NCBI RefSeq assembly: GCF_000266885.1
Contig: NC_018020.1
Location: 434,001-498,000, forward strand
Direction: 5' to 3'
Length of the DNA: 64,000 bases
DNA from: Turneriella parva DSM 21527
GTDB lineage: Bacteria; Spirochaetota; Leptospiria; Turneriellales; Turneriellaceae
Shown: positions 1 to 64,000 of the stretch, piece by piece
Layout of the letters: each line of letters begins with the position of its first letter
How positions within the stretch are numbered: position 1 is the first letter of the stretch
Program-made: the position numbers and the translations under genes
Notes under the pieces: model-generated
Database searches by the model: none
What the model saw: only the letters and a program-made list of their open reading frames with translations
Told to the model about the DNA's origin: nothing

Positions 1-1376
1 CCCGACGTACCTATAAAAATTTCATGGTCACGCCGGGCGAACGCCGAGGGAAAAGGCAATTCGGCTTTGATCGGTGTCAGTTTTTTCTGCTGAATATCGT
101 AAACATAAACACCGTCGTTATGCGCTCCGATATAGACATACCGGCCATCGAGAAGCACTGCCTTGACGTTTTCTGACCTGAGCAAACCTTCGCCGACGGT
201 AATTCTTTGCACCTCACCGGTTTTTTTATGATAGATAACAGCGCCGTGATCAAGCGTGCCGACAACGATATAATCGAGATCTGCATCGAGTGCATATACC
301 TGGTTGCTACCCACCCATGAATCTTTACCGAGCGTCACAACCTTGCGCTTGATGGTGTCGTATTGTATCAAGCCGCGGTTCAGAGTTGAAAAATACACGT
401 ACCGGTCGTCTTTGATGGTTTTTTGCCCCAGCTTCAACGCACCGGCTTCGTCGCTAAGGCTTTCTGTCTCTCCGGTTTTTTTGCTGTAGCGGTAAACACC
501 GTCGAAAGAGGTTACATAGAGCTCATCGAAATCAGCGTAAAGCCCGCGCAGTTGTGGCGAGGGCAATTTAATTTTTTCGAGCTTATCGGCAGACCTTGTA
601 TAACGCACGAGGCCGGCACCCCAGGTTGCAATATAGACGTCATCACCATCGACCCTGATATCTGCGATAGAATTGTCATCGAGGCCATTCAGCTTGTCGA
701 TGCGGCGAAGTGAAATACGGCGGAGTGCAAGGCGTAATGCGCCGGCCTCACCTGGCTTGTATTTTGCCGACAACTGTATTGCCCGCGACAAATATTCGAC
801 CGCAGACTCGGTCTGCAGCGGGTCGCGCGCCAGCATTGTACCGAGATCGCGATACACCCGAAACAAGTTGCGGTCTTCAAAACCAAACTTTGTGGCAAAG
901 GCTATCGCGCTCTTATAGAGTTTTGTTGCGGGCGCAAATGATCTCGCATCATATGCAATAAAGCCCCGGTACATATCGATACGGTAGTGCAAAGACTCAA
1001 TATTTGCCTGTTTGCGGGTGTCGGCGAGCAGCCGGTCGGCCCGGGAATGCGCGTTCATCTGATAAAGGCATTCGCCGGTGATCACACGCAACTCGTGCCG
1101 ATCGGGGTGGGCCGGGTAGCGCTCGAGCGCGATATTGGCCCGGGCCACAGCTTCGTTGCACTTACCCTGTTCGGCGAGTGCATTTGCCAAATAGAACCAC
1201 GACTTCTTGACCTCGGGCTCATAAGGGTTTTCGGCGACAAACTCAACGAATAGTTTCACTGCCTGATCGTATTCGCGGGCCTCGTAGCGGCCGACCGCGT
1301 CATGGTATTTGCGCAGGTCTGCAACCGCAGCGAGCGGCGCTGCAGCCACAATGAAAATTAAAATACTTCTGATCAC
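1..1376 (-). CDS. Exported TPR plus beta-propeller protein (C-terminus cut by window edge)
   Basis: The minus-strand frame stays open from a GTG at 1376 to base 1, giving at least 458 residues. I chose the GTG because GAGG lies five bases upstream and a signal peptide follows at once (MIRSILIFIVAAAPLAAVA). An upstream ATG runs into a stop after four codons. Residues about 20-210 are helical and TPR-like (FYLANALAEQGKCNEAVARA). From about residue 225 come repeated beta-strand motifs such as IADIRVDGDDVYIATWGAGL, typical of two-component-regulator-type propellers. It is probably a periplasmic or secreted scaffold. It follows the DivIC-like gene by 12 bases, so the two are likely one operon. No catalytic motif is visible. 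Confidence 0.8.
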   Translation of the reverse strand, partial: MIRSILIFIVAAAPLAAVADLRKYHDAVGRYEAREYDQAVKLFVEFVAENPYEPEVKKSWFYLANALAEQGKCNEAVARANIALERYPAHPDRHELRVITGECLYQMNAHSRADRLLADTRKQANIESLHYRIDMYRGFIAYDARSFAPATKLYKSAIAFATKFGFEDRNLFRVYRDLGTMLARDPLQTESAVEYLSRAIQLSAKYKPGEAGALRLALRRISLRRIDKLNGLDDNSIADIRVDGDDVYIATWGAGLVRYTRSADKLEKIKLPSPQLRGLYADFDELYVTSFDGVYRYSKKTGETESLSDEAGALKLGQKTIKDDRYVYFSTLNRGLIQYDTIKRKVVTLGKDSWVGSNQVYALDADLDYIVVGTLDHGAVIYHKKTGEVQRITVGEGLLRSENVKAVLLDGRYVYIGAHNDGVYVYDIQQKKLTPIKAELPFPSAFARRDHEIFIGTS

Positions 1377-1388
1377 AGATACCTCATG

Positions 1389-1877
1389 TTAGATTTCATC
1401 GCCGAGGGCGAAAGGTCGCACCTTGTCGGCCATGATGCGCGCTGAATTGCGGCGGTAGAAGAACAGGGTTACGAGAGCGATTAGAACACTCGTGAATACG
1501 ATATAGAATTTCTGCGTGGTCGCAAGGTCGGCCGCCGCGCTTGCTTCTGCGGTTTTTTCATCAGCAGATTCGCGAAATTTCAGAATACGGACCTTCTCCT
1601 GAAAAAGGTAGAAATCCTTACTGAATTTTTGCACGGCCATGTCTTTGTTTCGCAGCATCGTGAGTTTTTGCCTCAGCTCGCTCTTTTGTCGGTTAAAACT
1701 TTCAATCTGCTCTTTGAGCTCTTCTTTCTCTTTGATGCGCACACGATAGGCCATGAGCCCTTTGTCGCCGATAAAAAAAACGTAGATGAACGACAAAATC
1801 AGCAGCACGAAGAGCGGCACGAACAACCAGTGCTCGCGGCTGCGTTCAAAGAAGTGGCCGATGCGGCGCGTCAGCAT
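1389..1877 (-). CDS. DivIC/FtsB-like membrane coiled-coil protein
   Basis: 162 residues. A basic N-terminus precedes a membrane segment at about 18-37 (LFVPLFVLLILSFIYVFF), then a charged coiled coil at about 45-95 rich in K, E and Q. A second hydrophobic segment at about 122-140 (FYIVFTSVLIALVTLFFY) is followed by a short basic tail. A single N-terminal helix followed by a coiled coil is the design of FtsB/DivIC septum proteins, but the second membrane helix is not typical of that family. Assignment to division is therefore tentative. It sits between a secreted protein and a TPR/propeller protein on the same strand, which suggests an envelope role. Confidence 0.6.
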   Translation of the reverse strand: MLTRRIGHFFERSREHWLFVPLFVLLILSFIYVFFIGDKGLMAYRVRIKEKEELKEQIESFNRQKSELRQKLTMLRNKDMAVQKFSKDFYLFQEKVRILKFRESADEKTAEASAAADLATTQKFYIVFTSVLIALVTLFFYRRNSARIMADKVRPFALGDEI

Positions 1878-1923
1878 GTGCGCCGAATATGAATCTCAGG
1901 GCCGCGACGACAAGAAGATTAGA

Positions 1924-2703
1924 TCAGAGAATCTTGAATCTGCCGTTGATGCTGTAGAACTGGCGATGCACGATTTTTTTGGCTTCGGTATCGTAGAGCA
2001 CCAGCCCGACATGATTAAAGAACTTGCGGTCGACGCGGTAGCGCGAGAGCAGCTTGCCCCAAACGTTGGCCTTGAGCGCCTTCTCTTCGATGCGATACGC
2101 CTTCTCTTTTTTCAAAGTATATTTTGCATCTTCAAAACCCTGCAGCAGCACATCGACGCCTGACTCGGGTTTTTCGTGAATGTACTGAACATAGTGGAGA
2201 AATTGCTTAAGCGTGGTCTTGTTTTTTGAACCCGCGGGCGCAGGCTCGTCTTCGCGCGGCTTAAAGCCCCCGTTTTTTGCCACGGCCTCTTCTTTCTTCT
2301 TGGCGTATGCTGCCACGTCTTCATGCTTTATGTCGGGAATGCTGTTGAAGAGTACAATCTTGTGCAGCTGCTTATCTTCGTCGAATTTTCTCCATTTGGG
2401 ATATTCAACGTAACGGCGGTATTGCGAGTCGACGAGATCTTTTTCGTTAAAGCCGATGATAAACAATTTCAGCGGAATGCTGTCTTCAGTCTTGTTGACA
2501 ATATCGAATGTCAGTTCGAGGTAATCACCCTTGCCATCGGTCGCGTTCTTTTTCCAGAAGCTGAGATTTTCAACCGATACACGCTCGTCACGAATCTGGC
2601 CACCCGCTGGCTGCGTATCGGGAGGCGACGCCTTGCTGTCTTTGTCTTGCGCAAACACCAAAGGTGCCGCGAGCAGAGTCGAAAATATCAATTTGCGTAG
2701 CAT
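1924..2703 (-). CDS. Secreted hypothetical protein
   Basis: 259 residues from the ATG at 2703, which has AGGA six bases upstream; an ATG at 2715 has no such site. The N-terminus is a clear signal peptide ending near LVFAQD, followed by a charged, proline-rich linker. The rest is predicted mixed alpha/beta with no motif I recognise; the segment DYLELTFDIVNKTEDSIPLK looks like an Ig-type beta sandwich. It probably acts in the periplasm or outer membrane. It lies between the cyclic-nucleotide-domain genes and the DivIC-like gene, all on the minus strand. No function is assigned. Confidence 0.7.
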   Translation of the reverse strand: MLRKLIFSTLLAAPLVFAQDKDSKASPPDTQPAGGQIRDERVSVENLSFWKKNATDGKGDYLELTFDIVNKTEDSIPLKLFIIGFNEKDLVDSQYRRYVEYPKWRKFDEDKQLHKIVLFNSIPDIKHEDVAAYAKKKEEAVAKNGGFKPREDEPAPAGSKNKTTLKQFLHYVQYIHEKPESGVDVLLQGFEDAKYTLKKEKAYRIEEKALKANVWGKLLSRYRVDRKFFNHVGLVLYDTEAKKIVHRQFYSINGRFKIL

Positions 2704-2744
2704 GGTTGTCCTCATTTGTACTTCGGCATAAATGCGCCCGTTAT

Positions 2745-3386
2745 TTACCTTTTTTCCGTTTTGCGCTTCTGCGCGACAATTCTCTTAAAATCGGCGAGGT
2801 TTCGCACGAAAATGCGGTCTGAGTACAATTCGACCTTACCGACCTTCGCCCAGTGATTCAATTGCTCGGCCACCTGGTCGACGCTTGTACCCGCCCAATT
2901 GGCGACATCGTCCATTGTCACGGGAAACGACACCTCGCGCATGTGCGCATAGGTGGGTTCTTTTTCAGCGAGCATCAGAAATACGTCTGAAATTTTCGAC
3001 TGAATGTCGTCGAGCAACAGAATCATGAGGCGGCGTTTTGCATCGTAAATGCGTTTTGAAAAAACGACCAGCAGCTTGAACGCCAGCTGCGGCTGGCTCA
3101 TCATCATCGACACAAAGTTGTCGCGATCAAAGTGCAGCACAGTCACAGGCTCAATAGCGGTGGCGGTCGCAGAACGGGGTTGCTCCTCAAGAATGGCCAT
3201 TTCGCCGAATATGTCGCCGACGCTCAGAATATCCATCGTCTTCTCTTTGTCTTTGACGACCTTGGAGATTTTGACGCGCCCGGTCTGGATCAGATAGAAG
3301 CTATTGCCCGGTTCAAACTCGCAGAAGATGATTTCTCCCGTGTTGAACTGCTTACCGAATTTATTGAATAGCCCGCCGCCGGTCAT
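2745..3386 (-). CDS. Crp/Fnr-type cyclic-nucleotide-binding regulator
   Basis: 213 residues. The N-terminal half is a cNMP-binding beta barrel (FNTGEIIFCEFEPGNSFYLI, GDIFGEMAILEEQPRSATA), including the phosphate-binding cassette GEMAILEEQPRSATA with the conserved Glu and Arg. A long linking helix follows, then a C-terminal winged helix (VTMDDVANWAGTSVDQVAEQ) that fits the Crp HTH. It is expected to bind DNA in response to cAMP or a related ligand. Its start overlaps the stop of the next cNMP-domain gene by four bases (ATGA), so the pair is co-translated. A class III cyclase at 35724 is a possible ligand source (inference). Confidence 0.85.
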   Translation of the reverse strand: MTGGGLFNKFGKQFNTGEIIFCEFEPGNSFYLIQTGRVKISKVVKDKEKTMDILSVGDIFGEMAILEEQPRSATATAIEPVTVLHFDRDNFVSMMMSQPQLAFKLLVVFSKRIYDAKRRLMILLLDDIQSKISDVFLMLAEKEPTYAHMREVSFPVTMDDVANWAGTSVDQVAEQLNHWAKVGKVELYSDRIFVRNLADFKRIVAQKRKTEKR

Positions 3387-4552
3387 TTTTGCCCCTTAAG
3401 CTGATTCGCCTTCTGCAGCGCGATGTTAGCCTCTTTATCTTGAGGTGGTATGCGCGAGGCCTTTTCGTAGAGCGATGCAGCCCGGGCATTGTCACGCGCG
3501 CGCTCATATATTTCGGCGAGCTGTATCATTGCCTTGCGGGTGAGAGATCCCTGCGCATGCGTGCGCAGCAGCTCTGAGAACTTTTCAACGGCGCTCTTGG
3601 CATCGGCTTTTTTCACATGCGTGCGCCCGAGCTCGAACAAACATTTTTCGTGCAGCGCCGCATCACTGCCTGAGCCTTCGAGCGCCTGCTGGTATGCGGC
3701 GAGCGCTTCGTCAAACTGGTGGTTGGCAAATGCGCTGAGCCCGTCGCTGTAATGTTGCGCAGGTGTTTTCGACGGCGTGCCCATATCAAAGTCGTCGGGC
3801 ATGGGCAGATCAAAATCGCCGGCAGGCGGCGGCAGATCGCCGATGTCACCCATGTCAACATCGAGCGGTGGTGGCATATCTGACGGCATGTCGACGTCGG
3901 CATGGTTTGCGTAGTCGTCGACCGGTTGCGGCTCGCTGCGGTTTACCATTTGACCGGTGCGCTGCGCGACTTCGTTTCGCTGCATCTCTTCGTTGATGTC
4001 GGGCAAATCAAGGGGAAAAGCCGCGCCCTCTTTCACCGACTGTGCCAGACGGCGCACGCGTTCGGTGAGTGGCCCTGCGGGAAAATTCTTCTGGTATGCG
4101 CCAAAGGCATAAAGCGCGTAATCGGTCTTGCCCGCTTTGTAATAATATTCGCCCACGCGCACGAGCTCCATCGATGCTTCTGAAGCACCGTGCTCGCCGA
4201 GAAATTCGCGAACGGCTTTGTGCACCCGTCGCAGCTGCGATGAAAACACCTTGAGCATCTGCAAAACAATGCGCGTGTTCTTCTGACCAAACTGCTCGAA
4301 CTCTGCGAGTTTGAAAACGAGCACCTGCGAATCGGCGAGCACCTGTGCAGTTTCTTCTCGCGGGTAGCGGCCGAGTGCCGACTTGACGCCAAAAAACTCA
4401 CCCTTACGCACATCTTCTTTGATGTCATCTTTCTGGTCGAGCGAGGTGGATATCAGAGAGATACGCCCCTTTTGCATGACGTACACATCTTCGCCGACAT
4501 CGCCCGCAAAGTAGACGATCGAGCCAGCGGAGTAATTTCGTGTAATCGGCAT
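3383..4552 (-). CDS. Cyclic-nucleotide-binding domain protein with C-terminal TPRs
   Basis: 389 residues. A cNMP-binding domain occupies about 1-120 (YSAGSIVYFAGDVGEDVYVM, GEFFGVKSALGRYPREETAQ). Its cassette has YPREETAQ in place of the usual RSA, so ligand binding may be altered. A helical region follows, then an acidic proline/Asp/Met-rich linker at about 205-260 and TPR-like repeats at about 265-389 (HYSDGLSAFANHQFDEALAA). No DNA-binding domain is visible, so it is probably a protein-protein signalling adaptor. Its stop overlaps the Crp-like gene start, and its own start adjoins the amidohydrolase gene stop at 4552, indicating one operon. Confidence 0.8.
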   Translation of the reverse strand: MPITRNYSAGSIVYFAGDVGEDVYVMQKGRISLISTSLDQKDDIKEDVRKGEFFGVKSALGRYPREETAQVLADSQVLVFKLAEFEQFGQKNTRIVLQMLKVFSSQLRRVHKAVREFLGEHGASEASMELVRVGEYYYKAGKTDYALYAFGAYQKNFPAGPLTERVRRLAQSVKEGAAFPLDLPDINEEMQRNEVAQRTGQMVNRSEPQPVDDYANHADVDMPSDMPPPLDVDMGDIGDLPPPAGDFDLPMPDDFDMGTPSKTPAQHYSDGLSAFANHQFDEALAAYQQALEGSGSDAALHEKCLFELGRTHVKKADAKSAVEKFSELLRTHAQGSLTRKAMIQLAEIYERARDNARAASLYEKASRIPPQDKEANIALQKANQLKGQK

Positions 4553-5784
4553 TAGGCGGCCTCTATCGGCAAAAAGTCGAGTTCTTTCTTGAATTTGACC
4601 GCACGCCGTATACGATTTTGCAGGCCGAGAATATCGCCGGCAACAATCTTGCGCGCACCCTTCACCATGATAGTCTGGTAGGGTATTTTCATCGCATCGA
4701 AAACCGGCGCAAAGGCAATGTCGCCATATTTGGGCTGGCCTTCAGTAATCACGAGCATAATGTCAGAATAGTCGGCGTGCGTCAGTGCAGCCCACGGGTT
4801 CGTTGCCGCACCGTCGATGAGCAGCAGGTCTGCCGCTTTGCCATCGGCGATTGAACCTGCATCGGAGAGGCACATCGCGCGTGCTGCGTTTGTGGTCATC
4901 ATGTCGATGAGCACCTTGTCGTCGAGCTCGGCGCCATAAGCAAACCGGTAGAACTCCCTCGCGGTGCGAAACTCTTCGAAAATGCTGAAACTGCCCGACA
5001 TCGGCGAATCTGTGCCAAGAGTGACATTGATGCCGCGGTCCATGAGTTCTTTGACGCGCGCCGTCTGTTCAAACATATAGAGGTTCGACACGGGACACCA
5101 CACGACATTGCACTGGTGCTCGGCGAGAAGATCCATGTCTTTGTCAGAAAACGCGATGCCGTGAATGAGCACGGTTTGTTTGCTGAGCGCACCTTTCGCC
5201 GCGAGCGTTTCGACGCTGCGCAGGGTTTCTTCGTCGTAACCCTCAGAGCAGTGAGTGATGAATGGAATGTTGTTCTTCACTGCTTTTGCGTGCTCTGCTT
5301 CGATACCGTCGCCCCACTTGAGGGCAAACGAAGTCACCGAGTGCGCCATGGCAAAATCAGAGATAATGCGAATCGGCAGATTTTTGGCAAACGCCTCGCG
5401 CACAAAATGAGGAATGTGGTCTTGCACACGCGTGATGCCGCATAACAGGTGGCGGTAGCCACCGAGCAGGTAAAGGTCAGAAGAATCTATCTGCTGCCGC
5501 TCGGCATAGACCGGGGCGCTCTTGAGATCGTTATCCCATTCGAGCCAGTTGAGGTATGGCCGGCGGTCGCCGACCCGCGGCACGTAGGTGCCGAGCAGGT
5601 GATCGTGGCAGTTTATCAGCCCGGGAAAAACCAACATGCCGTTGACGTCGATCTGCATGGTGTCGGCAGACTTGCGCGAACTTTTCGACACGTGCTGAAT
5701 GTGCGTCTTGTCGATCTGCACCGAGCCGCGCTCAAGCACATCGTGGGGAGTGATGATTGTTCCGTTTACGAGTTCCCAGGCCAT
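4552..5784 (-). CDS. TrzA/SsnA/MtaD-family amidohydrolase
   Basis: 410 residues, normal length for metal-dependent deaminases of this branch. The metal-binding sequence CHDH is in INCHDHLLG. Further expected ligands are His in ITHCSEG and VLIHGIAF and Asp in VTLGTDSPMSG. The N-terminal composite beta domain (LVNGTIITPHDVLERGSVQI) and the C-terminal DLLLIDG segment complete the fold. Likely substrates are methylthioadenosine, S-adenosylhomocysteine, guanine or a similar amidine, but the sequence does not decide between them. It is cytoplasmic. It overlaps the upstream M23-like gene through TAATG and the downstream cNMP-domain gene by one base, so it belongs to a compact operon. Confidence 0.85.
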   Translation of the reverse strand: MAWELVNGTIITPHDVLERGSVQIDKTHIQHVSKSSRKSADTMQIDVNGMLVFPGLINCHDHLLGTYVPRVGDRRPYLNWLEWDNDLKSAPVYAERQQIDSSDLYLLGGYRHLLCGITRVQDHIPHFVREAFAKNLPIRIISDFAMAHSVTSFALKWGDGIEAEHAKAVKNNIPFITHCSEGYDEETLRSVETLAAKGALSKQTVLIHGIAFSDKDMDLLAEHQCNVVWCPVSNLYMFEQTARVKELMDRGINVTLGTDSPMSGSFSIFEEFRTAREFYRFAYGAELDDKVLIDMMTTNAARAMCLSDAGSIADGKAADLLLIDGAATNPWAALTHADYSDIMLVITEGQPKYGDIAFAPVFDAMKIPYQTIMVKGARKIVAGDILGLQNRIRRAVKFKKELDFLPIEAA

Positions 5785-6308
5785 TATCTTGTTTCGTCGC
5801 TTGCAGCCAACGCATGAAGAGCACGCCCCGCGTGCTCTTCATGCGTTGATCTGCCAATAGTCTCTGAGGGGTTAATTGGATTTCCCCTGTAGGATACAAC
5901 CAAAAAAAGCCTTTTGCTTCGCGCTGAACCGATTACGCTGCCGCGCGCCAGTTGCTGCCCGCGCGCGACATGAATGCGCGCCACGTTTGAATAGAGCGTA
6001 TGCCAGCCCTTGCCGTGATCGACGATGATATACTTTCCGTAACCGCGCATAGTGCCGGTGCCATAGACGACCCCGCCGGCGAGGTTGCGTATTGAATTCT
6101 CGCGCAGCTGCAGGGTGACTCCGTATGGTTTCTTTTCACTGCTGCGAGAGAAGGGCTGAACCACGCGCCCCACCCTACGGTAATCGTCGAAATCCGGCTT
6201 ATCGCTTATACCCCCGACGGCAACGAGGGGGGTAGCCATGAGAAAAGCGGCAAAATATCGGGTAAAAAGTTGCGAACGGGTACCCACCATGCATACAATT
6301 ATCGGCAT
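5784..6308 (-). CDS. Degenerate LytM/M23-fold exported protein
   Basis: 174 residues, with a signal-like hydrophobic segment near the start (FAAFLMATPLVAVGG). The core GYGKYIIVDHGKGWHTLYSN, followed by a G-rich turn and RGNPINP, matches the beta core of M23 peptidases. The zinc ligands are missing: there is no HxxxD before the core, and the usual HLHFEV is replaced by RLFLVVSY. It is therefore probably a non-catalytic activator or binding protein, as in EnvC or NlpD. It is divergent from the bactofilin gene and near a catalytic M23 protein. Its last 20 codons contain a perfect 19 bp hairpin. The start could also be the ATG at 6290. Confidence 0.75.
   Translation of the reverse strand: MPIIVCMVGTRSQLFTRYFAAFLMATPLVAVGGISDKPDFDDYRRVGRVVQPFSRSSEKKPYGVTLQLRENSIRNLAGGVVYGTGTMRGYGKYIIVDHGKGWHTLYSNVARIHVARGQQLARGSVIGSARSKRLFLVVSYRGNPINPSETIGRSTHEEHAGRALHALAASDETR
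5808..5848. repeat. Perfect 19 bp inverted repeat with 3 nt loop
   Basis: Bases 5808-5826 are exactly complementary to 5830-5848, with ccc between them. The stem is GC-rich but has no T-tract on either side. It lies inside the last codons of the M23-like gene, just before the amidohydrolase start. It could be an mRNA-processing or attenuation structure or a small palindromic insertion. I saw no second copy in the window. Confidence 0.9.
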
Positions 6309-6462
6309 TTACGGGTGCCAAAATAAACCTTCGCCCGCAAGCGCCGGGTCGTAACGTGCGAACCCGGCCGGCGGTCTTTAGGGTCTTTTTTGATTCTCGC
6401 CCCGCCTCGCTGGTTAGATTTGGTATAGCTAATCTACAACAAAAAGGCAGCTCAGAGACATT

Positions 6463-6870
6463 ATGGCGAAGTACGATCAAACAAACTCGGTAATCGGCGA
6501 AGGCTCGATCTTTGAAGGTCGCTTCTATATTTCAGGCAGCCTGCGCGTCGACGGCAAATTTGAGGGCGATATTCGCACCGACGAAGCGCTCGTCGTCGGC
6601 GAAACCGGTAAAGTCAAGACCAACATCAGCGCACGCGAGGTTGTACTCGCAGGCACGCTCATCGGCGACATCGATGCAAAAGACGAAGTGCGCCTGACCG
6701 AAACCGGCCGCATGCTCGGTGACATTACAACTCCGGTGCTCAATATTTCGCGCGGCGTGGTGCTCAAAGGCACCGTGAACATTCACGGCGGCCACAAGAA
6801 AGACCCGCGCAAAATCGTCGAAGAGAGTTACGGTCTCATGCGCGAATTAGACAAAAAGGGTATTCAATAA
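6463..6870 (+). CDS. Bactofilin (polymer-forming cytoskeletal protein)
   Basis: 135 residues, the usual size. The central region is a run of short beta-helix turns (SGSLRVDGKFEGDIRTDEAL, VVGETGKVKTNISAREVVLA, GTLIGDIDAKDEVRLTETGR) with regular Gly and Val spacing, flanked by short unstructured tails. Bactofilins self-assemble without nucleotide into filaments at the inner membrane and recruit peptidoglycan enzymes to control shape. It is followed after 13 bases by a LysM-M23 endopeptidase and faces a degenerate M23 gene across a 154 base divergent spacer. Bactofilin-M23 linkage is common and supports a cell-shape role. Confidence 0.93.
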   Translation: MAKYDQTNSVIGEGSIFEGRFYISGSLRVDGKFEGDIRTDEALVVGETGKVKTNISAREVVLAGTLIGDIDAKDEVRLTETGRMLGDITTPVLNISRGVVLKGTVNIHGGHKKDPRKIVEESYGLMRELDKKGIQ

Positions 6871-6883
6871 ACCCAGGTCTGCC

Positions 6884-8194
6884 TTGGCGAAAAAAAAAGC
6901 ACTCACAAAAACATCCTCTTCGGGTCGAAAATCAAACTATAGGCCCGACATGCCCTCTGAGAAGCCACGCAAAAGAGCCGACAAAGATTTCTTCGTTCTG
7001 AACGTGAAGCCGACTGCGGCTGCAAGCGCGGCGACGGTATTGCCTGCGCAGCAGGCGAAACCTGCGATCGCGGGCATGCGAATCAATCTGGGTTTTGCCG
7101 AAATCGCCTACCAGGGCAAAGGCCAGTTTCTGTATTTTTACAAGCGCCGCGGCACACTCAAGAGCGGCGCGCTGCACATCGACCGCAAGGCGATGGTCTG
7201 GCTGCTTCTGGCCGTTACCTGCCTCTCTGTCTCGCTGAGCTTTGGCCTCTGGAAAAAGCGCCAGAATGCAGTGAAGCTCGCCTTCTCTGATGCGAAGACC
7301 GGCGTGGGCGGTGTCGGCCGTCTCGAATCCGGTAAGGTTATTTCAGAAGCTTCTGACATCACCGGTGAAATCGCACAGTTTGAAGGCGATGAAAAAATCA
7401 AAGACCAGTTGATGGGTGTGCTCGAAGAACGCGAGCAGGTCGACAAGGCCGGCGAAAAAGGCGCACAAAAAGTGCAGAAGCTGCAGTACAAAGTAAAGCC
7501 GGGTGACACCCTGAAATCCGTTGCTAAAAAATACAAAGTTAAACCCGAGTCGATCAGCGGTTCAAGTCGCCTCAACGAATTTCAAGAGATTTCTGTCGGG
7601 CAGACTCTGTCGATACCGACGCGCGATGGCTTTTATTACATCGTGAAGAAAAATGAACGCCTCGCAAACATCTTACAGGCGCATAAGGTACCGCTCGATA
7701 AGTTCATGACCGAAAACGAGCATGTCAACATCGACCTGCTCGACATCGGTGAAGAAATTTTCTTGCCCGGAGCGAAGCCTATTCGCCATGCAGAAGGCTG
7801 GCTGATACCCGTTTCGAGCCGCGTCATCACGAGTGGTTATGGCTACCGCCGCTGGCCGCGTTCGGCTTTTCACAAGGGTCTCGACCTCAAGGCGTTCTAC
7901 GTTCCCGTACGGGCGGCAAAATCAGGCACCATCACGTATTCGGGTTGGCTCGGCGGCTATGGCAATGCGATTATCGTACAGCACGACGAAACATATAAAA
8001 CGCTTTATGCACACCTCAGCCGCCGCCACGTGGCAGTCGGCCAGCGCGTTCGCCGTGGTCAGGTGCTCGGGCGCACCGGTGACACCGGTTACTCATTCGG
8101 ACCGCATCTGCATTTTGAAATTTCCAAGAACGGTGAGAACGTAAACCCCGTGAAGTTTCTGAAGGGCCTGCGCGGCCGTTCAAAGAAGCATTAA
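6884..8194 (+). CDS. Membrane-anchored LysM-M23 peptidoglycan endopeptidase
   Basis: 436 residues from a TTG with AGG seven bases upstream. A basic, low-complexity N-terminus (about 1-100) leads to one membrane helix at about 104-124 (AMVWLLLAVTCLSVSLSFGL). Two LysM-like units follow (YKVKPGDTLKSVAKKYKVKP; YYIVKKNERLANILQAHKVP). The C-terminal M23 domain has all zinc and catalytic motifs: HKGLD near 328 and HLHFEI near 407. It should cleave peptide cross-links in the periplasm while tethered to the inner membrane. Placement right after the bactofilin gene suggests the filament positions it. A run of eight A near codons 3-5 is a possible slippage site. Confidence 0.93.
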   Translation: MAKKKALTKTSSSGRKSNYRPDMPSEKPRKRADKDFFVLNVKPTAAASAATVLPAQQAKPAIAGMRINLGFAEIAYQGKGQFLYFYKRRGTLKSGALHIDRKAMVWLLLAVTCLSVSLSFGLWKKRQNAVKLAFSDAKTGVGGVGRLESGKVISEASDITGEIAQFEGDEKIKDQLMGVLEEREQVDKAGEKGAQKVQKLQYKVKPGDTLKSVAKKYKVKPESISGSSRLNEFQEISVGQTLSIPTRDGFYYIVKKNERLANILQAHKVPLDKFMTENEHVNIDLLDIGEEIFLPGAKPIRHAEGWLIPVSSRVITSGYGYRRWPRSAFHKGLDLKAFYVPVRAAKSGTITYSGWLGGYGNAIIVQHDETYKTLYAHLSRRHVAVGQRVRRGQVLGRTGDTGYSFGPHLHFEISKNGENVNPVKFLKGLRGRSKKH

Positions 8195-8233
8195 GGTAGA
8201 GCTTGCGGTGAGCAGCCGAAGGCGTGTCGAACC

Positions 8234-9169
8234 GTGATTCTTCGCAAGAGCGCGGCCAACCCGGCCGATCGCGTCATCTCGCCGGTTGAAAAGCCATTTC
8301 TCATCGCCGAATTCGGCTTAAACCATAATCGTGATCTCGATCTGGCGCGCCGCATGGCAGACGCCGCAAAAGATTCGGGCGTCGATGCGGTCAAAATGCA
8401 GTCATACACCACCCGATACTTTATCAACAGGCAGTTCGAAAATACGCACGGCCTTTATGATATTTTCGCCGGCCTCGAACTCGACGCGGCGTTTCACGAA
8501 TCTTTGCGCGACCATGTCGTGGGCTTGGGGCTGGCATTCTTTTCGACCCCGCTGACTGAAGATCAGGTGCCGATGCTCGATCAACTCGGTGCACCCGCGT
8601 TCAAGATTGCATCGGGCGATGTGAACAACTGGCCGCTCATCGATGCCGCTGCCGCGTGCGACAAACCTCTTATCGTTTCGACGGGCGCAGCCAGCGAAGC
8701 AGAGATTGTCAGCGCCATCGCGCACCTGAACAAAAAAGCGAAGCAGAATTACGCGTTGCTGCACTGCGTCTCACTCTACCCTACCAAAAACGAGCAGGCA
8801 AATATCAGCCGCATGCTGCGCATCGCGAGCCTCGCACCGGCTGCAACAGTCGTCGGTTTCTCTGATCACACAACGGGCAGCGAAGCGGCTTTTGCAGCAG
8901 TCGCATGCGGAGCTCAGATTATCGAGAAACATTTTACCCTCGACAAAACTTTGCCCGGCCCTGACCAATCGATGTCTTCAGACCCAGCAGAAATTCGCCA
9001 TTTGCGCGCGCAAATCGATCTCGCGCATGCGATTCGCGGCAATGCTGCGAATGCCGATTGCCACGCAGCAGAAACCCAGTCAGACTATTACGGCAAGCGA
9101 TCGCTCTACGAGTTTGAAGGTAAGGTACGCGCGATGCGCCCACGGCATGCTGATTTTCCCAGGCCATGA
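8234..9169 (+). CDS. NeuB-family sialic/pseudaminic acid synthase-like protein lacking SAF domain
   Basis: 311 residues from a GTG. The TIM-barrel motifs of the NeuB family are present: FLIAEFGLNHNRD, DAVKMQSYT, FFSTPLTEDQVPMLDQL, FKIASGDVNNWPLI, LLHCVSLYPT, VVGFSDHTTGSEAAFAAVA and IIEKHFTLD. Such enzymes condense phosphoenolpyruvate with an amino sugar to make nonulosonic acids for surface glycans. Full-length members are about 345 residues with a C-terminal SAF domain. This one stops soon after the barrel, so the substrate-closing domain is missing or encoded elsewhere. It follows the M23 gene by 39 bases on the same strand. The exact sugar is unknown. Confidence 0.85.
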   Translation: MILRKSAANPADRVISPVEKPFLIAEFGLNHNRDLDLARRMADAAKDSGVDAVKMQSYTTRYFINRQFENTHGLYDIFAGLELDAAFHESLRDHVVGLGLAFFSTPLTEDQVPMLDQLGAPAFKIASGDVNNWPLIDAAAACDKPLIVSTGAASEAEIVSAIAHLNKKAKQNYALLHCVSLYPTKNEQANISRMLRIASLAPAATVVGFSDHTTGSEAAFAAVACGAQIIEKHFTLDKTLPGPDQSMSSDPAEIRHLRAQIDLAHAIRGNAANADCHAAETQSDYYGKRSLYEFEGKVRAMRPRHADFPRP

Positions 9170-9202
9170 AATGGCCGGGGATCTGCGCCTTTTTGCGGCA
9201 CC

Positions 9203-9469
9203 CTAAGCTTCAATAAAACTATTCTCGACCAGCGCGCAGAGGGCCGCAACTGCCTCTTCTTCTTTTTCGCCCTCAGCAATGACGGTAATGCGGGTGTCAC
9301 GCGTGAGCGCCAGCATCATGAGGCCCATGATACTCTTGCCGTTAATGCGCTGGTTGTCTTTTTCTACGAATATTTCACAGGGAAACCGATTCGCCATTTT
9401 TACGAAAACTGCTGCCGGCCTTGCATGAACGCCCGATTCGTTCTTGATTGTCGCTGTGCGTGATACCAT
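9203..9469 (-). CDS. HPr-family phosphocarrier protein
   Basis: 88 residues, standard HPr size. The phosphorylatable His lies in GVHARPAAVFV, and the regulatory Ser lies in INGKSIMGLMML, where HprK acts. It adjoins hprK by eight bases on the same strand. No EI or EII component is in the window, so a regulatory (Ser-phosphorylation) rather than sugar-transport role is likely, as in other bacteria with partial PTS (inference). Confidence 0.93.
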   Translation of the reverse strand: MVSRTATIKNESGVHARPAAVFVKMANRFPCEIFVEKDNQRINGKSIMGLMMLALTRDTRITVIAEGEKEEEAVAALCALVENSFIEA

Positions 9470-9477
9470 GGTGCCCC

Positions 9478-10416
9478 CTAGCTTTCTGCAGCCTCGCGAA
9501 TCATGCGGGAAAGCCTTTCTTGAAATTTGCGCGCCGCGTTGTGGCCGCGCGACTTGAGGTTAAAATTCTTTGCGGCCGTTTCGATCAGCACCGGCACGTT
9601 TCGGCCCGGCCTCACCGGTATTGTCATGACGGCTATTTCAACGCCCAGAATTTCTTCGGTATGGTCTTCAAGCCCCAGCCGGTCGTATTCCTTTTTGTCA
9701 TCCCAATCTTCGAGATGAATAATAAGGTCGATACGTTTGTTCATTCGCACCGCCCCGGCCCCGAAAAGGTCGCTGATGCTGATGATGCCAAGACCGCGAA
9801 TTTCGAGGTGGTGCTCGATAGTCTGCGAAACATAACCGTAAAGCCGTGAGCCGTCGCGGCAGATGATGCGCACGGCGTCGTCTGCGACGAGGCTATGCCC
9901 GCGCTGCACGAGTTCGAGCGCCGTTTCACTCTTGCCCACGCCGCTCTTGCCCTGAATCAGAATACCGACGCCCGAAACCTCAACGAGTGTGCCATGGAGC
10001 AGAGTCTGCGGTGCGAGCGCGGCATCGAGAAAATCGGTGAACACATTGATAAACTTGCTCGTGCGGTGTTCAGAAATAAAAACCGGTGTGCGGTTGCGGC
10101 GCGCGTATTCGAGAAAAAGGTCGGGGGGAAAATTAGAATGCGTGAAGACGATTCCCGTAATCGGGTAATTGAAGTAACGCTCCAGCGGCTCTTGCAGCTT
10201 TTCTGGCAAAATGCTGCTCACGAACGCATGCTCACCCTGCCCGAAGACCTGCACGCGATCGTGGGCAAAGTGTTCGAAAAATCCATTCAGTGCAAGCCCC
10301 GGGCGGTTGACGTCGATCTCGCGCAGCTCTCTGTCGAGATCGGCGTCTTCGTTGATGAGCTTCAGACGCAGCCGGTCTGCGTCTTTTAAAAGTTCGCGGA
10401 CCTTGACCGATTTCAG
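9478..10416 (-). CDS. hprK: HPr kinase/phosphorylase, apparent CTG start
   Basis: 312 residues if translated from CTG at 10416-10414. The kinase domain has the P-loop GKSGVGKSETALEL and the family signature LEIRGLGIISISDLFGAGAV. The N-terminal domain is intact upstream of the first canonical start (GTG at 10254): VKVRELLKDADRL and NRPGLALNGFFEHFAHDRVQ match the HprK N-domain. There is no ATG, GTG or TTG in that frame between the HPF gene stop and 10254. The CTG overlaps the HPF stop (CTGA), and AGAGG sits eight bases upstream. The enzyme phosphorylates and dephosphorylates HPr at Ser in response to metabolites. Confidence 0.88.
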   Translation of the reverse strand: MKSVKVRELLKDADRLRLKLINEDADLDRELREIDVNRPGLALNGFFEHFAHDRVQVFGQGEHAFVSSILPEKLQEPLERYFNYPITGIVFTHSNFPPDLFLEYARRNRTPVFISEHRTSKFINVFTDFLDAALAPQTLLHGTLVEVSGVGILIQGKSGVGKSETALELVQRGHSLVADDAVRIICRDGSRLYGYVSQTIEHHLEIRGLGIISISDLFGAGAVRMNKRIDLIIHLEDWDDKKEYDRLGLEDHTEEILGVEIAVMTIPVRPGRNVPVLIETAAKNFNLKSRGHNAARKFQERLSRMIREAAES

Positions 10417-11153
10417 ATAGCAGGCCTCTTGATCATGATACCGCCACCCTGGGCATGAAACATGACATTCAGGCGGCCAGACTCTTCGTTCACAAACGCA
10501 AGAAATTCGAGCGCCGCATCGCTGAGCACATCGAGAGCCTCGGCAACAGTGAACTTCGAGACGGGGTACACCGATTCGGCGAGCTTTTCGAGTTTATTGC
10601 CCGAGAGTCGCACGATTGTCTCAACAAAACCACCGCCGCCCGGCATGACAATGCTGTAGTTGCCATCGTTGCGGGCGGTCACAAGGCCGTATCGTTTCTC
10701 GTCGACATGGTGGTACATTAAGAAACGAAATTGTTTAGACCGCAACTGCAGCACGGCTTCGAGATCGTCCATGGGCTTAATTTCTGCATCGCGCACCTCG
10801 ATTTCAGTCTCTTCGTCTTGAACGCGGCCCGCCGCCTGGGGTATGAACATCTCTTTTACATTGGCAGTCTTCTCTTCGAACTTCTTGCGATACTTGTCGA
10901 TCTGGTTGTTCAGCACATCGAGTGCATTGTCGATCGCCGCGTAGAGGTCTTTGTCGCTCTTTTTAAGGTGAAAGACGGTGGCGTCACCGTGCACTGTGAT
11001 CTCAAAAAACTGGTTTTGCCGTTCGAGCGAGAACCGCACGTCGATGCCTTCGATATGGTGCAGCCGCTCTTTGAGCTTTTCAATCTTTTTGCCTGCATAT
11101 GCTTTGATCGCGTCGGTTGGGGGCAGATTCTTGAAATAGTATGAAATTTCCAT
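10413..11153 (-). CDS. hpf: Long-form ribosome hibernation promoting factor
   Basis: 246 residues. The N-terminal domain (about 1-95) has the HPF/RaiA fold (MEISYYFKNLPPTDAIKAYA; ITVHGDATVFHLKKSDKDLY), which binds the 30S decoding region. The C-terminal segment (SKFTVAEALDVLSDAALEFL to the end) matches the dimerising HPF tail. An extra region at about 130-190 lies between them, making it longer than usual (about 180-190). It is expected to form 100S ribosome dimers in stationary phase. Its stop overlaps the hprK start, so the two are translationally coupled and ribosome dormancy is tied to carbon signalling. Confidence 0.9.
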   Translation of the reverse strand: MEISYYFKNLPPTDAIKAYAGKKIEKLKERLHHIEGIDVRFSLERQNQFFEITVHGDATVFHLKKSDKDLYAAIDNALDVLNNQIDKYRKKFEEKTANVKEMFIPQAAGRVQDEETEIEVRDAEIKPMDDLEAVLQLRSKQFRFLMYHHVDEKRYGLVTARNDGNYSIVMPGGGGFVETIVRLSGNKLEKLAESVYPVSKFTVAEALDVLSDAALEFLAFVNEESGRLNVMFHAQGGGIMIKRPAI

Positions 11154-11193
11154 AAGGCGATTATGGACGGTGAAAGATAAGATCGAGCGTTTT

Positions 11194-12999
11194 TTATACT
11201 TTCGCCGGAATCGGTGTTTTTTTCGACTTTGTCAAATACGCCGCGACCTGGTGCAATTTTTCATTTTGCGGTGCATATTTCATCGCCGCATTCAGGGTTC
11301 TCAGTGCCTTGTGCGGCTCGTTGGCACGCACATAGCAGCGAATGAGCAGCAGCGAGGCTTTCAGGTTTTGCGGCTCATCGGCGACCAGCAGCTTTAAGTA
11401 GCGTTTGGCCGAAGAAATATCATCGGCCTTGTAGGCGGCATGCCCCGCAAGCAACAAAATCTGCGGCTCGACATGGTCGTCAAAGGCGCATGCATGCCCG
11501 AGGTATTCGGCTGCAGTCCGGTAGTCACGCTCGACGAGTGCAAGTTTGCCGACAATTATCAGAGCATCCTGGTGTTCGGGGCGTACCGCCAGCGCCGCCA
11601 TCGCCGACGCTCTTGCCCCGGCGTGATCGGCTTTCTTGATTTTCTGCCGGCTCTGGTGAATGAGTGTGTCAGCCTCGAGGTGGCGCAGATTATAGTGCAG
11701 CGTAAGTATGGTTAAGTCGTCGCCATTGGGTTCGTCGCCCTTATAGAGCTTGAAGCTCTGCATAAACGAGTCGATCGCGCCGGCGGGTTCGGCGAGGGCT
11801 GTGCCTATCCAGCTGATGACTTTTTCGACACCGGGCTGTTCGCGCTGGCTGTTCTGCTGCTCGGCAAAACCATCTGTCAGCATCACGAGCGTTTCGCCGG
11901 GGCGCAACTTTCCGCTGATCTCTTGATAGTCGTTGATGTCAAACGAGGCAATGCCGAGCGGGTAACCCGGCGTGTCGTATTGCGTCAGCAGTTGGTTGCT
12001 GTAGGCAGAAAAATGCATGAGTTTAGGATGTCCCGCGTTCACAAAAGTAAAACTGTAATCGCTGTGAACGCGCAGAAGCTGTGCTGTAAAATAAATACCC
12101 GAAGGCAATATTGGCTTCATATGGTCGCTCAGCTGTGCCAGAAGCTCGAGCAGACTCAAACCCTGCGCACTCAGCAGACGAAAGTGGTAGTGCAATGCCA
12201 TGGTGATGAGCGCAGCGGGTACTCCGTGGCCCGAGACGTCGGCCATAATCAGCGTGAGCGATTCATGCGACCTGTAATAGTCGAAATAGTCGCCGCTCAC
12301 CTCAACCATCGGCTCATACGCTGCCCTGATGTCGATTGCCTTAAAAGCGGGTATCGATGAATGTATTATCTGCGACTGCACTGTGCGCCCGATACGCAGG
12401 TCGAACTGTAGCTGGCTGGTGAGGCGTTGCTGGGTTTTCTGTGCCTCAAGTATACCGGTGATGAGGCGCGCGCTCAAAATCGCGAGCGCGATCTGCGCTG
12501 CCATCGCTTCAAGAATCTCGAGGTCATCGTTCTTGTAAAAGTGCGAAGTCCCCTTTTCGACTGCGAGCGTACCGAGCTTGTCTTCGCGCACGCTGATCGG
12601 CGCGCAAATAACGCAGAGCGTATTTTCTCCCGGGTCTAGGTATTTCGAGTTCTGCGAAAGATCGTATATAAGGCTCGACTTCTGTTCGGCGAAAACCGAA
12701 CCCGAAAAACCTTCGCCACTCGCGAGCGGCCGGCGTTCGGGCACTGTCTGCGCGAGAAACGCCACCGGGTGCAGCATATCGTTTTCCCATATGCGCAGCG
12801 TCACGTTGTCGGCCTCGAAAATTTCAGAGCAAAGAGAAATGACGCGCGAGAACAGCGTGTCTTTATCGTTGATTGTCGACAGCTCTTTGCTGACGTACAT
12901 GAGAATGTCGATCTTGTCTTTGGGCGTAAGGCCACCGATAACGGTCTTTGCGCCCCGATATTTTACTACCCGCCGTTTGCCGTACCTGAGTTCGAGCAT
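11194..12999 (-). CDS. GAF-SpoIIE (PP2C) phosphatase with C-terminal TPRs
   Basis: 601 residues from the ATG at 12999, which has AAGGG just upstream; an ATG at 13023 is possible. A GAF domain spans about 25-180 (ILMYVSKELSTINDKDTLFS). A coiled coil leads to the SpoIIE/PP2C domain at about 215-425, with metal-binding motifs VSGDYFDYY, IMADVSGHGVPAALITM and VMLTDGFAE plus a terminal GDDLTILTL. TPR-like helices fill about 440-590. Such proteins usually dephosphorylate STAS anti-anti-sigma factors in response to a signal sensed by GAF; a STAS protein lies at 39833. Cytoplasmic, no membrane helix. Confidence 0.88.
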   Translation of the reverse strand: MLELRYGKRRVVKYRGAKTVIGGLTPKDKIDILMYVSKELSTINDKDTLFSRVISLCSEIFEADNVTLRIWENDMLHPVAFLAQTVPERRPLASGEGFSGSVFAEQKSSLIYDLSQNSKYLDPGENTLCVICAPISVREDKLGTLAVEKGTSHFYKNDDLEILEAMAAQIALAILSARLITGILEAQKTQQRLTSQLQFDLRIGRTVQSQIIHSSIPAFKAIDIRAAYEPMVEVSGDYFDYYRSHESLTLIMADVSGHGVPAALITMALHYHFRLLSAQGLSLLELLAQLSDHMKPILPSGIYFTAQLLRVHSDYSFTFVNAGHPKLMHFSAYSNQLLTQYDTPGYPLGIASFDINDYQEISGKLRPGETLVMLTDGFAEQQNSQREQPGVEKVISWIGTALAEPAGAIDSFMQSFKLYKGDEPNGDDLTILTLHYNLRHLEADTLIHQSRQKIKKADHAGARASAMAALAVRPEHQDALIIVGKLALVERDYRTAAEYLGHACAFDDHVEPQILLLAGHAAYKADDISSAKRYLKLLVADEPQNLKASLLLIRCYVRANEPHKALRTLNAAMKYAPQNEKLHQVAAYLTKSKKTPIPAKV

Positions 13000-13068
13000 C
13001 CGCCCTTGCGCAGCAAAGGGCATGCCAAATGCGGCAAAAAACCGCTTATGCGGTATCTGGCCGGGGTT

Positions 13069-13641
13069 CTAACGCGAGACGATGCCGAACTTTTTCAGCT
13101 CGCGGTCGATATTGCCGGTAAGCATTGCATACCACATGCGCCAGTCTGAAATAAAAGATTTCAGCGGATATTTGAATGTCGCAGGCCGGTTCTTTTCGAT
13201 AAAGAAATGGCCGAACCAGGCGAATGCATAGCCACTGATGAGTGCAAACAACATAAGTATATACGTACCGGTACCGATACCTACTGCAGCCAACAGCAGC
13301 GCCAGAGTTGAACCGACGAAGTGCAGCAACCGGTTACTGCGCCGTGAATGTTCGTGCAGATAGAAAGGCCAGAAAGACTTCAGGGTTTCATAGTTATCGC
13401 GCTCCCATGCGTAGCGGTATTGTGTCGGTGGCGGCTCGGGAATTCGCAGCGAGGTTCGTGCGACGCGGCTGGTGCTCGCTTTTTGGCTATTGCGGCGCTT
13501 GGTGGTAGCGCGCTTTTTGCCAGAGCTTTTTTTCGCTGGCTTTGCTTTCGCGCGGGCCTTCGGTTTGCTTTTTGCCTTAGGTTTAGCTTTCGACTTTTTG
13601 ACAGCCGCCTTGCGTGCAGTCTTTTTTTTCTTTGTCGCCAT
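13069..13641 (-). CDS. DUF962/Mpo1-like membrane protein with histone-H1-like basic tail
   Basis: 190 residues. Residues 1-60 are almost entirely Lys, Ala, Pro, Ser and Arg (KAKPKAKSKPKARAKAKPAK), like histone H1 or Hc1 tails. The rest matches DUF962/Mpo1: FWPFYLHEHSRRSNRLLHFV, two or three hydrophobic helices, then GHFFIEKNRPATFKYPLKSF. In yeast Mpo1 is an iron-dependent dioxygenase of 2-hydroxy fatty acids, and the HEH...H...GHFFIEKN His pattern is kept here. The basic tail may bind nucleic acid, acidic lipid or LPS. It overlaps the TRAP receptor gene through TAATG. Confidence 0.85.
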   Translation of the reverse strand: MATKKKKTARKAAVKKSKAKPKAKSKPKARAKAKPAKKSSGKKRATTKRRNSQKASTSRVARTSLRIPEPPPTQYRYAWERDNYETLKSFWPFYLHEHSRRSNRLLHFVGSTLALLLAAVGIGTGTYILMLFALISGYAFAWFGHFFIEKNRPATFKYPLKSFISDWRMWYAMLTGNIDRELKKFGIVSR

Positions 13642-14642
13642 TATTTGACTCCGTCGCGGGCCTTACGCGCCGCCTGCAGCAATTCTTTCGAGTAGAGCTG
13701 GCCGACGAGCTTATCTTGTACCTTGAGTGCCGTGGCTTTCAGCCGTGCAAGTTCTTCTGCGCTCGGCTCGACCTTCTGTATGCCTTTGCTTAAGAGCACC
13801 TGATAGGCTTTGTCGTTCTCTTTGCGCAGCTCAAGCGTTAGCTCATGCGCGTATTTTTCGAGCGTCGAGTGCACGATCTTCTTTTGATCGTCAGTCAATT
13901 TATCATAAGCCGATTTTGCCAGCAGCGTTGCGCCGGCCGCATTCGCGAGGCGGCTATTCGTCAGGTACTTTGCTTCCCGAAACCATTGCAGGCCGATTGC
14001 ACCGTAAGGCGGCGCGTAAAAGGCATCGATACCGCCGGTCTTGAGCTGCGGTAGCACCGCTTCGAAACCGAGGTAGACCGGCACAAGACCATATTCGGCG
14101 AGCATCGCCTTCACGAGCGGATCGCCTTTCGGCGCCCAGATTTTCACACCTTGCATGTCTTCATAGCGCGTGATCGGCTTGTTCTTGCTCATCAGATAAA
14201 CGAAGCCGTTTTCGCCCCAACCTGAAAGCACGAGGCCCTGCGCGAGAAATTTTTTCGATAGCTCAGGGTAAATTTTCGCAATGACTGCGTCGACCTGCCG
14301 GCTGTTCTCAAAAAAGAAGGGGAGCTCAAAGATGCGCGATTCTGTGACGACCGTACCGAGCGTCTGGCCCGTAAAAGACGCGATGTCGATTGTGCCGGTC
14401 TTGAGCTTGCGCATTACCGACGGTTCGTCGCCCGCGATGCCGCCGTAGAACACGCGAATTTTCACCTGCCCCTGCGTCTTCGCATCAATTTCATCGACGC
14501 ATTTTTTGATCGTGCGGGCCCAGACGGTGTTTTCTGGGGCAAGGGTCGCATATTTCAGCGTAACCTCAGCAAAAAGCGCGCTGCCTGAGCTAAGCAGAAA
14601 AAGAAACAGAACTTGAGAAATCCTTATTTTTCGAAGCGACAT
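13641..14642 (-). CDS. TRAP-transporter DctP-type solute-binding protein
   Basis: 333 residues from the ATG at 14642, which gives a clean signal peptide (VLFLFLLSSGSALFAE). The mature part has DctP features: LKYATLAPENTVWARTIKKC, GGIAGDEPSVMRKLKTGTID, GVKIWAPKGDPLVKAML and the C-terminal long helix. It would bind an organic acid or similar solute in the periplasm. No DctQ or DctM membrane gene lies nearby, so it is an orphan receptor or works with distant permeases. It lies downstream of the SBP-GGDEF-EAL gene, with 41 bases between them. Confidence 0.88.
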   Translation of the reverse strand: MSLRKIRISQVLFLFLLSSGSALFAEVTLKYATLAPENTVWARTIKKCVDEIDAKTQGQVKIRVFYGGIAGDEPSVMRKLKTGTIDIASFTGQTLGTVVTESRIFELPFFFENSRQVDAVIAKIYPELSKKFLAQGLVLSGWGENGFVYLMSKNKPITRYEDMQGVKIWAPKGDPLVKAMLAEYGLVPVYLGFEAVLPQLKTGGIDAFYAPPYGAIGLQWFREAKYLTNSRLANAAGATLLAKSAYDKLTDDQKKIVHSTLEKYAHELTLELRKENDKAYQVLLSKGIQKVEPSAEELARLKATALKVQDKLVGQLYSKELLQAARKARDGVK

Positions 14643-14683
14643 AGGCGTACTGCGCGGGCAGAATCGCAGCCGTCGAGCCATTT

Positions 14684-16885
14684 TTATCCCGATAATCGGT
14701 TCATGCCCAGAAGAATTTCGGCGTCGGCTGCGGGCATTGGCGCAGCAAAAAGATAGCCCTGGCCAAATTCACAGCCAAGACTGCTGAGAAGCTCGCGCTC
14801 TTCGATCGTCTCGATGCCTTCGGCGACTGCGCCCAGATGCAGATTGCTGCTGAGCGATAGTATCGTGCGCACGATTTCATAGTTTTTGGTGTTCGCCGCC
14901 AGCGAATGCACAAACGAGCGGTCGATCTTGATGGTTTCGGCGGGTATCGTCGCGAGATGGCTGAGCGACGAAAACCCGGTACCAAAATCGTCGATCAGAA
15001 TGCGAATGCCGAGCCGCTTGAGTTCGTCGAGCTGCGACATGCCGCCGAAAATATCGGCCATGAGAACGGTCTCGGTAATCTCGATGCGCAAAAAATGCGC
15101 GGGCAGATTAAATTCTTCAAGCAGCGACCTCAACATCTCAGCCAGATTGCCGAAAGCGAACTGTTCGTCTGAGACGTTGATACTCACATAGAATTCGCTC
15201 GTGTGGTTTTCATGCCAGCGCTTCGCGGTCGCAGCAGCTTCGCGCATGACTGCTTCGCCCAGAAGCCGCATCGCCTCGGTCTTCTCGAGAATCGGCAGAA
15301 ACGACCCCGGCGCCAAGAGACCAAGTTCAGGGTGTTGCCATCTGACAAGCGCCTCGAAGCCGACAAGCTGGCCTGATTTCAAATGATAAATCGGCTGGTA
15401 AAAGTTCACGAGCTCAGTGCGCGCGATTGCCTTCTGAAAATCTGAACTGAGGCGCAGGTTGCGCGCGGCGAGTTCGTGCATCTGCTGCTCGAAAACGCGC
15501 ACCGAAGTGCGCTTGTCGGCTTTGGCGCGGTACATCGCGTTATCGGCGTCGCGCAGCATCTGGTCTGCCGACTGGTACCTTAGCGAAGCCATCACGGCGC
15601 CGACGCTCGCCCCGATAAAGATGTCTTTGCCGCTGAGGGTATATGGAGTCTTGAGTTTGTCGGCGATCTTGTGCGCAACTTTGAGCAGCGCCGCATTGTC
15701 GGGCACCGACTTCACCAGCACGACAAATTCGTCACCACCCCAGCGTGCGACCAGGCAGCGGTTGTCGACTGAAGCGAGCAGTTCGAACGCGACCGCCTTA
15801 ATGACAAGATCGCCGATATGGTGGCCGAGGCTGTCATTCACAAGTTTGAACCGGTCGAGGTCGATGAAAAGAATACCAAAGGCACGCTGCGTCGGGTGCG
15901 CATGAAATTCTTGAATCGCCTCTCTGATCGCCACAGTGATGTAATGCCGGTTGTATATGCCGGTCAGTGAATCGTGTTCGGCAAGATATTGCAGCTCGAA
16001 CGTCTTTGCCGCCACGGCGCGGCGCAGCATCTTGACCCAAACGAGCGCTCCGATAATGAGCAACGCCAGAACACCCAGACTCAAGAGCAGCACACGCTGC
16101 ATCTGCCGCATTTCACCGAGCTGAATGCGGTTACCTTCGCCAAGCCAGCGCTGGTAAATAATTTCGTACGTGCCATTGGCCTTGAGTTTCGCAAGGCCTT
16201 CGTTCAACAAATTCAATATCTCGGTATTCCCTTTTTTTACTGCAAACGCGACATTCGATGCCAGAATCGGCTTGCCCGAGGTTGTGATGTTTTGCAATTT
16301 CAGTTTCTGCAAAGCATAGCGTCCGCCCACCTGGGTCGTGATGACGCAGTCGTGTTTACCCGACGCCAGAAGCCGCATTGCCTCAAACTGGTCACGCACC
16401 TGAATCGAAGTATATTTGATGCCCTGCGTGCGCAGGTATTCTGTAGAAAGCGCGCCTGCCTGCTGAATGACTTCTTTGCCATTGAGTTCTTCGAGCGAAT
16501 GAATTGGTTTCGACCCAACCCGAATAAATATTTCAGAAGCGAGAACAGAATGCGGATCGCCAAAGTCAGCGTATTCTCGCCGCACCGGCTGGTCGAACAT
16601 GCTCACGACATCGACGCTGCCTTCGATCAGCCGGCCGCGAATTGTGCTCCACGGGCCTGAAACGAAGGTGACACGGCGGCCCATGACCGCGCCGATTTCG
16701 CGCACGAGCTCGATCTGAAAACCGTCGAGCCGCCCGTCTTCGCTAAACCATTCGTAAGGGCGAAAGGCCTCGTCGGCGCCATAAATAATGGGCAGCGCAC
16801 TCTCGGGCGCGGCGAGTGCGCGCTGGCTACAACCGGGCAGAAAGACAAACGCAAGCGGCAGCAACAGGGAGGCAACAGTACGCAT
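14684..16885 (-). CDS. Periplasmic SBP-type sensor with GGDEF and EAL domains
   Basis: 733 residues. The N-terminus has a lipobox-like signal (LAFVFLPGC), then a family 3 solute-binding domain at about 28-255 (PYEWFSEDGRLDGFQIELVR). One membrane helix lies at about 262-284. The GGDEF domain keeps WGGDEFVVLV, and the EAL domain keeps FEALVRWQHPELG, LIDDFGTGFSSLSHLA and VAEGIET. Both c-di-GMP synthesis and hydrolysis therefore look possible. It should couple a bound amino acid or similar ligand to c-di-GMP levels. A lipid-modified Cys ahead of a transmembrane helix would be unusual, so the signal may act only as an anchor. Confidence 0.9.
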   Translation of the reverse strand: MRTVASLLLPLAFVFLPGCSQRALAAPESALPIIYGADEAFRPYEWFSEDGRLDGFQIELVREIGAVMGRRVTFVSGPWSTIRGRLIEGSVDVVSMFDQPVRREYADFGDPHSVLASEIFIRVGSKPIHSLEELNGKEVIQQAGALSTEYLRTQGIKYTSIQVRDQFEAMRLLASGKHDCVITTQVGGRYALQKLKLQNITTSGKPILASNVAFAVKKGNTEILNLLNEGLAKLKANGTYEIIYQRWLGEGNRIQLGEMRQMQRVLLLSLGVLALLIIGALVWVKMLRRAVAAKTFELQYLAEHDSLTGIYNRHYITVAIREAIQEFHAHPTQRAFGILFIDLDRFKLVNDSLGHHIGDLVIKAVAFELLASVDNRCLVARWGGDEFVVLVKSVPDNAALLKVAHKIADKLKTPYTLSGKDIFIGASVGAVMASLRYQSADQMLRDADNAMYRAKADKRTSVRVFEQQMHELAARNLRLSSDFQKAIARTELVNFYQPIYHLKSGQLVGFEALVRWQHPELGLLAPGSFLPILEKTEAMRLLGEAVMREAAATAKRWHENHTSEFYVSINVSDEQFAFGNLAEMLRSLLEEFNLPAHFLRIEITETVLMADIFGGMSQLDELKRLGIRILIDDFGTGFSSLSHLATIPAETIKIDRSFVHSLAANTKNYEIVRTILSLSSNLHLGAVAEGIETIEERELLSSLGCEFGQGYLFAAPMPAADAEILLGMNRLSG

Positions 16886-16942
16886 GCGGATTCAAGCCAC
16901 TACTGCTTTCTTATACTGTAAAGTGCATTGCGCTGAAGGCAT

Positions 16943-16970
16943 AAAAAAACGGGCTGACGCCCGTTTTTTT
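16943..16970. terminator. Bidirectional intrinsic terminator
   Basis: A GC-rich stem (acgggc/gcccgt, loop tgac) is flanked by seven A on the left and seven T on the right, so it can terminate in either direction. It lies just past the stop of the minus-strand beta-barrel gene at 16991 and isolates that gene from the SBP-GGDEF-EAL gene. Confidence 0.92.
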
Positions 16971-16990
16971 GTGTTTGCTGTAAAGGTTGC

Positions 16991-17659
16991 TTAGAAATTG
17001 AAAGCAGCGCCGACACGCAGCACGTAGCCACTCATGTCGAACTTGAATCCGCTTTTTTCAACTTCGCCACCGCGGTAGCCACCTTCGAGCAGAATGTTGG
17101 TTGTGGACGCAGAACCTTCGGTGAGCATGCCGAGGTTAAACGCAAGGCCTACCATGCCTTGATACATAAAACCAGCTGCCGAATCGCTGACAGTTGAAGC
17201 TGGCACTGGTGTGCTGGTTACTGAGTCAGTGTACGCAGGCGTTTTTGCCTCAAAGAAAGACCATGCATAGCCCGCACCAAGCGTTACGTATGGCTGTACG
17301 GCCGGGGTATCTTCGGTACCCATGGGCACTATGAAGCGCAGATTGAGCATCAACGGCAGGGTATAGTGGTTGCGGGTTGTTGTCAGTGTCGACGTAAGGC
17401 CACCGACGGTTTGCGTTCGGCATGGCGAATTAGTACACTGGTCAAAGTTGATCCAGTTGAAGTTGATTTCTGGCACGAACGCAAAGAAGCGCTCGATTTT
17501 GTAGGCGTATGCGATGCCGGCGTCAAAACCCGCCTTATCGTTGGCTGCCTTGACTGAGCCGACGCCGCCCTTAATTTCGAGCCCGCCGCCCTGGGCGAAA
17601 AGTGGTGCAGCGCTGATTACCGCAGCTGCCAGCATAATAGAATGCAGTTTGTTCTTCAT
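16991..17659 (-). CDS. Outer-membrane beta-barrel protein
   Basis: 222 residues from the ATG at 17659, preceded by AAGGAG. A signal peptide ends near APLFAQGG. The rest alternates hydrophobic and polar residues in barrel fashion (AGFDAGIAYAYKIERFFAFV, YTLPLMLNLRFIVPMG, QPYVTLGAGYAWSFF), and the protein ends in GAAFNF, a typical C-terminal barrel strand with terminal Phe. It resembles the OmpW/OMP_b-brl class of small barrels of about 8 strands. It is monocistronic, with a terminator at its 3' end. Ligand or function unknown. Confidence 0.85.
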   Translation of the reverse strand: MKNKLHSIMLAAAVISAAPLFAQGGGLEIKGGVGSVKAANDKAGFDAGIAYAYKIERFFAFVPEINFNWINFDQCTNSPCRTQTVGGLTSTLTTTRNHYTLPLMLNLRFIVPMGTEDTPAVQPYVTLGAGYAWSFFEAKTPAYTDSVTSTPVPASTVSDSAAGFMYQGMVGLAFNLGMLTEGSASTTNILLEGGYRGGEVEKSGFKFDMSGYVLRVGAAFNF

Positions 17660-17761
17660 AATTCTCCTTTTGGCCGACACGAGCCGGTCAATTCATTAGA
17701 CGTTTGACCCCGAATTTGAGGTCGATAAAATTACGATAAATGTCGCGCCGCCGATGTAAAC

Positions 17762-17800
17762 CGAAAAAATCCGGCGCAGAACCCTGCGCCGGATTTTTCG
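17762..17800. terminator. Strong intrinsic terminator-like hairpin
   Basis: Stem aaaaatccggcgcag/ctgcgccggattttt with loop aacc. A and T tracts on both sides allow termination in either direction. It lies in the 17660-17942 spacer upstream of the beta-barrel gene and beyond the cheB stop. Confidence 0.85.
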
Positions 17801-17803
17801 GGA

Positions 17804-17829
17804 CTGTCAAAAAGTCGCGAACCGCGCTG
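17804..17829. repeat. Dispersed repeat related to the hairpin at 25441
   Basis: The segment with caaaaagtcgcgaaccgcgc matches, with two differences, the reverse complement of the right half of the hairpin at 25441-25493. A partner arm gcgacttttt occurs at 17919-17928, making an imperfect, interrupted palindrome of about 120 bases that fills the spacer ahead of cheB. Confidence 0.75.
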
Positions 17830-17942
17830 CACAGGCGCGGCGCACAGGCGGAAACCGGCCTGATTAGGCCGTTTCGCGTGTATTTGCCGCAGGCAAATGC
17901 AGCGTTTTCGCCGGAGCGGCGACTTTTTAGGCAGGCGCAGCC

Positions 17943-18545
17943 CTAAATAGGTAACTTCACAAAATTCTTTATAGCGGGGCCGATTTTTGAGAGCGGCAAT
18001 ATGTGCGAGCCGTCGACCGCTTCGAGTTTGACCGCCTCTCGCGGCATGCCCCAGACAACCGAAGTCGCTTCATCTTGCGCGATCGTGAGAAATCCTGCAT
18101 GGCGCATTGCTGCCAGCCCGCGTGCCCCATCGTTTCCCATGCCGGTGAGAATGATTCCCATGGCCGATGCCGGTGCGGCGCTGACGACTGACTCGAAAAG
18201 CACGTCGACAGAAGGCCGGTGGCGATTAACCGGCGGGCCCGCATCGGTGGTCGCGAATAGTTCGAGGCCCTGGCGCCTGACGATGAGGTGGCGGTCGCCG
18301 GGTGCGATGTAGACTGTGCCCGACTTCAGCTTTTCGGTCGCATCGGCCTCAACAACGGTGAGCGCCATAATTTCGTCGAGCCGGCGCGCGAATGCGCGCG
18401 TAAAGACTTCGGGCATGTGCTGCGTGATGAGAATCGGCGGCATGTCGGCGCCAAGTTCACCCAGCACCGTTTCAATTGCGTGCGGCCCGCCGGCCGAAGC
18501 GCCTATAGCAACCAACTTCGATGCGTGATGGTATAGCGCGTTCAT
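17943..18545 (-). CDS. cheB: CheB-type methylesterase domain protein (no receiver)
   Basis: 200 residues comprising only the catalytic domain. The active-site motifs are Ser in AIGASAGGPHAIE, His in ITQHMPEVFT and Asp in LTGMGNDGARGL. It should remove methyl groups from, or deamidate, chemoreceptor glutamates. The usual N-terminal phospho-receiver is absent, so activity is not controlled by CheA in the classical way. Its start overlaps the cheD stop (ATGA), and cheD overlaps cheR, a three-gene adaptation operon. No CheA, CheW, CheY or receptor gene is nearby. Confidence 0.9.
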   Translation of the reverse strand: MNALYHHASKLVAIGASAGGPHAIETVLGELGADMPPILITQHMPEVFTRAFARRLDEIMALTVVEADATEKLKSGTVYIAPGDRHLIVRRQGLELFATTDAGPPVNRHRPSVDVLFESVVSAAPASAMGIILTGMGNDGARGLAAMRHAGFLTIAQDEATSVVWGMPREAVKLEAVDGSHILPLSKIGPAIKNFVKLPI

Positions 18546-19063
18546 GTTTCTTCATGCCCTGTGGGCAAGAGTAAGTCTGCGTGTTTCACCCAGCAGTCAC
18601 CGTTCCACAGTTGAAAAATTACATTACGATGGCCTTTGCCGCCGAGGTGCTGCGCCGCAATCGAAATGCCTTCACGGGCCAGCACAACCTTCAGCATCTC
18701 GATGTTGCGCTCGCCGACTGTGGCACCCGATGGGTCTTTGAGCTCGAACATGTTACCGCCACCGAAAACTTTCACGACATAGTCTTGCTTGCGCGTACCG
18801 GCGCGCACCATTTCACGAAAGAAAATCTCGAGGCATTCGTCGACATACTTGCCGCTGAGTTCGGCCTGAGGTTGCTCACCGCCCTGAGAACCTCTTGAGG
18901 GCAACAGGCAATGGCTCATGCCACCGATTTTGAATCTGGGGTGCCAGATACAGATCGCCACGCATGAACCGAGCAGCGTCTTCACCCGGTTGTTTTCGCC
19001 ACCCCAGAAATATTCGCCGGGCTGTAGGTAGATTTCTTGCACAGAAGGTTTCATCGAATTCAT
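18542..19063 (-). CDS. cheD: CheD chemoreceptor glutamine deamidase
   Basis: 173 residues. The catalytic Cys is in LLGSCVAICIWH and the catalytic His in GGMSHCLLPSRG, followed by the conserved KVFGGGNMF and VGERNIEML. CheD deamidates receptor glutamines and in some bacteria binds CheC. No cheC is present here. It is translationally coupled to cheR (ATGA overlap at 19060-19063) and cheB. Confidence 0.92.
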   Translation of the reverse strand: MNSMKPSVQEIYLQPGEYFWGGENNRVKTLLGSCVAICIWHPRFKIGGMSHCLLPSRGSQGGEQPQAELSGKYVDECLEIFFREMVRAGTRKQDYVVKVFGGGNMFELKDPSGATVGERNIEMLKVVLAREGISIAAQHLGGKGHRNVIFQLWNGDCWVKHADLLLPTGHEET

Positions 19064-19908
19064 CGGCCGGTGCCATCACCTTTGTCGCTGACGGTGTAAA
19101 TTGTCGGCTCAACCGCTTTCAGCCGCGCGCTGATGCCGTGCAGACTTTCGGCGTGGCCAATCACGAGGTGGCCCCCCGGCTTTAGATAACGCGCCAGATT
19201 TTCAGAGACCTTTTGCCGTGTCTCGCGGTCAAAATAGATCATGACATTGCGTAAGAAAATGGCATCGAACTCACCGAGGCTGGGTGGTAATGCTGCAATC
19301 AGGTTAATCTGCAGAAACCGGATATTTTTCAGCAGGTCGCCTTGAATGCAGAACGTGCCTTCAGCTTCGCGCACACCCTTGAGGCAGAATCTCTTAAGGT
19401 ATTCGGGGCTGATCTGGGCAGCCTGCTCTATGGGGTATATGGCGCGCATGGCAATTTCGAGTATTTTTTCGCTGATGTCAGAGCCGACAATCTGCCATGG
19501 GCGCGCGCCCAACGTGTCGGCGAGCACCATCGCAAGCGAATAGACCTCTTGCCCCGATGAGCAGGCTGCGCTCCAAAGGCGAAACGTTTCACCCTGCGGG
19601 TGGCTGGCAAGCTTTCGTTTGAGCCACGCGAAGTGTTTGGGCTCGCGAAAAAAATACGTCTCGTTGGTCGTCAGCAGATTGATCATCACCTGCTTTTCGT
19701 CAGCATGGGCCTCGTCGCGCACGAGCTTCAGGTATTCAGAAAAACTGTTGAAGCCGTAGTGCCGCACCCGTTTCATGAGGCGACCGGTCACCAACGCCTG
19801 TTTGGTGTGACCCATGTGAATGCCCGCCCACTCATAGATGAGCTTCTGAAAGAGCGCAAATTCGGCGTCGGTCAGCGGTATCAGGGGTTGTGTCAAGGGT
19901 GTCAGCAT
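19060..19908 (-). CDS. cheR: CheR chemoreceptor methyltransferase
   Basis: 282 residues from the ATG at 19908 with AGG upstream; an in-frame extension to 19983 is rich in Arg and unlikely. The N-terminal helical domain (LTDAEFALFQKLIYEWAGIH) precedes the SAM-binding domain with ETYFFREPKHFAWL, LWSAACSSGQEVYSLAMVLA and IFLRNVMIYFDRETRQKV. It methylates receptor glutamates using SAM. It is the first gene of the cheR-cheD-cheB operon. Confidence 0.92.
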   Translation of the reverse strand: MLTPLTQPLIPLTDAEFALFQKLIYEWAGIHMGHTKQALVTGRLMKRVRHYGFNSFSEYLKLVRDEAHADEKQVMINLLTTNETYFFREPKHFAWLKRKLASHPQGETFRLWSAACSSGQEVYSLAMVLADTLGARPWQIVGSDISEKILEIAMRAIYPIEQAAQISPEYLKRFCLKGVREAEGTFCIQGDLLKNIRFLQINLIAALPPSLGEFDAIFLRNVMIYFDRETRQKVSENLARYLKPGGHLVIGHAESLHGISARLKAVEPTIYTVSDKGDGTGR

Positions 19909-19979
19909 CGACCTGACGAGAGTTTTTCGTTTGGCGTCAGAGCGACAAGGTGAAGATACCCGCGTTGCGCGCCTGCGCC

Positions 19980-20771
19980 TCAATCTTTACCGTATTCTGC
20001 CGCCGCGTAAACTTCGACGCGAATAATCGCGCGGCCACGGAAAATGAACCTTATTCCCCGGCCATAAACATCGACGGTTTCGCCGACCTGCCTCAATCTG
20101 CGGGTTTTGTAGAACCGCGAGAGGTAGGCATAAGCTTCTGCAGCTGTCTTGCCCTTCAGGTCTGTCTCATGCAGCCCATGGGGAGTGAAAAAGTTCAACG
20201 AGGGTGACTTGTGTTTTTCGACCTCGAGCCGAATTTCGGTAATGCGTCCGTTGCGCAGCACGAATGAGCCATTGAATGTCTCTTGCGTATAGACCAGCGT
20301 TTCGGGGCTCGCCAGGTCGCGGTATGCGGGTTCGCCGTATTTCGCTCTGAGCTCCACCTCGGTTTCGCCCAGAAGCATGCCCGCAGCGCCGATGCCTTCG
20401 ATGACATGGTTGGGCTGGTTGCGCAGCAGCAGCACGTCGATATCGCCCTTCAGCGGCCGCCACCTCTCACCCGTAGTGGGTGGCCTGGTTCCGGCGTACA
20501 AGGAGGTACCGGGCATCGCACTGCCAAGGATGGCATCTGCGTGCGATCCGGCGTACAAGGTCGCTGCCGCCCTCCATAGCTCTCGCGACCCTCGCCCTCC
20601 TTGGCTGGCGGATGCATCATGGTTCGCGCTGGCAGGCCTGCCCTGAGCCGGGTCGAAGGGGAGGCCATCTCTGCGCGAACCGGCATGTAGCATCACACCA
20701 AAGCTGCCGACAATTAGAACGATGACCAAAAAGCGCGCGCTCTTTAAAGCATACGAAGACCCTGAGTTCAT
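19980..20771 (-). CDS. Exported hypothetical protein with repeat-derived linker
   Basis: About 263 residues from the ATG at 20771. A hydrophobic segment (FLVIVLIVGSFGVML) resembles a signal peptide. The next 65 residues are low complexity and coded by repetitive DNA, including a REP-like palindrome at 20641-20660 and two copies of tccggcgtacaagg (20490, 20547). The C-terminal 150 residues look folded (MLLGETEVELRAKYGEPAYR, VDVYGRGIRFIFRGRAIIRV), with an OmpA-like or SmpA-like feel but no clear family. The start overlaps the divergent LOG gene by up to 50 bases. A TTG at 20729 is an alternative that nearly removes the overlap. Confidence 0.55.
   Translation of the reverse strand: MNSGSSYALKSARFLVIVLIVGSFGVMLHAGSRRDGLPFDPAQGRPASANHDASASQGGRGSRELWRAAATLYAGSHADAILGSAMPGTSLYAGTRPPTTGERWRPLKGDIDVLLLRNQPNHVIEGIGAAGMLLGETEVELRAKYGEPAYRDLASPETLVYTQETFNGSFVLRNGRITEIRLEVEKHKSPSLNFFTPHGLHETDLKGKTAAEAYAYLSRFYKTRRLRQVGETVDVYGRGIRFIFRGRAIIRVEVYAAAEYGKD
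20490..20560. repeat. Two direct copies of a 14 bp repeat
   Basis: tccggcgtacaagg occurs at 20490-20503 and again at 20547-20560, both inside the linker-coding part of the minus-strand gene. Confidence 0.85.
20637..20664. repeat. REP-like palindromic repeat, copy 1
   Basis: Contains the quasi-palindrome ccctgagccgggtcgaaggg. Over 28 bases it differs from the copy at 42131-42158 at only about four positions. This class of short palindrome is widely dispersed in bacterial genomes. Here it lies within coding sequence. Confidence 0.8.
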
Positions 20772-21516
20772 GACGTCGTTCGAGGCGCGGCAGGTTCGCA
20801 TTCTCACAGAGTACCTGATGCCACTCACTCATTTTGAGAAGTTGCGCGTCAAGGATACCATCGTCTTCTTTGGCTCAGCGCGTTTGCCCGCGCCGCACCA
20901 GGCGAAGGCCGAGCGCGAAAAGTTGCAGGCAGCGGGCGAATGGAATGCCGAAGAAGAGCAGCATTTCAATCTGCGGCTCAGGTATTACAAAGACGCGGTG
21001 CGCCTGGCATACCGACTGACGCAGTGGTCGAAGGCGCTGCCCGCCGATGCGCGCCGTTTTCTCATCTGCTCGGGCGGCGGCCCCGGTATTATGGAAGCAG
21101 CCAACCGAGGCGCAGCGCACGCGCGCGGGCTCTCAGTCGGTATGAATATCTCGCTGCCTTTCGAACAGGAGCCGAACCCTTACATCACGCAGACACTCAA
21201 CTTCGAATTTCATTACTTCTTTATGAGAAAGTTCTGGCTGATGAACATGGCGAAAGCGCTGGTCGCCTTTCCCGGCGGTTATGGCACGCTCGACGAACTT
21301 TTCGAAGTGCTGACTCTAGTGCAGACTCGCAAGGTACAGAAGCGCCTGCCCATCGTGCTCTTCGGTAAAGAATATTGGGAAAAAGTTCTGAACATTGAAG
21401 CCATGGCAAAGTGGCGCATGATCAAGTATGAGGATATAGACTTTATCCATTTCTCTGACGACCCAGAAGAGGCTTTTCGCTTCTTGACCAAGAGCCTAAC
21501 CGAGATATATCTTTAG
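20722..21516 (+). CDS. LOG-family nucleotide phosphoribohydrolase-like protein
   Basis: 264 residues. The Rossmann-type fold shows IVFFGSARLPAP and CSGGGPGIMEAANRGA, and the LOG signature is AFPGGYGTLDELFEVLTLVQ. An N-terminal helical extension distinguishes it from the 190-residue plant-type LOG. LOG enzymes cleave ribose 5-phosphate from nucleoside monophosphates. The Glu in PGGYGTLDE and the Arg of the helix FFMRKFWL are retained, so activity is likely. It is monocistronic on the plus strand and divergently overlaps the preceding minus-strand gene start. An ATG at 20770 is an alternative start. Confidence 0.87.
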   Translation: MTKKRALFKAYEDPEFMTSFEARQVRILTEYLMPLTHFEKLRVKDTIVFFGSARLPAPHQAKAEREKLQAAGEWNAEEEQHFNLRLRYYKDAVRLAYRLTQWSKALPADARRFLICSGGGPGIMEAANRGAAHARGLSVGMNISLPFEQEPNPYITQTLNFEFHYFFMRKFWLMNMAKALVAFPGGYGTLDELFEVLTLVQTRKVQKRLPIVLFGKEYWEKVLNIEAMAKWRMIKYEDIDFIHFSDDPEEAFRFLTKSLTEIYL

Positions 21517-21549
21517 CAGGCTCCGGAAAAACTCCCGCGAAAGCGATTC

Positions 21550-21747
21550 TTAATCTGGCGCTGACCAGCAATGTCGGTATTTCACCGCAAATAAAGACCA
21601 CGCGGCAGGTCTCTCTGCAATATGCCTAAGCCCAATGTCGATCTGGTACAACAGATTGTCACCCAAGTCGGGCTGAATGGCGTCGTACCAAGCGATGGCT
21701 TGTTCTATTTCAAATTGGGCGCTCTGAGTGACGATTAATTCTTTCAC
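21550..21747 (-). pseudogene. Truncated ParE/RelE-type toxin
   Basis: 65 residues from a GTG at 21747 that lies within the antitoxin gene's 3' end. The first half fits ParE (SAQFEIEQAIAWYDAIQPDL; NLLYQIDIGLRHIAERPAAW). It stops at AVKYRHCWSAPD, before the expected arginine and FPY-type beta strands that complete the fold, about 30 residues short. It is probably inactive. The order antitoxin-toxin with overlap is normal for the family. Confidence 0.6.
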
Positions 21748-21958
21748 CGTATTTGGCCCTGAACTCTGCGAGCGTGATCGAGCCCATTTTCCCTGAAGTC
21801 GAAAGTGCACTGCGGCGGTCTAACTCGAAGCGCCATTCATTTTCGATTTCTCTGGAAATGCCAACCTGAGAATATAATTGGTCGGCCAGACGTGTCTTGT
21901 CTTCAGCACTTAACGACTCGGTTTCGTGGAGTATTTTTTCCAGAGTCCCGGGGACCAT
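21710..21958 (-). CDS. Addiction-module antitoxin (short, TIGR02574-like)
   Basis: 82 residues. The pattern LSAEDKTRLADQLYSQVG, then an acidic stretch with W (IENEWRFELDRR) and GSITLAEFRAKYG near the end, matches the family of small antitoxins paired with ParE-like toxins. It overlaps the truncated toxin by 38 bases. With the toxin broken, this is probably a relic. Confidence 0.65.
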   Translation of the reverse strand: MVPGTLEKILHETESLSAEDKTRLADQLYSQVGISREIENEWRFELDRRSALSTSGKMGSITLAEFRAKYGERINRHSERPI

Positions 21959-22025
21959 GCGTACAGTTTACGGGTCGAAATACCGGGAGGCAAGTATTTT
22001 TCGGCTTGAGCTCGACAGTTTGCGC

Positions 22026-22250
22026 TCACCCGCATTGAAAGTTCAATGCTGCTGCGAAAAAGTGCCAGGCATTCATGAAAACAGGCAGATAGAATTCATA
22101 GAGACCGAGACTGAACCAACTAACGAGGTCGAATAAGAACCCAAGAGCGACAACAATCGCGGCCAGCATGACATAAAGAAAGCCGGCGATGAGCCAGAAG
22201 GCGTGGGCCAACTGACAGAATGGCGCGAACCCTGCGACGACTGTGAGCAC
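22026..22250 (-). CDS. Possible small membrane protein
   Basis: 74 residues from a GTG, highly hydrophobic over about 10-65 (FWLIAGFLYVMLAAIVVALG, FLFDLVSWFSLGLYEFYLPV), enough for two membrane helices. It lies 30 bases after the rsmB-like gene on the same strand. No ribosome-binding site or family is evident. It may be real because hydrophobicity is sustained and it fills an otherwise empty 320 base gap, but evidence is thin. Confidence 0.35.
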   Translation of the reverse strand: MLTVVAGFAPFCQLAHAFWLIAGFLYVMLAAIVVALGFLFDLVSWFSLGLYEFYLPVFMNAWHFFAAALNFQCG

Positions 22251-22280
22251 GGCGCACTACGTCTTGCGCCCTGACGGTCG

Positions 22281-23441
22281 TCAAGCCTTTGCCAGTATAC
22301 AATAAAACATCGTATCTGAATCAAGCTCTGGCGAGCCGACGAGCTTCGAATCGACTACCCTATACTGCGGGTGCGCGGCAATAAACTTTGCCACGACGCC
22401 TTCGTTCTCAATGCGAAACACGCTGCAGGTTGAATAGACCAGTCTGCCCTGCGCGCGCAGGTAGGGTTCGACCGATGAAAGAATCTTCAGCTGCAGCGCG
22501 GCAAATTTTTCGGGGTCGTCATTCTGTATGCGAAAGCGCACATCGGGGTTGCGGCGCAGCGTGCCAGAAGACGAGCAAGGCGCATCGACGAGAATTCGGT
22601 GAAAGCCGCCACTGTTGGTGATCTCGCGTGTCAGCGTGGGCGATTTCTCTGCATCATAAATGAATCTTCTCACGTTATGAAATCCACCTCGGCGCGTGCG
22701 CAACTTAAGCTCATCGAGTTTATAGTCGCGTATGTCTGAAGCGTAGAGTACGCCGCGGTTCTGCATCTGCGACGCTATCTGCAGCGTCTTGCCGCCACCG
22801 CCGGCGCAGACATCCCACACCGACATGCCGGGGTGTGCATCGACGGCCTCGCCCAAAAGCTGCGAGGCCAGGTCTTGAATTTCGATGTAGCCTTTTTTCA
22901 GCGCCTGCAAATCGTAAATGGGAGTTGTACCTTTCACGGTAAAAGTAATCAGACCCGAATCGCGGCGGGTAGTCGTCACCTCGAAGCCGGCTGCCCTGAG
23001 TTCGGTTTCGATCTGCCCCACCTTATCGGTGAAGTTCGCGCGCAGGTACAGCGGCGGTTTTGATTCGAGATTTCTTAAGAACGCCGGTATTGAGTCGCTC
23101 GGTAGAGAGCTGTGTTCGAGCCAGGTTTGCCAGCTTTGAGGCAGCGCTGCCGCGTGAATCACATTCGCAGGTGCTGTGGCGCCAGCCGCATGATTTTTCA
23201 GCGCGACCCAAACGCTTGCGGCATCACTGGTCTGCTCTAAGGGCAGCCGCGCGATGACAGTGCGCAGTCGCGTAAAGAAAGCTTCGCTGTACCATGCGCG
23301 GTCGCGCTTGCCATAGCTCTTGTGCTCGCGAAAATACCCGGCGAGCCACTTGTCTGCCTGGCGCGCCGTGGGGTAGTCAGTGTAAGATTTCCACAGTCGG
23401 TTAAGGTGTTCGTTGCGGCCGCGCGAAATCGCCTCGCCCAC
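22281..23441 (-). CDS. RsmB/NOP2-like rRNA (cytosine-5) methyltransferase
   Basis: 386 residues from a GTG. An N-terminal helical region is followed by the SAM-binding domain: MSVWDVCAGGGGKTLQIAS (motif I), LVDAPCSSSGTLRRNPDVR (motif IV, catalytic-release Cys) and RLVYSTCSVFRIENEGVVA (motif VI, nucleophilic Cys). Both cysteines are present. It should methylate a cytosine in 16S rRNA or perhaps tRNA. It is downstream of htpG by 45 bases on the same strand. Confidence 0.88.
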   Translation of the reverse strand: MGEAISRGRNEHLNRLWKSYTDYPTARQADKWLAGYFREHKSYGKRDRAWYSEAFFTRLRTVIARLPLEQTSDAASVWVALKNHAAGATAPANVIHAAALPQSWQTWLEHSSLPSDSIPAFLRNLESKPPLYLRANFTDKVGQIETELRAAGFEVTTTRRDSGLITFTVKGTTPIYDLQALKKGYIEIQDLASQLLGEAVDAHPGMSVWDVCAGGGGKTLQIASQMQNRGVLYASDIRDYKLDELKLRTRRGGFHNVRRFIYDAEKSPTLTREITNSGGFHRILVDAPCSSSGTLRRNPDVRFRIQNDDPEKFAALQLKILSSVEPYLRAQGRLVYSTCSVFRIENEGVVAKFIAAHPQYRVVDSKLVGSPELDSDTMFYCILAKA

Positions 23442-23485
23442 TGCAGGCGAGGCCGATTTTGCATCTACGGGAGCCTTTCCCTTTT

Positions 23486-25408
23486 TTATTGCAATGCCCC
23501 GGTTGCGACCGAAAGCAATGCTTTATTAAATCGCGCGACGTCTTTGAGCTCGCCGCCATCGGCGATCACCGCGTGCCCCCACAAAAGCTGCGCGTAATCA
23601 GCAATCACCGGGTCATTGGGATTTTTATCGTAACGCGCGTATAGCTTCGTGACGAGCTCATGCGCCGGGTTCAGCTCGAGCGTTTTCAGCCGTGGCGGTA
23701 CCTTTTCACCATTGCGGCTCAGAATTTTCTCGAGGTAAGGGGAGACGTCAAACTCGTCAGCTACAACGCGCGAAGGGGCTGACACGAGCACCGAGGTAAA
23801 CTTTACCTCTTTCGCGACGTCTTTCAGTTGCTCTTTCAGCGCGCCTAACAGCGCCCCCATGGCCTTTTCAGCTTCTTTGACTTTCTCGGTCGCTTCTTCT
23901 TTTTGCTTATCGTCAGCGAGATCAAGCTCACCCTTGCTCGCCGATTTGAATTTTTTGCCTTCAAATTCGCCGATGTTCTGCAGCACGATTTCGTCGTACG
24001 CGTCTATGAGGTACAGAATTTCGTAGCCTTTCGCGCGCAATGACTCGGTATGCGGCGAATTTTCGAGCGTGAGGCGAGATTCACCCGAAAGGTAATAGAT
24101 ATCTTTTTGTTCGGCCTTCATGCGCCCGATATATTCTTTCAGCGTCGTCGTTTTTTCAGGGTCGTTTGAAGAGGCGAACAGTAACAGACCCGAAAGTTTT
24201 TCTTTATGTTCAAAGTCGGTTGAAGCGCCTTCTTTCATCGCTGCCCCGAATTCGCGGTAGAAATCGGCGTATTTATCACGCTCTTTCTCCAAGAGGTCTG
24301 TCAGCGTAGAAATAATCTTGGTCGTGAGGCCCTTTTTGATCGCCGTAATGTGCCGGTCTTGCTGCAGAATTTCGCGCGAGATATTGAGCGGCAGATCGGC
24401 GCTTTCGACAACCCCACGCACAAAGCGCAGGTAACGCGGCAGCAGCTCTTCGGCCCGCTCAAGAATCAGAACCTTCTTTACATAAAGCTGCAGGCCACCT
24501 TTAAAGCTGGTGTAGTAGAGATCAAAAGGTGCGCGCTTCGGCAAATAGAGCAGCGCCTGGTATTCGATGCGCCCTTCGGCCCGGTAGTTGATCACCTTGA
24601 GCGGGTCTTCCCAGTCATGAGAGAGGTGCTTGTAGAATTCGTTGTACTCCTCATCTTTGACGTCATTCTTGCTGCGCGTCCAGATCGGCTTCATCGAGTT
24701 GAGCGTCACCTCTTCAATGGTCGTCTCCGTTTTGGCATCTTTACCTTCACCGACGGTCTTATGCACCTCTTTCTTCATGAGAATCGGGTATGCAATGAAG
24801 TCAGAGTATTTCTTCACCACCTGTTCAATTTCAAATTCGTCGCAGAAGTCGGGCAGGCCGTTTTCTTTGTCGGCCGTTTTGAGATCGAGTGTGATAGTCG
24901 TGCCAGCGGTGAGGCGCTGGTCGTCGTCGATTGTATACGTGCCTGCACCGGTCGAGACCCAGCGCACCGCAGAGTCACTGCCTGCACGACGCGTGACGAG
25001 GGTAATCTTGTCGGCGACCATAAACGCCGAATAGAAGCCGACACCGAACTGGCCTATCAGGTCGACAGGGTTTTGCGTCGTCTTAGCCTGCTCGAGAATT
25101 TCTTTCGTTCCCGATTTGGCGATCGTGCCGATATGGGTGACAACCTCTTCACGGCTCATGCCGATGCCGGTATCTGAAATCGTGAGCCTGCGCGCCGCCT
25201 TATCGATCTCAATGCGGATATAGTTGTTTTCTTCTTGTGTTATCGATTTGTCGGTGAGCCCCAGAAACTTACGTTTATCAATCGCATCTGAAGCGTTCGA
25301 GATCAGCTCACGCAAGAAAATCTCTTTCTGTGAGTAGATCGAATGGATCATGAGATCCATCAGTTGCCGGGTTTCGGCCTGAAATTCAAATGTCTGTGTT
25401 GTACTCAT
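23486..25408 (-). CDS. htpG: HtpG, Hsp90-family chaperone
   Basis: 640 residues, full length. The ATPase domain has EIFLRELISNASDAIDK, ISDTGIGMSREEV, GQFGVGFYSAFMVAD and GTTITLDL. The middle domain includes YLRFVRGVVESADLPLNISR with the catalytic Arg region. The C-terminal dimerisation segment follows a Lys/Glu-rich stretch. It is a cytoplasmic ATP-dependent chaperone. A 53-base hairpin lies 32 bases upstream of its start, in the divergent spacer. Confidence 0.97.
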   Translation of the reverse strand: MSTTQTFEFQAETRQLMDLMIHSIYSQKEIFLRELISNASDAIDKRKFLGLTDKSITQEENNYIRIEIDKAARRLTISDTGIGMSREEVVTHIGTIAKSGTKEILEQAKTTQNPVDLIGQFGVGFYSAFMVADKITLVTRRAGSDSAVRWVSTGAGTYTIDDDQRLTAGTTITLDLKTADKENGLPDFCDEFEIEQVVKKYSDFIAYPILMKKEVHKTVGEGKDAKTETTIEEVTLNSMKPIWTRSKNDVKDEEYNEFYKHLSHDWEDPLKVINYRAEGRIEYQALLYLPKRAPFDLYYTSFKGGLQLYVKKVLILERAEELLPRYLRFVRGVVESADLPLNISREILQQDRHITAIKKGLTTKIISTLTDLLEKERDKYADFYREFGAAMKEGASTDFEHKEKLSGLLLFASSNDPEKTTTLKEYIGRMKAEQKDIYYLSGESRLTLENSPHTESLRAKGYEILYLIDAYDEIVLQNIGEFEGKKFKSASKGELDLADDKQKEEATEKVKEAEKAMGALLGALKEQLKDVAKEVKFTSVLVSAPSRVVADEFDVSPYLEKILSRNGEKVPPRLKTLELNPAHELVTKLYARYDKNPNDPVIADYAQLLWGHAVIADGGELKDVARFNKALLSVATGALQ

Positions 25409-25440
25409 AGTAGAAACCTCATAGTGATTTGGGGGTAGGG

Positions 25441-25493
25441 TTGTCTAAAAAGTCGCCGCGCCTTTCCAGCGCGGTTCACGACTTTTTAGACAA
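25441..25493. repeat. Long hairpin in the htpG divergent promoter region
   Basis: Bases 25441-25455 are exactly complementary to 25479-25493 (15 bp), and an inner stem ccgcgc/gcgcgg (25456-25461 with 25469-25474) follows. The right arm matches the repeat at 17804-17829. It may be a bidirectional transcription element or a mobile palindrome. Confidence 0.88.
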
Positions 25494-25517
25494 CCCCTAT
25501 CTTCCTGAACTAGTGTT

Positions 25518-25532
25518 TGACATAGCGTGTCA
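25518..25532. promoter_or_regulatory. TGACA-N5-TGTCA palindrome overlapping a TTGACA box
   Basis: A 5+5 bp inverted repeat with 5 bp spacer overlaps a perfect TTGACA (25517-25522) 35 bases upstream of the ATG at 25557. The geometry suits an operator, but I cannot place a convincing -10 element at 17 bp. Confidence 0.35.
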
Positions 25533-25556
25533 ATTCTACGGCAAATTGCATCTTCG

Positions 25557-27092
25557 ATGCGTTTTGGCCTGCAGTTCAAGCTCACCGCGCTGATTGTTGC
25601 GCTTGTCATGGCTGTTATCGCATCGCTCGGCATTTACGTGGCGCGCGAGAAAAAGAGCGTGCTCACTGAAACCGCCGCGGCCACGGCGCGCAAAGAACTG
25701 GCCAGCCTGGCCTTTATCGCCTCGCGCGCGATTCTTGACCGCGACGATCTCGCGCTCGCCGACTCGCTGCAAAATGCGCAGGGGCTGCCCGGCTTTACCG
25801 TCGGCGCGGTTTACCTGCCGAAAACCAAGACGCCGCTGATTAACCGCATCGGCAAAGAGCTGACGGAAAGGCAAAAAGACGTCGAGCGCGATGCACTCGA
25901 AACCGTGCGTGCCGAATGGGACGCTGCGGTCGCTTCGACCTCAAAAGTCGTCACCCCCACGACGAAAATATTTCTCGGCGACAGCGGCGTCAAAATTCAA
26001 TATTTTCACAAGGCCGTATTTCATCCGTTTGTCAAAGTTAACCCGCCGCTGCTGGCGGTGGCACAGGTAGCCGTCACCGATGAGTATATAAACCGTTCGA
26101 TTCGCAACAGCATGATTGAACTGGCGATCGTGGCATCTGTTTTTTTTATTTTAGCATTTGCTGCGGCCTATTTGTTGTCACGGTTTGTGGTGAAGCCCGT
26201 CAAAATTCTGTCGAACGGCGCACAAGAGGTGGGGCGAGGCAATTTTGACGTGACCCTGCCCCCGCTCGGCAGCGACGAACTTGGCGCGCTCGCAAAACAA
26301 TTCAACGCGATGACGGCATCGCTCAAGCGCGCGGGTGAAGAAGCGAAAGAACAGGCGATCTTTAACGACCAGGTAAAGCAGGCGCAAGAAATTCAAGAGG
26401 GCATGAATCCCTCTCGCTTCTTAAAAAAGCCCGAATACCAGATTAAAGGTTTTACGCGTGCTGCCAAAGGCGTCGGTGGGGACTATTACGACTTTCAGCT
26501 GATGGGCGATGGGCGCATCGCGGTGCTCATCTCTGATGTGAGCGGTAAATCCATCTCTGCGTCGCTGGTCATGGTACTCATCAAGACCGTCGTTTCAACT
26601 TACCTGAAGCTGTTCAACACGATTCGTGGCGACACAATAATTCGTACGATTAACCGCGTCATGTGCGGCGAAGCGCACATCGACAAGTTCGCCACGATTA
26701 TCTTCTTTGTTTTTGACCCGGCAACGAAAACGATTGAATTCAGCAATGGCGGACACGGCCCCCTCTTCGTCTACCGCGCAGACCGCAAGCTCTGCACCGC
26801 CTCAAAGATTGAAGGGCTGCCGATGGGCATCGAAGAAGAAAATGTCTACAAGCTCGCAAAACTGCAACTGGGTAGCGGTGACATCGTTATGCTCTACACT
26901 GACGGCATCACCGAATGCTGGAACCAGGCAAAAGAAGAATATGGCCTAAGGCGTGTGCGCGAGAAACTCATTGAATACGCCGACCTCAACCCAAAAGAAA
27001 TCATCGAGAACTTCGTGCGCGATCTCGATGAATTTGCTTCAGGGGCCGAGCAGCACGACGACATGACCATGGTCGTGATGAAGATTTTATGA
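25557..27092 (+). CDS. Membrane HAMP-SpoIIE serine phosphatase
   Basis: 511 residues from the ATG at 25557; a GTG at 25527 would fall on the TTGACA/palindrome region. There is one membrane helix near the N-terminus (LTALIVALVMAVIASLGIYV), a periplasmic sensor of about 150 residues, and a second helix (LAIVASVFFILAFAAAYLL). A HAMP-like segment follows (KPVKILSNGAQEVGRGNFDV). The SpoIIE/PP2C domain keeps GVGGDYYDFQ, VLISDVSGKSISASLVM, LYTDGITEC and HDDMTMVVM. It senses an extracytoplasmic signal and dephosphorylates a partner, probably a STAS protein. It overlaps the next lipoprotein gene by four bases. Confidence 0.9.
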   Translation: MRFGLQFKLTALIVALVMAVIASLGIYVAREKKSVLTETAAATARKELASLAFIASRAILDRDDLALADSLQNAQGLPGFTVGAVYLPKTKTPLINRIGKELTERQKDVERDALETVRAEWDAAVASTSKVVTPTTKIFLGDSGVKIQYFHKAVFHPFVKVNPPLLAVAQVAVTDEYINRSIRNSMIELAIVASVFFILAFAAAYLLSRFVVKPVKILSNGAQEVGRGNFDVTLPPLGSDELGALAKQFNAMTASLKRAGEEAKEQAIFNDQVKQAQEIQEGMNPSRFLKKPEYQIKGFTRAAKGVGGDYYDFQLMGDGRIAVLISDVSGKSISASLVMVLIKTVVSTYLKLFNTIRGDTIIRTINRVMCGEAHIDKFATIIFFVFDPATKTIEFSNGGHGPLFVYRADRKLCTASKIEGLPMGIEEENVYKLAKLQLGSGDIVMLYTDGITECWNQAKEEYGLRRVREKLIEYADLNPKEIIENFVRDLDEFASGAEQHDDMTMVVMKIL

Positions 27093-27643
27093 ACGCGCTG
27101 CGACTCGCCCTGCTGGCCATGTTGTTCGCAGCGTGCGACCGCGTAAAACCCGCAGAAATGTCGCTGACTAGCGGTGACACGCGCGTAACCATCAGCTGGA
27201 AATACCAGAATTTTCCCACAGAGCTGACGATACACGAAATTCGCCCAGGCAAGAAAGCCGAGCTTTGGCAGACCGGATCGGGCCGCGACACAACAACTAC
27301 ACCTGTTGGTGAAGAGATCAAAGGTGGTGTATTTGCGATTCAACCCGGCAAAGAGAAAAATTTCGTACTCGCGGCCCGAAACACCACGGGCAGGCCGATC
27401 TATTTCTTTGCAGCTCCCCACCATCTTGAACCTGCGCATGCAGGGCTTGGTTTCCAATTTAAATGCCTTTGCGTGAACCATTTGTTCAAAATTAAACCTG
27501 GCGAAATCTGGTACCGCGTTGTGCGGCTGCGCATCACGCGTGAAAATCGCGCCGCAACTATCGACATCAGTCACGACATCGTTGGCGTCGACAAGAAGGG
27601 ACGCGAAGGATATTTGGTTGACGCACCCGAACCCGAGGGCTAG
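27089..27643 (+). CDS. Lipoprotein with CLC motif, Cox11-like segment
   Basis: 184 residues. Lipobox LAMLFAAC at about 10-16. The region GFQFKCLCVNHLFKIKPGEI resembles the copper-site segment of CtaG/Cox11 (F-K-x-x-C-F-C-F, then K-P-G-E), but the rest of the Cox11 fold and its N-terminal membrane helix are not evident. It may be a copper or redox chaperone anchored in the periplasm, or just a convergent motif. It is translationally coupled to the SpoIIE phosphatase. Confidence 0.55.
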   Translation: MNALRLALLAMLFAACDRVKPAEMSLTSGDTRVTISWKYQNFPTELTIHEIRPGKKAELWQTGSGRDTTTTPVGEEIKGGVFAIQPGKEKNFVLAARNTTGRPIYFFAAPHHLEPAHAGLGFQFKCLCVNHLFKIKPGEIWYRVVRLRITRENRAATIDISHDIVGVDKKGREGYLVDAPEPEG

Positions 27644-27683
27644 TTGTGCGGCCGCGCAAACTTGTTTGAACAGGGAGAATTCT

Positions 27684-29354
27684 ATGAAAAACAAAATGAA
27701 TGCCTATATCGTGGCTTTGTTACTCGCAGCACTAGCGACGAACTGCAGCCAAAATTCGACAATTTCAATGGCGACTTCAACCTCACTCGCCGGTGCCTCG
27801 GTGTTTGATTTCCTGAACGGCAAGAAATGGTCAGCTGAACCGGGAGCCGAATACGTCAAGATTCACCTGTACCTTGACGAACCCATTCAGCTCAAAGAAG
27901 TCGAGATTCGCGCTTGCGACAAGTTCGACGACAACGTGCATATGTTCGTGAACTTTGACGAATACAATTATAACCTCAAAAAGAAGAAGGGCGACAGCAA
28001 ACTGGGGATAACCCTCGACACGCCGGTAAACGCCCGGTCGATTACCTTTAACCTTAACCGCAATTCAAACTCGTGTCTGAGCGGCCTGACGCTCTGGAAC
28101 CAATCGGGCAAAAAAATTAAATTTCAGACTCCCGAGACGATTGCTGGCGAAGTGAAGACTTCGAAAATCAGCAAGTCGAAAGCCTACCACCCGCTCAACC
28201 TTTTCGATTCCCGCTATGAAACAGCCTGGGCGTCTTCGCTCGGCGAAAAAGACATCTTTCTCGATTTCAGTTTCGGCACCGAAACCGAAATCACCGCGCT
28301 CAAAATCTGGAACGGCTACCAGAGGTCGCCGCTCCACTGCATTCGCAATGGCCGGGTCAAAACTCTCGAAATCAACGGCGATGGAGGCTACAACGAACGA
28401 GTGACCGTTGCCGACGAAATGGATGCACAAACAGTACAATTACCAAAACCATTCAAAGGAAAAAATCTACGCCTGCGTATGGCAGAAATCTACCGCGGAG
28501 AGCTCGAAGGTGTCGTCATTAGCGAGCTTCGCTTCTTGAACGGCACCAAGGCAGTCATGTTTGAACCTGCACCACTCGCCAAAGAAGTTGCGACAGAAAA
28601 TCACGAGCTCTTTCGCACGGCAGGTTTTGAAGAAATCTTAAACCGGGGTCTGGTATCCGATGAAGAAGGCGAAACGATTGAACCCGGCCTCGCAAGAGTC
28701 GTAACTGCCCGCGGCGGCCTGCGTATTCGAGAGAGCGCTTCGACTACCGCCGCTGTATTGATTCTGGCACCGCAGGGTGGCAGGGTGAAGTTCGAAGGCG
28801 AGACGGGCGACGAGCTCAAGGTGGGCGATGAGGTAGGCCATTGGGTCAAAGTCACCTACGCCGGCAAAACCGGCTGGGCCTTCGATGCTTTCTTGCAGCA
28901 ACCCGCAGCCGAATCAGGCAACAGCTCGCACAGCAGCGCGTGGAAGCTTCGCCTGCGCAGCGATGGCAGCCTCTATTTCGAAGGCAATGCACAGACCGTG
29001 TCGCACGACTATGAAGTGGGCAAGAGCGAAACCACCAACACTTCTTTCTACGCGATTGGCAACTTTGAAGCAGAAAAGCCTGTGGCCAATGAGATCGATA
29101 TTAAACTCTTCGGCTTTGTGAAAGCCGTCGAGGTAAGCTCATCTGAATACATTGAGATGGGCCACGATTGTAACGGCTGCGGCAGAGATTGCGCGCAAGT
29201 TAAGGGCAACAAAGGCGAGAAGGTGTTCATACAGAGCGCAAAGCTGATCAAGAAAGGCAGCGAATATGTGCTCGTGAACAAATCTCCAGGTGCGCAAATA
29301 CCGTTCACTACCCTGCAGCTGAAACTCGAACGACCACTGGCGCAGGGCAGTTGA
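27684..29354 (+). CDS. Lipoprotein with discoidin-like and SH3b domains
   Basis: 556 residues from the ATG at 27684, with AGGGAGA upstream. Lipobox LAALATNC. Two galactose-binding-like (discoidin) regions: about 35-140, and about 150-290 (YHPLNLFDSRYETAWASSLG; LRLRMAEIYRGELEGVVISE). An SH3b domain at about 340-405 has the usual GLRIRESAS and GWAFDAFL. A C-terminal domain carries four Cys (HDCNGCGRDCAQ). It is probably surface or periplasmic and binds carbohydrate or peptidoglycan. It ends in a terminator at 29360. Confidence 0.8.
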   Translation: MKNKMNAYIVALLLAALATNCSQNSTISMATSTSLAGASVFDFLNGKKWSAEPGAEYVKIHLYLDEPIQLKEVEIRACDKFDDNVHMFVNFDEYNYNLKKKKGDSKLGITLDTPVNARSITFNLNRNSNSCLSGLTLWNQSGKKIKFQTPETIAGEVKTSKISKSKAYHPLNLFDSRYETAWASSLGEKDIFLDFSFGTETEITALKIWNGYQRSPLHCIRNGRVKTLEINGDGGYNERVTVADEMDAQTVQLPKPFKGKNLRLRMAEIYRGELEGVVISELRFLNGTKAVMFEPAPLAKEVATENHELFRTAGFEEILNRGLVSDEEGETIEPGLARVVTARGGLRIRESASTTAAVLILAPQGGRVKFEGETGDELKVGDEVGHWVKVTYAGKTGWAFDAFLQQPAAESGNSSHSSAWKLRLRSDGSLYFEGNAQTVSHDYEVGKSETTNTSFYAIGNFEAEKPVANEIDIKLFGFVKAVEVSSSEYIEMGHDCNGCGRDCAQVKGNKGEKVFIQSAKLIKKGSEYVLVNKSPGAQIPFTTLQLKLERPLAQGS

Positions 29355-29359
29355 GAGCG

Positions 29360-29383
29360 CGGGCGCCTGACACGCCCGTTTTT
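29360..29383 (+). terminator. Terminator hairpin directly upstream of cmoA
   Basis: Stem cgggcg/cgcccg with a 7 nt loop is followed by five T, ending two bases before the cmoA ATG. It ends the lipoprotein transcript but also occupies the place of the cmoA ribosome-binding site. Confidence 0.8.
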
Positions 29384-29385
29384 GC

Positions 29386-30114
29386 ATGAAAGACGAAATC
29401 TTCAAACAACCCGGCTCTGGTAAAAAGCCCTTCGAGTTCAATGCGCAGGTTGTGCAGGTGTTCGATGACATGGTATCCCGCTCTATACCCTTCTACCGCG
29501 AGGTCTTGCGCATGAGCGCCGAGCTGGCAAAAACCTTTTATCAACCCGGTACGCAAATTTACGATCTCGGCTGCTCGACAGGTGCCCTTTTACCTCATTT
29601 AGAAGACCAATTCATCGGGACGCAATTTCTATATTGCGGCATCGACAGTTCAGATGACATGATCGCGAAGGCAAATATACATTGCACCCGAAATAAACCA
29701 GAGGCCATGAAGGCAGAATTCTCCGTAGCAGATATTACGGCTGTTGATTTTAAACCGGCTTCGGTTTTTGTCTCAAACTACACTTTTCAATTCTTAAAGC
29801 CCCTTGCGAGGCAGACTTTGCTACGCAAGATATTCGCCGCGCTCGAGCCCGGCGGCTGCCTTATCGTTTCTGAAAAGTGCCTTGAAGACGCCGCCGACAT
29901 GTCGCGCATCTATGCCGATCTTTACCACGCCATGAAGGCGCGCAATGGTTACAGCCAGCTCGAAATTGCAGAAAAACGCGACGCACTCGAAAATGTTCTG
30001 ATACCCTTCAGAATGAGCGAGAATACCGAAATGCTGCGCGCAGCAGGCTTCAACCCCGTTTCCATTTTCTTTAAATGCTATAATTTCACTTCATTTGTTG
30101 CGCTTAAGCCATGA
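29386..30114 (+). CDS. cmoA: Carboxy-SAM synthase
   Basis: 242 residues. FEFNAQVVQVFDDMVSRSIP, IYDLGCSTGALLPHLE and the terminal ARNGYSQLEIAEKRDALENV are diagnostic for CmoA, which converts SAM and prephenate to carboxy-S-adenosylmethionine. It supplies CmoB in making cmo5U at tRNA position 34, which widens decoding. Its last four bases overlap the cmoB start. There is no Shine-Dalgarno; a terminator hairpin ends two bases before the ATG. Confidence 0.93.
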   Translation: MKDEIFKQPGSGKKPFEFNAQVVQVFDDMVSRSIPFYREVLRMSAELAKTFYQPGTQIYDLGCSTGALLPHLEDQFIGTQFLYCGIDSSDDMIAKANIHCTRNKPEAMKAEFSVADITAVDFKPASVFVSNYTFQFLKPLARQTLLRKIFAALEPGGCLIVSEKCLEDAADMSRIYADLYHAMKARNGYSQLEIAEKRDALENVLIPFRMSENTEMLRAAGFNPVSIFFKCYNFTSFVALKP

Positions 30115-31067
30115 CACTGCCTCAGGCGCCGCGATTACCAGACTTGCCTGAACTGACAACCGCGACACGCGAAAGCTGGCTCCAAAACAGCGAAGCCGCC
30201 ATCGCGCGGCTGCGAGAGCCGCCGTTTGCCGACCTCACCGATAGACTCGGCAGAATATCGGCACTGCCCGAAAGCATGAAGATTCACGAAGGTGGGGTTG
30301 AATTTCACGGCACATATACAACAGCTGAATCCGCCGCGCAAGCCCGTGCGCTGGCACACGAACTGATACCCTGGCGCAAGGGCCCGTTTCGCTTGTTCGA
30401 TTTTGATCTCGACGCCGAATGGCGATCTGATGCGAAATGGAATCGCCTTGCACCTGACTTACCGAACCTCAGTGGCAAGGTTGTCGCCGATGTGGGCTGC
30501 AACAACGGTTATTACCTGTTTCGTATCGCGGCCGAGGGCGCACGGCATGTTATCGGCTTCGACCCGACGCTGAAATACTGGCTGCAATACCAGCTGCTTG
30601 CGGCGCACGCTCGGCACCTGCCTGCGACTTTTTTGCCTCTGGGCTGGCAGGCTCTGGCCGGAGTTCAAAAAGCCTTCGATGTCATTTTCTTGATGGGAGT
30701 CAACTACCACGAAGCCGACCCGCTCAACCTGCTGCACACCTGCCGGTCGGCGCTGAAGCCCGGTGGCCTGTTGATTTGTGAATCGGTCACTGTCGACGCT
30801 GACGGCGACTTTGAAATCTTTCCCGCAGGCAAATACACAGGCATCGGCGGCGTCTATGCGATACCCACGCCCCGCGCTCTGCAAAGACAATTGCAATCAG
30901 CAGGATTTCAAAACGTCACGGTCCAGCACACCGAGCGCATGACGGCTGCCGAGCAACGCCGCAGCGAGTTCTCGCCGCAAAAGACCCTCGCCGATTTTGT
31001 CACGGCCGACGGAACCAGTATTGAGGGTTATCCGCCTTTGCATCGGTCGGCTGTGTTTGCGTCTTGA
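30111..31067 (+). CDS. cmoB: tRNA U34 carboxymethyltransferase
   Basis: 318 residues, the family length. LFDFDLDAEWRSDAKWNRL, KVVADVGCNNGYYLFRIA, HVIGFDPTLKYWLQYQL and DVIFLMGVNYHEADPLNLL follow CmoB. It transfers the carboxymethyl group from carboxy-SAM to 5-hydroxyuridine in tRNA. It forms a coupled two-gene operon with cmoA. Confidence 0.93.
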   Translation: MTLPQAPRLPDLPELTTATRESWLQNSEAAIARLREPPFADLTDRLGRISALPESMKIHEGGVEFHGTYTTAESAAQARALAHELIPWRKGPFRLFDFDLDAEWRSDAKWNRLAPDLPNLSGKVVADVGCNNGYYLFRIAAEGARHVIGFDPTLKYWLQYQLLAAHARHLPATFLPLGWQALAGVQKAFDVIFLMGVNYHEADPLNLLHTCRSALKPGGLLICESVTVDADGDFEIFPAGKYTGIGGVYAIPTPRALQRQLQSAGFQNVTVQHTERMTAAEQRRSEFSPQKTLADFVTADGTSIEGYPPLHRSAVFAS

Positions 31068-31111
31068 CCGAAGCCCGGCATGAAACTTCGCAATGATTAA
31101 AGCCAACGGTC

Positions 31112-31198
31112 ATTCCCGCGAACGCGGGAATCTAGCAACATTACTCACAAGGCAGATGCCCGCGCCACCACTGAGCCGGTCGAAGAGTTCGCGGGCAT
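31112..31198. repeat. Intergenic cluster of short palindromes
   Basis: Two 9 bp inverted repeats: attcccgcg/cgcgggaat (31112-31131) and atgcccgcg/cgcgggcat (31156-31164 with 31190-31198). The second encloses ctgagccggtcgaag (31171-31185), a relative of the REP-like repeats at 20637 and 42131. It fills most of the 195 base spacer between cmoB and the convergent lipoprotein gene, where no gene is seen. Confidence 0.8.
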
Positions 31199-31262
31199 GA
31201 CGATCAATATACTGACCGAAACGATCATGACTCTGAGCACGCGGTCAGATTCAGAAAATTCT

Positions 31263-32009
31263 TTAATCCCACACAAATAACCACTTTATTGCTACGTATG
31301 CGCCGTAAAAGACCCAACCGAGTGGCCCGGGTTTTTTCTCTTTGGTAAAGGCCGTGTAAGGCTCCTGAAAATTCACGCTGATCGTTGAAAACGAAACCTG
31401 ATTGTCATAGTAACGAATCTGCCCCTTCAGCTGTTCGACCCGTTCGGTAATGCGCCCGAGCTCGCGCTCAACTTCGACTGCGTCTTTGACCGAATCTGCC
31501 TTCTTCAACAGTTCTTGATAGCGCGCGAGCATCTTCTGCTGCACGTCGAGGCGAATTTTGAGGTCGCTGTATTGCATGGTGATATCTTGCGCGGTGACGT
31601 TCTCGTACTTCACCTTGGCGAGCGAGCGTATAAAATCGCTCGCGGCACCAAATTCTTTTGCCGGCACGCGCACAGTCAGTGCGTTTGACGAGCGCTGCGA
31701 CAGATAGCCCCCAAGGCTCTTGGTCTTGTCGATAATCTGACCGCCAAAGATCTTTGCATCGCCTTCGCCCGCTTCAAGCGTAAACGAACCGTTGTAGATC
31801 ATCAAAGTACCGGCCTGAGCACCCTGCGCAAGCTGGCCGCCGGTAGGGGCACTGTCGCCACCCTCACGGTCATTTATGGCTTTGGCCTCGGCCGCGGGCA
31901 TTTCAGCACGCGTTGACCGGCTCGAGCTGCCACAGGCCGTGAGAACCGGCAAGCAGGTTATGCCCGCTACCAGCAAGAAGCAGCGGTATGGTTTTCGCAT
32001 CTGAAGCAT
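31263..32009 (-). CDS. DUF4349 lipoprotein
   Basis: 248 residues. Lipobox LPVLTAC, then a short Ser/Arg/Ala linker. The DUF4349 core is LMIYNGSFTLEAGEGDAK, LSQRSSNALTVRVPAKEFGA, a central coiled coil at about 145-200 (AVEVERELGRITERVEQLKG) and SFSTISVNFQEPY, with a C-terminal membrane helix (LGWVFYGAYVAIKWLFVW). Members are envelope proteins of unknown role. Divergent from rpsB. Confidence 0.85.
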   Translation of the reverse strand: MLQMRKPYRCFLLVAGITCLPVLTACGSSSRSTRAEMPAAEAKAINDREGGDSAPTGGQLAQGAQAGTLMIYNGSFTLEAGEGDAKIFGGQIIDKTKSLGGYLSQRSSNALTVRVPAKEFGAASDFIRSLAKVKYENVTAQDITMQYSDLKIRLDVQQKMLARYQELLKKADSVKDAVEVERELGRITERVEQLKGQIRYYDNQVSFSTISVNFQEPYTAFTKEKKPGPLGWVFYGAYVAIKWLFVWD

Positions 32010-32155
32010 ATTTCTTTGACGCCGGTGAGGATTTTCAGTTCAAAAAATACTGACAACCTGTCTAAATCTTTGCCTCTGGCCTACTGGCTAAATCTCCCGT
32101 GCCTGCCAGTGGCGAGTCAAAAGCTCAGGGATATAAATGGAAGGGGCGTGTTCCC

Positions 32156-32202
32156 TTCGAGCACCTCAGGGCACACGCTCGTTGAGGCGCTCGAAACGAG
32201 CG
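32156..32202 (+). promoter_or_regulatory. rpsB leader with two competing hairpins
   Basis: Bases 32156-32168 pair with 32183-32195 (12 of 13). The loop sequence 32176-32182 pairs perfectly over 7 bp with 32196-32202. The two stems share bases and cannot form together because there is no linker for a pseudoknot. Location 25 bases ahead of the rpsB ATG suggests a control switch, for instance by S2 autoregulation (inference). Confidence 0.55.
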
Positions 32203-32226
32203 CACGCGCAACATAAAGAGGAAACC

Positions 32227-33039
32227 ATGGCAACTATTTCGATGAAAAGCCTGCTCGAAGCAGGCGTACATTTTGGGCACCAGACACGCCGCTGGAACCC
32301 GAAGATGAAAAAATACATCTTCACAGCGCGCAACGGCATTCACATTCTCAACCTACAGAAGACGATCGTGCTCGCGAAAGACGCGTACGAAGCGATGCGC
32401 GATCTGGCGTCAAAAGGCGGCAAGGTTCTGTTCGTCGGCACCAAGAAACAGGCGCAGGCCGATATTGAAAAGGCGGCAACCCGTTGCGGCCAGTTCTATA
32501 TCAACAACCGCTGGCTCGGTGGTCTGCTGACAAACTTTCGCACCGTAAAACTGTCGATTCAGCGCCTGCGCAAACTCGAAGAGGCGTTTGCGACTAACAC
32601 CGTACACGAAATCGTCAAAACAAAGAAAGAAATTCTTCAACTCGACCGCGAAATCGCGCGTCTGCGCAAAGACCTCGCGGGTATTCGCGACATGAACGAG
32701 CTGCCCGATGCATTGTTTATCGTTGACCCAGATCGCGAAGCGATTGCGGTAAAAGAAGCAAATACGCTCGGCATCCCCATTTTCGCGATGGTTGATACAA
32801 ACTGTAACCCCGACCTGATTCAGTACCCGATTCCCGCAAACGACGACGCTATTCGTGCTGTGGCGCTCTTTCTCGAAATCATGGCAAACGCCGTTGAAGA
32901 AGGCAAAGAAGGCGGCGAGTTCGCACAAGTCGAGATCGAAGAAGGCGAGAGCATGGACGAGCACCAGCTGAAATCATCGATGGAAAAACTCGACGACCTC
33001 GAAGAAATCGAATCTAAATACGAAGAAGCGCGCGGTTAA
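32227..33039 (+). CDS. rpsB: Ribosomal protein S2
   Basis: 270 residues from the ATG at 32227, with AGAGG upstream; the in-frame extension to 32137 is leader sequence. Diagnostic S2 motifs: [77 protein letters not shown] and [20 protein letters not shown]. An acidic C-terminal tail extends past the usual end. First gene of rpsB-tsf-pyrH-frr-uppS, a classic translation/cell-envelope operon. Confidence 0.97.
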
Positions 33040-33043
33040 TCAC

Positions 33044-33634
33044 ATGGCAATAGATCAGGAAAAAATCAAAACCCTGCGCGAGATGACCTCTGCGGGCATT
33101 CTCGACTGCAAAAAGATTCTCGAAGAAACAAACGGCGATCTCGAAAAGGCTGCATCGCTTTTGCGTGAACGCGGTATCGTGAAAGCCGTCAAAAAAATGG
33201 ATCGCGAAGCCTCAGAAGGCGCAATCGTGTCATACGTTCACCACAACGGCAAGATCGGTGTGCTCGTGCAGCTCAACTGCGAAACTGACTTCGTGGCGCG
33301 CAATGAGAAGTTTCTCGAACTCGGCCGCAGCATCGCGATGCACATTGCTGCCACGAACCCGCAGTTTGTGAAGGCAGAAGACGTCGACCCAACTGTTGTC
33401 GAAAAAGAGAAAGAAGTGCAACGCGCAGCTCTCATCGAAGAGGGCAAGCCTGCCGACAAAGTCGACAAGATTCTCGAAGGTAAAATCAAGAAATTTGTTT
33501 CTGATATTTGCCTGCTCGACCAGCCGTTCGTTAAAGAGCCAGAAAAGACTGTAGGCGACATCATCAAAGCAAGCATTGCGACTCTGGGCGAAAACATCGC
33601 CGTGGGGCGTTTTGTGCGTTACGCTCTGAAATAG
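33044..33634 (+). CDS. tsf: Elongation factor Ts (short form)
   Basis: 196 residues. LREMTSAGILDCKKILEETN, the TDFVARNEKF core motif and the C-terminal dimer region are present. It is shorter than the E. coli protein (283), as in spirochaetes and some others with a single core subdomain. It regenerates EF-Tu-GTP. It follows rpsB by four bases. Confidence 0.96.
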   Translation: MAIDQEKIKTLREMTSAGILDCKKILEETNGDLEKAASLLRERGIVKAVKKMDREASEGAIVSYVHHNGKIGVLVQLNCETDFVARNEKFLELGRSIAMHIAATNPQFVKAEDVDPTVVEKEKEVQRAALIEEGKPADKVDKILEGKIKKFVSDICLLDQPFVKEPEKTVGDIIKASIATLGENIAVGRFVRYALK

Positions 33635-33652
33635 GTACCGTAAGCCACGACA

Positions 33653-34429
33653 ATGAGCGACAACAGCGAAAAACCGGCCCGCGGTACCACCGAGGGTCGG
33701 GCTTTTCGGCGCGTGGTGCTCAAACTCTCGGGTGAGGTTCTAGCCGGCGAAGACAAGCACGGCATCAACGTTAAGGTAATACGCGCGCTCGCCGAAGAAA
33801 TTCGCGACATTCACCGTGACGGCGTCGAGCTCGCGCTCGTCATCGGCGGCGGTAATATTTTTCGCGGTGTAAAGGCCGCGTCAGACGGTATGGATCGCGC
33901 AATCGGCGATTATATGGGCATGATGGCGACAGTCATTAATGGCCTTGCGCTGCAAGACTTCTTAGAGAAAGAGGGGCTTACAACCCGACTGCAGACCGCC
34001 ATTGAGATCAAGTCAGTTGCTGAGCCGTTTATCCGCCGTAAGGCGATTCGCCACCTCGAAAAAAAGCGTATTGTAATTCTTTCGGGCGGCACGGGCAACC
34101 CCTATTTCACCACCGACACGACGGCGGCTCTCAGAGCAGTTGAGCTCGATGCGGATGTCATTTTCAAGGCGACCAAAGTCGACGGAGTTTACGATTCTGA
34201 CCCCGTCAAGAACCCGGCGGCAAAACGCTACCGGCGCCTCAGCTTTCACGATGCGCTCGTGAAGCAACTTAAGGTCATGGATTCAACAGCCTTTTCCCTT
34301 TGTCTCGACAATAAGATGCCCATTCAGGTTTTTGACATGAGCAAAGAGGGTAACCTCAAGAAAGCCGTTCAGGGTAAACCCATTGGTACCCTGATCGATG
34401 CCAACGGAGAAAGCGAATTCTATGAGTGA
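33653..34429 (+). CDS. pyrH: UMP kinase
   Basis: 258 residues. [79 protein letters not shown] and [17 protein letters not shown] are all amino-acid-kinase/PyrH signatures. It phosphorylates UMP to UDP. Its final bases overlap the frr start by 8 bases. Confidence 0.97.
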
Positions 34430-34985
34430 CGAAGCCAATAAAATCATCGCGGACGCAAGCAGCCGCATGGACAAAAGCCTGAACGACCTGGGCCACCAGA
34501 TGGCGCAGATCAGATCGGGGCGCGCAACGCCTTCGCTCGTCGAAGATATTCGCGTCGAGATCTATGGCCAGAATATGCCGCTCAACCAGGTTGCGTCGAT
34601 CAACGCCCCAGAGCCGCGCCTCATCACCGTCGACGTTTGGGACAAATCGCAGCTGCAGGCTGTCGAAAAGGCGATTCAGAAATCGGGCAAAGGTTTTAAC
34701 CCAAACACCGACGGCGTCATGATTCGTATCAACCTTGCCGAAATGACCGGCGAAACGCGCAAAGAAATGGTCAAACTCGCAAAAGGCAAAGTTGAAGACC
34801 ATAAGGTAGCAGTGCGCAACATTCGTCGTGATGCCAACGACGCCCTGAAAAAACTCAAGGGCGGCAGCGTCTCTGAAGACATGATCAAAGGGTTCAGCGA
34901 TCAGGTGCAAAAACTGACCGACGACCATATCAAGAAAATGGATGATCTTTTTGCCGCGAAAGAAAAAGACATCATGACGGTCTGA
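34422..34985 (+). CDS. frr: Ribosome recycling factor
   Basis: 187 residues from the ATG at 34422. [60 protein letters not shown] and [10 protein letters not shown]-like [17 protein letters not shown] match RRF. It splits post-termination ribosomes with EF-G. Standard size. Its TGA stop is part of a perfect hairpin. Confidence 0.97.
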
Positions 34986-35009
34986 ACGATTGGTAGAACC
35001 AATCGTTCA
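34983..35009. repeat. Perfect 12 bp hairpin between frr and uppS
   Basis: tgaacgattggt pairs fully with accaatcgttca, loop aga. It includes the frr stop codon and ends 11 bases before the uppS ATG. There is no T-tract, so it may stabilise the mRNA or adjust uppS translation rather than terminate. Confidence 0.85.
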
Positions 35010-35020
35010 AACCTGAATCC

Positions 35021-35716
35021 ATGCCCAAATTTCCTCAGCACATCGCCGTCATCATGGATGGCAATGGACGCTGGGCGACTGCGCGGGGGCTCAAACGCAG
35101 CGCGGGGCACCGTGAAGGTACCGAGACCATTGACAGGCTGCTCGATCACCTACTAAAGATTAAAATCCCCTGCGTGAGCCTTTATGCCTTCTCCACTGAG
35201 AACTGGCGCAGACCCAAGACCGAGATCAGTGAAATATTTAATCTGCTGAATGAGTTTATTCAGCTCAAGCTCGAAAAGATGATCGCGAATGGAGTGCGCA
35301 TCGTCACCTCAGGCAATCTTACCCGTCTGCCGCAAAAAAGCCAGCTGCTTTTGGCTGATGCCACGAAGCGTACTGCAAAAGGGAAAAAGCTGACGGCAAA
35401 TTTCTGCCTCAACTATGGGGCGCGCGACGAGCTTCACCGGGCAGCATCACTCTGGGCCGCTGGCGGCGCGGCAAAGGCGAAGAAACTACCGACCGAAAAA
35501 CAATTCCGAAAGCTGCTGTGGCAACCCGACCTGCCTGACATTGATCTGCTGGTGCGCACAGCGGGCGAGCAAAGGCTCTCAAACTTTATGTTGTATCAGG
35601 CGGCATACGCCGAACTCTACTTCACCGAAAAGACCTGGCCCGAATTCGCTGCCGCCGATGTCGATGTGGCGATCGCCGAATTTTCGCGCCGCAAGCGCAA
35701 ATTCGGTGGGCTCTAA
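35021..35716 (+). CDS. uppS: Undecaprenyl diphosphate synthase (cis-isoprenyl transferase)
   Basis: 231 residues. HIAVIMDGNGRWATARGLKR (catalytic Asp in MDGNGRWA), SLYAFSTENWRRPKTEI and LVRTAGEQRLSNFMLYQAAY with FTEKTWPEF are the UPP synthase motifs. It makes the C55 lipid carrier for peptidoglycan and O-antigen. Last gene of the rpsB operon; no cdsA follows, the strand changes after it. Confidence 0.95.
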   Translation: MPKFPQHIAVIMDGNGRWATARGLKRSAGHREGTETIDRLLDHLLKIKIPCVSLYAFSTENWRRPKTEISEIFNLLNEFIQLKLEKMIANGVRIVTSGNLTRLPQKSQLLLADATKRTAKGKKLTANFCLNYGARDELHRAASLWAAGGAAKAKKLPTEKQFRKLLWQPDLPDIDLLVRTAGEQRLSNFMLYQAAYAELYFTEKTWPEFAAADVDVAIAEFSRRKRKFGGL

Positions 35717-35723
35717 TTCAGGC

Positions 35724-37124
35724 CTACATCGCCTCGCGCAGACGTAAGAATTCAGCATTAGGAATCTTACCTTCTGCGTCTGCAGAGAGCGCCGGCCTGA
35801 TGCGCGCGATCAGGTACATATCTATCTCACCCTTATTTTTTGCCGCGATTTTACCGCGATAGGTACAATCAAAGAAGTCTTTTACAAGCGCATACGTATC
35901 GCCAGAGATGTTGATCTCGCCAACAATTCCCGATGATTCCATGCGGCTGGCGGTGTTTACGGCGTCGCCCCAGATGTCATAGGCAAACTTGCGCTTGCCC
36001 ACGACGCCAGCAACCACCGGCCCCGTATGTATACCGAGCCGCAGCTCCCAATAGGGTTCGTTAAGGCCCTGCTTGATCTCTTTCATCTGCGCCATGAAAC
36101 TCTTGATTTCGAGCGCTGCCAAAATCACGTCTATAGGGTGAGTCTTATTGGCGATGGGTAATCCGCCGGCGCACATATAGGCATCGCCGATGGTTTTTAT
36201 TTTTTCAACTCCGTGGCGGTCCATGATCTCGTCAAACTGATAGAAGCAGTTGTCGAGATCGGCGACGAGGCCCTCGGCCGAAATTTTCTCGGCTATTTGC
36301 GTAAAGCCTTTGAAATCGGTGAACATCACAGTTACGGCTTCGTACTGTCCCGGTGTCGCTTCGCCGCGCAATTTCAGTTCTTCGGCCACGGAATTCGGCA
36401 GAATATTGCGCAGCAGATCGTCAGATTTTTCTTTTTCAACTTCGAGATCTTTGGTGCGCTCCTGCACCTTGACCTCGAGCGAATCGCGCTCTTTCTGCAG
36501 CTCTTCGTATGCGCGCGCGTTTTCGAGAGATATGCCCGCAAGCGAGCAAAACGCCGAAAGCAGTTCTTCGTCTTCTGTCGTAAAAGGTGTTTCATCTTGT
36601 TTATTTAACACCTGAATCGTGCCGATGATTTTACCACGCGTGTTTTTGATCGCCATGCAGAGAATGCTTCGCGTTCGGTAGCCAGTTTTGACGTCAAAAT
36701 CGCGGCTGAAGCGATCGTCAGCGTAAGCATCGGTAATATTTGCAGTTTCTCCGGTAAGACCGACGTGCCCTGCAATACCCTGCCCCAGCGGCACACGGAT
36801 TTCAGGCGCACCCTGCGCAACTCGCGTCCAGAGCTGTTTTTTCTCATCGTCGACAAGAAACAGCGATGAGCGGTCTGCATGCATGACGATCGTCACTTTC
36901 TGCATAATCAGCTGCAACAACGAATCCAGGTCGATCTCTGCCATAATCGAGCGCGAGATATCCATGAGCATTGAGAGCTTAGACAATTGCCGGTCGATGT
37001 TAGCGAGGTGCGCAGCCTGAATGAAATATTTATCGCCGTCTTTCGTAACGACGCCAGGCAGCACATCGTTGTCTCGCCGCCCATAAAGCCAAACGACTTC
37101 TTTTTGCGGGTCAGACAACTGCAC
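35724..37124 (-). CDS. GAF domain class III adenylate cyclase
   Basis: 466 residues from a GTG at 37124, which overlaps the trpC stop; a TTG at 37118 is also possible. A GAF domain spans about 35-205 (LLQLIMQKVTIVMHADRSSL), then a coiled coil (about 205-240) and a cyclase domain. The metal Asps are in VMFTDFKGFTQIAEK and TIGDAYMCAGG. The substrate pair is Lys in KIKTIGD and Asp in YDIWGDAVNTASRMES, as expected for adenylate rather than guanylate cyclase. The Asn and Arg of NTASR stabilise the transition state. It may feed the cNMP-domain proteins at 2745-4552 (inference). Confidence 0.9.
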   Translation of the reverse strand: MQLSDPQKEVVWLYGRRDNDVLPGVVTKDGDKYFIQAAHLANIDRQLSKLSMLMDISRSIMAEIDLDSLLQLIMQKVTIVMHADRSSLFLVDDEKKQLWTRVAQGAPEIRVPLGQGIAGHVGLTGETANITDAYADDRFSRDFDVKTGYRTRSILCMAIKNTRGKIIGTIQVLNKQDETPFTTEDEELLSAFCSLAGISLENARAYEELQKERDSLEVKVQERTKDLEVEKEKSDDLLRNILPNSVAEELKLRGEATPGQYEAVTVMFTDFKGFTQIAEKISAEGLVADLDNCFYQFDEIMDRHGVEKIKTIGDAYMCAGGLPIANKTHPIDVILAALEIKSFMAQMKEIKQGLNEPYWELRLGIHTGPVVAGVVGKRKFAYDIWGDAVNTASRMESSGIVGEINISGDTYALVKDFFDCTYRGKIAAKNKGEIDMYLIARIRPALSADAEGKIPNAEFLRLREAM

Positions 37125-37944
37125 CCCCCGGACCAAAAATTTCACGCAATTTGGCTGCGGGGTCTGCTTCACGCATAAACCCCGTGCCCATGAGCACTGC
37201 GTCAAAATAATGCGGCAGCGCGAGCAGCTGTTCGCGCGTTTCGTAACCAGATTCGGCGACGAGCACGAGGCGCTCGCGGTCACGTTCGGTTATCAGTTGG
37301 GCAAGATTCTCGCAGCGTTTCATATCTATTTCAAGGGTGTGCAGATTGCGATTATTTATGCCGAGAATCGCGATGTCAAGCCGAAGCGCTCTTTCGAGTT
37401 CGGCTTCTGTCAAGACTTCGACGAGTGGCTCCATGCCGAGTTTGCGGCCATGCGCAATCAGGGTTTGCAGCTCGCTATCGGTCAGCGAGGCGACAATCAG
37501 CAAGAAGCTGGTGGCACCTGCCGCGCGGGCCTCATCGACCTGTTTCACATCCACGATAAAATCTTTTCTGAGCAGCGGCAGCGCAGTGAGCGCCCGCGCA
37601 TCGCGCAGATCTTCAATCGCGCCTGAAAAGTGCTCGGGTTCGGTAAGAATGCTGAGCGCGGCCGCATAGGGTTCGTACATTCTGACCGCATCGGCTACCG
37701 GCAGACCCTCTTTCAGGTTACCTTTCGAAGGGCTCTTGCGCTTGAGCTCGGCGATCAGCTGCGGCATCGGACCTTTGCGGCGCAGTGCAGCGGCAAAATC
37801 GAGCTCGTTTTTTGCCGGTGACGGCGAAATCGCCACAAGCTGCGCGGCGCGCCGCCTGCTTTCTTCCGTAATGCGATCGAGTACGCTCGGCGTTTCGGCA
37901 GCTTTGCTCTTGCCGATCAGGTTGCCCGTGTGTGCATTGCTCAT
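37111..37944 (-). CDS. trpC: Indole-3-glycerol-phosphate synthase
   Basis: 277 residues from the ATG at 37944, which overlaps the mgtE stop by four bases. The catalytic motifs are ELKRKSPSKGNL, ILTEPEHFSGAIEDLRD, LLRKDFIVD, LVEVLTEAELERAL, ILGINNRNLHTLEID and VAESGYETREQL. It makes indole-3-glycerol phosphate for tryptophan. No other trp gene is nearby; being sandwiched between mgtE and a cyclase gene is unusual. Confidence 0.95.
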   Translation of the reverse strand: MSNAHTGNLIGKSKAAETPSVLDRITEESRRRAAQLVAISPSPAKNELDFAAALRRKGPMPQLIAELKRKSPSKGNLKEGLPVADAVRMYEPYAAALSILTEPEHFSGAIEDLRDARALTALPLLRKDFIVDVKQVDEARAAGATSFLLIVASLTDSELQTLIAHGRKLGMEPLVEVLTEAELERALRLDIAILGINNRNLHTLEIDMKRCENLAQLITERDRERLVLVAESGYETREQLLALPHYFDAVLMGTGFMREADPAAKLREIFGPGGAVV

Positions 37945-39338
37945 AGTCCGCCGAATTTGCCAATAAGCAGGGTCGCAACACCCAGAAAAACGGAAAATCC
38001 ACACATGTCAGTGAATGTCGTCGCAATCGGCCCCGCAGCGAGCGCCGGGTCGAGGCGAAATGCGCGCAGCACAACCGGCAGCATTGAACCTACAAGCCCG
38101 GCAATAAACATGTTTGAAACGAGTCCAGTAAACATGCAGAAAGCAATACCTGCACGCTGGGTATAACTGTACACGAGAATCGCGGCGAAAGTGCCGATTG
38201 CAAAGCCATTGAGCGATGAAACGCCGACCTCTTTTGCGATAACCTTGCTGACATTCTTACCGTTAATCTGCCCCAGTGCCAGGGAGCGCACGACGACCGT
38301 GACCGCCTGCATCGTCGCATTGCCACCCTGCCCGCCAATCACGGTCATGAGTGGTGCAAGCAGAATCACCTTCGACAGAGTTTCATCAAAAAACGTCACT
38401 ATCCAGGCTGACAGAACCTGTGTCGCGAGGTTAATGGTGAGCCACGGCAGGCGGCCGCGCGCCATTTGCGCCAGCGACTGCACGTGCGGAGCGTCTTGCG
38501 TCACACCGCCAAGACGAAGCATGTCTTCAGTCGCCTCTTCTTCGAGAACATCGACCACGTCGTCGACGGTAATATGTCCCAGCAGCACACCGCGCGAGTC
38601 GACGACCGGCAGACTTAAGAGGTTATAGTCTTTGAAAATTTTTGCGACGGTCTCCTGATCTTGTTCGGGGCCGACCATCACCTGCGCAGGCTGCATAATC
38701 TCTTGCGCTTTGCGCGATGATTTCTCAAGAATCAGTTTGCGAATGGGAATGTAGCCAACAAATTTGTTGCCGCGGTCGACGACGAATGTGAATTGCAGGT
38801 CTTCTAACTGATCATGCTTCACCAGCTTTTGAAACTGGCTGACGATAGATTTGATAGTCGCATGGCGGCTGACCGCGAGAAAATCTGAACTCATCAGCGC
38901 GCCGGCGGTGCCTTCAGGGTACTTCAGAATTTCTTTAATCTTGCCGGTATAGTTCTTATCGAAGCGCCGCAGAATAAAATTCGTGTCGCGCGGGTTCAAA
39001 TCGCGCAAGATCACAGCGATGTCGTCGGTTTCAAGCTCTTCGAGGCGGTCGAAGATCCATGCGGTGTCTTTCGAGCGAAAAATCGCCTCACGCTCATCTG
39101 ACCCCAGTTCGGTCAAGAACTCCGCGGCGTATTCGCTCGAGAGCTGGCCGAGAATCATTTCGCGTTCAGGTTCGTCGAATGAATCCCATAATAACGCGAG
39201 TGAAGTAGGATGCAGGCTGTGAAGCGCTCTTTTGAGCAATTCAAACCGGCGCACCCGGCACAGCTTGCTCACAAGCGACACAATCTGCGGGTAGTTCGCC
39301 TTGGTCAGCAGATGGTATTTACGCTCTACAGTATTCAT
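37941..39338 (-). CDS. mgtE: MgtE-type magnesium channel
   Basis: 465 residues. The cytoplasmic N domain (FDEPEREMILGQLSSEYAAE) and two CBS domains (QEIMQPAQVMVGPEQDQETV; LLGHITVDDVVDVLEEEATE) lead to five membrane helices. The pore region has APLMTVIGGQGGNATMQAV. It imports Mg2+ and is gated by Mg2+ binding in the N/CBS part. First gene of mgtE-trpC-cyclase. Confidence 0.94.
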   Translation of the reverse strand: MNTVERKYHLLTKANYPQIVSLVSKLCRVRRFELLKRALHSLHPTSLALLWDSFDEPEREMILGQLSSEYAAEFLTELGSDEREAIFRSKDTAWIFDRLEELETDDIAVILRDLNPRDTNFILRRFDKNYTGKIKEILKYPEGTAGALMSSDFLAVSRHATIKSIVSQFQKLVKHDQLEDLQFTFVVDRGNKFVGYIPIRKLILEKSSRKAQEIMQPAQVMVGPEQDQETVAKIFKDYNLLSLPVVDSRGVLLGHITVDDVVDVLEEEATEDMLRLGGVTQDAPHVQSLAQMARGRLPWLTINLATQVLSAWIVTFFDETLSKVILLAPLMTVIGGQGGNATMQAVTVVVRSLALGQINGKNVSKVIAKEVGVSSLNGFAIGTFAAILVYSYTQRAGIAFCMFTGLVSNMFIAGLVGSMLPVVLRAFRLDPALAAGPIATTFTDMCGFSVFLGVATLLIGKFGGL

Positions 39339-39374
39339 CTAGCTCTTTGCACCAGGCCTCAGCAAAAAATACGC

Positions 39375-39821
39375 CTAATTGCGAAATGTCCAGATATACC
39401 AGACGACGCCGAGACCGACGGCAGCCATGCCTAGCTTCACTGCCAACAGCGGCACAACAAAAATCGCGGTGATCGACATGGTTATCGCGATCATCAGCGT
39501 CGCGAAAATCTTTACCTTAAAGGGAATACGCCGTTCGTCGCGAAAGGCCTTAATCATGGGCCCGAAGTAACGGTGGCCGAGCATCCAGTCATGCAGGCGC
39601 TCAGAGCCGCGGGCAAAACAAAATCCGCTGAGCAATATGAAGGGCGTCGTCGGCAGAATAGGCGTTACGACGCCGACAATACCCAGCACGAGCGAAATAA
39701 CACCGAGCAAAATATAGACATATCGCAGGGAGCGTGAGCGAGCGAGGGTCGCTCTCGTTATCTCTTCTCTCTCAGTTAATGGACTTTCAGGCGAACGGCT
39801 GCCGGTACCGGTACGTACCAT
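39375..39821 (-). CDS. DUF454 (YbaN-family) membrane protein
   Basis: 148 residues. A hydrophilic N-terminal tail, then YVYILLGVISLVLGIVGVVT, PILPTTPFILLSGFCFARGS and RYFGPMIKAFRDERRIPFK, the DUF454 signature, with two more helices at the end. Inner membrane, function unknown. Lies upstream of mgtE, on the same strand. Confidence 0.87.
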   Translation of the reverse strand: MVRTGTGSRSPESPLTEREEITRATLARSRSLRYVYILLGVISLVLGIVGVVTPILPTTPFILLSGFCFARGSERLHDWMLGHRYFGPMIKAFRDERRIPFKVKIFATLMIAITMSITAIFVVPLLAVKLGMAAVGLGVVWYIWTFRN

Positions 39822-39832
39822 TTCATACCTGA

Positions 39833-40162
39833 TTACTTCGCGGCTTCTTCGACCGTTTCAAATATTTTGAACATCGATTCGAGCTTTGAGAGTTTGAACA
39901 GAGTCTTGAGTGTCTGGTTGAGGTTCGCGAGGCGAATTTCGCCCCCATAATTCTTCACATCGCGCAGAATAGTGACGAGCGCACCGAGCGCAGATGAATC
40001 GAGGTATTCGGTGTCGTGCATATCGAAGACGACAACCGCAGGCTTTTTCTCGAGAAACTTCGAAACCTGCTCGCGAAATTTTCGTGAGATCGACATGTCG
40101 ATGCGCGTTTCTTTCACCGAAAGAATCACGCCCTTCTCGAAAGGTTTATCGACAATAAGCAT
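39833..40162 (-). CDS. STAS anti-anti-sigma factor protein
   Basis: 109 residues from the ATG at 40162; a TTG at 40195 adds 11 residues. The phosphorylatable Ser is in DTEYLDSSALGALVTI, and LANLNQTLKTLFKLSKLESM is the usual C-terminal helix region. It would bind an anti-sigma kinase when dephosphorylated, the likely target of the SpoIIE phosphatases at 11194 and 25557. No kinase gene is adjacent. Confidence 0.87.
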   Translation of the reverse strand: MLIVDKPFEKGVILSVKETRIDMSISRKFREQVSKFLEKKPAVVVFDMHDTEYLDSSALGALVTILRDVKNYGGEIRLANLNQTLKTLFKLSKLESMFKIFETVEEAAK

Positions 40163-40213
40163 ACCGTAAAGATTGGGCTGCGGCAGTCGCGTCAATTAAA
40201 AAATAGGCGAATG

Positions 40214-40436
40214 CTTGCGTGACCTGGCGGGAACTCGCTGACGCACATTTTCTTGCCCATACGAACTGCTAATCAGAGCAAATTCCTCCGCGAATCGAAG
40301 CGATTCGCTATGCCAGGGGCGCAAAGCCGCCCGAATTTGCCCTGATTTGCCGCCCTTGGCGGCATCGCAATTCGCATCGCCAAGAAAATGCGCCTTGTGT
40401 GTTACGCTTCGCGAGTTCCCGCCTGGTCACTTGCGC
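40214..40436. repeat. About 220 bp imperfect palindromic element
   Basis: The spacer between the STAS and hydrolase genes is one large inverted repeat. gtgacctggcgggaactcgc (40219-40238) matches the complement of 40411-40430 with one mismatch. gcacattttcttg matches the complement of the segment near 40380-40392 with one mismatch, and a central 8 bp hairpin gcgaatcg/cgattcgc is at 40290-40308. No ORF is present. It looks like a non-autonomous palindromic element. Confidence 0.75.
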
Positions 40437-41375
40437 TCAAAAATGCCGGGCGATGAGCGCATAAACTCTGGGGTCATGGCGCAGCGCAAGATGCCCCACA
40501 CCCCCGGCGGTTTCAATACGAACATCGGCCGTTTTGGCGACACGCGACATAATCTGCCGCCAGAGACCCTGTTCGCCTTCGCCTTTCGGCAGAGCGCTGG
40601 GTTGCCGCACCATGCCGTCGCCGATGAGTCTGTTGATGAAGCCGCCGCGTTTCTTTTGTAATCCGCCTGCTATAAAAATATATTTAGCATGGGGCAGAAG
40701 CACCGGGTCACGCGAGGTGATGCCCTTCTGCCCGAGGCTCAGATCTTTGAGCCCCTTGCTGCGCAGGCCAATGACAGAGGCCGCCATGAGCGTGAAAGGG
40801 TTCGGTATGAACTGCAGCAGCTGCTCACCTTTTTCTGCCAGCTTGGCGAGCGGTGCCCCCGCATGCGGAGTGCCCAGCAAGAAGATGGATTGAACTTTCT
40901 TGAGCCAGGGCATCTTGCGTGCGCGTGCGTCATAAACTGCCGCATGAATGACAAGGCCGCCCATGCTGTGGCCGATCAGCGTGACCCGGCGCACCGACGT
41001 GTTGACTTTCAAAAGCTCTGGCATCAACCGCGCGAGCGCGATACCGTTTTCGGCCACGCTGAGTCCGCTATTGTAGCGCACATACAGAGGCTGCGCGCCG
41101 AAATCGACGAACAGCTGATCGCCAAAGTTGAGGCGCCCCTCGGGTGCCTGCCAGCCGAGCTCGGTGTCTGAACTGCCATGGATAAAAATACAGACATGCG
41201 CGCGGCGCACGAGTGGCACCGTTTCAAGCGTTTTGCCGTCTGCGCAGAATTGCATTTGTCCCTGCCATTTTTGTGGCAGCTTGTCGCCGAAAACGCCGCG
41301 CACGGCCCCGGCAATCGAGGTGCGGTTCACGCGCCGGCTGAATGCCGCGAAAGTCTTGCGCATGCGGCCTGCCAT
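40437..41375 (-). CDS. Alpha/beta hydrolase (lipase/esterase type)
   Basis: 312 residues from the ATG at 41375, which overlaps the upstream hydrolase stop (TGATG). The oxyanion region CIFIHGSSDTELGW and nucleophile VTLIGHSMGGLVIHAA are clear; the likely catalytic His is in ETAGGVGHLALRHDP. LGTPHAGAPLAKL is typical of lipases of the PGAP1/LipA-like group. No signal peptide, so cytoplasmic unless exported otherwise. It ends directly at the palindromic element. Confidence 0.85.
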   Translation of the reverse strand: MAGRMRKTFAAFSRRVNRTSIAGAVRGVFGDKLPQKWQGQMQFCADGKTLETVPLVRRAHVCIFIHGSSDTELGWQAPEGRLNFGDQLFVDFGAQPLYVRYNSGLSVAENGIALARLMPELLKVNTSVRRVTLIGHSMGGLVIHAAVYDARARKMPWLKKVQSIFLLGTPHAGAPLAKLAEKGEQLLQFIPNPFTLMAASVIGLRSKGLKDLSLGQKGITSRDPVLLPHAKYIFIAGGLQKKRGGFINRLIGDGMVRQPSALPKGEGEQGLWRQIMSRVAKTADVRIETAGGVGHLALRHDPRVYALIARHF

Positions 41376-42082
41376 CAGATGAGCTCTTTGATCTTGTTCC
41401 AAGCGAAGCGGCCGTGGTAGATCACCCAATTGTGGCTGTAGTCGTGTATCGGCACGAATTTCAATACGGGCAGAACTTCGCGCCAACGGCCTAAATCCGC
41501 ATCTTCGATATGAAACAATGAATCGAGATCTGCGTACACAATATCAACCGGAACCGGTGACCTTCTGTCGGGAAGCCTGGTCGCGATGGCTTTCATCGCA
41601 CCTTCGACATACCCGAGAGGATTCGCGAGCACATTCATGCCATACCTGAGGCCGACTTCAAGATTCGCCAGCATACCCCGGGTTTCGCCGGTGGCAAAGT
41701 TAAGGTCGCGCTGCATGTTCGCCAGTTGCAGGCGAAACTTGCCCGCGTGAAAAAGTTGCGGCAAAAGGGGATTGATGGCGATCGCGCGCTGTATGGCGGG
41801 AAACTCAGCAGCGAGGTGCATCGCTGCCAGCGCGCCGTAAGAATGGCCGATGACAAGGCTATCGTCGAGTTCATGGTGCGCAAGCATGCCGCGTATCACC
41901 ACCATGTTCTCTTCGAAGTCGCGGCGACAATGACCGCTGAGGCCGAAAAGTTCAGGCACAAAAACATGATGCGCTTCGGCAGCAGCGGCGATAAAATCGC
42001 GATAGAGTTTCGGGTGCGCACCATAGCCGTGCAAAAAGAGCAGGCGGGGGTTTTCAGCGCTGCCGTAGGTTTCCATCTTCAT
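41375..42082 (-). CDS. Alpha/beta hydrolase
   Basis: 235 residues. LLFLHGYGAHPKLY is the oxyanion loop, LVIGHSYGALAAMHLA the Ser nucleophile motif, and PIHDYSHNWVIYH near the C-terminus carries a likely catalytic His. It resembles small esterase/peptidase-type hydrolases. Substrate unknown. Coupled to the downstream hydrolase gene. Confidence 0.83.
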   Translation of the reverse strand: MKMETYGSAENPRLLFLHGYGAHPKLYRDFIAAAAEAHHVFVPELFGLSGHCRRDFEENMVVIRGMLAHHELDDSLVIGHSYGALAAMHLAAEFPAIQRAIAINPLLPQLFHAGKFRLQLANMQRDLNFATGETRGMLANLEVGLRYGMNVLANPLGYVEGAMKAIATRLPDRRSPVPVDIVYADLDSLFHIEDADLGRWREVLPVLKFVPIHDYSHNWVIYHGRFAWNKIKELI

Positions 42083-42130
42083 AAGATACTTGCCTCAACT
42101 CAAGAGAATCAACAGACCGCAGAGAGTACG

Positions 42131-42158
42131 CCTGCCCCGAGCGGAGTCGAGGGGGAGG
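42131..42158. repeat. REP-like palindromic repeat, copy 2
   Basis: cctgccccgagcggagtcga plus eight bases is nearly the same as the copy at 20637-20664. It lies in the 97 base gap between two hydrolase genes. Confidence 0.8.
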
Positions 42159-42179
42159 TACACGGAGGCAAGAAGATTC

Positions 42180-42782
42180 TCACTTGGTGAGAATCTCTTT
42201 TATGAGTCTGTAGTCTTCTTGAAGAAAAAGCGGCGTGTAATGCCCCGCGGGCCAGATACCATGCGGAGATTTCACGAGACGCGCCCCTTTTAGATATGCA
42301 GCCTCTTCGCTCACAAATGCATCTGCCGATGTGTGCAGGCTATAAATCTCTGCCTGGTGTTCTGCGTCGTGCGCGTGCAACTCTTTTAGAAAATCGGATC
42401 CCGGTATCATCTGCTCGGCACCCGTCGCACGGCCGAGCGTCAAGATCCGCATCCAGCGTGCCATGTGCGAGCCGTGAAACGGAGTACCAATCGTGATAAA
42501 ACGGCGTATATACGCATCGCCACCGAGCTTGCGCATGTAGTGCAAACCGATGAGCCCCCCCATGCTGATACCAATCAGATCGACCTGCTTTGTTCCCGCG
42601 CGCGCGCGCATCGCATTCACCGACATCTCGACGATGCGGGCCGAGTCTTTGATATCGCCAGCATTCAGACCTTCAAGCGGCACATCTTCTGCAAGAAAGC
42701 CGTCGTTCTTGAGGCGTGTTTTGAGCACGAAATTGGTGGCAGTGGGCGCTAGAAACCCCTGAATAATGAGAACGGGATGCAT
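42180..42782 (-). CDS. Alpha/beta hydrolase, third in tandem
   Basis: 200 residues. VLIIQGFLAPTATNFVL is the oxyanion segment and DLIGISMGGLIGLHYMRKL the nucleophile motif (GISMGG rather than GHSMGG). FITIGTPFHGSHMARWM follows as in lipases, and GHYTPLFLQ supplies a possible His. Not closely similar to the two downstream hydrolases, so this is probably an operon assembled from related but distinct enzymes rather than a tandem duplication. Confidence 0.83.
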   Translation of the reverse strand: MHPVLIIQGFLAPTATNFVLKTRLKNDGFLAEDVPLEGLNAGDIKDSARIVEMSVNAMRARAGTKQVDLIGISMGGLIGLHYMRKLGGDAYIRRFITIGTPFHGSHMARWMRILTLGRATGAEQMIPGSDFLKELHAHDAEHQAEIYSLHTSADAFVSEEAAYLKGARLVKSPHGIWPAGHYTPLFLQEDYRLIKEILTK

Positions 42783-42794
42783 TACCGTGAATTT

Positions 42795-42825
42795 GTTTTT
42801 TCATTGCCTTTGGCAATGAAAAAAC
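42795..42825. terminator. Intrinsic terminator after SH3 gene
   Basis: gttttttcattgcc pairs fully with ggcaatgaaaaaac, loop ttt. The T/A ends give U-tracts in both directions. It sits between the SH3b gene and the hydrolase operon and separates them. Confidence 0.85.
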
Positions 42826-42837
42826 ATTTCACATGGA

Positions 42838-43482
42838 TCAATTCTGAATCGGGAAAGTCGAGACCTTATCGCCCTCGAAAGAACAGTTATACCCTGCCAC
42901 CTCGAGTTCGAGCCAGCCGCGGCAGTAAGCATCGCCGTACTGCTCGACCGCATCGTTGCGGTTCAGGCTGCGCTGCTGCATGAGCTTGCGGATTGCTTCA
43001 ATCTTCTTTTCACTGCACCCGGCCTCGTATTCGGCGGGATAGCCAAAAGCTGAAATGCTGAGGCATTCACCAAAGGGTTGCGGCTCGTCGGGCGGCAGTT
43101 TTTTCGCCTGCCTCTCGCGCTCAGCGAGGCTGGCAGCATTCTTCTTCTCTGCCTTCTCCCACTGTTTTGCCGAGTGAACCAAGAGCGGCCAATTCGTCGA
43201 AAGAAACCCGGCGAAGGCGTAACCCTTTTGGCCTTCAAAATCAAATTCGACCCAGCGCGCCTTTTTCTTGTCGACGGTCACTTCTGGCCCGGTTATCTGC
43301 AAGATACGCAGGCTGTCTCCTTTTTCGAGCTTGCCGATCTGCTTGCCGTTCAGATCGGGCGTCGCCCTGACGCGCAGCACCGCCACCGTCGAATAGACAA
43401 GGTCGCCTGCTTTGAGATTTTCTTGCGCTCGAAGCGAAAAGATGACGGCGAAAAAGACTGAACTGGCAGCAATGAATTTCAT
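42838..43482 (-). CDS. Secreted SH3b-domain protein
   Basis: 214 residues with a signal peptide ending at FSLRAQENL. An SH3b domain covers about 25-105 (STVAVLRVRATPDLNGKQIG; WVEFDFEGQKGYAFAGFLS). The rest is helical, with four Cys (LSISAFGYP...CSEKK; AYCRGWL; YNCSFEG). Likely a periplasmic wall- or protein-binding factor. Monocistronic, ended by a terminator. Confidence 0.75.
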   Translation of the reverse strand: MKFIAASSVFFAVIFSLRAQENLKAGDLVYSTVAVLRVRATPDLNGKQIGKLEKGDSLRILQITGPEVTVDKKKARWVEFDFEGQKGYAFAGFLSTNWPLLVHSAKQWEKAEKKNAASLAERERQAKKLPPDEPQPFGECLSISAFGYPAEYEAGCSEKKIEAIRKLMQQRSLNRNDAVEQYGDAYCRGWLELEVAGYNCSFEGDKVSTFPIQN

Positions 43483-43563
43483 GCCACCATAATAAGGCCT
43501 GCAAGTGGGAAGTCAATTCGTTACGAAATCGATAAAGTGTCGTCTGATCACAAATTTTCATTG

Positions 43564-44202
43564 CTAAGAGATTATTCCCAACTGCCGGGCACGGTTTAAG
43601 GCTTCTATCTTGCAGGTGGTGGCGAGTTTCTGGTAGATGTTGGCGATGTGCACGCGCACGGTGTTCGGGCTAATGTCGAGGTCGTCGGCGATTGCACGAT
43701 AGCTCATACCGAGTGCGATCAGGTTCAGAATTTCAGTTTCGCGCTCTGACAGCGGGTTTTGCCTGAGGTTGACGTCATCGGGCACATCGTCAAGAATCTT
43801 GCGCGCAACGCGGGGGCTTAAAGGCGCACCGCCGAGCAGAATGACCTTGAGCTCGGCGATGAGAAGCTCGTCGGGGGTATCTTTCAGCAGATAGCCATTC
43901 ACGCCATGGCGCACCAGACGCACAATGCGCGCCTGATCTTCAAATACGGTAAAAACCACCAATTTCAGCCCGGGGTATTTGTCGCGCACAAGGGGTAACA
44001 GCTCTTCACCGTTCATGCCCGGTAATTCTAAATCGAGAATCAATAGGTCGCAATGCGTTTCTTGCAGCCTCGGCAAAACTTCTTCGGCTGAGCTGCATAA
44101 TGCTCTGAGGTGAAAATCCGCATGTTGCGCGAAAAGGTCGGTCAGTCGCTGCTGCACAACCGGCTGGTCTTCGACAATCACAATGTCTGTGACCTTTGTC
44201 AT
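43564..44202 (-). CDS. NarL/LuxR-type response regulator
   Basis: 212 residues. The receiver has phospho-acceptor Asp in LLILDLELPGMNGEE, acidic pair ED in VIVEDQPVV and the terminal Lys in GYLLKDTPDELL. The LuxR HTH is PLSERETEILNLIALGMSYR and AIADDLDISPNTVRVHIANI. It is a DNA-binding regulator activated by phosphorylation, coupled to the histidine kinase by an ATGA overlap. Confidence 0.94.
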   Translation of the reverse strand: MTKVTDIVIVEDQPVVQQRLTDLFAQHADFHLRALCSSAEEVLPRLQETHCDLLILDLELPGMNGEELLPLVRDKYPGLKLVVFTVFEDQARIVRLVRHGVNGYLLKDTPDELLIAELKVILLGGAPLSPRVARKILDDVPDDVNLRQNPLSERETEILNLIALGMSYRAIADDLDISPNTVRVHIANIYQKLATTCKIEALNRARQLGIIS

Positions 44203-45410
44203 GAGCCCGTATTGACGGTCAGCACGAAATATGCGCCCTTGCCACGGCGCCGAACTGTTACCTCTGCGCCGATATTCTGCGCGCGCATCGCGATGCTGCG
44301 AAGACCACCGCGCTCTGCCCTGCCGCGCCAGGTGAAGCCACCCGCATCTTGATAAAACCAGATGCGAACAGCGTCACCGCGCGTCTTGGTGCCGAACGCA
44401 ACCCGATCTGCGCCCGAATGGCGAATGACGTTTGCCGTCCATTCTGATAAAATGCGGTCGACGTGCAAGAGGGCCAGATCAGAGACGCGACCCGGGGCTG
44501 CTTCGGCAACATAGCTTACCTGATAGCGGCCGAGTGCGCGAAAACTTTGTTCGAGTTTCCAGAGCTGTGAATTGAGGTCGTCGACGCGCTGTTCGCCCTT
44601 CAGCACATGCGCAAAATTGCGCACGTTTTCAAGCGTACCCTTTGCCAGCTCGGCAAGATGCGTGGTTGAACGCGTGTCAGTTTTGCCCGCGAGCAAACTC
44701 ATCTGCGCAAGTTGAGATCCGACTGTGTCGTGCAGATCATGAGCGAACCAGAGCTTGTCTTGTAAGAATTTGACTTCGGCCTGTTCTTTTTTGAAGGCAA
44801 GTTCGCTGACGCTTTTTTTCAGCTCTTCGTTGGCGACGGCCAGCTCTTGTTGTGCCCTGAATTTATTGAGCTCGAGCGCGCGCATCTGCCAATTGCCGAC
44901 AAGACTCACAACCAGCGCGAGCAGAATCGCGACGCTGCTGGTGACGAATTCGGGGCGCGAAAAATCTGTGCCCGTGAAATACATGACGCCGTTATAGATC
45001 AGCCACTGCACGAAATAAATGATCGCAGCTTCACCCAGAGAGAAACGCAGCAGCACCGTGGTGCCGAAAAAAGCGAGCACCATCATCGACCAATAGGGGC
45101 TGCTCGCGCCGCCCGTCATGTAGGTCAGATACGATACGCCAAAGCACGCGGTCGAAAGAATACCGGCACCGATGAACCGCATCGCCAGCGGATGGCGCGC
45201 CCAGCGCGTGAATGCGAGGCCGGTGAGAATGATTTCAACGGCAACGATGCGTGCGCGAAAGAAAATAAAATCTTGCGGGCTAAAGACAGATTCGAAAAAA
45301 AAGTCAACGGTACCAATAAGAATAAAACCAAAGATGACGACGAAACCCATGTAACGCAGGCTTTTGAGCAGGGTTTCGTCGATCTGCTGAAGAAACGGAT
45401 CTCGCTGCAC
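44199..45410 (-). CDS. NarX-like membrane histidine kinase
   Basis: 403 residues. About six membrane helices in the first 180 residues (MGFVVIFGFILIGTVDFFF; SSVAILLALVVSLVGNWQM) suggest an integral-membrane sensor without a periplasmic domain. A coiled coil leads to a HisKA_3 motif FAHDLHDTVGSQLAQMS with the phosphorylated His. The ATPase domain has TANVIRHSGADRV (N box), but the GxG motifs are weak. It pairs with the response regulator and lies next to the promoter of the 45560 unit. Confidence 0.9.
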   Translation of the reverse strand: MQRDPFLQQIDETLLKSLRYMGFVVIFGFILIGTVDFFFESVFSPQDFIFFRARIVAVEIILTGLAFTRWARHPLAMRFIGAGILSTACFGVSYLTYMTGGASSPYWSMMVLAFFGTTVLLRFSLGEAAIIYFVQWLIYNGVMYFTGTDFSRPEFVTSSVAILLALVVSLVGNWQMRALELNKFRAQQELAVANEELKKSVSELAFKKEQAEVKFLQDKLWFAHDLHDTVGSQLAQMSLLAGKTDTRSTTHLAELAKGTLENVRNFAHVLKGEQRVDDLNSQLWKLEQSFRALGRYQVSYVAEAAPGRVSDLALLHVDRILSEWTANVIRHSGADRVAFGTKTRGDAVRIWFYQDAGGFTWRGRAERGGLRSIAMRAQNIGAEVTVRRRGKGAYFVLTVNTGS

Positions 45411-45457
45411 AGGGACTATTGTCCCACAACGACCGGTTTTTCAAGCTTTTTTGCGCT

Positions 45458-45503
45458 CTAATGCATTTGTACTATTGTCGATTGGCAGTTGTTGGGATAT
45501 AGT
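45458..45503 (+). promoter_or_regulatory. Shared promoter module, copy A
   Basis: The box aatgcatttgtactattg leads into -35 TTGTCG (45475-45480), a 17 bp spacer and -10 TATAGT (45498-45503). It lies 57 bases ahead of the TolB-barrel gene start at 45560. Same layout as 50190-50218 and 57354-57382. Confidence 0.75.
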
Positions 45504-45559
45504 AGACTGATCAGAGCAGCTCATATTTGATTTATCAGCTGATTAACGACCAGAACCCC

Positions 45560-47020
45560 ATGCGAAATGCCACCCTTTTACCGACCCTCGCCCTGGCCTT
45601 GCTGTCGATATCCCCGCTGCCGGCAGGCAAGACGCTCAAAAGGCGCGTGCTTGTGCTGCCTTTCGACAACACAATAAAGAATAAGAATTATGCATGGATG
45701 TCAGACTCGATCAGCGAAAATCTGAAGGCTGACCTACTGAAAACGGGCCGGTTCGATGTTCTTGATGTCACTTTGCTGCGAAAGATCGATCCGGGCATAC
45801 AATTTGCGAACTTAGATGCCCAAAATGCTTCGGCTTTTGCGCAGCGGCTTAACTGCGAAGTGGCTATCGTTGGGCGCTTTTCGGTTCGCAAAATCGGGCG
45901 CAAAAAAGAGGTTGTAGCCTTCGAAGCTGAAGGTGTCGATGCGCTCGAAAAACAATCGGTCGTTGCAAAAAATGAAGAGGCCGTAATCAACGCTGAAATC
46001 TTCGATACCGTCGACAAACTTGCCGCCAGCATCTCAGATGAGCTCAATCAAAAACTTCCACTGCTCGACGCCGCAAGCTTCAAACGTGACGATCGCCTCG
46101 AACGCTTAATTCGACGACTGGAGAAGCCCCCCACTGGTTTTCTCGATAGTTTCACGCTGGGCGTTGCCCCTGGTTCGCCGCCAGTTAAGTTTGTGCCCGA
46201 ATTCGATATCGACACGTTCGAATACGATGCGTACGTGAACTATGACCAAGCCGAGGGCATACAAACGTATGTACTTGAATACCAATACTGGGGCAAGCGC
46301 CTGAAGCCCCCAATTTCAGTCAGCGATGGCGAATGCATAGCTGACAAGTGCCGTTTCACGAGTCGAAGCCCGACGCTGGTATTCGCAAAATCGGCATCTG
46401 AAAAAGATAAATCATATAAAATAAAAATCCACCTTCCGCACCCAAAAGGGCCGGTAGTGTCGCGTTGGTGGCTGACGGCCGGCTACCCTTATACGAAAAG
46501 TCTTTCTCAGCTGGGGCATAAAAACCCTGAAGCTTTAATACTAGATGCTGGCATACCGTTCGACGCGATGCGCGGTTATGCACATTTTGAAGCGGGTTTC
46601 GGCACTGAGCGCCTGCAGTTCGGTGGTGGTTTCAAGTGGGCGCTTGTCACACAGCTTTTTTACGGGCATGGCAATCTACCACAGTTTGCTGCAGATAGTG
46701 GTTACACGGCGCTTGTACACATGGCATCGGCGGGCGGTGGATTGCGTATCGATCGGCCGACATTTTTCGGGACGCGCTACGGGCTTTCGCCGTTCATCGG
46801 GTTCTATGGACACTATCAGCGCTTCTTTCGTGAACTTTCTGGAGGGGGCTTGAACGCGATGGCCTTAGTGCCCGAGATCGGGATCAACCAGTATTTTCGG
46901 TTTGGTTATAAGTTGCGTTATCGCTGGGTGTTGACGCTTGCGGCGGGCAGTTTCATTTATAGCGGACAGAATTTGAGCTATGTCCGAGCGAGTGTGGGAG
47001 TCGAATATGCGTTTCGGTAA
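45560..47020 (+). CDS. TolB/CsgG-like domain fused to outer-membrane barrel (unit 1)
   Basis: 486 residues from the ATG at 45560, giving signal LPTLALALLSISPLPAG. Residues about 20-160 are a TolB_N/CsgG-like periplasmic domain (RRVLVLPFDNTIKNKNYAWM, LNCEVAIVGRFSVRKI). Next is a beta-sandwich region with two Cys (CIADKC). The last 160 residues alternate in barrel fashion (GYAHFEAGFGTERLQFGGGF, ASVGVEYAFR) and end in an aromatic-Arg pair. It is probably an outer-membrane component that handles the lipoproteins downstream. Its 3' end overlaps the next gene. Confidence 0.8.
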   Translation: MRNATLLPTLALALLSISPLPAGKTLKRRVLVLPFDNTIKNKNYAWMSDSISENLKADLLKTGRFDVLDVTLLRKIDPGIQFANLDAQNASAFAQRLNCEVAIVGRFSVRKIGRKKEVVAFEAEGVDALEKQSVVAKNEEAVINAEIFDTVDKLAASISDELNQKLPLLDAASFKRDDRLERLIRRLEKPPTGFLDSFTLGVAPGSPPVKFVPEFDIDTFEYDAYVNYDQAEGIQTYVLEYQYWGKRLKPPISVSDGECIADKCRFTSRSPTLVFAKSASEKDKSYKIKIHLPHPKGPVVSRWWLTAGYPYTKSLSQLGHKNPEALILDAGIPFDAMRGYAHFEAGFGTERLQFGGGFKWALVTQLFYGHGNLPQFAADSGYTALVHMASAGGGLRIDRPTFFGTRYGLSPFIGFYGHYQRFFRELSGGGLNAMALVPEIGINQYFRFGYKLRYRWVLTLAAGSFIYSGQNLSYVRASVGVEYAFR

Positions 47021-48353
47021 TTATTGTATCATCATGATGTCGTGGGCTACCTCGGGATGCCAACTGGAAACGCCAGATGCGCTTTTAGACAGAACGCCAC
47101 CATTCGTCTTAACGCAATTTGCTATCGAGGGTAGAACAGCAGTTATCAGTGGCAATTCAATTTCGGTCGATTTGCGTTGGTCAGGAGTAAACCATCGGAG
47201 TGCAATCGCGACGTTTTCCAGTACTGGCGGCAAAGTAACTGTTGATGGCGTCTCGCAGAAGAGCGGCGTCACGGTGAACGACTTCGGGACACCTAAGAAT
47301 TATGTTGCAGCCGGCTTCGATGGTGTTTCGCGCACCTACACGGTGACCGTACAAAGCGGGTATCCGTTTGCCGACACAGGACAGACACTGTGTTCGAGTG
47401 GCGCATCAGGTGACGGTGCAATGGCAGCTTGCCCGCAAGCTGTGACGGGTCAAGACGGTGATTATTCTGATCTACCACGAGCCCGCTCTTTCACTGGTCC
47501 CATTCAACATTCAATTTTTACGAGCGATTACACGACTGCTGATAATGTCACGGGTCTTGTTTGGAAAACCTGTAGTGAAGGTTTATCGGGCGCAACCTGC
47601 GCATCAGGTAGTGCAGGTACATATACGCTTTCACCCGATACGGCTACGCCGGTATGCGCAGGCTTGAATATGGCTAATTCGGGTGCAGGGTATGCTGGCC
47701 GCAAAGATTGGCAATTGCCAAGTATTCAGGAGCTAGCCACGCTCATCTATCAGACGAGTGGGCCGCCCGCTAGCGATTCGACTTATTTTCCGGGCACAGT
47801 CTCCAACTATTATTGGTCGGCAACCGTAAATGCACAGTCCTCGACCTCAGGCTGGCTTGTTTCCTTTCAATGGGGGTATGTAGAGCCAAGTACTAAAGGT
47901 TCACCTTACCACGTGCGATGTGTTGCCGGGACTGCAGGGGCTTATAAGCTTTCATTTTTAGACAAAGGCGACGGCACAATTGCCGAAGTAGACACTGGGG
48001 TCGTATGGCAAAAATGTGGCATGGGCCAAAACAACGACGCCGCCTGTAGCGGTACGCTTAGCACAGTAAACTGGGTGGGGGCGTTGTCTTACTGCCAAGG
48101 GCTTTCGCTCGCTGGCCGAAGCTGGCGTCTGCCTAATGAGAATGAACTGCGGAGTATCGTAGAGTACTCAAATTACACCCCCGCCATTGACACGACTTAC
48201 TTCCCAGCAACGGCCGCGGCCGATTATTGGTCTTCGACTACGTTTGGTGCGGCGACAAACCAGGCAAGAGGGGTGAATTTTTTTTCCGGGAGTGCCACCC
48301 CTCCACTGAAGAGCTCCAACAATCGCGTTCGCTGCGTAGCGACCGGGCCGTGA
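47007..48353 (+). CDS. Lipoprotein with two DUF1566 (Lcl_C) domains
   Basis: 448 residues from the ATG at 47007, inside the last codons of the barrel gene. Lipobox-like SWATSGC. An Ig-like domain follows (FSSTGGKVTVDGVSQKSGVT), then two Lcl C-terminal domains, each with a G[LV]VWxKC...W.LP..xEL...YYWS..RCVA pattern; the second ends in RCVATGP. Such domains are lectin-like surface modules. The lower GC here than in neighbouring housekeeping genes hints at transfer. Paralogue of the gene at 48360. Confidence 0.82.
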   Translation: MRFGNYCIIMMSWATSGCQLETPDALLDRTPPFVLTQFAIEGRTAVISGNSISVDLRWSGVNHRSAIATFSSTGGKVTVDGVSQKSGVTVNDFGTPKNYVAAGFDGVSRTYTVTVQSGYPFADTGQTLCSSGASGDGAMAACPQAVTGQDGDYSDLPRARSFTGPIQHSIFTSDYTTADNVTGLVWKTCSEGLSGATCASGSAGTYTLSPDTATPVCAGLNMANSGAGYAGRKDWQLPSIQELATLIYQTSGPPASDSTYFPGTVSNYYWSATVNAQSSTSGWLVSFQWGYVEPSTKGSPYHVRCVAGTAGAYKLSFLDKGDGTIAEVDTGVVWQKCGMGQNNDAACSGTLSTVNWVGALSYCQGLSLAGRSWRLPNENELRSIVEYSNYTPAIDTTYFPATAAADYWSSTTFGAATNQARGVNFFSGSATPPLKSSNNRVRCVATGP

Positions 48354-48359
48354 GGTATT

Positions 48360-50102
48360 GTGAAATGCAGCTTACTCACCGCTCTTGCTATTCTTTGTAG
48401 TACGACACTTTCATGCCAACTCAAAACCCCGGCATCAATACTTGAAGAACCGAATGCCATCATCTTCTCACCGGCTGCCGGAACCTATGGCGCCTCGCAG
48501 AACATTACGCTCGCTTCAAATATAGCCGGTTCAACGATCTGTTACAGCACCGACGGCGCAATACCGCGCTGCGCCAGCGAGAGTGGTTGCGCCGCTGGGA
48601 CAATCTACTCTTCGCCCATCGCGATCATTGCGCCAGTCTCTGCCGTGACGACCACAACCGTGAAGGCTGTTGGCTGCAAATCAGGTACGGCGACATATCC
48701 GATTGCATCAGCCACATATGTGCTTGATACCCAGCCACCGACACTGTTGTCGACAACACCTGCGAGTAGCGCGACGGGTGTGCCGCCCTGTTCAGGGTCG
48801 CCCTGCGTTGCTACGATCACGCTTGTCTTCAATGAATCGCTGAATACCTCGCTCGGACAGACCTTGACGATGGAGATTCAGACCAGCACTATTCCTGCAT
48901 ACACGCTAATACCCTCGACGGGTACGACGTTCACGTTTGCTCAGACAAACCTACCCTATGACACCCTTAGTATTCGACTTAGCTGGGTCCATTTTCCTGA
49001 GAACGCCCCTTTACGCTTCACGCTAGATGCCGCCGGCATCGCAGACGCTGTGGGTAACAGCATCACGGCACCGTTGCAGCAAATTTTCATGACTACCACG
49101 CGCAATGTTGTATTTCCGGTTTCAGATACCGGGCAGACAACTTGTTACGATGACACGACCGCGCAGGCGTGCCCGGTGGCAACCCATCCTGGTCAGGACG
49201 CAGACTACGCCGACACACCGAATTCCAGGTCTTTCACCGGTCCGACACAGAACGCAACGTTCAACACAGATTATACGACCACTGATAATTCAACCGGTTT
49301 GATCTGGAAAACTTGCACAGAAGGCTTGACTGGCGCGACATGCACTGGCGGCAGCGCTACCAGTTTCACATCATGGTTCAATACGGTAAATCCCTGTAGC
49401 ACACTCAATGCGGCGAATGGAGGGGTGGGTTACGCTCAGATTAATACATGGCGCTTACCGACTTCACGTGAAGCTGCAACACTGAAGAATTATGAGCTCG
49501 CAAACCCTACGCTTGAAGCGATTCCTTTTCCTGCTACAATTGCAGGGCAGTACAGGTCTGCAACGACTAGCCTGGCGAGCCTGAATTTTGCCGGCCATTA
49601 TTACTTTAATGCCGCGGCAATTGCCGCGTCGAACATGGGAAACCCCGGTTATGTGCGATGTGTCGCGTCTGGCGCGTCAAACCCGGTGCGCAATTTCAGT
49701 GATAATACGGACGGCACGGTCACTGATGTTAACGCTAACCTGCGATGGCAAAAGTGTACGCGAGGTCAGAACAACGACGCCAGCTGCACGGGTGCTGCAA
49801 CAGCTTCAACCTGGCAACTGGCGCTACAGTATTGCGATGGGCTGACGTTGGGTGATACGGGATTTGCCAATCGAGCCAATTGGCGTTTACCAAATGTGAA
49901 AGAACTCGAAAGCCTTATAGACAGATCGGTTAACAGCCCGGCTATCTCTACGGCGTTCTTTCCTGCTACGCTCAGTAATTATTATTGGACTTCATCAACG
50001 GTGGCAGGGACGCCTACCAATGCATGGCGGATACGCGGGGATATTGACAACAGCGTTAAGACCTCCGCTCATTATGCCCGGTGCGTTGCCACAGGGCCAT
50101 GA
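48360..50102 (+). CDS. Lipoprotein with chitobiase-like, Ig-like and two DUF1566 domains
   Basis: 580 residues from a GTG seven bases after the previous stop. Lipobox-like STTLSC. An N-terminal CHB_HEX_C-like domain (FSPAAGTYGASQNITLASN; YSTDGAIPRC) precedes a Big_5-type domain (PPTLLSTTPASSATGVPPCS; FTLDAAGIADAVGN). Two DUF1566 domains end in RCVATGP, as in the gene at 47007. Probably a surface adhesin or sugar-binding protein. It lies in the same operon as the TolB-barrel gene. Confidence 0.82.
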   Translation: MKCSLLTALAILCSTTLSCQLKTPASILEEPNAIIFSPAAGTYGASQNITLASNIAGSTICYSTDGAIPRCASESGCAAGTIYSSPIAIIAPVSAVTTTTVKAVGCKSGTATYPIASATYVLDTQPPTLLSTTPASSATGVPPCSGSPCVATITLVFNESLNTSLGQTLTMEIQTSTIPAYTLIPSTGTTFTFAQTNLPYDTLSIRLSWVHFPENAPLRFTLDAAGIADAVGNSITAPLQQIFMTTTRNVVFPVSDTGQTTCYDDTTAQACPVATHPGQDADYADTPNSRSFTGPTQNATFNTDYTTTDNSTGLIWKTCTEGLTGATCTGGSATSFTSWFNTVNPCSTLNAANGGVGYAQINTWRLPTSREAATLKNYELANPTLEAIPFPATIAGQYRSATTSLASLNFAGHYYFNAAAIAASNMGNPGYVRCVASGASNPVRNFSDNTDGTVTDVNANLRWQKCTRGQNNDASCTGAATASTWQLALQYCDGLTLGDTGFANRANWRLPNVKELESLIDRSVNSPAISTAFFPATLSNYYWTSSTVAGTPTNAWRIRGDIDNSVKTSAHYARCVATGP

Positions 50103-50139
50103 ACTAGCCACTACCCCGCTCCGTGCAATGGGGAGGGGG

Positions 50140-50156
50140 GCCGCCCTTCGGGCGGC
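50140..50156 (+). terminator. GC hairpin after unit 1
   Basis: gccgccc/gggcggc with loop ttc follows the 48360 gene stop by 38 bases. No T-tract follows, so termination would be weak or Rho-assisted. Confidence 0.45.
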
Positions 50157-50170
50157 GCGGTGGGGCGATG

Positions 50171-50218
50171 CACTAATGCATTTGCACTATTGCCATTTGG
50201 CGATGAATGGGGTACTAT
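50171..50218 (+). promoter_or_regulatory. Shared promoter module, copy B
   Basis: aatgcatttgcactattg, -35 TTGCCA (50190-50195), 17 bp spacer, -10 TACTAT (50213-50218), 35 bases before the lipoprotein ATG at 50253. The upstream 26 bases are identical to copy C. Confidence 0.78.
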
Positions 50219-50252
50219 TCCGTCACATGGGATATTGCGCGCAGAAATACTT

Positions 50253-50546
50253 ATGAAGAAACGAACAGCAACACTGCTATTTTCGGTGGTTCTTGCTGCG
50301 CTGGCCAGTCACTGCGGCGCAAAGGCACAATCGGGGGGAAATCCCCAAATGGCTGCGGCTATTGCAGAAATTGCCGAGTTGGGCTGCGCCTGCAAAGATA
50401 AGAAGTGCCTTTTGATTGCCCAAATCAGAGGCAAGAGCATCGCCCAGTGGCGCATGGCCAGCACTGCCCAGATGACCGCCGAAGAATTAGAAGCTGCCAA
50501 TGCTTCATGGCGCAAATACAGCGAATGCGAGAGCCAGAAGAAATGA
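50253..50546 (+). CDS. Small lipoprotein
   Basis: 97 residues from the ATG at 50253. Signal LLFSVVLAALASHC with lipobox. The mature part is helical with CACKDKKC and a C-terminal ECESQKK. Cysteine-rich and without a known family. First gene of unit 2, directly after promoter copy B; probably an accessory factor for the barrel/lipoprotein pair. Confidence 0.65.
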   Translation: MKKRTATLLFSVVLAALASHCGAKAQSGGNPQMAAAIAEIAELGCACKDKKCLLIAQIRGKSIAQWRMASTAQMTAEELEAANASWRKYSECESQKK

Positions 50547-50621
50547 GCGCAAATTCAGCTGCAGTCAACACCGCATCGTGGCTGAGGCAATCATCTCACC
50601 TTCTGCGGAAATGGCGCTGAT

Positions 50622-51767
50622 ATGAAGTTACTGAAAACAGGGGTTTTGCTCGGGGTTTTAATGGCTCCTCTGATCCATGCTGAGAAACTCAGAAAAGTCA
50701 TAATTTTAGATTTTAAGAATCTCGACAAGAACCCCGATTACAGCTATCTTGAAGATTCGATCACTGAGGCGATTCGTAACGACCTTAAAGCGAAGTTTGA
50801 TTTCAAAGAGTTGCCGCAGAAAGATTGGCGTAACCTCGCCGAGAAGAACTATTTTCTCTGGCCCGAAGAAAACCACAGCCGTGGCTTTGCGCTGAACCTC
50901 GGGCTCTTGGCGCGGCAAGACATTGCCATCGGCGGCTATTACCAGGCGATCATCGAAAAAAAAGCGCGGCGCGGTGCGAAGGCGCACGATTTTGTCATTC
51001 GCGCGCACGTGTTCGTTCTCGACATCGGTAAAAAAAAGGTCGTGAGCGAATTCGACATGATTATGCCCGCCGACGCATCGCTCTTCGGCGCAGTCGAAGA
51101 ACTCGCGGCACGCGTGGTGAAAGAATCGAAGTCGGTGCTGCCTAATAAGGGCGAAGCGGGTAAGCAGCAGTTCGACGACGATGAGATTGGGCCGCATGAG
51201 CTCGGCCTCATCGCCGGCACCGGCGTCTATGCGCAGCCAAAGCAGTTCAGCGGTAACTACACGACCGACAACGCACTCTACACCAAAGATTTTAAATCGG
51301 CGATTTCAGCTTCTGCGTTCTATGCTTACCATGATTTTCTGGTGTCGCACATGCAGCTGCACCTGATGGGTGGCGCGCAGTTTGCAAGCAACGATCTCGC
51401 CGTCGCCACCGACAGCAAACGCATTCGTGCATCGCTGCTCGACATTTCGGCGGCGGGCCACTTGGGTTACGAAATGAGTTTCTGGCGCTTCACCTTGACA
51501 CCGCTAGCCGGCGGCGGATTTTCCATGGCGAGTATCAAGCTCGACTATACAACGCTCTCGACCCTGCCCGTCGACGCGAATGGCAACACGCGCTCGGGCA
51601 ACAATCTCAACACCAGCGCGCCTTTCGCCGAAGGCGGGTTGAAACTCGGCATTAAACTCACGAATCGACTGTCGCTGAACGCCTATGGCATGTGGCGGCA
51701 AAGTTTCTACATCGGTGAAAGCGTAAGCCAGGCCTACGCGGCAGGCGGCATCAGTTTTCGCCTGTGA
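50622..51767 (+). CDS. TolB/FlgO-like domain fused to outer-membrane barrel (unit 2)
   Basis: 381 residues. Signal peptide, then a TolB/FlgO-like domain at about 20-180 (KVIILDFKNLDKNPDYSYLE; DIAIGGYYQAIIEK). The second half is barrel-like (LHLMGGAQFASNDLAVATDS, FTLTPLAGGGFSMASIKLDY) and ends GGISFRL. Closely similar to the protein at 57873 along its whole length. Likely spans the outer membrane with its N-domain in the periplasm. It precedes the giant lipoprotein gene by 17 bases. Confidence 0.82.
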   Translation: MKLLKTGVLLGVLMAPLIHAEKLRKVIILDFKNLDKNPDYSYLEDSITEAIRNDLKAKFDFKELPQKDWRNLAEKNYFLWPEENHSRGFALNLGLLARQDIAIGGYYQAIIEKKARRGAKAHDFVIRAHVFVLDIGKKKVVSEFDMIMPADASLFGAVEELAARVVKESKSVLPNKGEAGKQQFDDDEIGPHELGLIAGTGVYAQPKQFSGNYTTDNALYTKDFKSAISASAFYAYHDFLVSHMQLHLMGGAQFASNDLAVATDSKRIRASLLDISAAGHLGYEMSFWRFTLTPLAGGGFSMASIKLDYTTLSTLPVDANGNTRSGNNLNTSAPFAEGGLKLGIKLTNRLSLNAYGMWRQSFYIGESVSQAYAAGGISFRL

Positions 51768-51784
51768 GATTTTTAGGGGGATAT

Positions 51785-54700
51785 ATGAAAGCACGAATTC
51801 TTTTCATCTTTATTCTGGCGGCTCTCGCGAATTGCCGCAAACCCGACCGCCCAGAGGCGCTCATCTTTCGTGACGGCTTTGCTGTGGGCAATGACACGAC
51901 GGCGCCGCTTGTCGTTTCTGTCACAGGCGAGGCCGGCACCGACCAACTGATCGTTGAATTTAACGAACCGGTCTACACTAACGCTGGGGGCAGCGGCAAT
52001 CTTGTCATCGGTGATTTCAGCTATCAGGATAACAACGCCACCGGCGCTACCAGTGTCACGGGAATGTTCGAGGCCAATGGCGCCGACAGAATTGTCGTTC
52101 TTACAACCAACGCAAACCTCATTGCCGGCGACAACGGCGACCGGGTTGTTTTTCCCGCGAATTCAATTTTCGACGCTGCCGGCAACGCGCTCGCGGCGAC
52201 GGACAGGCTAATTGTACTAACCATCGTGCCCCCGACGCTCGTCGGCGCCGAAACCATGGACACAAACCGCAACGGCAGAATCGATCATCTGAAATTGACT
52301 TTCAACAAGAACCTGACCGATGCCACCTTCCCCAACTACGTCAACACGGGTACACTCGGGGGTGTCACCACCGCGTGGCTTGTGGCTGGCTTTACCAATG
52401 TACGCATCGACCCAACGATCGCCGCCGATGTCGATAATGACAATATCATCTACCTGACATGGGACGAAGCCGTCACAGCCAACACGGCGCTGACGCCAGA
52501 CCTGACAACGACGGCCTCACCCGCGCTGCAGGCAACGAATGGCGCAGTCGTTAACCAAATTCAATCAGCTACCGTGACAGAGACCGATGCTGCACCCCCG
52601 GTGCTGATTGATGCCACCGAAAAAGCGGGTGAGCGCGATCTCGTTTTGGCATTCTCAGAACCCGTGTATGCGAACAATAATGCCACGGGCAGTTTGACTC
52701 TCGGCGACTTTACGTACACGAACAGCAACCCCGGCGGCGCCACTGCGTTTTCAGCGATCACCGATGCAGATGGCTCAAATAGCAATATCACGATTCAAAT
52801 GGATACACTCTATGTTCTGGGTGACGGCAATACTGATCGTATCGCCGTGAACAACAACGAAGTTTATGACGCTGTCGGCCTTGTCGCCGTGAATTGTCAG
52901 ACCGGCACAGGCTGTAACGGCACCTATGTTACGACACGCATCACCAACGGCGACGCCCCTACCCTGCAAACAGCAGAGACGATGGATATTGACGGTAACG
53001 GCAAAATTGACCATTACAAGCTAACGTTCGATGTACCTGTGAACGATTCGACGTTTCCCGGTTATGTGAGCGCCAACGGGTTAGGTACCGTCACCACAGC
53101 ATGGGTCATCGGCACCCGCACGAACCTACGCATCGACACTCGCGACGCGCTGCCCCCAACCGGCCCCGGCGATACCGTTGCCAACGACAACGTCATCTAT
53201 TTGGCCTTCGACGAAAACGCCGCCGCCTGCTCGGGCAACGACATATCTGGTTGCGATACCGGAGCCACACCCAACCTCAGCACAACCGCATCACCCGGGC
53301 TTAACGATTTTGACCCAACCGTCATAGCACAAATTGTCAGCTTTACAGCGACCGACAAGGCGCCACCGAAACTAATCACACTGAAAGGCCACGGCAATGC
53401 CACCTCGCTCATCGCCTATTTCTCTGAGGCCGTTTTCACCAACACCGGTGGCTCGGGCAACCTCACGGCCGCAGATTTCACTTACCAGAATGACAATGCA
53501 GGTGGCGCCACAGCAATTGCGGGCTTGAGCGAAGCCAACGGCGCTGATGGCAAGGTGACGCTGACAACGACGGGCAGTTTTGCATTGGCCGATGACAACA
53601 CTGATGATCTGGTCGCGGTGATGAATGCAATCTATGATGCGGGTGATAATGCCCTCGTCGCAACGGCTGCGGTGAGGGTTGTGCCCCTGCTCTTGAGTGC
53701 TGAGACGATGGATATTAATAGTGATGGTACGATAGATCACTATAAGCTGACGTTTTCAATGGCTGTCGATGACTCAACATTTCCGGGGTATGCCGGCAAT
53801 AATACTTTGGGCGCCGCTACGACGGAGTGGCTTGTAGCAAATCAAGGTAATGTGAGACTCGATACGCGAGACGCTGTGCCACCAAATGGTCCAGGTGATA
53901 CTGGGGATAACGATAGTGTGATTTTTATTGCCTTTGATGGTTTTAATCACACAGGTCAGATGCCGGATATTACCACCACGCTAACACCGGGGTTAACACC
54001 CTTGGGTGCAACGCCCCTGATTGCGCCAATCGGCAGCATCGATATCTCAGAGCAGGATAAATCCGACCCAGTAATTATTTCTGCCGTGGCGCCAATGGGC
54101 GGCCTTAACCTGACGGTGGTTTTTTCAGAAAGAGTATACACCAATGCGGGTAGTGGGGATACTATGCAGCTAAATGATTTTATCTATGCAAATGTTAGCG
54201 GCAACGGCGCCAATTCCGTTATTGGTTTAAGTGAAGCTGATGGAACAGATCACAAAATCGTCCTGACGCTCAACTCTGTCTTTACATCAACAGATGGAAA
54301 TGCCGATACAATCAGTACGAACAGCGGCGAAGTTTTTGACCTTGCCGGAAATGCTTCGACCAGCGTAAGCAAGGTACTTTCGACGGCGAGATATATCGTC
54401 GACAATACGGTGAATGCTATAGCGACGGATGGTGCGACGATTTATCTCGGTGGTGATTTCAGAGAAATCGGGCCGTATACGGGAGGTGGTGTTTTCGTCG
54501 GGGCTACGAGTAGTGTGCAACAGAATATTACCCCCGATTTTGTAAAAGGCACAGTACATGCTTCGGCGCCCGATGGTAACGGTGGTTACTTTATTGGCGG
54601 TTTCTTTTCCCAAGTGGGGGGGCAACCACGGAGCAATATCGCCCGTATTAACGCCGATGGCACGTTACATGCTTGGAATCCTGGATGCGGACTCGTTAAA

Positions 54701-56413
54701 GCAATGGCTCTATCAGGTGCTAATTTGTATGTTGGTGGCAGTTTTACGACCTGCGCAGGACAAACGCGAAATTCTCTCGCCGCCATCGATATAACAACAG
54801 GAATAGCGACCGCTTGGAATCCAAATGCAAACGGGGCTGTCGAGACGCTGGAGATATCTGGCTCGACAATTTACGCCGGAGGCAGTTTTACGATGGTCGC
54901 AGGGCAAACGCGAAACCGCTTGGCCTCGATCGATGCAGGGACCGGAGTCGCCGGCTCATGGGACCCGAACATCAGTGGTGTTGTTGAAACTATCGTTGTT
55001 AGGGGGCCCATTATCTATGCAGGCGGCTCTTTTAGCACGGTGGGTGGCCAAGTACGCAATCGGATCGCAGCCATTGACTTGATATCAGGTTCGCCAACCT
55101 CTTGGAACCCCAATGCGAGCAGTACGGTTCATGCCATTGCTGTCTCAGGCTCGACGATCTTCGCGGGTGGAAATTTTACGACCATTGGCGGGCAGACACG
55201 CAGCCGATTAGCGGCAATTGATGCCACAACTGGCTTGGCAAACTCTTGGAATCCAAACGCAATAGGCAGCGTATTCAGAATTTTGTTGGCTGGAAATACT
55301 GTATTCACAGGTGGCAACTTTTCGACCATAGGTGGTCAGACCCGAAAAAATTTAGCTGCGCTAGACAGTGCAACGGGACTGGTAATGGCATGGGATCCAA
55401 AAGTTGGGAAGGGCTCTGTCTATACGCTTGGTATGTCGGGCACAACTATTTACGTCGGTGGGGATTTTGAGAGTGTTGGCGTGCAAGTTCGCGATAGACT
55501 TGCGGCCATTCAATACGCTACAGGTGTCGCCACTGCATGGAATCCGAGCGCAAATAATACAGTAGAAGCCATAACATTGTCTGGCGCGAATGTATTCGTT
55601 GGCGGCAACTTCACAAATGTCGGCGGAGCGACGCGAAACTTCCTCGCTGCCATAGATAACACAACTGGTAGCGCAACGAGCTGGAACGCAAATGCTGACG
55701 GTAGAGCTCAAAATTTCGCGATTTATGGCACGAATCTTTATGTTTCTGGCACTTTTGCCAATATTGGTGGCCAGGCGCGATCAAGACTCGCTGCACTCGA
55801 CATTGCGACCGGTACTGCAACATCATGGGCTCCAAGTCCTGATGGTGCTGTTTCTTCTTTGGCGATATCTGGGTCTACGATCTACGTGGGCGGCATATTT
55901 ACAACCATTGACGGACAAGCCCGAAATCGACTGGCTGCCATTGATGCAACCTCTGGTACCGTGACAGCTTGGCACCCGGATGTAAATGCCTCGGTATCAG
56001 CCATTGCGATATCTGGTTCGGACATTTATGTGGGCGGCAGCTTTACGACTATTGGCGGGCAAACTCGAAATAGAATTGGCGCGATCGACGCAACAACTGG
56101 CAGCGTAACAGCTTGGAACCCAAATGTTGCTGGCGGAACCAATATCTTTGCTCTGTCACTATCTGGATCAACCCTATATGTCGGCGGCAATATCACTAAT
56201 ATCGGAGGGCAAAATCGAAACGGGGCCGCAGCATTGAGCCTTGTGAATGGTTTAGCAACGGCATGGAATCCAAATATAGGTAGCAGTGTTTACGCAATTA
56301 GCGTAGTCGGTTCGAGTATCTATTTCGGGGGTGATTTTACAACTATCGGCACAACAGGTTTTAGCTACTTCGCCGGCATCGACGCGACAACAGGAAGTGT
56401 GCTGGAATACTAA
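51785..56413 (+). CDS. Giant modular surface lipoprotein (Ig/calcium-loop modules, 14 propeller repeats)
   Basis: 1542 residues from the ATG at 51785, giving lipobox LAALANC; an ATG at 51764 is in frame but lacks a signal. Residues about 30-870 alternate Ig-like units (VVSVTGEAGTDQLIVEFNEP type, four copies) with units holding an EF-hand-like loop (DTNRNGRIDH, DIDGNGKIDH, DINSDGTIDH, three copies). From about 872 come exactly 14 repeats of about 41 residues with YxGGxF...GGQxRxRLAAID..TG..xxWNPN, a DUF5122/delta-60-like propeller. Base composition drops sharply after about 53690. Adhesin-like role inferred. Confidence 0.85.
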   Translation: MKARILFIFILAALANCRKPDRPEALIFRDGFAVGNDTTAPLVVSVTGEAGTDQLIVEFNEPVYTNAGGSGNLVIGDFSYQDNNATGATSVTGMFEANGADRIVVLTTNANLIAGDNGDRVVFPANSIFDAAGNALAATDRLIVLTIVPPTLVGAETMDTNRNGRIDHLKLTFNKNLTDATFPNYVNTGTLGGVTTAWLVAGFTNVRIDPTIAADVDNDNIIYLTWDEAVTANTALTPDLTTTASPALQATNGAVVNQIQSATVTETDAAPPVLIDATEKAGERDLVLAFSEPVYANNNATGSLTLGDFTYTNSNPGGATAFSAITDADGSNSNITIQMDTLYVLGDGNTDRIAVNNNEVYDAVGLVAVNCQTGTGCNGTYVTTRITNGDAPTLQTAETMDIDGNGKIDHYKLTFDVPVNDSTFPGYVSANGLGTVTTAWVIGTRTNLRIDTRDALPPTGPGDTVANDNVIYLAFDENAAACSGNDISGCDTGATPNLSTTASPGLNDFDPTVIAQIVSFTATDKAPPKLITLKGHGNATSLIAYFSEAVFTNTGGSGNLTAADFTYQNDNAGGATAIAGLSEANGADGKVTLTTTGSFALADDNTDDLVAVMNAIYDAGDNALVATAAVRVVPLLLSAETMDINSDGTIDHYKLTFSMAVDDSTFPGYAGNNTLGAATTEWLVANQGNVRLDTRDAVPPNGPGDTGDNDSVIFIAFDGFNHTGQMPDITTTLTPGLTPLGATPLIAPIGSIDISEQDKSDPVIISAVAPMGGLNLTVVFSERVYTNAGSGDTMQLNDFIYANVSGNGANSVIGLSEADGTDHKIVLTLNSVFTSTDGNADTISTNSGEVFDLAGNASTSVSKVLSTARYIVDNTVNAIATDGATIYLGGDFREIGPYTGGGVFVGATSSVQQNITPDFVKGTVHASAPDGNGGYFIGGFFSQVGGQPRSNIARINADGTLHAWNPGCGLVKAMALSGANLYVGGSFTTCAGQTRNSLAAIDITTGIATAWNPNANGAVETLEISGSTIYAGGSFTMVAGQTRNRLASIDAGTGVAGSWDPNISGVVETIVVRGPIIYAGGSFSTVGGQVRNRIAAIDLISGSPTSWNPNASSTVHAIAVSGSTIFAGGNFTTIGGQTRSRLAAIDATTGLANSWNPNAIGSVFRILLAGNTVFTGGNFSTIGGQTRKNLAALDSATGLVMAWDPKVGKGSVYTLGMSGTTIYVGGDFESVGVQVRDRLAAIQYATGVATAWNPSANNTVEAITLSGANVFVGGNFTNVGGATRNFLAAIDNTTGSATSWNANADGRAQNFAIYGTNLYVSGTFANIGGQARSRLAALDIATGTATSWAPSPDGAVSSLAISGSTIYVGGIFTTIDGQARNRLAAIDATSGTVTAWHPDVNASVSAIAISGSDIYVGGSFTTIGGQTRNRIGAIDATTGSVTAWNPNVAGGTNIFALSLSGSTLYVGGNITNIGGQNRNGAAALSLVNGLATAWNPNIGSSVYAISVVGSSIYFGGDFTTIGTTGFSYFAGIDATTGSVLEY

Positions 56414-56415
56414 CC

Positions 56416-56676
56416 ATGAAAACCGCCGCCTTCTTCACCCTCCTCACAGCCACCGTCACACTGCACGCCCAATCCCTCAAAAAAGTAATGATCCTCGACT
56501 TCAAAAACCTCGACAAGAACCCCGACTACACCTACCTCGAAGACTCGATCACCGAAGCCGTGCGCAACGACCTGAAGGCCAAGTTTGATTTTCGCGAAAT
56601 GCAGCGCGGTGACTGGCATAAGCTGGCAGAGAAGAATCTGTTTCTCTGGCCCGAAGACAACTACACGCGCAGGTAG
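56416..56676 (+). pseudogene. Truncated copy of TolB-barrel gene
   Basis: 86 residues. After a different signal peptide it is nearly base-for-base the same as the 57873 gene up to ...cgcag, then diverges into a stop (at 56676), before the end of the N-domain. It lacks the barrel. It begins two bases after the giant lipoprotein stop. This is a recent partial duplication. Confidence 0.85.
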
Positions 56677-56691
56677 TTTTTGGGATACGCT

Positions 56692-57065
56692 CTATGCTAA
56701 TGCGATTGGCATATCGGCTAAAGCTAGCCCCTGGACTTTCTTAAAATCGGTGGTATTCGCGGTGAGAAGAGAGCAATTCGCGTGCATAGCCGTGGCAGCG
56801 ATAATAGCATCCGCAGTTTTCATGTTGTGGGCTTTGCGAATCATGATTGCCTGGCTAATGATATCCGAATCTACTGGCAGAATGGTTAGTCCGGCGAACA
56901 CGGCTTCAAAGTAATGCTGATCTGCTGGGTCAGGCGGTGATAACCAAGTACCTCTAGTCTGGACAAATCTGAAACCGCAGCCTGCTGCAACAAAAAATAT
57001 TCCCGCAACTGTAGCAAACTCGGTCGAGCGGAATATATAATGATATTACTGTCGACTAGAATCAA
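56692..57065 (-). pseudogene. PIN-domain (VapC-type) toxin broken by a one-base deletion
   Basis: The first part from a TTG at 57065 has LVDSNIIIYSARPSLLQLRE and RLEVLGYHRLT. The second part, in another frame, has ADQHYFEAVFAGLTILPVDS and NMKTADAIIAATAMHANCSL. Adding one C to the CCC at 56927-56929 restores a continuous PIN domain of about 125 residues with its Asp residues (D in LVDSN, D in TADAI, N in ANTTD). As written it is inactive, or it is a sequencing error. Confidence 0.78.
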
Positions 57066-57268
57066 AAACGATTTTCCCGTGTTTCGTTCTGCCAAACGGT
57101 CGCATCGGGTATAGATTGCCCATCGCCGCCACGCAGTATCGCAGCGACCTTGTCTGTCTCTGCTGTGGATGCATGAAGCCGCTGAAAAATCACGCCCTGT
57201 TTCTTTGCGTATTCCATCACTGATTGAAGTTTTTCTTCAGAATCGCTCTGGAGAATTATTGTAGACAC
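57062..57268 (-). CDS. VapB-type antitoxin
   Basis: 68 residues: MSTIILQSDSEEKLQSVMEY, then a Lys/Arg and Ala-rich helical part. It overlaps the toxin start (TTGA). Small size, overlap and order fit a vapBC module. No clear DNA-binding motif, so assignment relies on context. Confidence 0.55.
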   Translation of the reverse strand: MSTIILQSDSEEKLQSVMEYAKKQGVIFQRLHASTAETDKVAAILRGGDGQSIPDATVWQNETRENRF

Positions 57269-57330
57269 AGTTCATGTAGGCGGTTTGGAGCCAACCGTCA
57301 ACGAGAATATTAATGTGGGTGGGGCGGGGC

Positions 57331-57382
57331 TATGCACTAATGCATTTGCACTATTGCCTTCTTGCCACAGATGTGCTACAAT
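57331..57382 (+). promoter_or_regulatory. Shared promoter module, copy C
   Basis: Box aatgcatttgcactattg, -35 TTGCCT (57354-57359), 17 bp spacer, -10 TACAAT (57377-57382). The unit 3 reading frame begins at 57616, so the leader is about 230 bases. The rest of the 57269-57615 spacer holds no gene I can support. Confidence 0.78.
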
Positions 57383-57615
57383 TCGCGTATGAGAATGGGT
57401 AAACTTACTCTTCGCGTGGCCCAAACAGCCCCTGGCGAGGTGGGCGAATGCAGAAAGTCGTACTTTAGGCAACGCGGCCGAGCACGAAATACGGGATATA
57501 CACCCCATGGTTCTGTCGCAAGATTGTTTGTGGATGCGTCTAAAGTGAAAATGCTTTGGCGATCAGAAAAGAGCGTTTTCCTCTTTATATGTCCTCATTT
57601 GGGGGTAACACTACG

Positions 57616-57876
57616 ATGCGGTTGAAAATATTCGCTTTGCTTCTATTGTGCTCGGCGCTCCACCCCGCCGCGCTCAAGAAAGTCCTCATTCTCGACGTCG
57701 TCAACATCGACAAGAATGCAAACTATGACTATCTGGTCGGCTCGATTACTGACGCGTTCACCGCGAAGCTGAAAGAGAACTTTGCCTACTCTGAAACGCC
57801 GAAAGAGGCATGGCAGAAGGCGGCGGTTGCGGGTGATTTGCATGGCAGCACTATACTGGAGTTTAGAAACTCATGA
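57616..57876 (+). pseudogene. Short TolB/FlgO-like N-domain protein (truncated)
   Basis: 86 residues from the ATG at 57616. Signal LLLLCSALHPAAL, then KVLILDVVNIDKNANYDYLV, a diverged form of the KKVMILDFKNLDKNPDYTYL motif. It stops at ILEFRNS, within the N-domain, overlapping the ATG at 57873 by four bases. It may be a relic or a functional short form that is co-translated with the full-length gene. Confidence 0.6.
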
Positions 57877-59021
57877 GTAAAAACATCGCATTAATTGTCT
57901 TCGGGCTATTGACGTTCACGCCGCAACTATTTGCCCAATCCCTCAAAAAAGTAATGATTCTCGACTTCAAAAATCTCGACAAGAACCCTGACTACACCTA
58001 TCTCGAAGACTCAATCACCGAGGCGGTGCGCAACGACTTAAAGGCGAAGTTCGACTTTCGCGAAATGCAGCGCGGTGACTGGCATAAGCTGGCAGAGAAG
58101 AATTTGTTTCTCTGGCCCGAAGACAACTACACGCGCAGTTTCGGCTTGAATCTTGGCGCCGTCGCACGGCAAGATATCGTCGTCGGTGGTTTTTACCAGG
58201 CGATTATCGAAAAGAAAGCCAGCAAGGGTGTGCGCGCCGGTAGTTATGTCATTCGCGCACACGTGTTCGTTCTCGACATCGGCAAACGCAAAGTCGTTAG
58301 CGAATTCGACATGGTGATGCCCGCCGATGCGTCACTTTTTGGCGCAGTCGAAGAACTTGCGGCGCGGGTGGTCAAAGAGGCAAAGTCTGTACTGCCTAAT
58401 AAGGGAGAGCTTGGGCAAGAAGCCATCGAGGCTGACGATATCTCGCCGCATGAGATCGGTATTCTCGCCGGCATCTCTGCCCATTCCGTACCCGATATCT
58501 TCAGCGGTAATTTCACCACAGATAAAAAACTGCACAATAAAGACGTACCGCAGACTATCGGGGTCTACGGCACTTACCGTTACCACGACTTTCTCTGGCC
58601 GCGATTGGCGATCGATATCGCGGGTGGCGCACAGTTCGGTTCAACTAACCTCAACGTCGCGAACGACAGCAAAAAAGTCAAGGCGGATGCAACTGACTAT
58701 TCGCTCGCCGCACACCTGGGTCTGCGCATCGATGCCTGGCGCTTCAGCTTCATGCCGCTCGCCGGCGGTGGTTTCTCTCTCGCAAGCCTCAATCTCGACT
58801 ATTCGACGCTCTCTGTAGCACCGGTAGATTCGACCGGTAAAGAACTCAACTCAGACACTATCAATACCAGCGCGCCGTTTGCAGAAGGCGGGCTAAAATT
58901 AGGATTTCGAATTACACAGCGCCTGCATCTGAACGTGCAGGGTCTTTACCGACAGCACTTTTATATTGGTGCATCAGTGGGGCAAGTGATCGCGACTGGT
59001 GGTTTAACATTCAGATTATGA
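57873..59021 (+). CDS. TolB/FlgO-like domain fused to outer-membrane barrel (unit 3)
   Basis: 382 residues. Signal ending LFAQ, then KVMILDFKNLDKNPDYTYLE and DIVVGGFYQAIIEKKASKG as in the unit 2 protein, and a barrel half ending GGLTFRL. Gene order and spacing to the downstream giant lipoprotein (8 bases) match unit 2. The 5' part is duplicated at 56416. It should act in the outer membrane, facing the periplasm with its N-domain. Confidence 0.84.
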   Translation: MSKNIALIVFGLLTFTPQLFAQSLKKVMILDFKNLDKNPDYTYLEDSITEAVRNDLKAKFDFREMQRGDWHKLAEKNLFLWPEDNYTRSFGLNLGAVARQDIVVGGFYQAIIEKKASKGVRAGSYVIRAHVFVLDIGKRKVVSEFDMVMPADASLFGAVEELAARVVKEAKSVLPNKGELGQEAIEADDISPHEIGILAGISAHSVPDIFSGNFTTDKKLHNKDVPQTIGVYGTYRYHDFLWPRLAIDIAGGAQFGSTNLNVANDSKKVKADATDYSLAAHLGLRIDAWRFSFMPLAGGGFSLASLNLDYSTLSVAPVDSTGKELNSDTINTSAPFAEGGLKLGFRITQRLHLNVQGLYRQHFYIGASVGQVIATGGLTFRL

Positions 59022-59029
59022 GGTACATT

Positions 59030-62000
59030 ATGAAAAAGATAATATGCAAATTCGTCTTTTGCGTCGGCTTGCTGGCTCTGAATCATTGCCGCGAGCTCAG
59101 CGGCCCGAGAGAAGCAACGTTTCGTGATGCGTCTGCAGTCAATAAAGATACGACGCCCCCGTTAATCGTCAGTGTAAGAGCCGAAGCAGGTACAAACGAA
59201 ATACAAATCGAATTTAACGAACCTGTCTATGGTACAACAGGGGGCTCGGGAAGTCTGTTGTTAGCGTCTTTCGGGTACGTAAATAACAATGGCACTGGCG
59301 CATCAGCTCGAACAGCAATCAGTGACGCTGACGGGTCAGATAGATTTATATCTCTCACGACAAATAATCTGGTCGTCGCCGGCGACTCTGCCGATCAGAT
59401 TCAATTTTTAAGCGGCATTTACGATGCAGGTGGCAATAGTCTCGCTGCCACAACGCGAACGATAGACACGAATGCAATTCCCCCGCAGATTACCGCCGCC
59501 GAAACTATGGATATCGACAAGAACGGAAAGATCGATCACTTTAAGCTGACTTTTAACAGAACTCTCAATGATGCAACTTTTCCCAATTATGCCTCTTCGG
59601 CAAGTGAAGGTGCCGCCACTGCCACCTGGCAGGTTGCAGGCAAAAACAACGTACGTATCGACCCGACGGTCGCGGCCGATGTCGACAATGACAGCATCAT
59701 CTATATCAAGTTCGATGAAGGTATTGCGATAGATACCTCAGAGGTGCCAGAGATCACAACCTCGCTTGCACCGGGTTTACAAGGGCTAAGCGGCGCAACC
59801 ATGTCACAGGTGAATACCGGCAGCATCACTGAAACTGATAAAGCGGCTCCGGTGATTGTATCGGCTGTGGCGCCTGCAACATCTACCAATCTTACTGTGC
59901 GATTTTCAGAACCCGTATATACGAATGCAGGTAGCGGCGACCTTCAGATTGCCGATTTCAACTATGTAGACACTAACACTGCCGGCGCGGGCACCATAGC
60001 CGGTATCTCAGAAGCCGATGGCTCAGACCGCAAAGTTACGCTGACGCTTAATGCGGCATTTGCAACCGGCGACGGCAAGAATGATACACTGGCGGCAGCG
60101 GCGAGTGCGATATACGATGCAAGCGGCAATACTACGCCAACCGACGTATTTTTGGTCTCAGCTGAAACCCGGTATGTCACGGATGGAACAGTTGAAACTA
60201 TAATCGAGACGTCGGGAACCGTGTATATTGGTGGCACATTCACGCAGTTAGGGCCAAATACCGGCACCGGGGTTTTGGTGAATTCAAGTGGTGGCTTTGC
60301 CGGTTCGTGGGTAGATCGCGTCAACGGCTATATCTATGCCGCCGTACCCGATGGCAGTGGTGGCTATTATATAGGCGGTAGCTTTACGGCAATTGGCAAT
60401 CAGACACGAAATCGCATAGCACGCATCAATGCCGATGGTTCACTCAATGCCTGGAATCCAAACATCCTGGGTACGTTCACTTCAACCGTCAACGCGATCG
60501 TCGTCTCTGGATCAACTGTCTACGTCGGCGGCACTTTTGCATCAATCGGTGGCCAAGCGCGCAGTTCTATGGGCGCCATAGATGCGACGACCGGAAGTCC
60601 CACCACGTGGAATCCTGGATGCTCGTGCGTGATATACGCCCTGGCAGTTTCGGGTTCGGTAGTTTATGCCGGGGGTAATTTCACCAGTACCATTGGCGGA
60701 CAAACACGCAACCGCATCGCAGCGCTCGATGCAACAACGGGCAATGCAACCGCGTGGAACCCCAATGCCGATGGAGTTGTGCAAGCAATCGCGGTGTCGG
60801 GCACAACGATCTATGCTGGCGGAGATTTCACGAATATCGGTGGCCAGGCGCGTACCCGCATCGCCGCGCTTGATGCGACGACTGGCAGCGCAACTACCTG
60901 GGCGCCAACGGCGAACGATACTGTCAGGAAAATTGCGGTTTCAGGCTCGACAATTTATCTTGGCGGTGACTTCACAAGCATCGGCTCGTCACGCAGCTAT
61001 ATCGGCGCACTCGACGCAACTACCGGCAGCGCAACGGCTTGGAACCCGGGTGCGAGTGCGGCTGTTTATTCTCTGGCCGTATCAGGCTCCACGGTCTACG
61101 CTGGCGGTCTATTCACTACAATAGGCGGCCAAACGCGCAGTCGAGTAGCCGCAATCGACAGCACGACCGGGTTGGCAACATCTTGGAACCCAAATTCCAT
61201 GGGCAATGTGACTGCAGTGGCCGTTTCAGGTTCGACCGTCTATGTGGGCGGCAACGTTAGTTCAATTGGTGGTCAAGCGCGCAATAATATAGCCGCCATT
61301 GATGCCGCAACGGGATACTTACGTCCATGGAACCCGAATGCAAATGGCTTGATTAGAAAGTTGGCAGCATCAGGATCAACTATCTATGCAGCTGGAGACT
61401 TTACGACAATCGCTGGGCAAACCCGCAATTACATAGCCGCACTCGACGGCGCCTCAGGCAATGCAACCAGTTGGAACCCCAACGCAAGTAGCTCGGTATA
61501 TCATATGGTGGTTTCTAGTAGCACTTTGTATGTAGGGGGGTCGTTTACCACGATTGGCGGCCAATCACGAAACCGAATCGCGGCTCTCGATCTGAGTACA
61601 GGCGACGCAACTACCTGGAACCCGAATGCGAGTTCTACCGTAAGTGAAATCGCTGTTTCTGGTGCAACCGTGTACGCGATCGGCGCATTTACAACCATCG
61701 GTGGCCAACCGCGATTACGGCTGGCCGCGCTCGACAGCACCACCGGTAATGCCACGGCATGGGCGCCTGACCCGAATAACTCAGTATCAGCACTCGCAGT
61801 CTCTGATTCAACGGTTTTTGTCGGCGGCAATTTCACCGCAATCGCAGGGCAATCGCGTAACCGAGCGGCGGCCTTTGACATCGGCACAGGAAGCATTACA
61901 GCGTGGAACCCTAGTGCAGGCGACGCTCCATTCGGTCTTGCGATCTCTGGCTCAACCGTCTACGCATTTGGCGATTTCACTGTGATCAGCGGCGCGACAC

Positions 62001-62197
62001 GTAACCGTATCGCGGCACTCGATGCGACCACAGGCAATGAGACTGCCTGGGACCCTAATGCCAGTTCAGATGTACATACCGTTATTGTTGTCGGCTCCGT
62101 GCTTTACGCGGGCGGCAATTTCGGTACAATCGGAACCAAAGCATCATATTATCTTGCCGCAATCGACACAACGACCGGGCTGCTCTTAGAATACTAG
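59030..62197 (+). CDS. Giant modular surface lipoprotein (14 propeller repeats)
   Basis: 1055 residues from the ATG at 59030 with lipobox LLALNHC. Residues about 30-385 hold two Ig-like units and one EF-hand-like unit (DIDKNGKIDH), fewer than in the 51785 protein. From about 386 there are 14 repeats with YxGGxF and GGQxRNRIAALDATTG, the same count as in the paralogue and the same total length (about 670 residues). The propeller therefore appears to be the conserved part and the Ig region the variable one. Ends LLEY, as the paralogue ends VLEY. Confidence 0.86.
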   Translation: MKKIICKFVFCVGLLALNHCRELSGPREATFRDASAVNKDTTPPLIVSVRAEAGTNEIQIEFNEPVYGTTGGSGSLLLASFGYVNNNGTGASARTAISDADGSDRFISLTTNNLVVAGDSADQIQFLSGIYDAGGNSLAATTRTIDTNAIPPQITAAETMDIDKNGKIDHFKLTFNRTLNDATFPNYASSASEGAATATWQVAGKNNVRIDPTVAADVDNDSIIYIKFDEGIAIDTSEVPEITTSLAPGLQGLSGATMSQVNTGSITETDKAAPVIVSAVAPATSTNLTVRFSEPVYTNAGSGDLQIADFNYVDTNTAGAGTIAGISEADGSDRKVTLTLNAAFATGDGKNDTLAAAASAIYDASGNTTPTDVFLVSAETRYVTDGTVETIIETSGTVYIGGTFTQLGPNTGTGVLVNSSGGFAGSWVDRVNGYIYAAVPDGSGGYYIGGSFTAIGNQTRNRIARINADGSLNAWNPNILGTFTSTVNAIVVSGSTVYVGGTFASIGGQARSSMGAIDATTGSPTTWNPGCSCVIYALAVSGSVVYAGGNFTSTIGGQTRNRIAALDATTGNATAWNPNADGVVQAIAVSGTTIYAGGDFTNIGGQARTRIAALDATTGSATTWAPTANDTVRKIAVSGSTIYLGGDFTSIGSSRSYIGALDATTGSATAWNPGASAAVYSLAVSGSTVYAGGLFTTIGGQTRSRVAAIDSTTGLATSWNPNSMGNVTAVAVSGSTVYVGGNVSSIGGQARNNIAAIDAATGYLRPWNPNANGLIRKLAASGSTIYAAGDFTTIAGQTRNYIAALDGASGNATSWNPNASSSVYHMVVSSSTLYVGGSFTTIGGQSRNRIAALDLSTGDATTWNPNASSTVSEIAVSGATVYAIGAFTTIGGQPRLRLAALDSTTGNATAWAPDPNNSVSALAVSDSTVFVGGNFTAIAGQSRNRAAAFDIGTGSITAWNPSAGDAPFGLAISGSTVYAFGDFTVISGATRNRIAALDATTGNETAWDPNASSDVHTVIVVGSVLYAGGNFGTIGTKASYYLAAIDTTTGLLLEY

Positions 62198-62205
62198 TTG
62201 CTCCA

Positions 62206-62677
62206 ATGCGCACGCAAGTCTATGCCGGCGAGGCACTCGCCCGTTACGGTTTTCCCGGCGGGCATCCGTTCAGCACGAAACGCTTCGGCGCGTTTTATGA
62301 CGAGTTTCTGAAGCGTGATTTGCCGAAGCGCAGCACTGTGGTGAATGCTCATGAAGGCGACCCGCAGATTCTCGCAGATTACCATACGAGCGCCTACATC
62401 GAACTCGTGCGCCGATCGTCTGCACAGGGCTTCGGTCTGCTCGACCGGGGTGACACGCCGGCTTTTGCCGGTTGTTTCGACGCTGCGCTCACCGTGTGCG
62501 CGACAGCGCTCGCGGCGGCAGATGCAATCATCGCGGGTGAAACCGAAGCGGCATTTGTGCCGATTGCCGGGCTGCACCATGCGCGGCGCGATACGGCCGG
62601 CGGCTTTTGTATCTTTAACGATGCCGGCATCGTGATCGAAAAGCTTTTCTCGCGGGAGAAAATCCACCGCATCTTAC
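62206..62677 (+). pseudogene. Histone-deacetylase-family gene, 5' part, interrupted by IS30 element
   Basis: From the ATG at 62206, nine bases after the lipoprotein stop. PGGHPFSTKRFGAFYDEF, VNAHEGDPQILADYHTSAYI, FVPIAGLHHARRDTAGGFCI and FNDAGIVIEKLF are class II HDAC/AcuC-like motifs, including the active-site His pair. The frame breaks at the IS insertion after ...RILH. Its 3' part resumes at 63732. As written it would be non-functional. Confidence 0.9.
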
Positions 62678-63639
62678 ATTCCAAAACGAAGTGCAATCGA
62701 CCTCCGAAAGTAGACCTCGGCTGGCGTCCGAAAATTCAGTCGCTTGCGTGGCCGATTATTCAGTAATTCGAGCGCCGCGTCAACCTGTTCCTGGTCGATT
62801 TCCCGAAAGTCCGTTCCCTTCGGAAATGGCTCGCGCAGCAGGCCGTTGGTGTTTTCGTTCGTTCCCCGCTGCCAGGGCGATCCTGGGTCGCAGAAATACA
62901 CTCCGCAATTCAGCACCTGTTGCAGGTCCCGGTATCCGCTCATTTCTGTGCCGCGATCATAAATCACACCCCGTAACAGAGAATTATCGACGTCTGCGAA
63001 CAGGTCGCGTGCAGCCGCGTTGAACTGCTCAACGAGTTTGCGCTCGATTTTTGCCGCCTTGGTGTAGCGCGAATGTCTTTCGACAAAGGTTGCGATTTGT
63101 CCTGTGCCGATTTTTCCCTCCACCAAATCACCCTCCCAATAGCCAGGTTTTCGCCGCGTCAAAGCCTCGGCTGGCAGGTCGTGAATGCGTAAAAACCCTT
63201 TGTTTTCAGCCTCAATCCGCACTGTGCGCTTGTATGGTTTTCCCTTGCGGCGCAGGCAAAGGCGATAGAAATTCGATGTGGCGGATTTCTTACGGATATG
63301 ATTATAGATCGTCTGCATGCAAACCCCGCCGAAGCGTTCAAGCCGCATACGCCCCGCGATCTGCTCCGGTGACAGCGTCGCTTTGAGCGATGCGCCGATC
63401 TGTGACCAGAGTTCCGGGGTCACCTTTGCGGCGTTGGTATTCGTCTGGCGCCTGCGCGCTGCATCTTTTGCGCAGCGGGCGCTGTAATGCCGCGGCATTG
63501 AATTGCGGCGGATTTCACGATAAATGGTGCTCGGGTGGCGCTTCAGGTCTCTGGCAATACGTCCGGCATGGCGGCCCTGCCTGAGGCTTTCTTCTATACA
63601 CAGTCTTTCTTCATTGGATAGTTGAACGTAAGGTCGCAT
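62674..63639 (-). CDS. IS30-family transposase
   Basis: 321 residues from the ATG at 63639, with GGAGA upstream. N-terminal HTH (YVQLSNEERLCIEESLRQGR; IARDLKRHPSTIYREIRRNS). The DDE core is D in GYWEGDLVEGKIG, D in VIYDRGTEMSGYRD and E in WQRGTNENTNGLLREPFPKG, as in IS30. The stop TAA (62676-62674) lies in the target DNA just outside the left end of the element. Confidence 0.93.
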   Translation of the reverse strand: MRPYVQLSNEERLCIEESLRQGRHAGRIARDLKRHPSTIYREIRRNSMPRHYSARCAKDAARRRQTNTNAAKVTPELWSQIGASLKATLSPEQIAGRMRLERFGGVCMQTIYNHIRKKSATSNFYRLCLRRKGKPYKRTVRIEAENKGFLRIHDLPAEALTRRKPGYWEGDLVEGKIGTGQIATFVERHSRYTKAAKIERKLVEQFNAAARDLFADVDNSLLRGVIYDRGTEMSGYRDLQQVLNCGVYFCDPGSPWQRGTNENTNGLLREPFPKGTDFREIDQEQVDAALELLNNRPRKRLNFRTPAEVYFRRSIALRFGM

Positions 63640-63731
63640 CCGGGGTCTCCGTGGTCGTATTTCGCAAATCAACCTCGAAACCCCGGCGCGGCCTTACACT
63701 ACTTTATCCTATCGCACTTCGTTTTGGAATC
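62678..63731. mobile_element. IS30-family insertion sequence, 1054 bp
   Basis: Bounded by perfect 17 bp inverted repeats: attccaaaacgaagtgc at 62678-62694 and its complement at 63714-63730, with one extra c at 63731. A TAC target duplication flanks it (62675-62677 and 63732-63734). Removing the element and one TAC restores the HDAC reading frame (RIL-HIAYVDIDAHHGDG). One complete transposase gene inside. Confidence 0.9.
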
Positions 63732-64000
63732 TACACATTGCCTACGTCGATATCGACGCGCACCACGGCGATGGTGTCTTCTACGATTTCGAATCGCACC
63801 CTGGCCTCATTTTTGCCGACATGCACCAGCAACACATCTACCCCGGTACCGGCGATGCGCACGAGATCGGTGTCGGCGCGGCGGCGGGCGTGAAGCTGAA
63901 TCTGCCGATGCGTGCAGGTTCGAACGATGCGGATTTCGACCGAGCCTGGGGCCGGGTCGTCGAGCATCTGCGCGCTCACAAACCGGAGTTCATCATCTTA
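63732..64000 (+). pseudogene. Histone-deacetylase-family gene, 3' part (runs off window)
   Basis: Resumes HIAYVDIDAHHGDGVFYDFE with the zinc ligands Asp and His of DAHHGDG, then MHQQHIYPGTGDAHEIGVGA and LNLPMRAGSNDADFDRAW, and continues to the window edge. Joined to 62206-62677 it makes a continuous HDAC-type domain. Possible substrates are acetylated proteins or polyamines. Confidence 0.88.

Follow-up and report, generated by a model that had tools for sequence, protein, structure and literature searches.

The HPr(Ser) kinase/phosphatase gene (hprK) of Turneriella parva DSM 21527 is, to judge from profile and genome comparisons, translated from a CTG codon that overlaps the stop codon of the ribosome hibernation promoting factor gene (hpf). 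We estimate a probability of about 0.85 that this CTG, lying within a CTGA overlap, is the start, that it has been kept by selection against stronger starts and that reinitiation after hpf gives low, hpf-dependent production of HprK. The locus belongs to a stretch of 64,000 nucleotides (the window; NC_018020.1, positions 434,001 to 498,000) in a genome of 4,409,302 bp that consists of a chromosome and a plasmid (PMC3746428). The genes hpf, hprK and that for HPr follow one after another on the minus strand (Table 1). Within Hpf (10416–10799, minus strand), two tandem S30AE C-terminal domains were noted (PF16321, E-values of 1.2e-5 and 2.9e-5 when searched apart), and both segments were conserved in the eight species described below; long HPF proteins usually carry one such domain.

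Table 1. Features of the hpf–hprK locus of T. parva, numbered from the first nucleotide of the window.
Feature	Position	Strand	Basis or remark
hprK, HPr(Ser) kinase/phosphatase, 312 aa counted from CTG	9478..10416	-	TIGR00679, Pfam Hpr_kinase_N and Hpr_kinase_C, PDB 1ko7 and 1knx
hpf, ribosome hibernation promoting factor, 246 aa, start ATG	10413..11153	-	TIGR00741 (62.8 bits, cut-off 40.9); PF02482 and PF16321
HPr phosphocarrier gene (ptsH-like), start ATG; product is the expected HprK substrate	9203..9469	-	TIGR01003 (105 bits, cut-off 47.9)
Putative hprK initiation codon CTG	10414..10416	-	Sole plausible in-frame start; CTG in 8/8 species, homologous ATG in sister genera
hpf stop TGA, overlapping the hprK start as CTGA (4-nt overlap)	10413..10415	-	CTGA in 8/8 species
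Predicted Shine-Dalgarno AAGAGG within hpf, spacer to CTG 8 nt	10425..10430	-	Conserved AGG, duplex energy, 16S anti-Shine-Dalgarno
GTG, earliest in-frame ATG/GTG/TTG of hprK; rejected as start	10252..10254	-	48 profile positions lost; codon varies in relatives

When HprK was read from the CTG, the NCBIfam model TIGR00679 matched residues 4–304 over model positions 1–298 with a score of 359 bits against a curated cut-off of 240, the family profile beginning at the fourth codon, whereas the form read from GTG 10254 entered the model at position 49 and scored 314 bits, i.e., 45 bits lower. Similarly, coverage of Pfam Hpr_kinase_N shrank from positions 1–125 to positions 51–125, and the structures 1ko7 and 1knx were aligned from HprK residues 14 and 6, respectively. 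Among 1,002 coding-like open reading frames scanned in 1.26 Mb of T. parva, hprK ranked first for coding signal upstream of the first ATG, GTG or TTG, and the pattern is thus not one of chance. The preliminary description had traced conserved N-terminal residues to 10416, in agreement with the profile match, and its account of the reading frame proved exact: the HprK frame, which differs from that of hpf, was open in T. parva from a TAA stop at 10596 and contained no ATG, GTG or TTG between this stop and GTG 10254. Also as first described, the CTG (10416–10414) and the hpf TGA (10415–10413) overlapped as CTGA, and the AGAGG motif (10429–10425) was separated from the CTG by eight bases (10424–10417). 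Two features expected of termination-reinitiation, an overlap of stop and start codons and an internal Shine-Dalgarno sequence, were present at this junction.

The junction was compared among eight species of genus g1 and its sister genus g6 (T. parva and G006–G012; loci L002–L008 and L010–L016), and in every one of them the hprK codon at this position was CTG, embedded in CTGA and preceded by (A/T)GAGG. The homologous codon was ATG in five species from four other genera of the family (g2–g5; L017–L021), and in four of these five it overlapped the hpf stop as TAATG. Thus the check that had been proposed, whether relatives keep or replace the CTG, showed it to be kept in 8/8 species and replaced by ATG in sister genera. 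A sequencing correction creating ATG or GTG, which had been named as grounds for abandoning the idea, was ruled out by seven other genome assemblies, which exclude a sequencing error behind the CTG. In G011 a TAA directly preceded the CTG, and in G007–G010 a TAA lay a few codons ahead of it, excluding both an upstream start and a frameshift fusion in these species; no ATG, GTG or TTG occurred within the first 300 nt of hprK in G007. The proposed start was upheld by the constancy of the CTG together with the ATG of sister genera at the homologous codon and the TAA of G011.

The CTG species formed one side of a branch with support of 100/100, so that their agreement is the history of a single lineage and not eight independent events. 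The junction in L020 reads GCA GAC TAA TGA AAT CCG (L021 differs downstream) and that in G011 reads GCT AAC TGA AAT CGG; deletion of the TAA from a junction of the L020 type gives the G011 layout, a TGA stop with a CTG start, in one step. A single event, the loss of TAA from a TAATGA overlap of the kind found in sister genera, probably gave rise to the CTG state. In other genera of the class, hprK frequently began with TTG or GTG (L022, L024, L025, L026, L034 and L037), in several cases after a strong Shine-Dalgarno sequence, a pattern that would fit widespread weak initiation of hprK in the class.

The C of the CTG closes the last hpf codon, which was ATC, AAC, GCC, GTC, GCC, GCC, GTC and GCC in the eight species; the encoded residue varied and the C was constant. 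Fourfold-site divergence of hpf and hprK between species pairs was 0.48–0.73, which places synonymous sites near saturation. The third base was invariant in only 1 of 233 other columns that were fourfold degenerate in at least six of the eight species, and in none of the 233 was it C throughout; of the 101 columns in which at least three different residues occurred, it was invariant in one. Thus C was retained in 8/8 species of one clade where synonymous sites had diverged and where any other base would have created ATG, GTG or TTG, each a stronger start. The AGG codon of the Shine-Dalgarno sequence, representing a codon that accounts for 6.4% of arginine codons, was likewise constant in 8/8 species, and of the 23 invariant arginine columns it was the only one with an invariant codon, the other 22 having none. 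In G012, AAGAGG was replaced by ATGAGG with the 8 nt spacer. That both C and AGG were retained while synonymous sites elsewhere approached saturation points to purifying selection on the CTG and its Shine-Dalgarno sequence, an argument that draws its strength from the length of the tree and not from independent origins. Low HprK output is most likely what the C has been retained for.

Predicted energies of the duplex with the anti-Shine-Dalgarno were −5.6 to −5.8 kcal/mol in the CTG clade, −1.7 to −3.2 kcal/mol in the ATG relatives and −6.3 to −9.0 kcal/mol for distant hprK genes of the class that start with TTG, as if weaker start codons were paired with stronger Shine-Dalgarno sequences; single energies mean little, since 20-mers of the hpf background averaged −2.9 with a standard deviation of 2.3. 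The Shine-Dalgarno sequence of the CTG clade is probably a feature that compensates for the CTG start.

In the mechanism proposed here, ribosomes that end hpf at UGA would reinitiate one base back on CUG, with the help of AAGAGG and with ordinary fMet-tRNA decoding the CUG. Termination-reinitiation has been shown where stop and start codons overlap (PMC6728339), and coupling of hprK to hpf is a reasonable inference from the four-nucleotide overlap. As CUG pairs poorly, few of the terminating ribosomes would go on to make HprK, which would keep HprK low relative to Hpf and make its production depend on hpf translation; selection would hold the C against A, G and T, each of which would yield an excess of HprK. 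CUG represents 0.024% of bacterial starts and supports 0.86% of AUG efficiency in E. coli (PMC11497404). A low dose of HprK, by analogy with E. coli, would agree with these CUG data as well as with the conservation pattern, and CUG may be less weak in Turneriella than in E. coli. The 16S anti-Shine-Dalgarno of T. parva, GGATCACCTCCTT, was present and normal, the anticodon arm of the initiator tRNA, GGGCTCATAACCC, was normal with three G-C pairs, and infC started with ATG; thus an altered initiator tRNA, an altered anti-Shine-Dalgarno and an oddity of IF3 autoregulation were sought in T. parva and none was found.

That HprK begins instead at GTG 10254 and that the similarity upstream is untranslated is highly improbable. 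This GTG is the first start found if open reading frames are called with ATG, GTG and TTG only, but its use would drop 48 conserved profile positions, and the 54 codons ahead of it showed protein-level conservation in all species. Across relatives the codon at 10254 was GTG, ATG, CTG, ATA, TTG or ATC, and a start there is excluded since several of these relatives have no start codon at the site; the ATG of sister genera, moreover, sits at the position of the CTG. No greater probability attaches to a Hpf-HprK fusion made by programmed frameshifting ahead of the hpf stop, which would accord with the overlap of the two frames and with the open HprK frame upstream in T. parva. The in-frame TAA directly before the CTG refutes such a fusion for G011, the TAA codons of G007–G010 speak against it as well, no slippery site of the form X XXY YYZ was seen ahead of the hpf stop, and outgroup hprK genes start with their own ATG.

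Two other explanations accept the CTG as the start. It is unlikely that its C is held by an mRNA hairpin covering the start and not by the weakness of the start. In RNAalifold predictions the C lay opposite an invariant G in 8/8 species, within a hairpin that in most species carried the CTG in its 3' arm, and the CTG was mostly paired in seven of eight single-sequence folds. Folding of this hairpin nevertheless did not exceed that of synonymous-codon controls in stability (mean z −0.06), and a single pair covaried (covariation term 0.14). Thus a conserved regulatory hairpin across the start was unsupported beyond what the encoded residues give; the predicted hairpin may add to hpf–hprK coupling. 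Less likely still is a neutral choice of start, in which Turneriella would initiate easily on CUG and AUU and the CTG would have been kept by chance. Further probable non-canonical starts in the genus (ATT or ATC for truB in seven species and CTG for thiG in three) fit this explanation, but at such divergence a third base free of selection would not have stayed constant, given the single invariant column among the 233 comparable ones. Only a handful of candidates emerged among the 1,002 open reading frames, and the initiator anticodon arm, the infC start and the anti-Shine-Dalgarno all look normal. The preferred reading is thus a CTG start kept by selection for weak initiation.

Genome-wide statements cover 1.26 Mb of T. 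parva and 1.19 Mb of G010, and a comparison of 203 orthologous genes between the two yielded two good cases beyond hprK, namely truB and thiG. In truB (T. parva C1:1279475-1280362, minus strand, outside the window; loci L171–L177 and L183), ATT stood at the start of the conserved sequence. The apparent start was ATT in six Turneriella species and ATC in one (G012), with no ATG, GTG or TTG upstream in these seven, and a Shine-Dalgarno sequence was not evident. In most of the other genera, ATG or GTG lay a few codons ahead of this site. An apparent CTG start of thiG (T. parva C1:2063890-2064675, minus strand, outside the window; L184, L189 and L190) overlapped the stop of the preceding gene, and this CTGA layout, similar to that of hprK, was found in T. 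parva, G011 and G009 and differed in other species. From the truB and thiG cases, non-canonical starts appear to be rare in the genus yet not limited to hprK. Coding sequence ahead of the first ATG, GTG or TTG was also seen in a short-chain dehydrogenase-like open reading frame, INTDKKIAFITGASSGFGA (T. parva C1:212797-213600, minus strand, outside the window), for which ATC is a possible start.

Conservation of the hprK CTG suggests that evolution has favored a low amount of HprK. CTG starts are already known, but they are rare, and a codon that makes up approximately 0.02% of bacterial starts, kept genus-wide where any other base would be stronger, offers a clear example from nature of selection for inefficient initiation. 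Gene callers limited to ATG, GTG and TTG would trim 54 residues off HprK in the genus, and annotations and structure models of HprK may consequently be missing the beginning of the N-terminal domain. A wider and rather doubtful idea is that Turneriella is unusual in tolerating or exploiting non-AUG initiation. The weak starts of hprK and thiG (CTG) and truB (ATT or ATC) would then be kept for low or condition-dependent output and, with hprK tied to hpf translation, carbon control would follow the hibernation state.

No earlier report of conserved CTG starts or of hprK starts was found in the literature searched, the scope of which left many subscription papers outside. The hprK genes of sister genera within the same GTDB family resemble that of Turneriella in the order of hpf and hprK and in the position of the start but start with ATG, which in most cases forms a TAATG overlap, and have a weak Shine-Dalgarno sequence. 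Among better known systems, infC of E. coli, which encodes IF3, has a conserved non-canonical AUU start that limits output and is autoregulated through discrimination by IF3. Both infC and hprK thus have conserved non-canonical starts, although IF3-specific discrimination is not expected at hprK and infC of Turneriella starts with ATG. The four-nucleotide ATGA, GTGA and TTGA overlaps described previously (PMC6728339) are like that of hprK in that the upstream stop shares bases with the next start and that a Shine-Dalgarno sequence lies within the upstream gene. They differ in the first base of the start, which is C in hprK; CTG does not occur in the text of that study, and coupling at hprK is what we infer from the shared layout. 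A weak start in a regulator of carbon use is also found in lacI of E. coli, which begins with GTG, and in other carbohydrate regulators, the GTG starts of which are maintained by selection for a low dose of the regulator (PMC11445065). The hprK gene differs in its far weaker start, CTG, in encoding a kinase/phosphatase and in that selection on it is read from sequence comparison; by analogy, these GTG starts are nevertheless the closest parallel to the CTG start of hprK.
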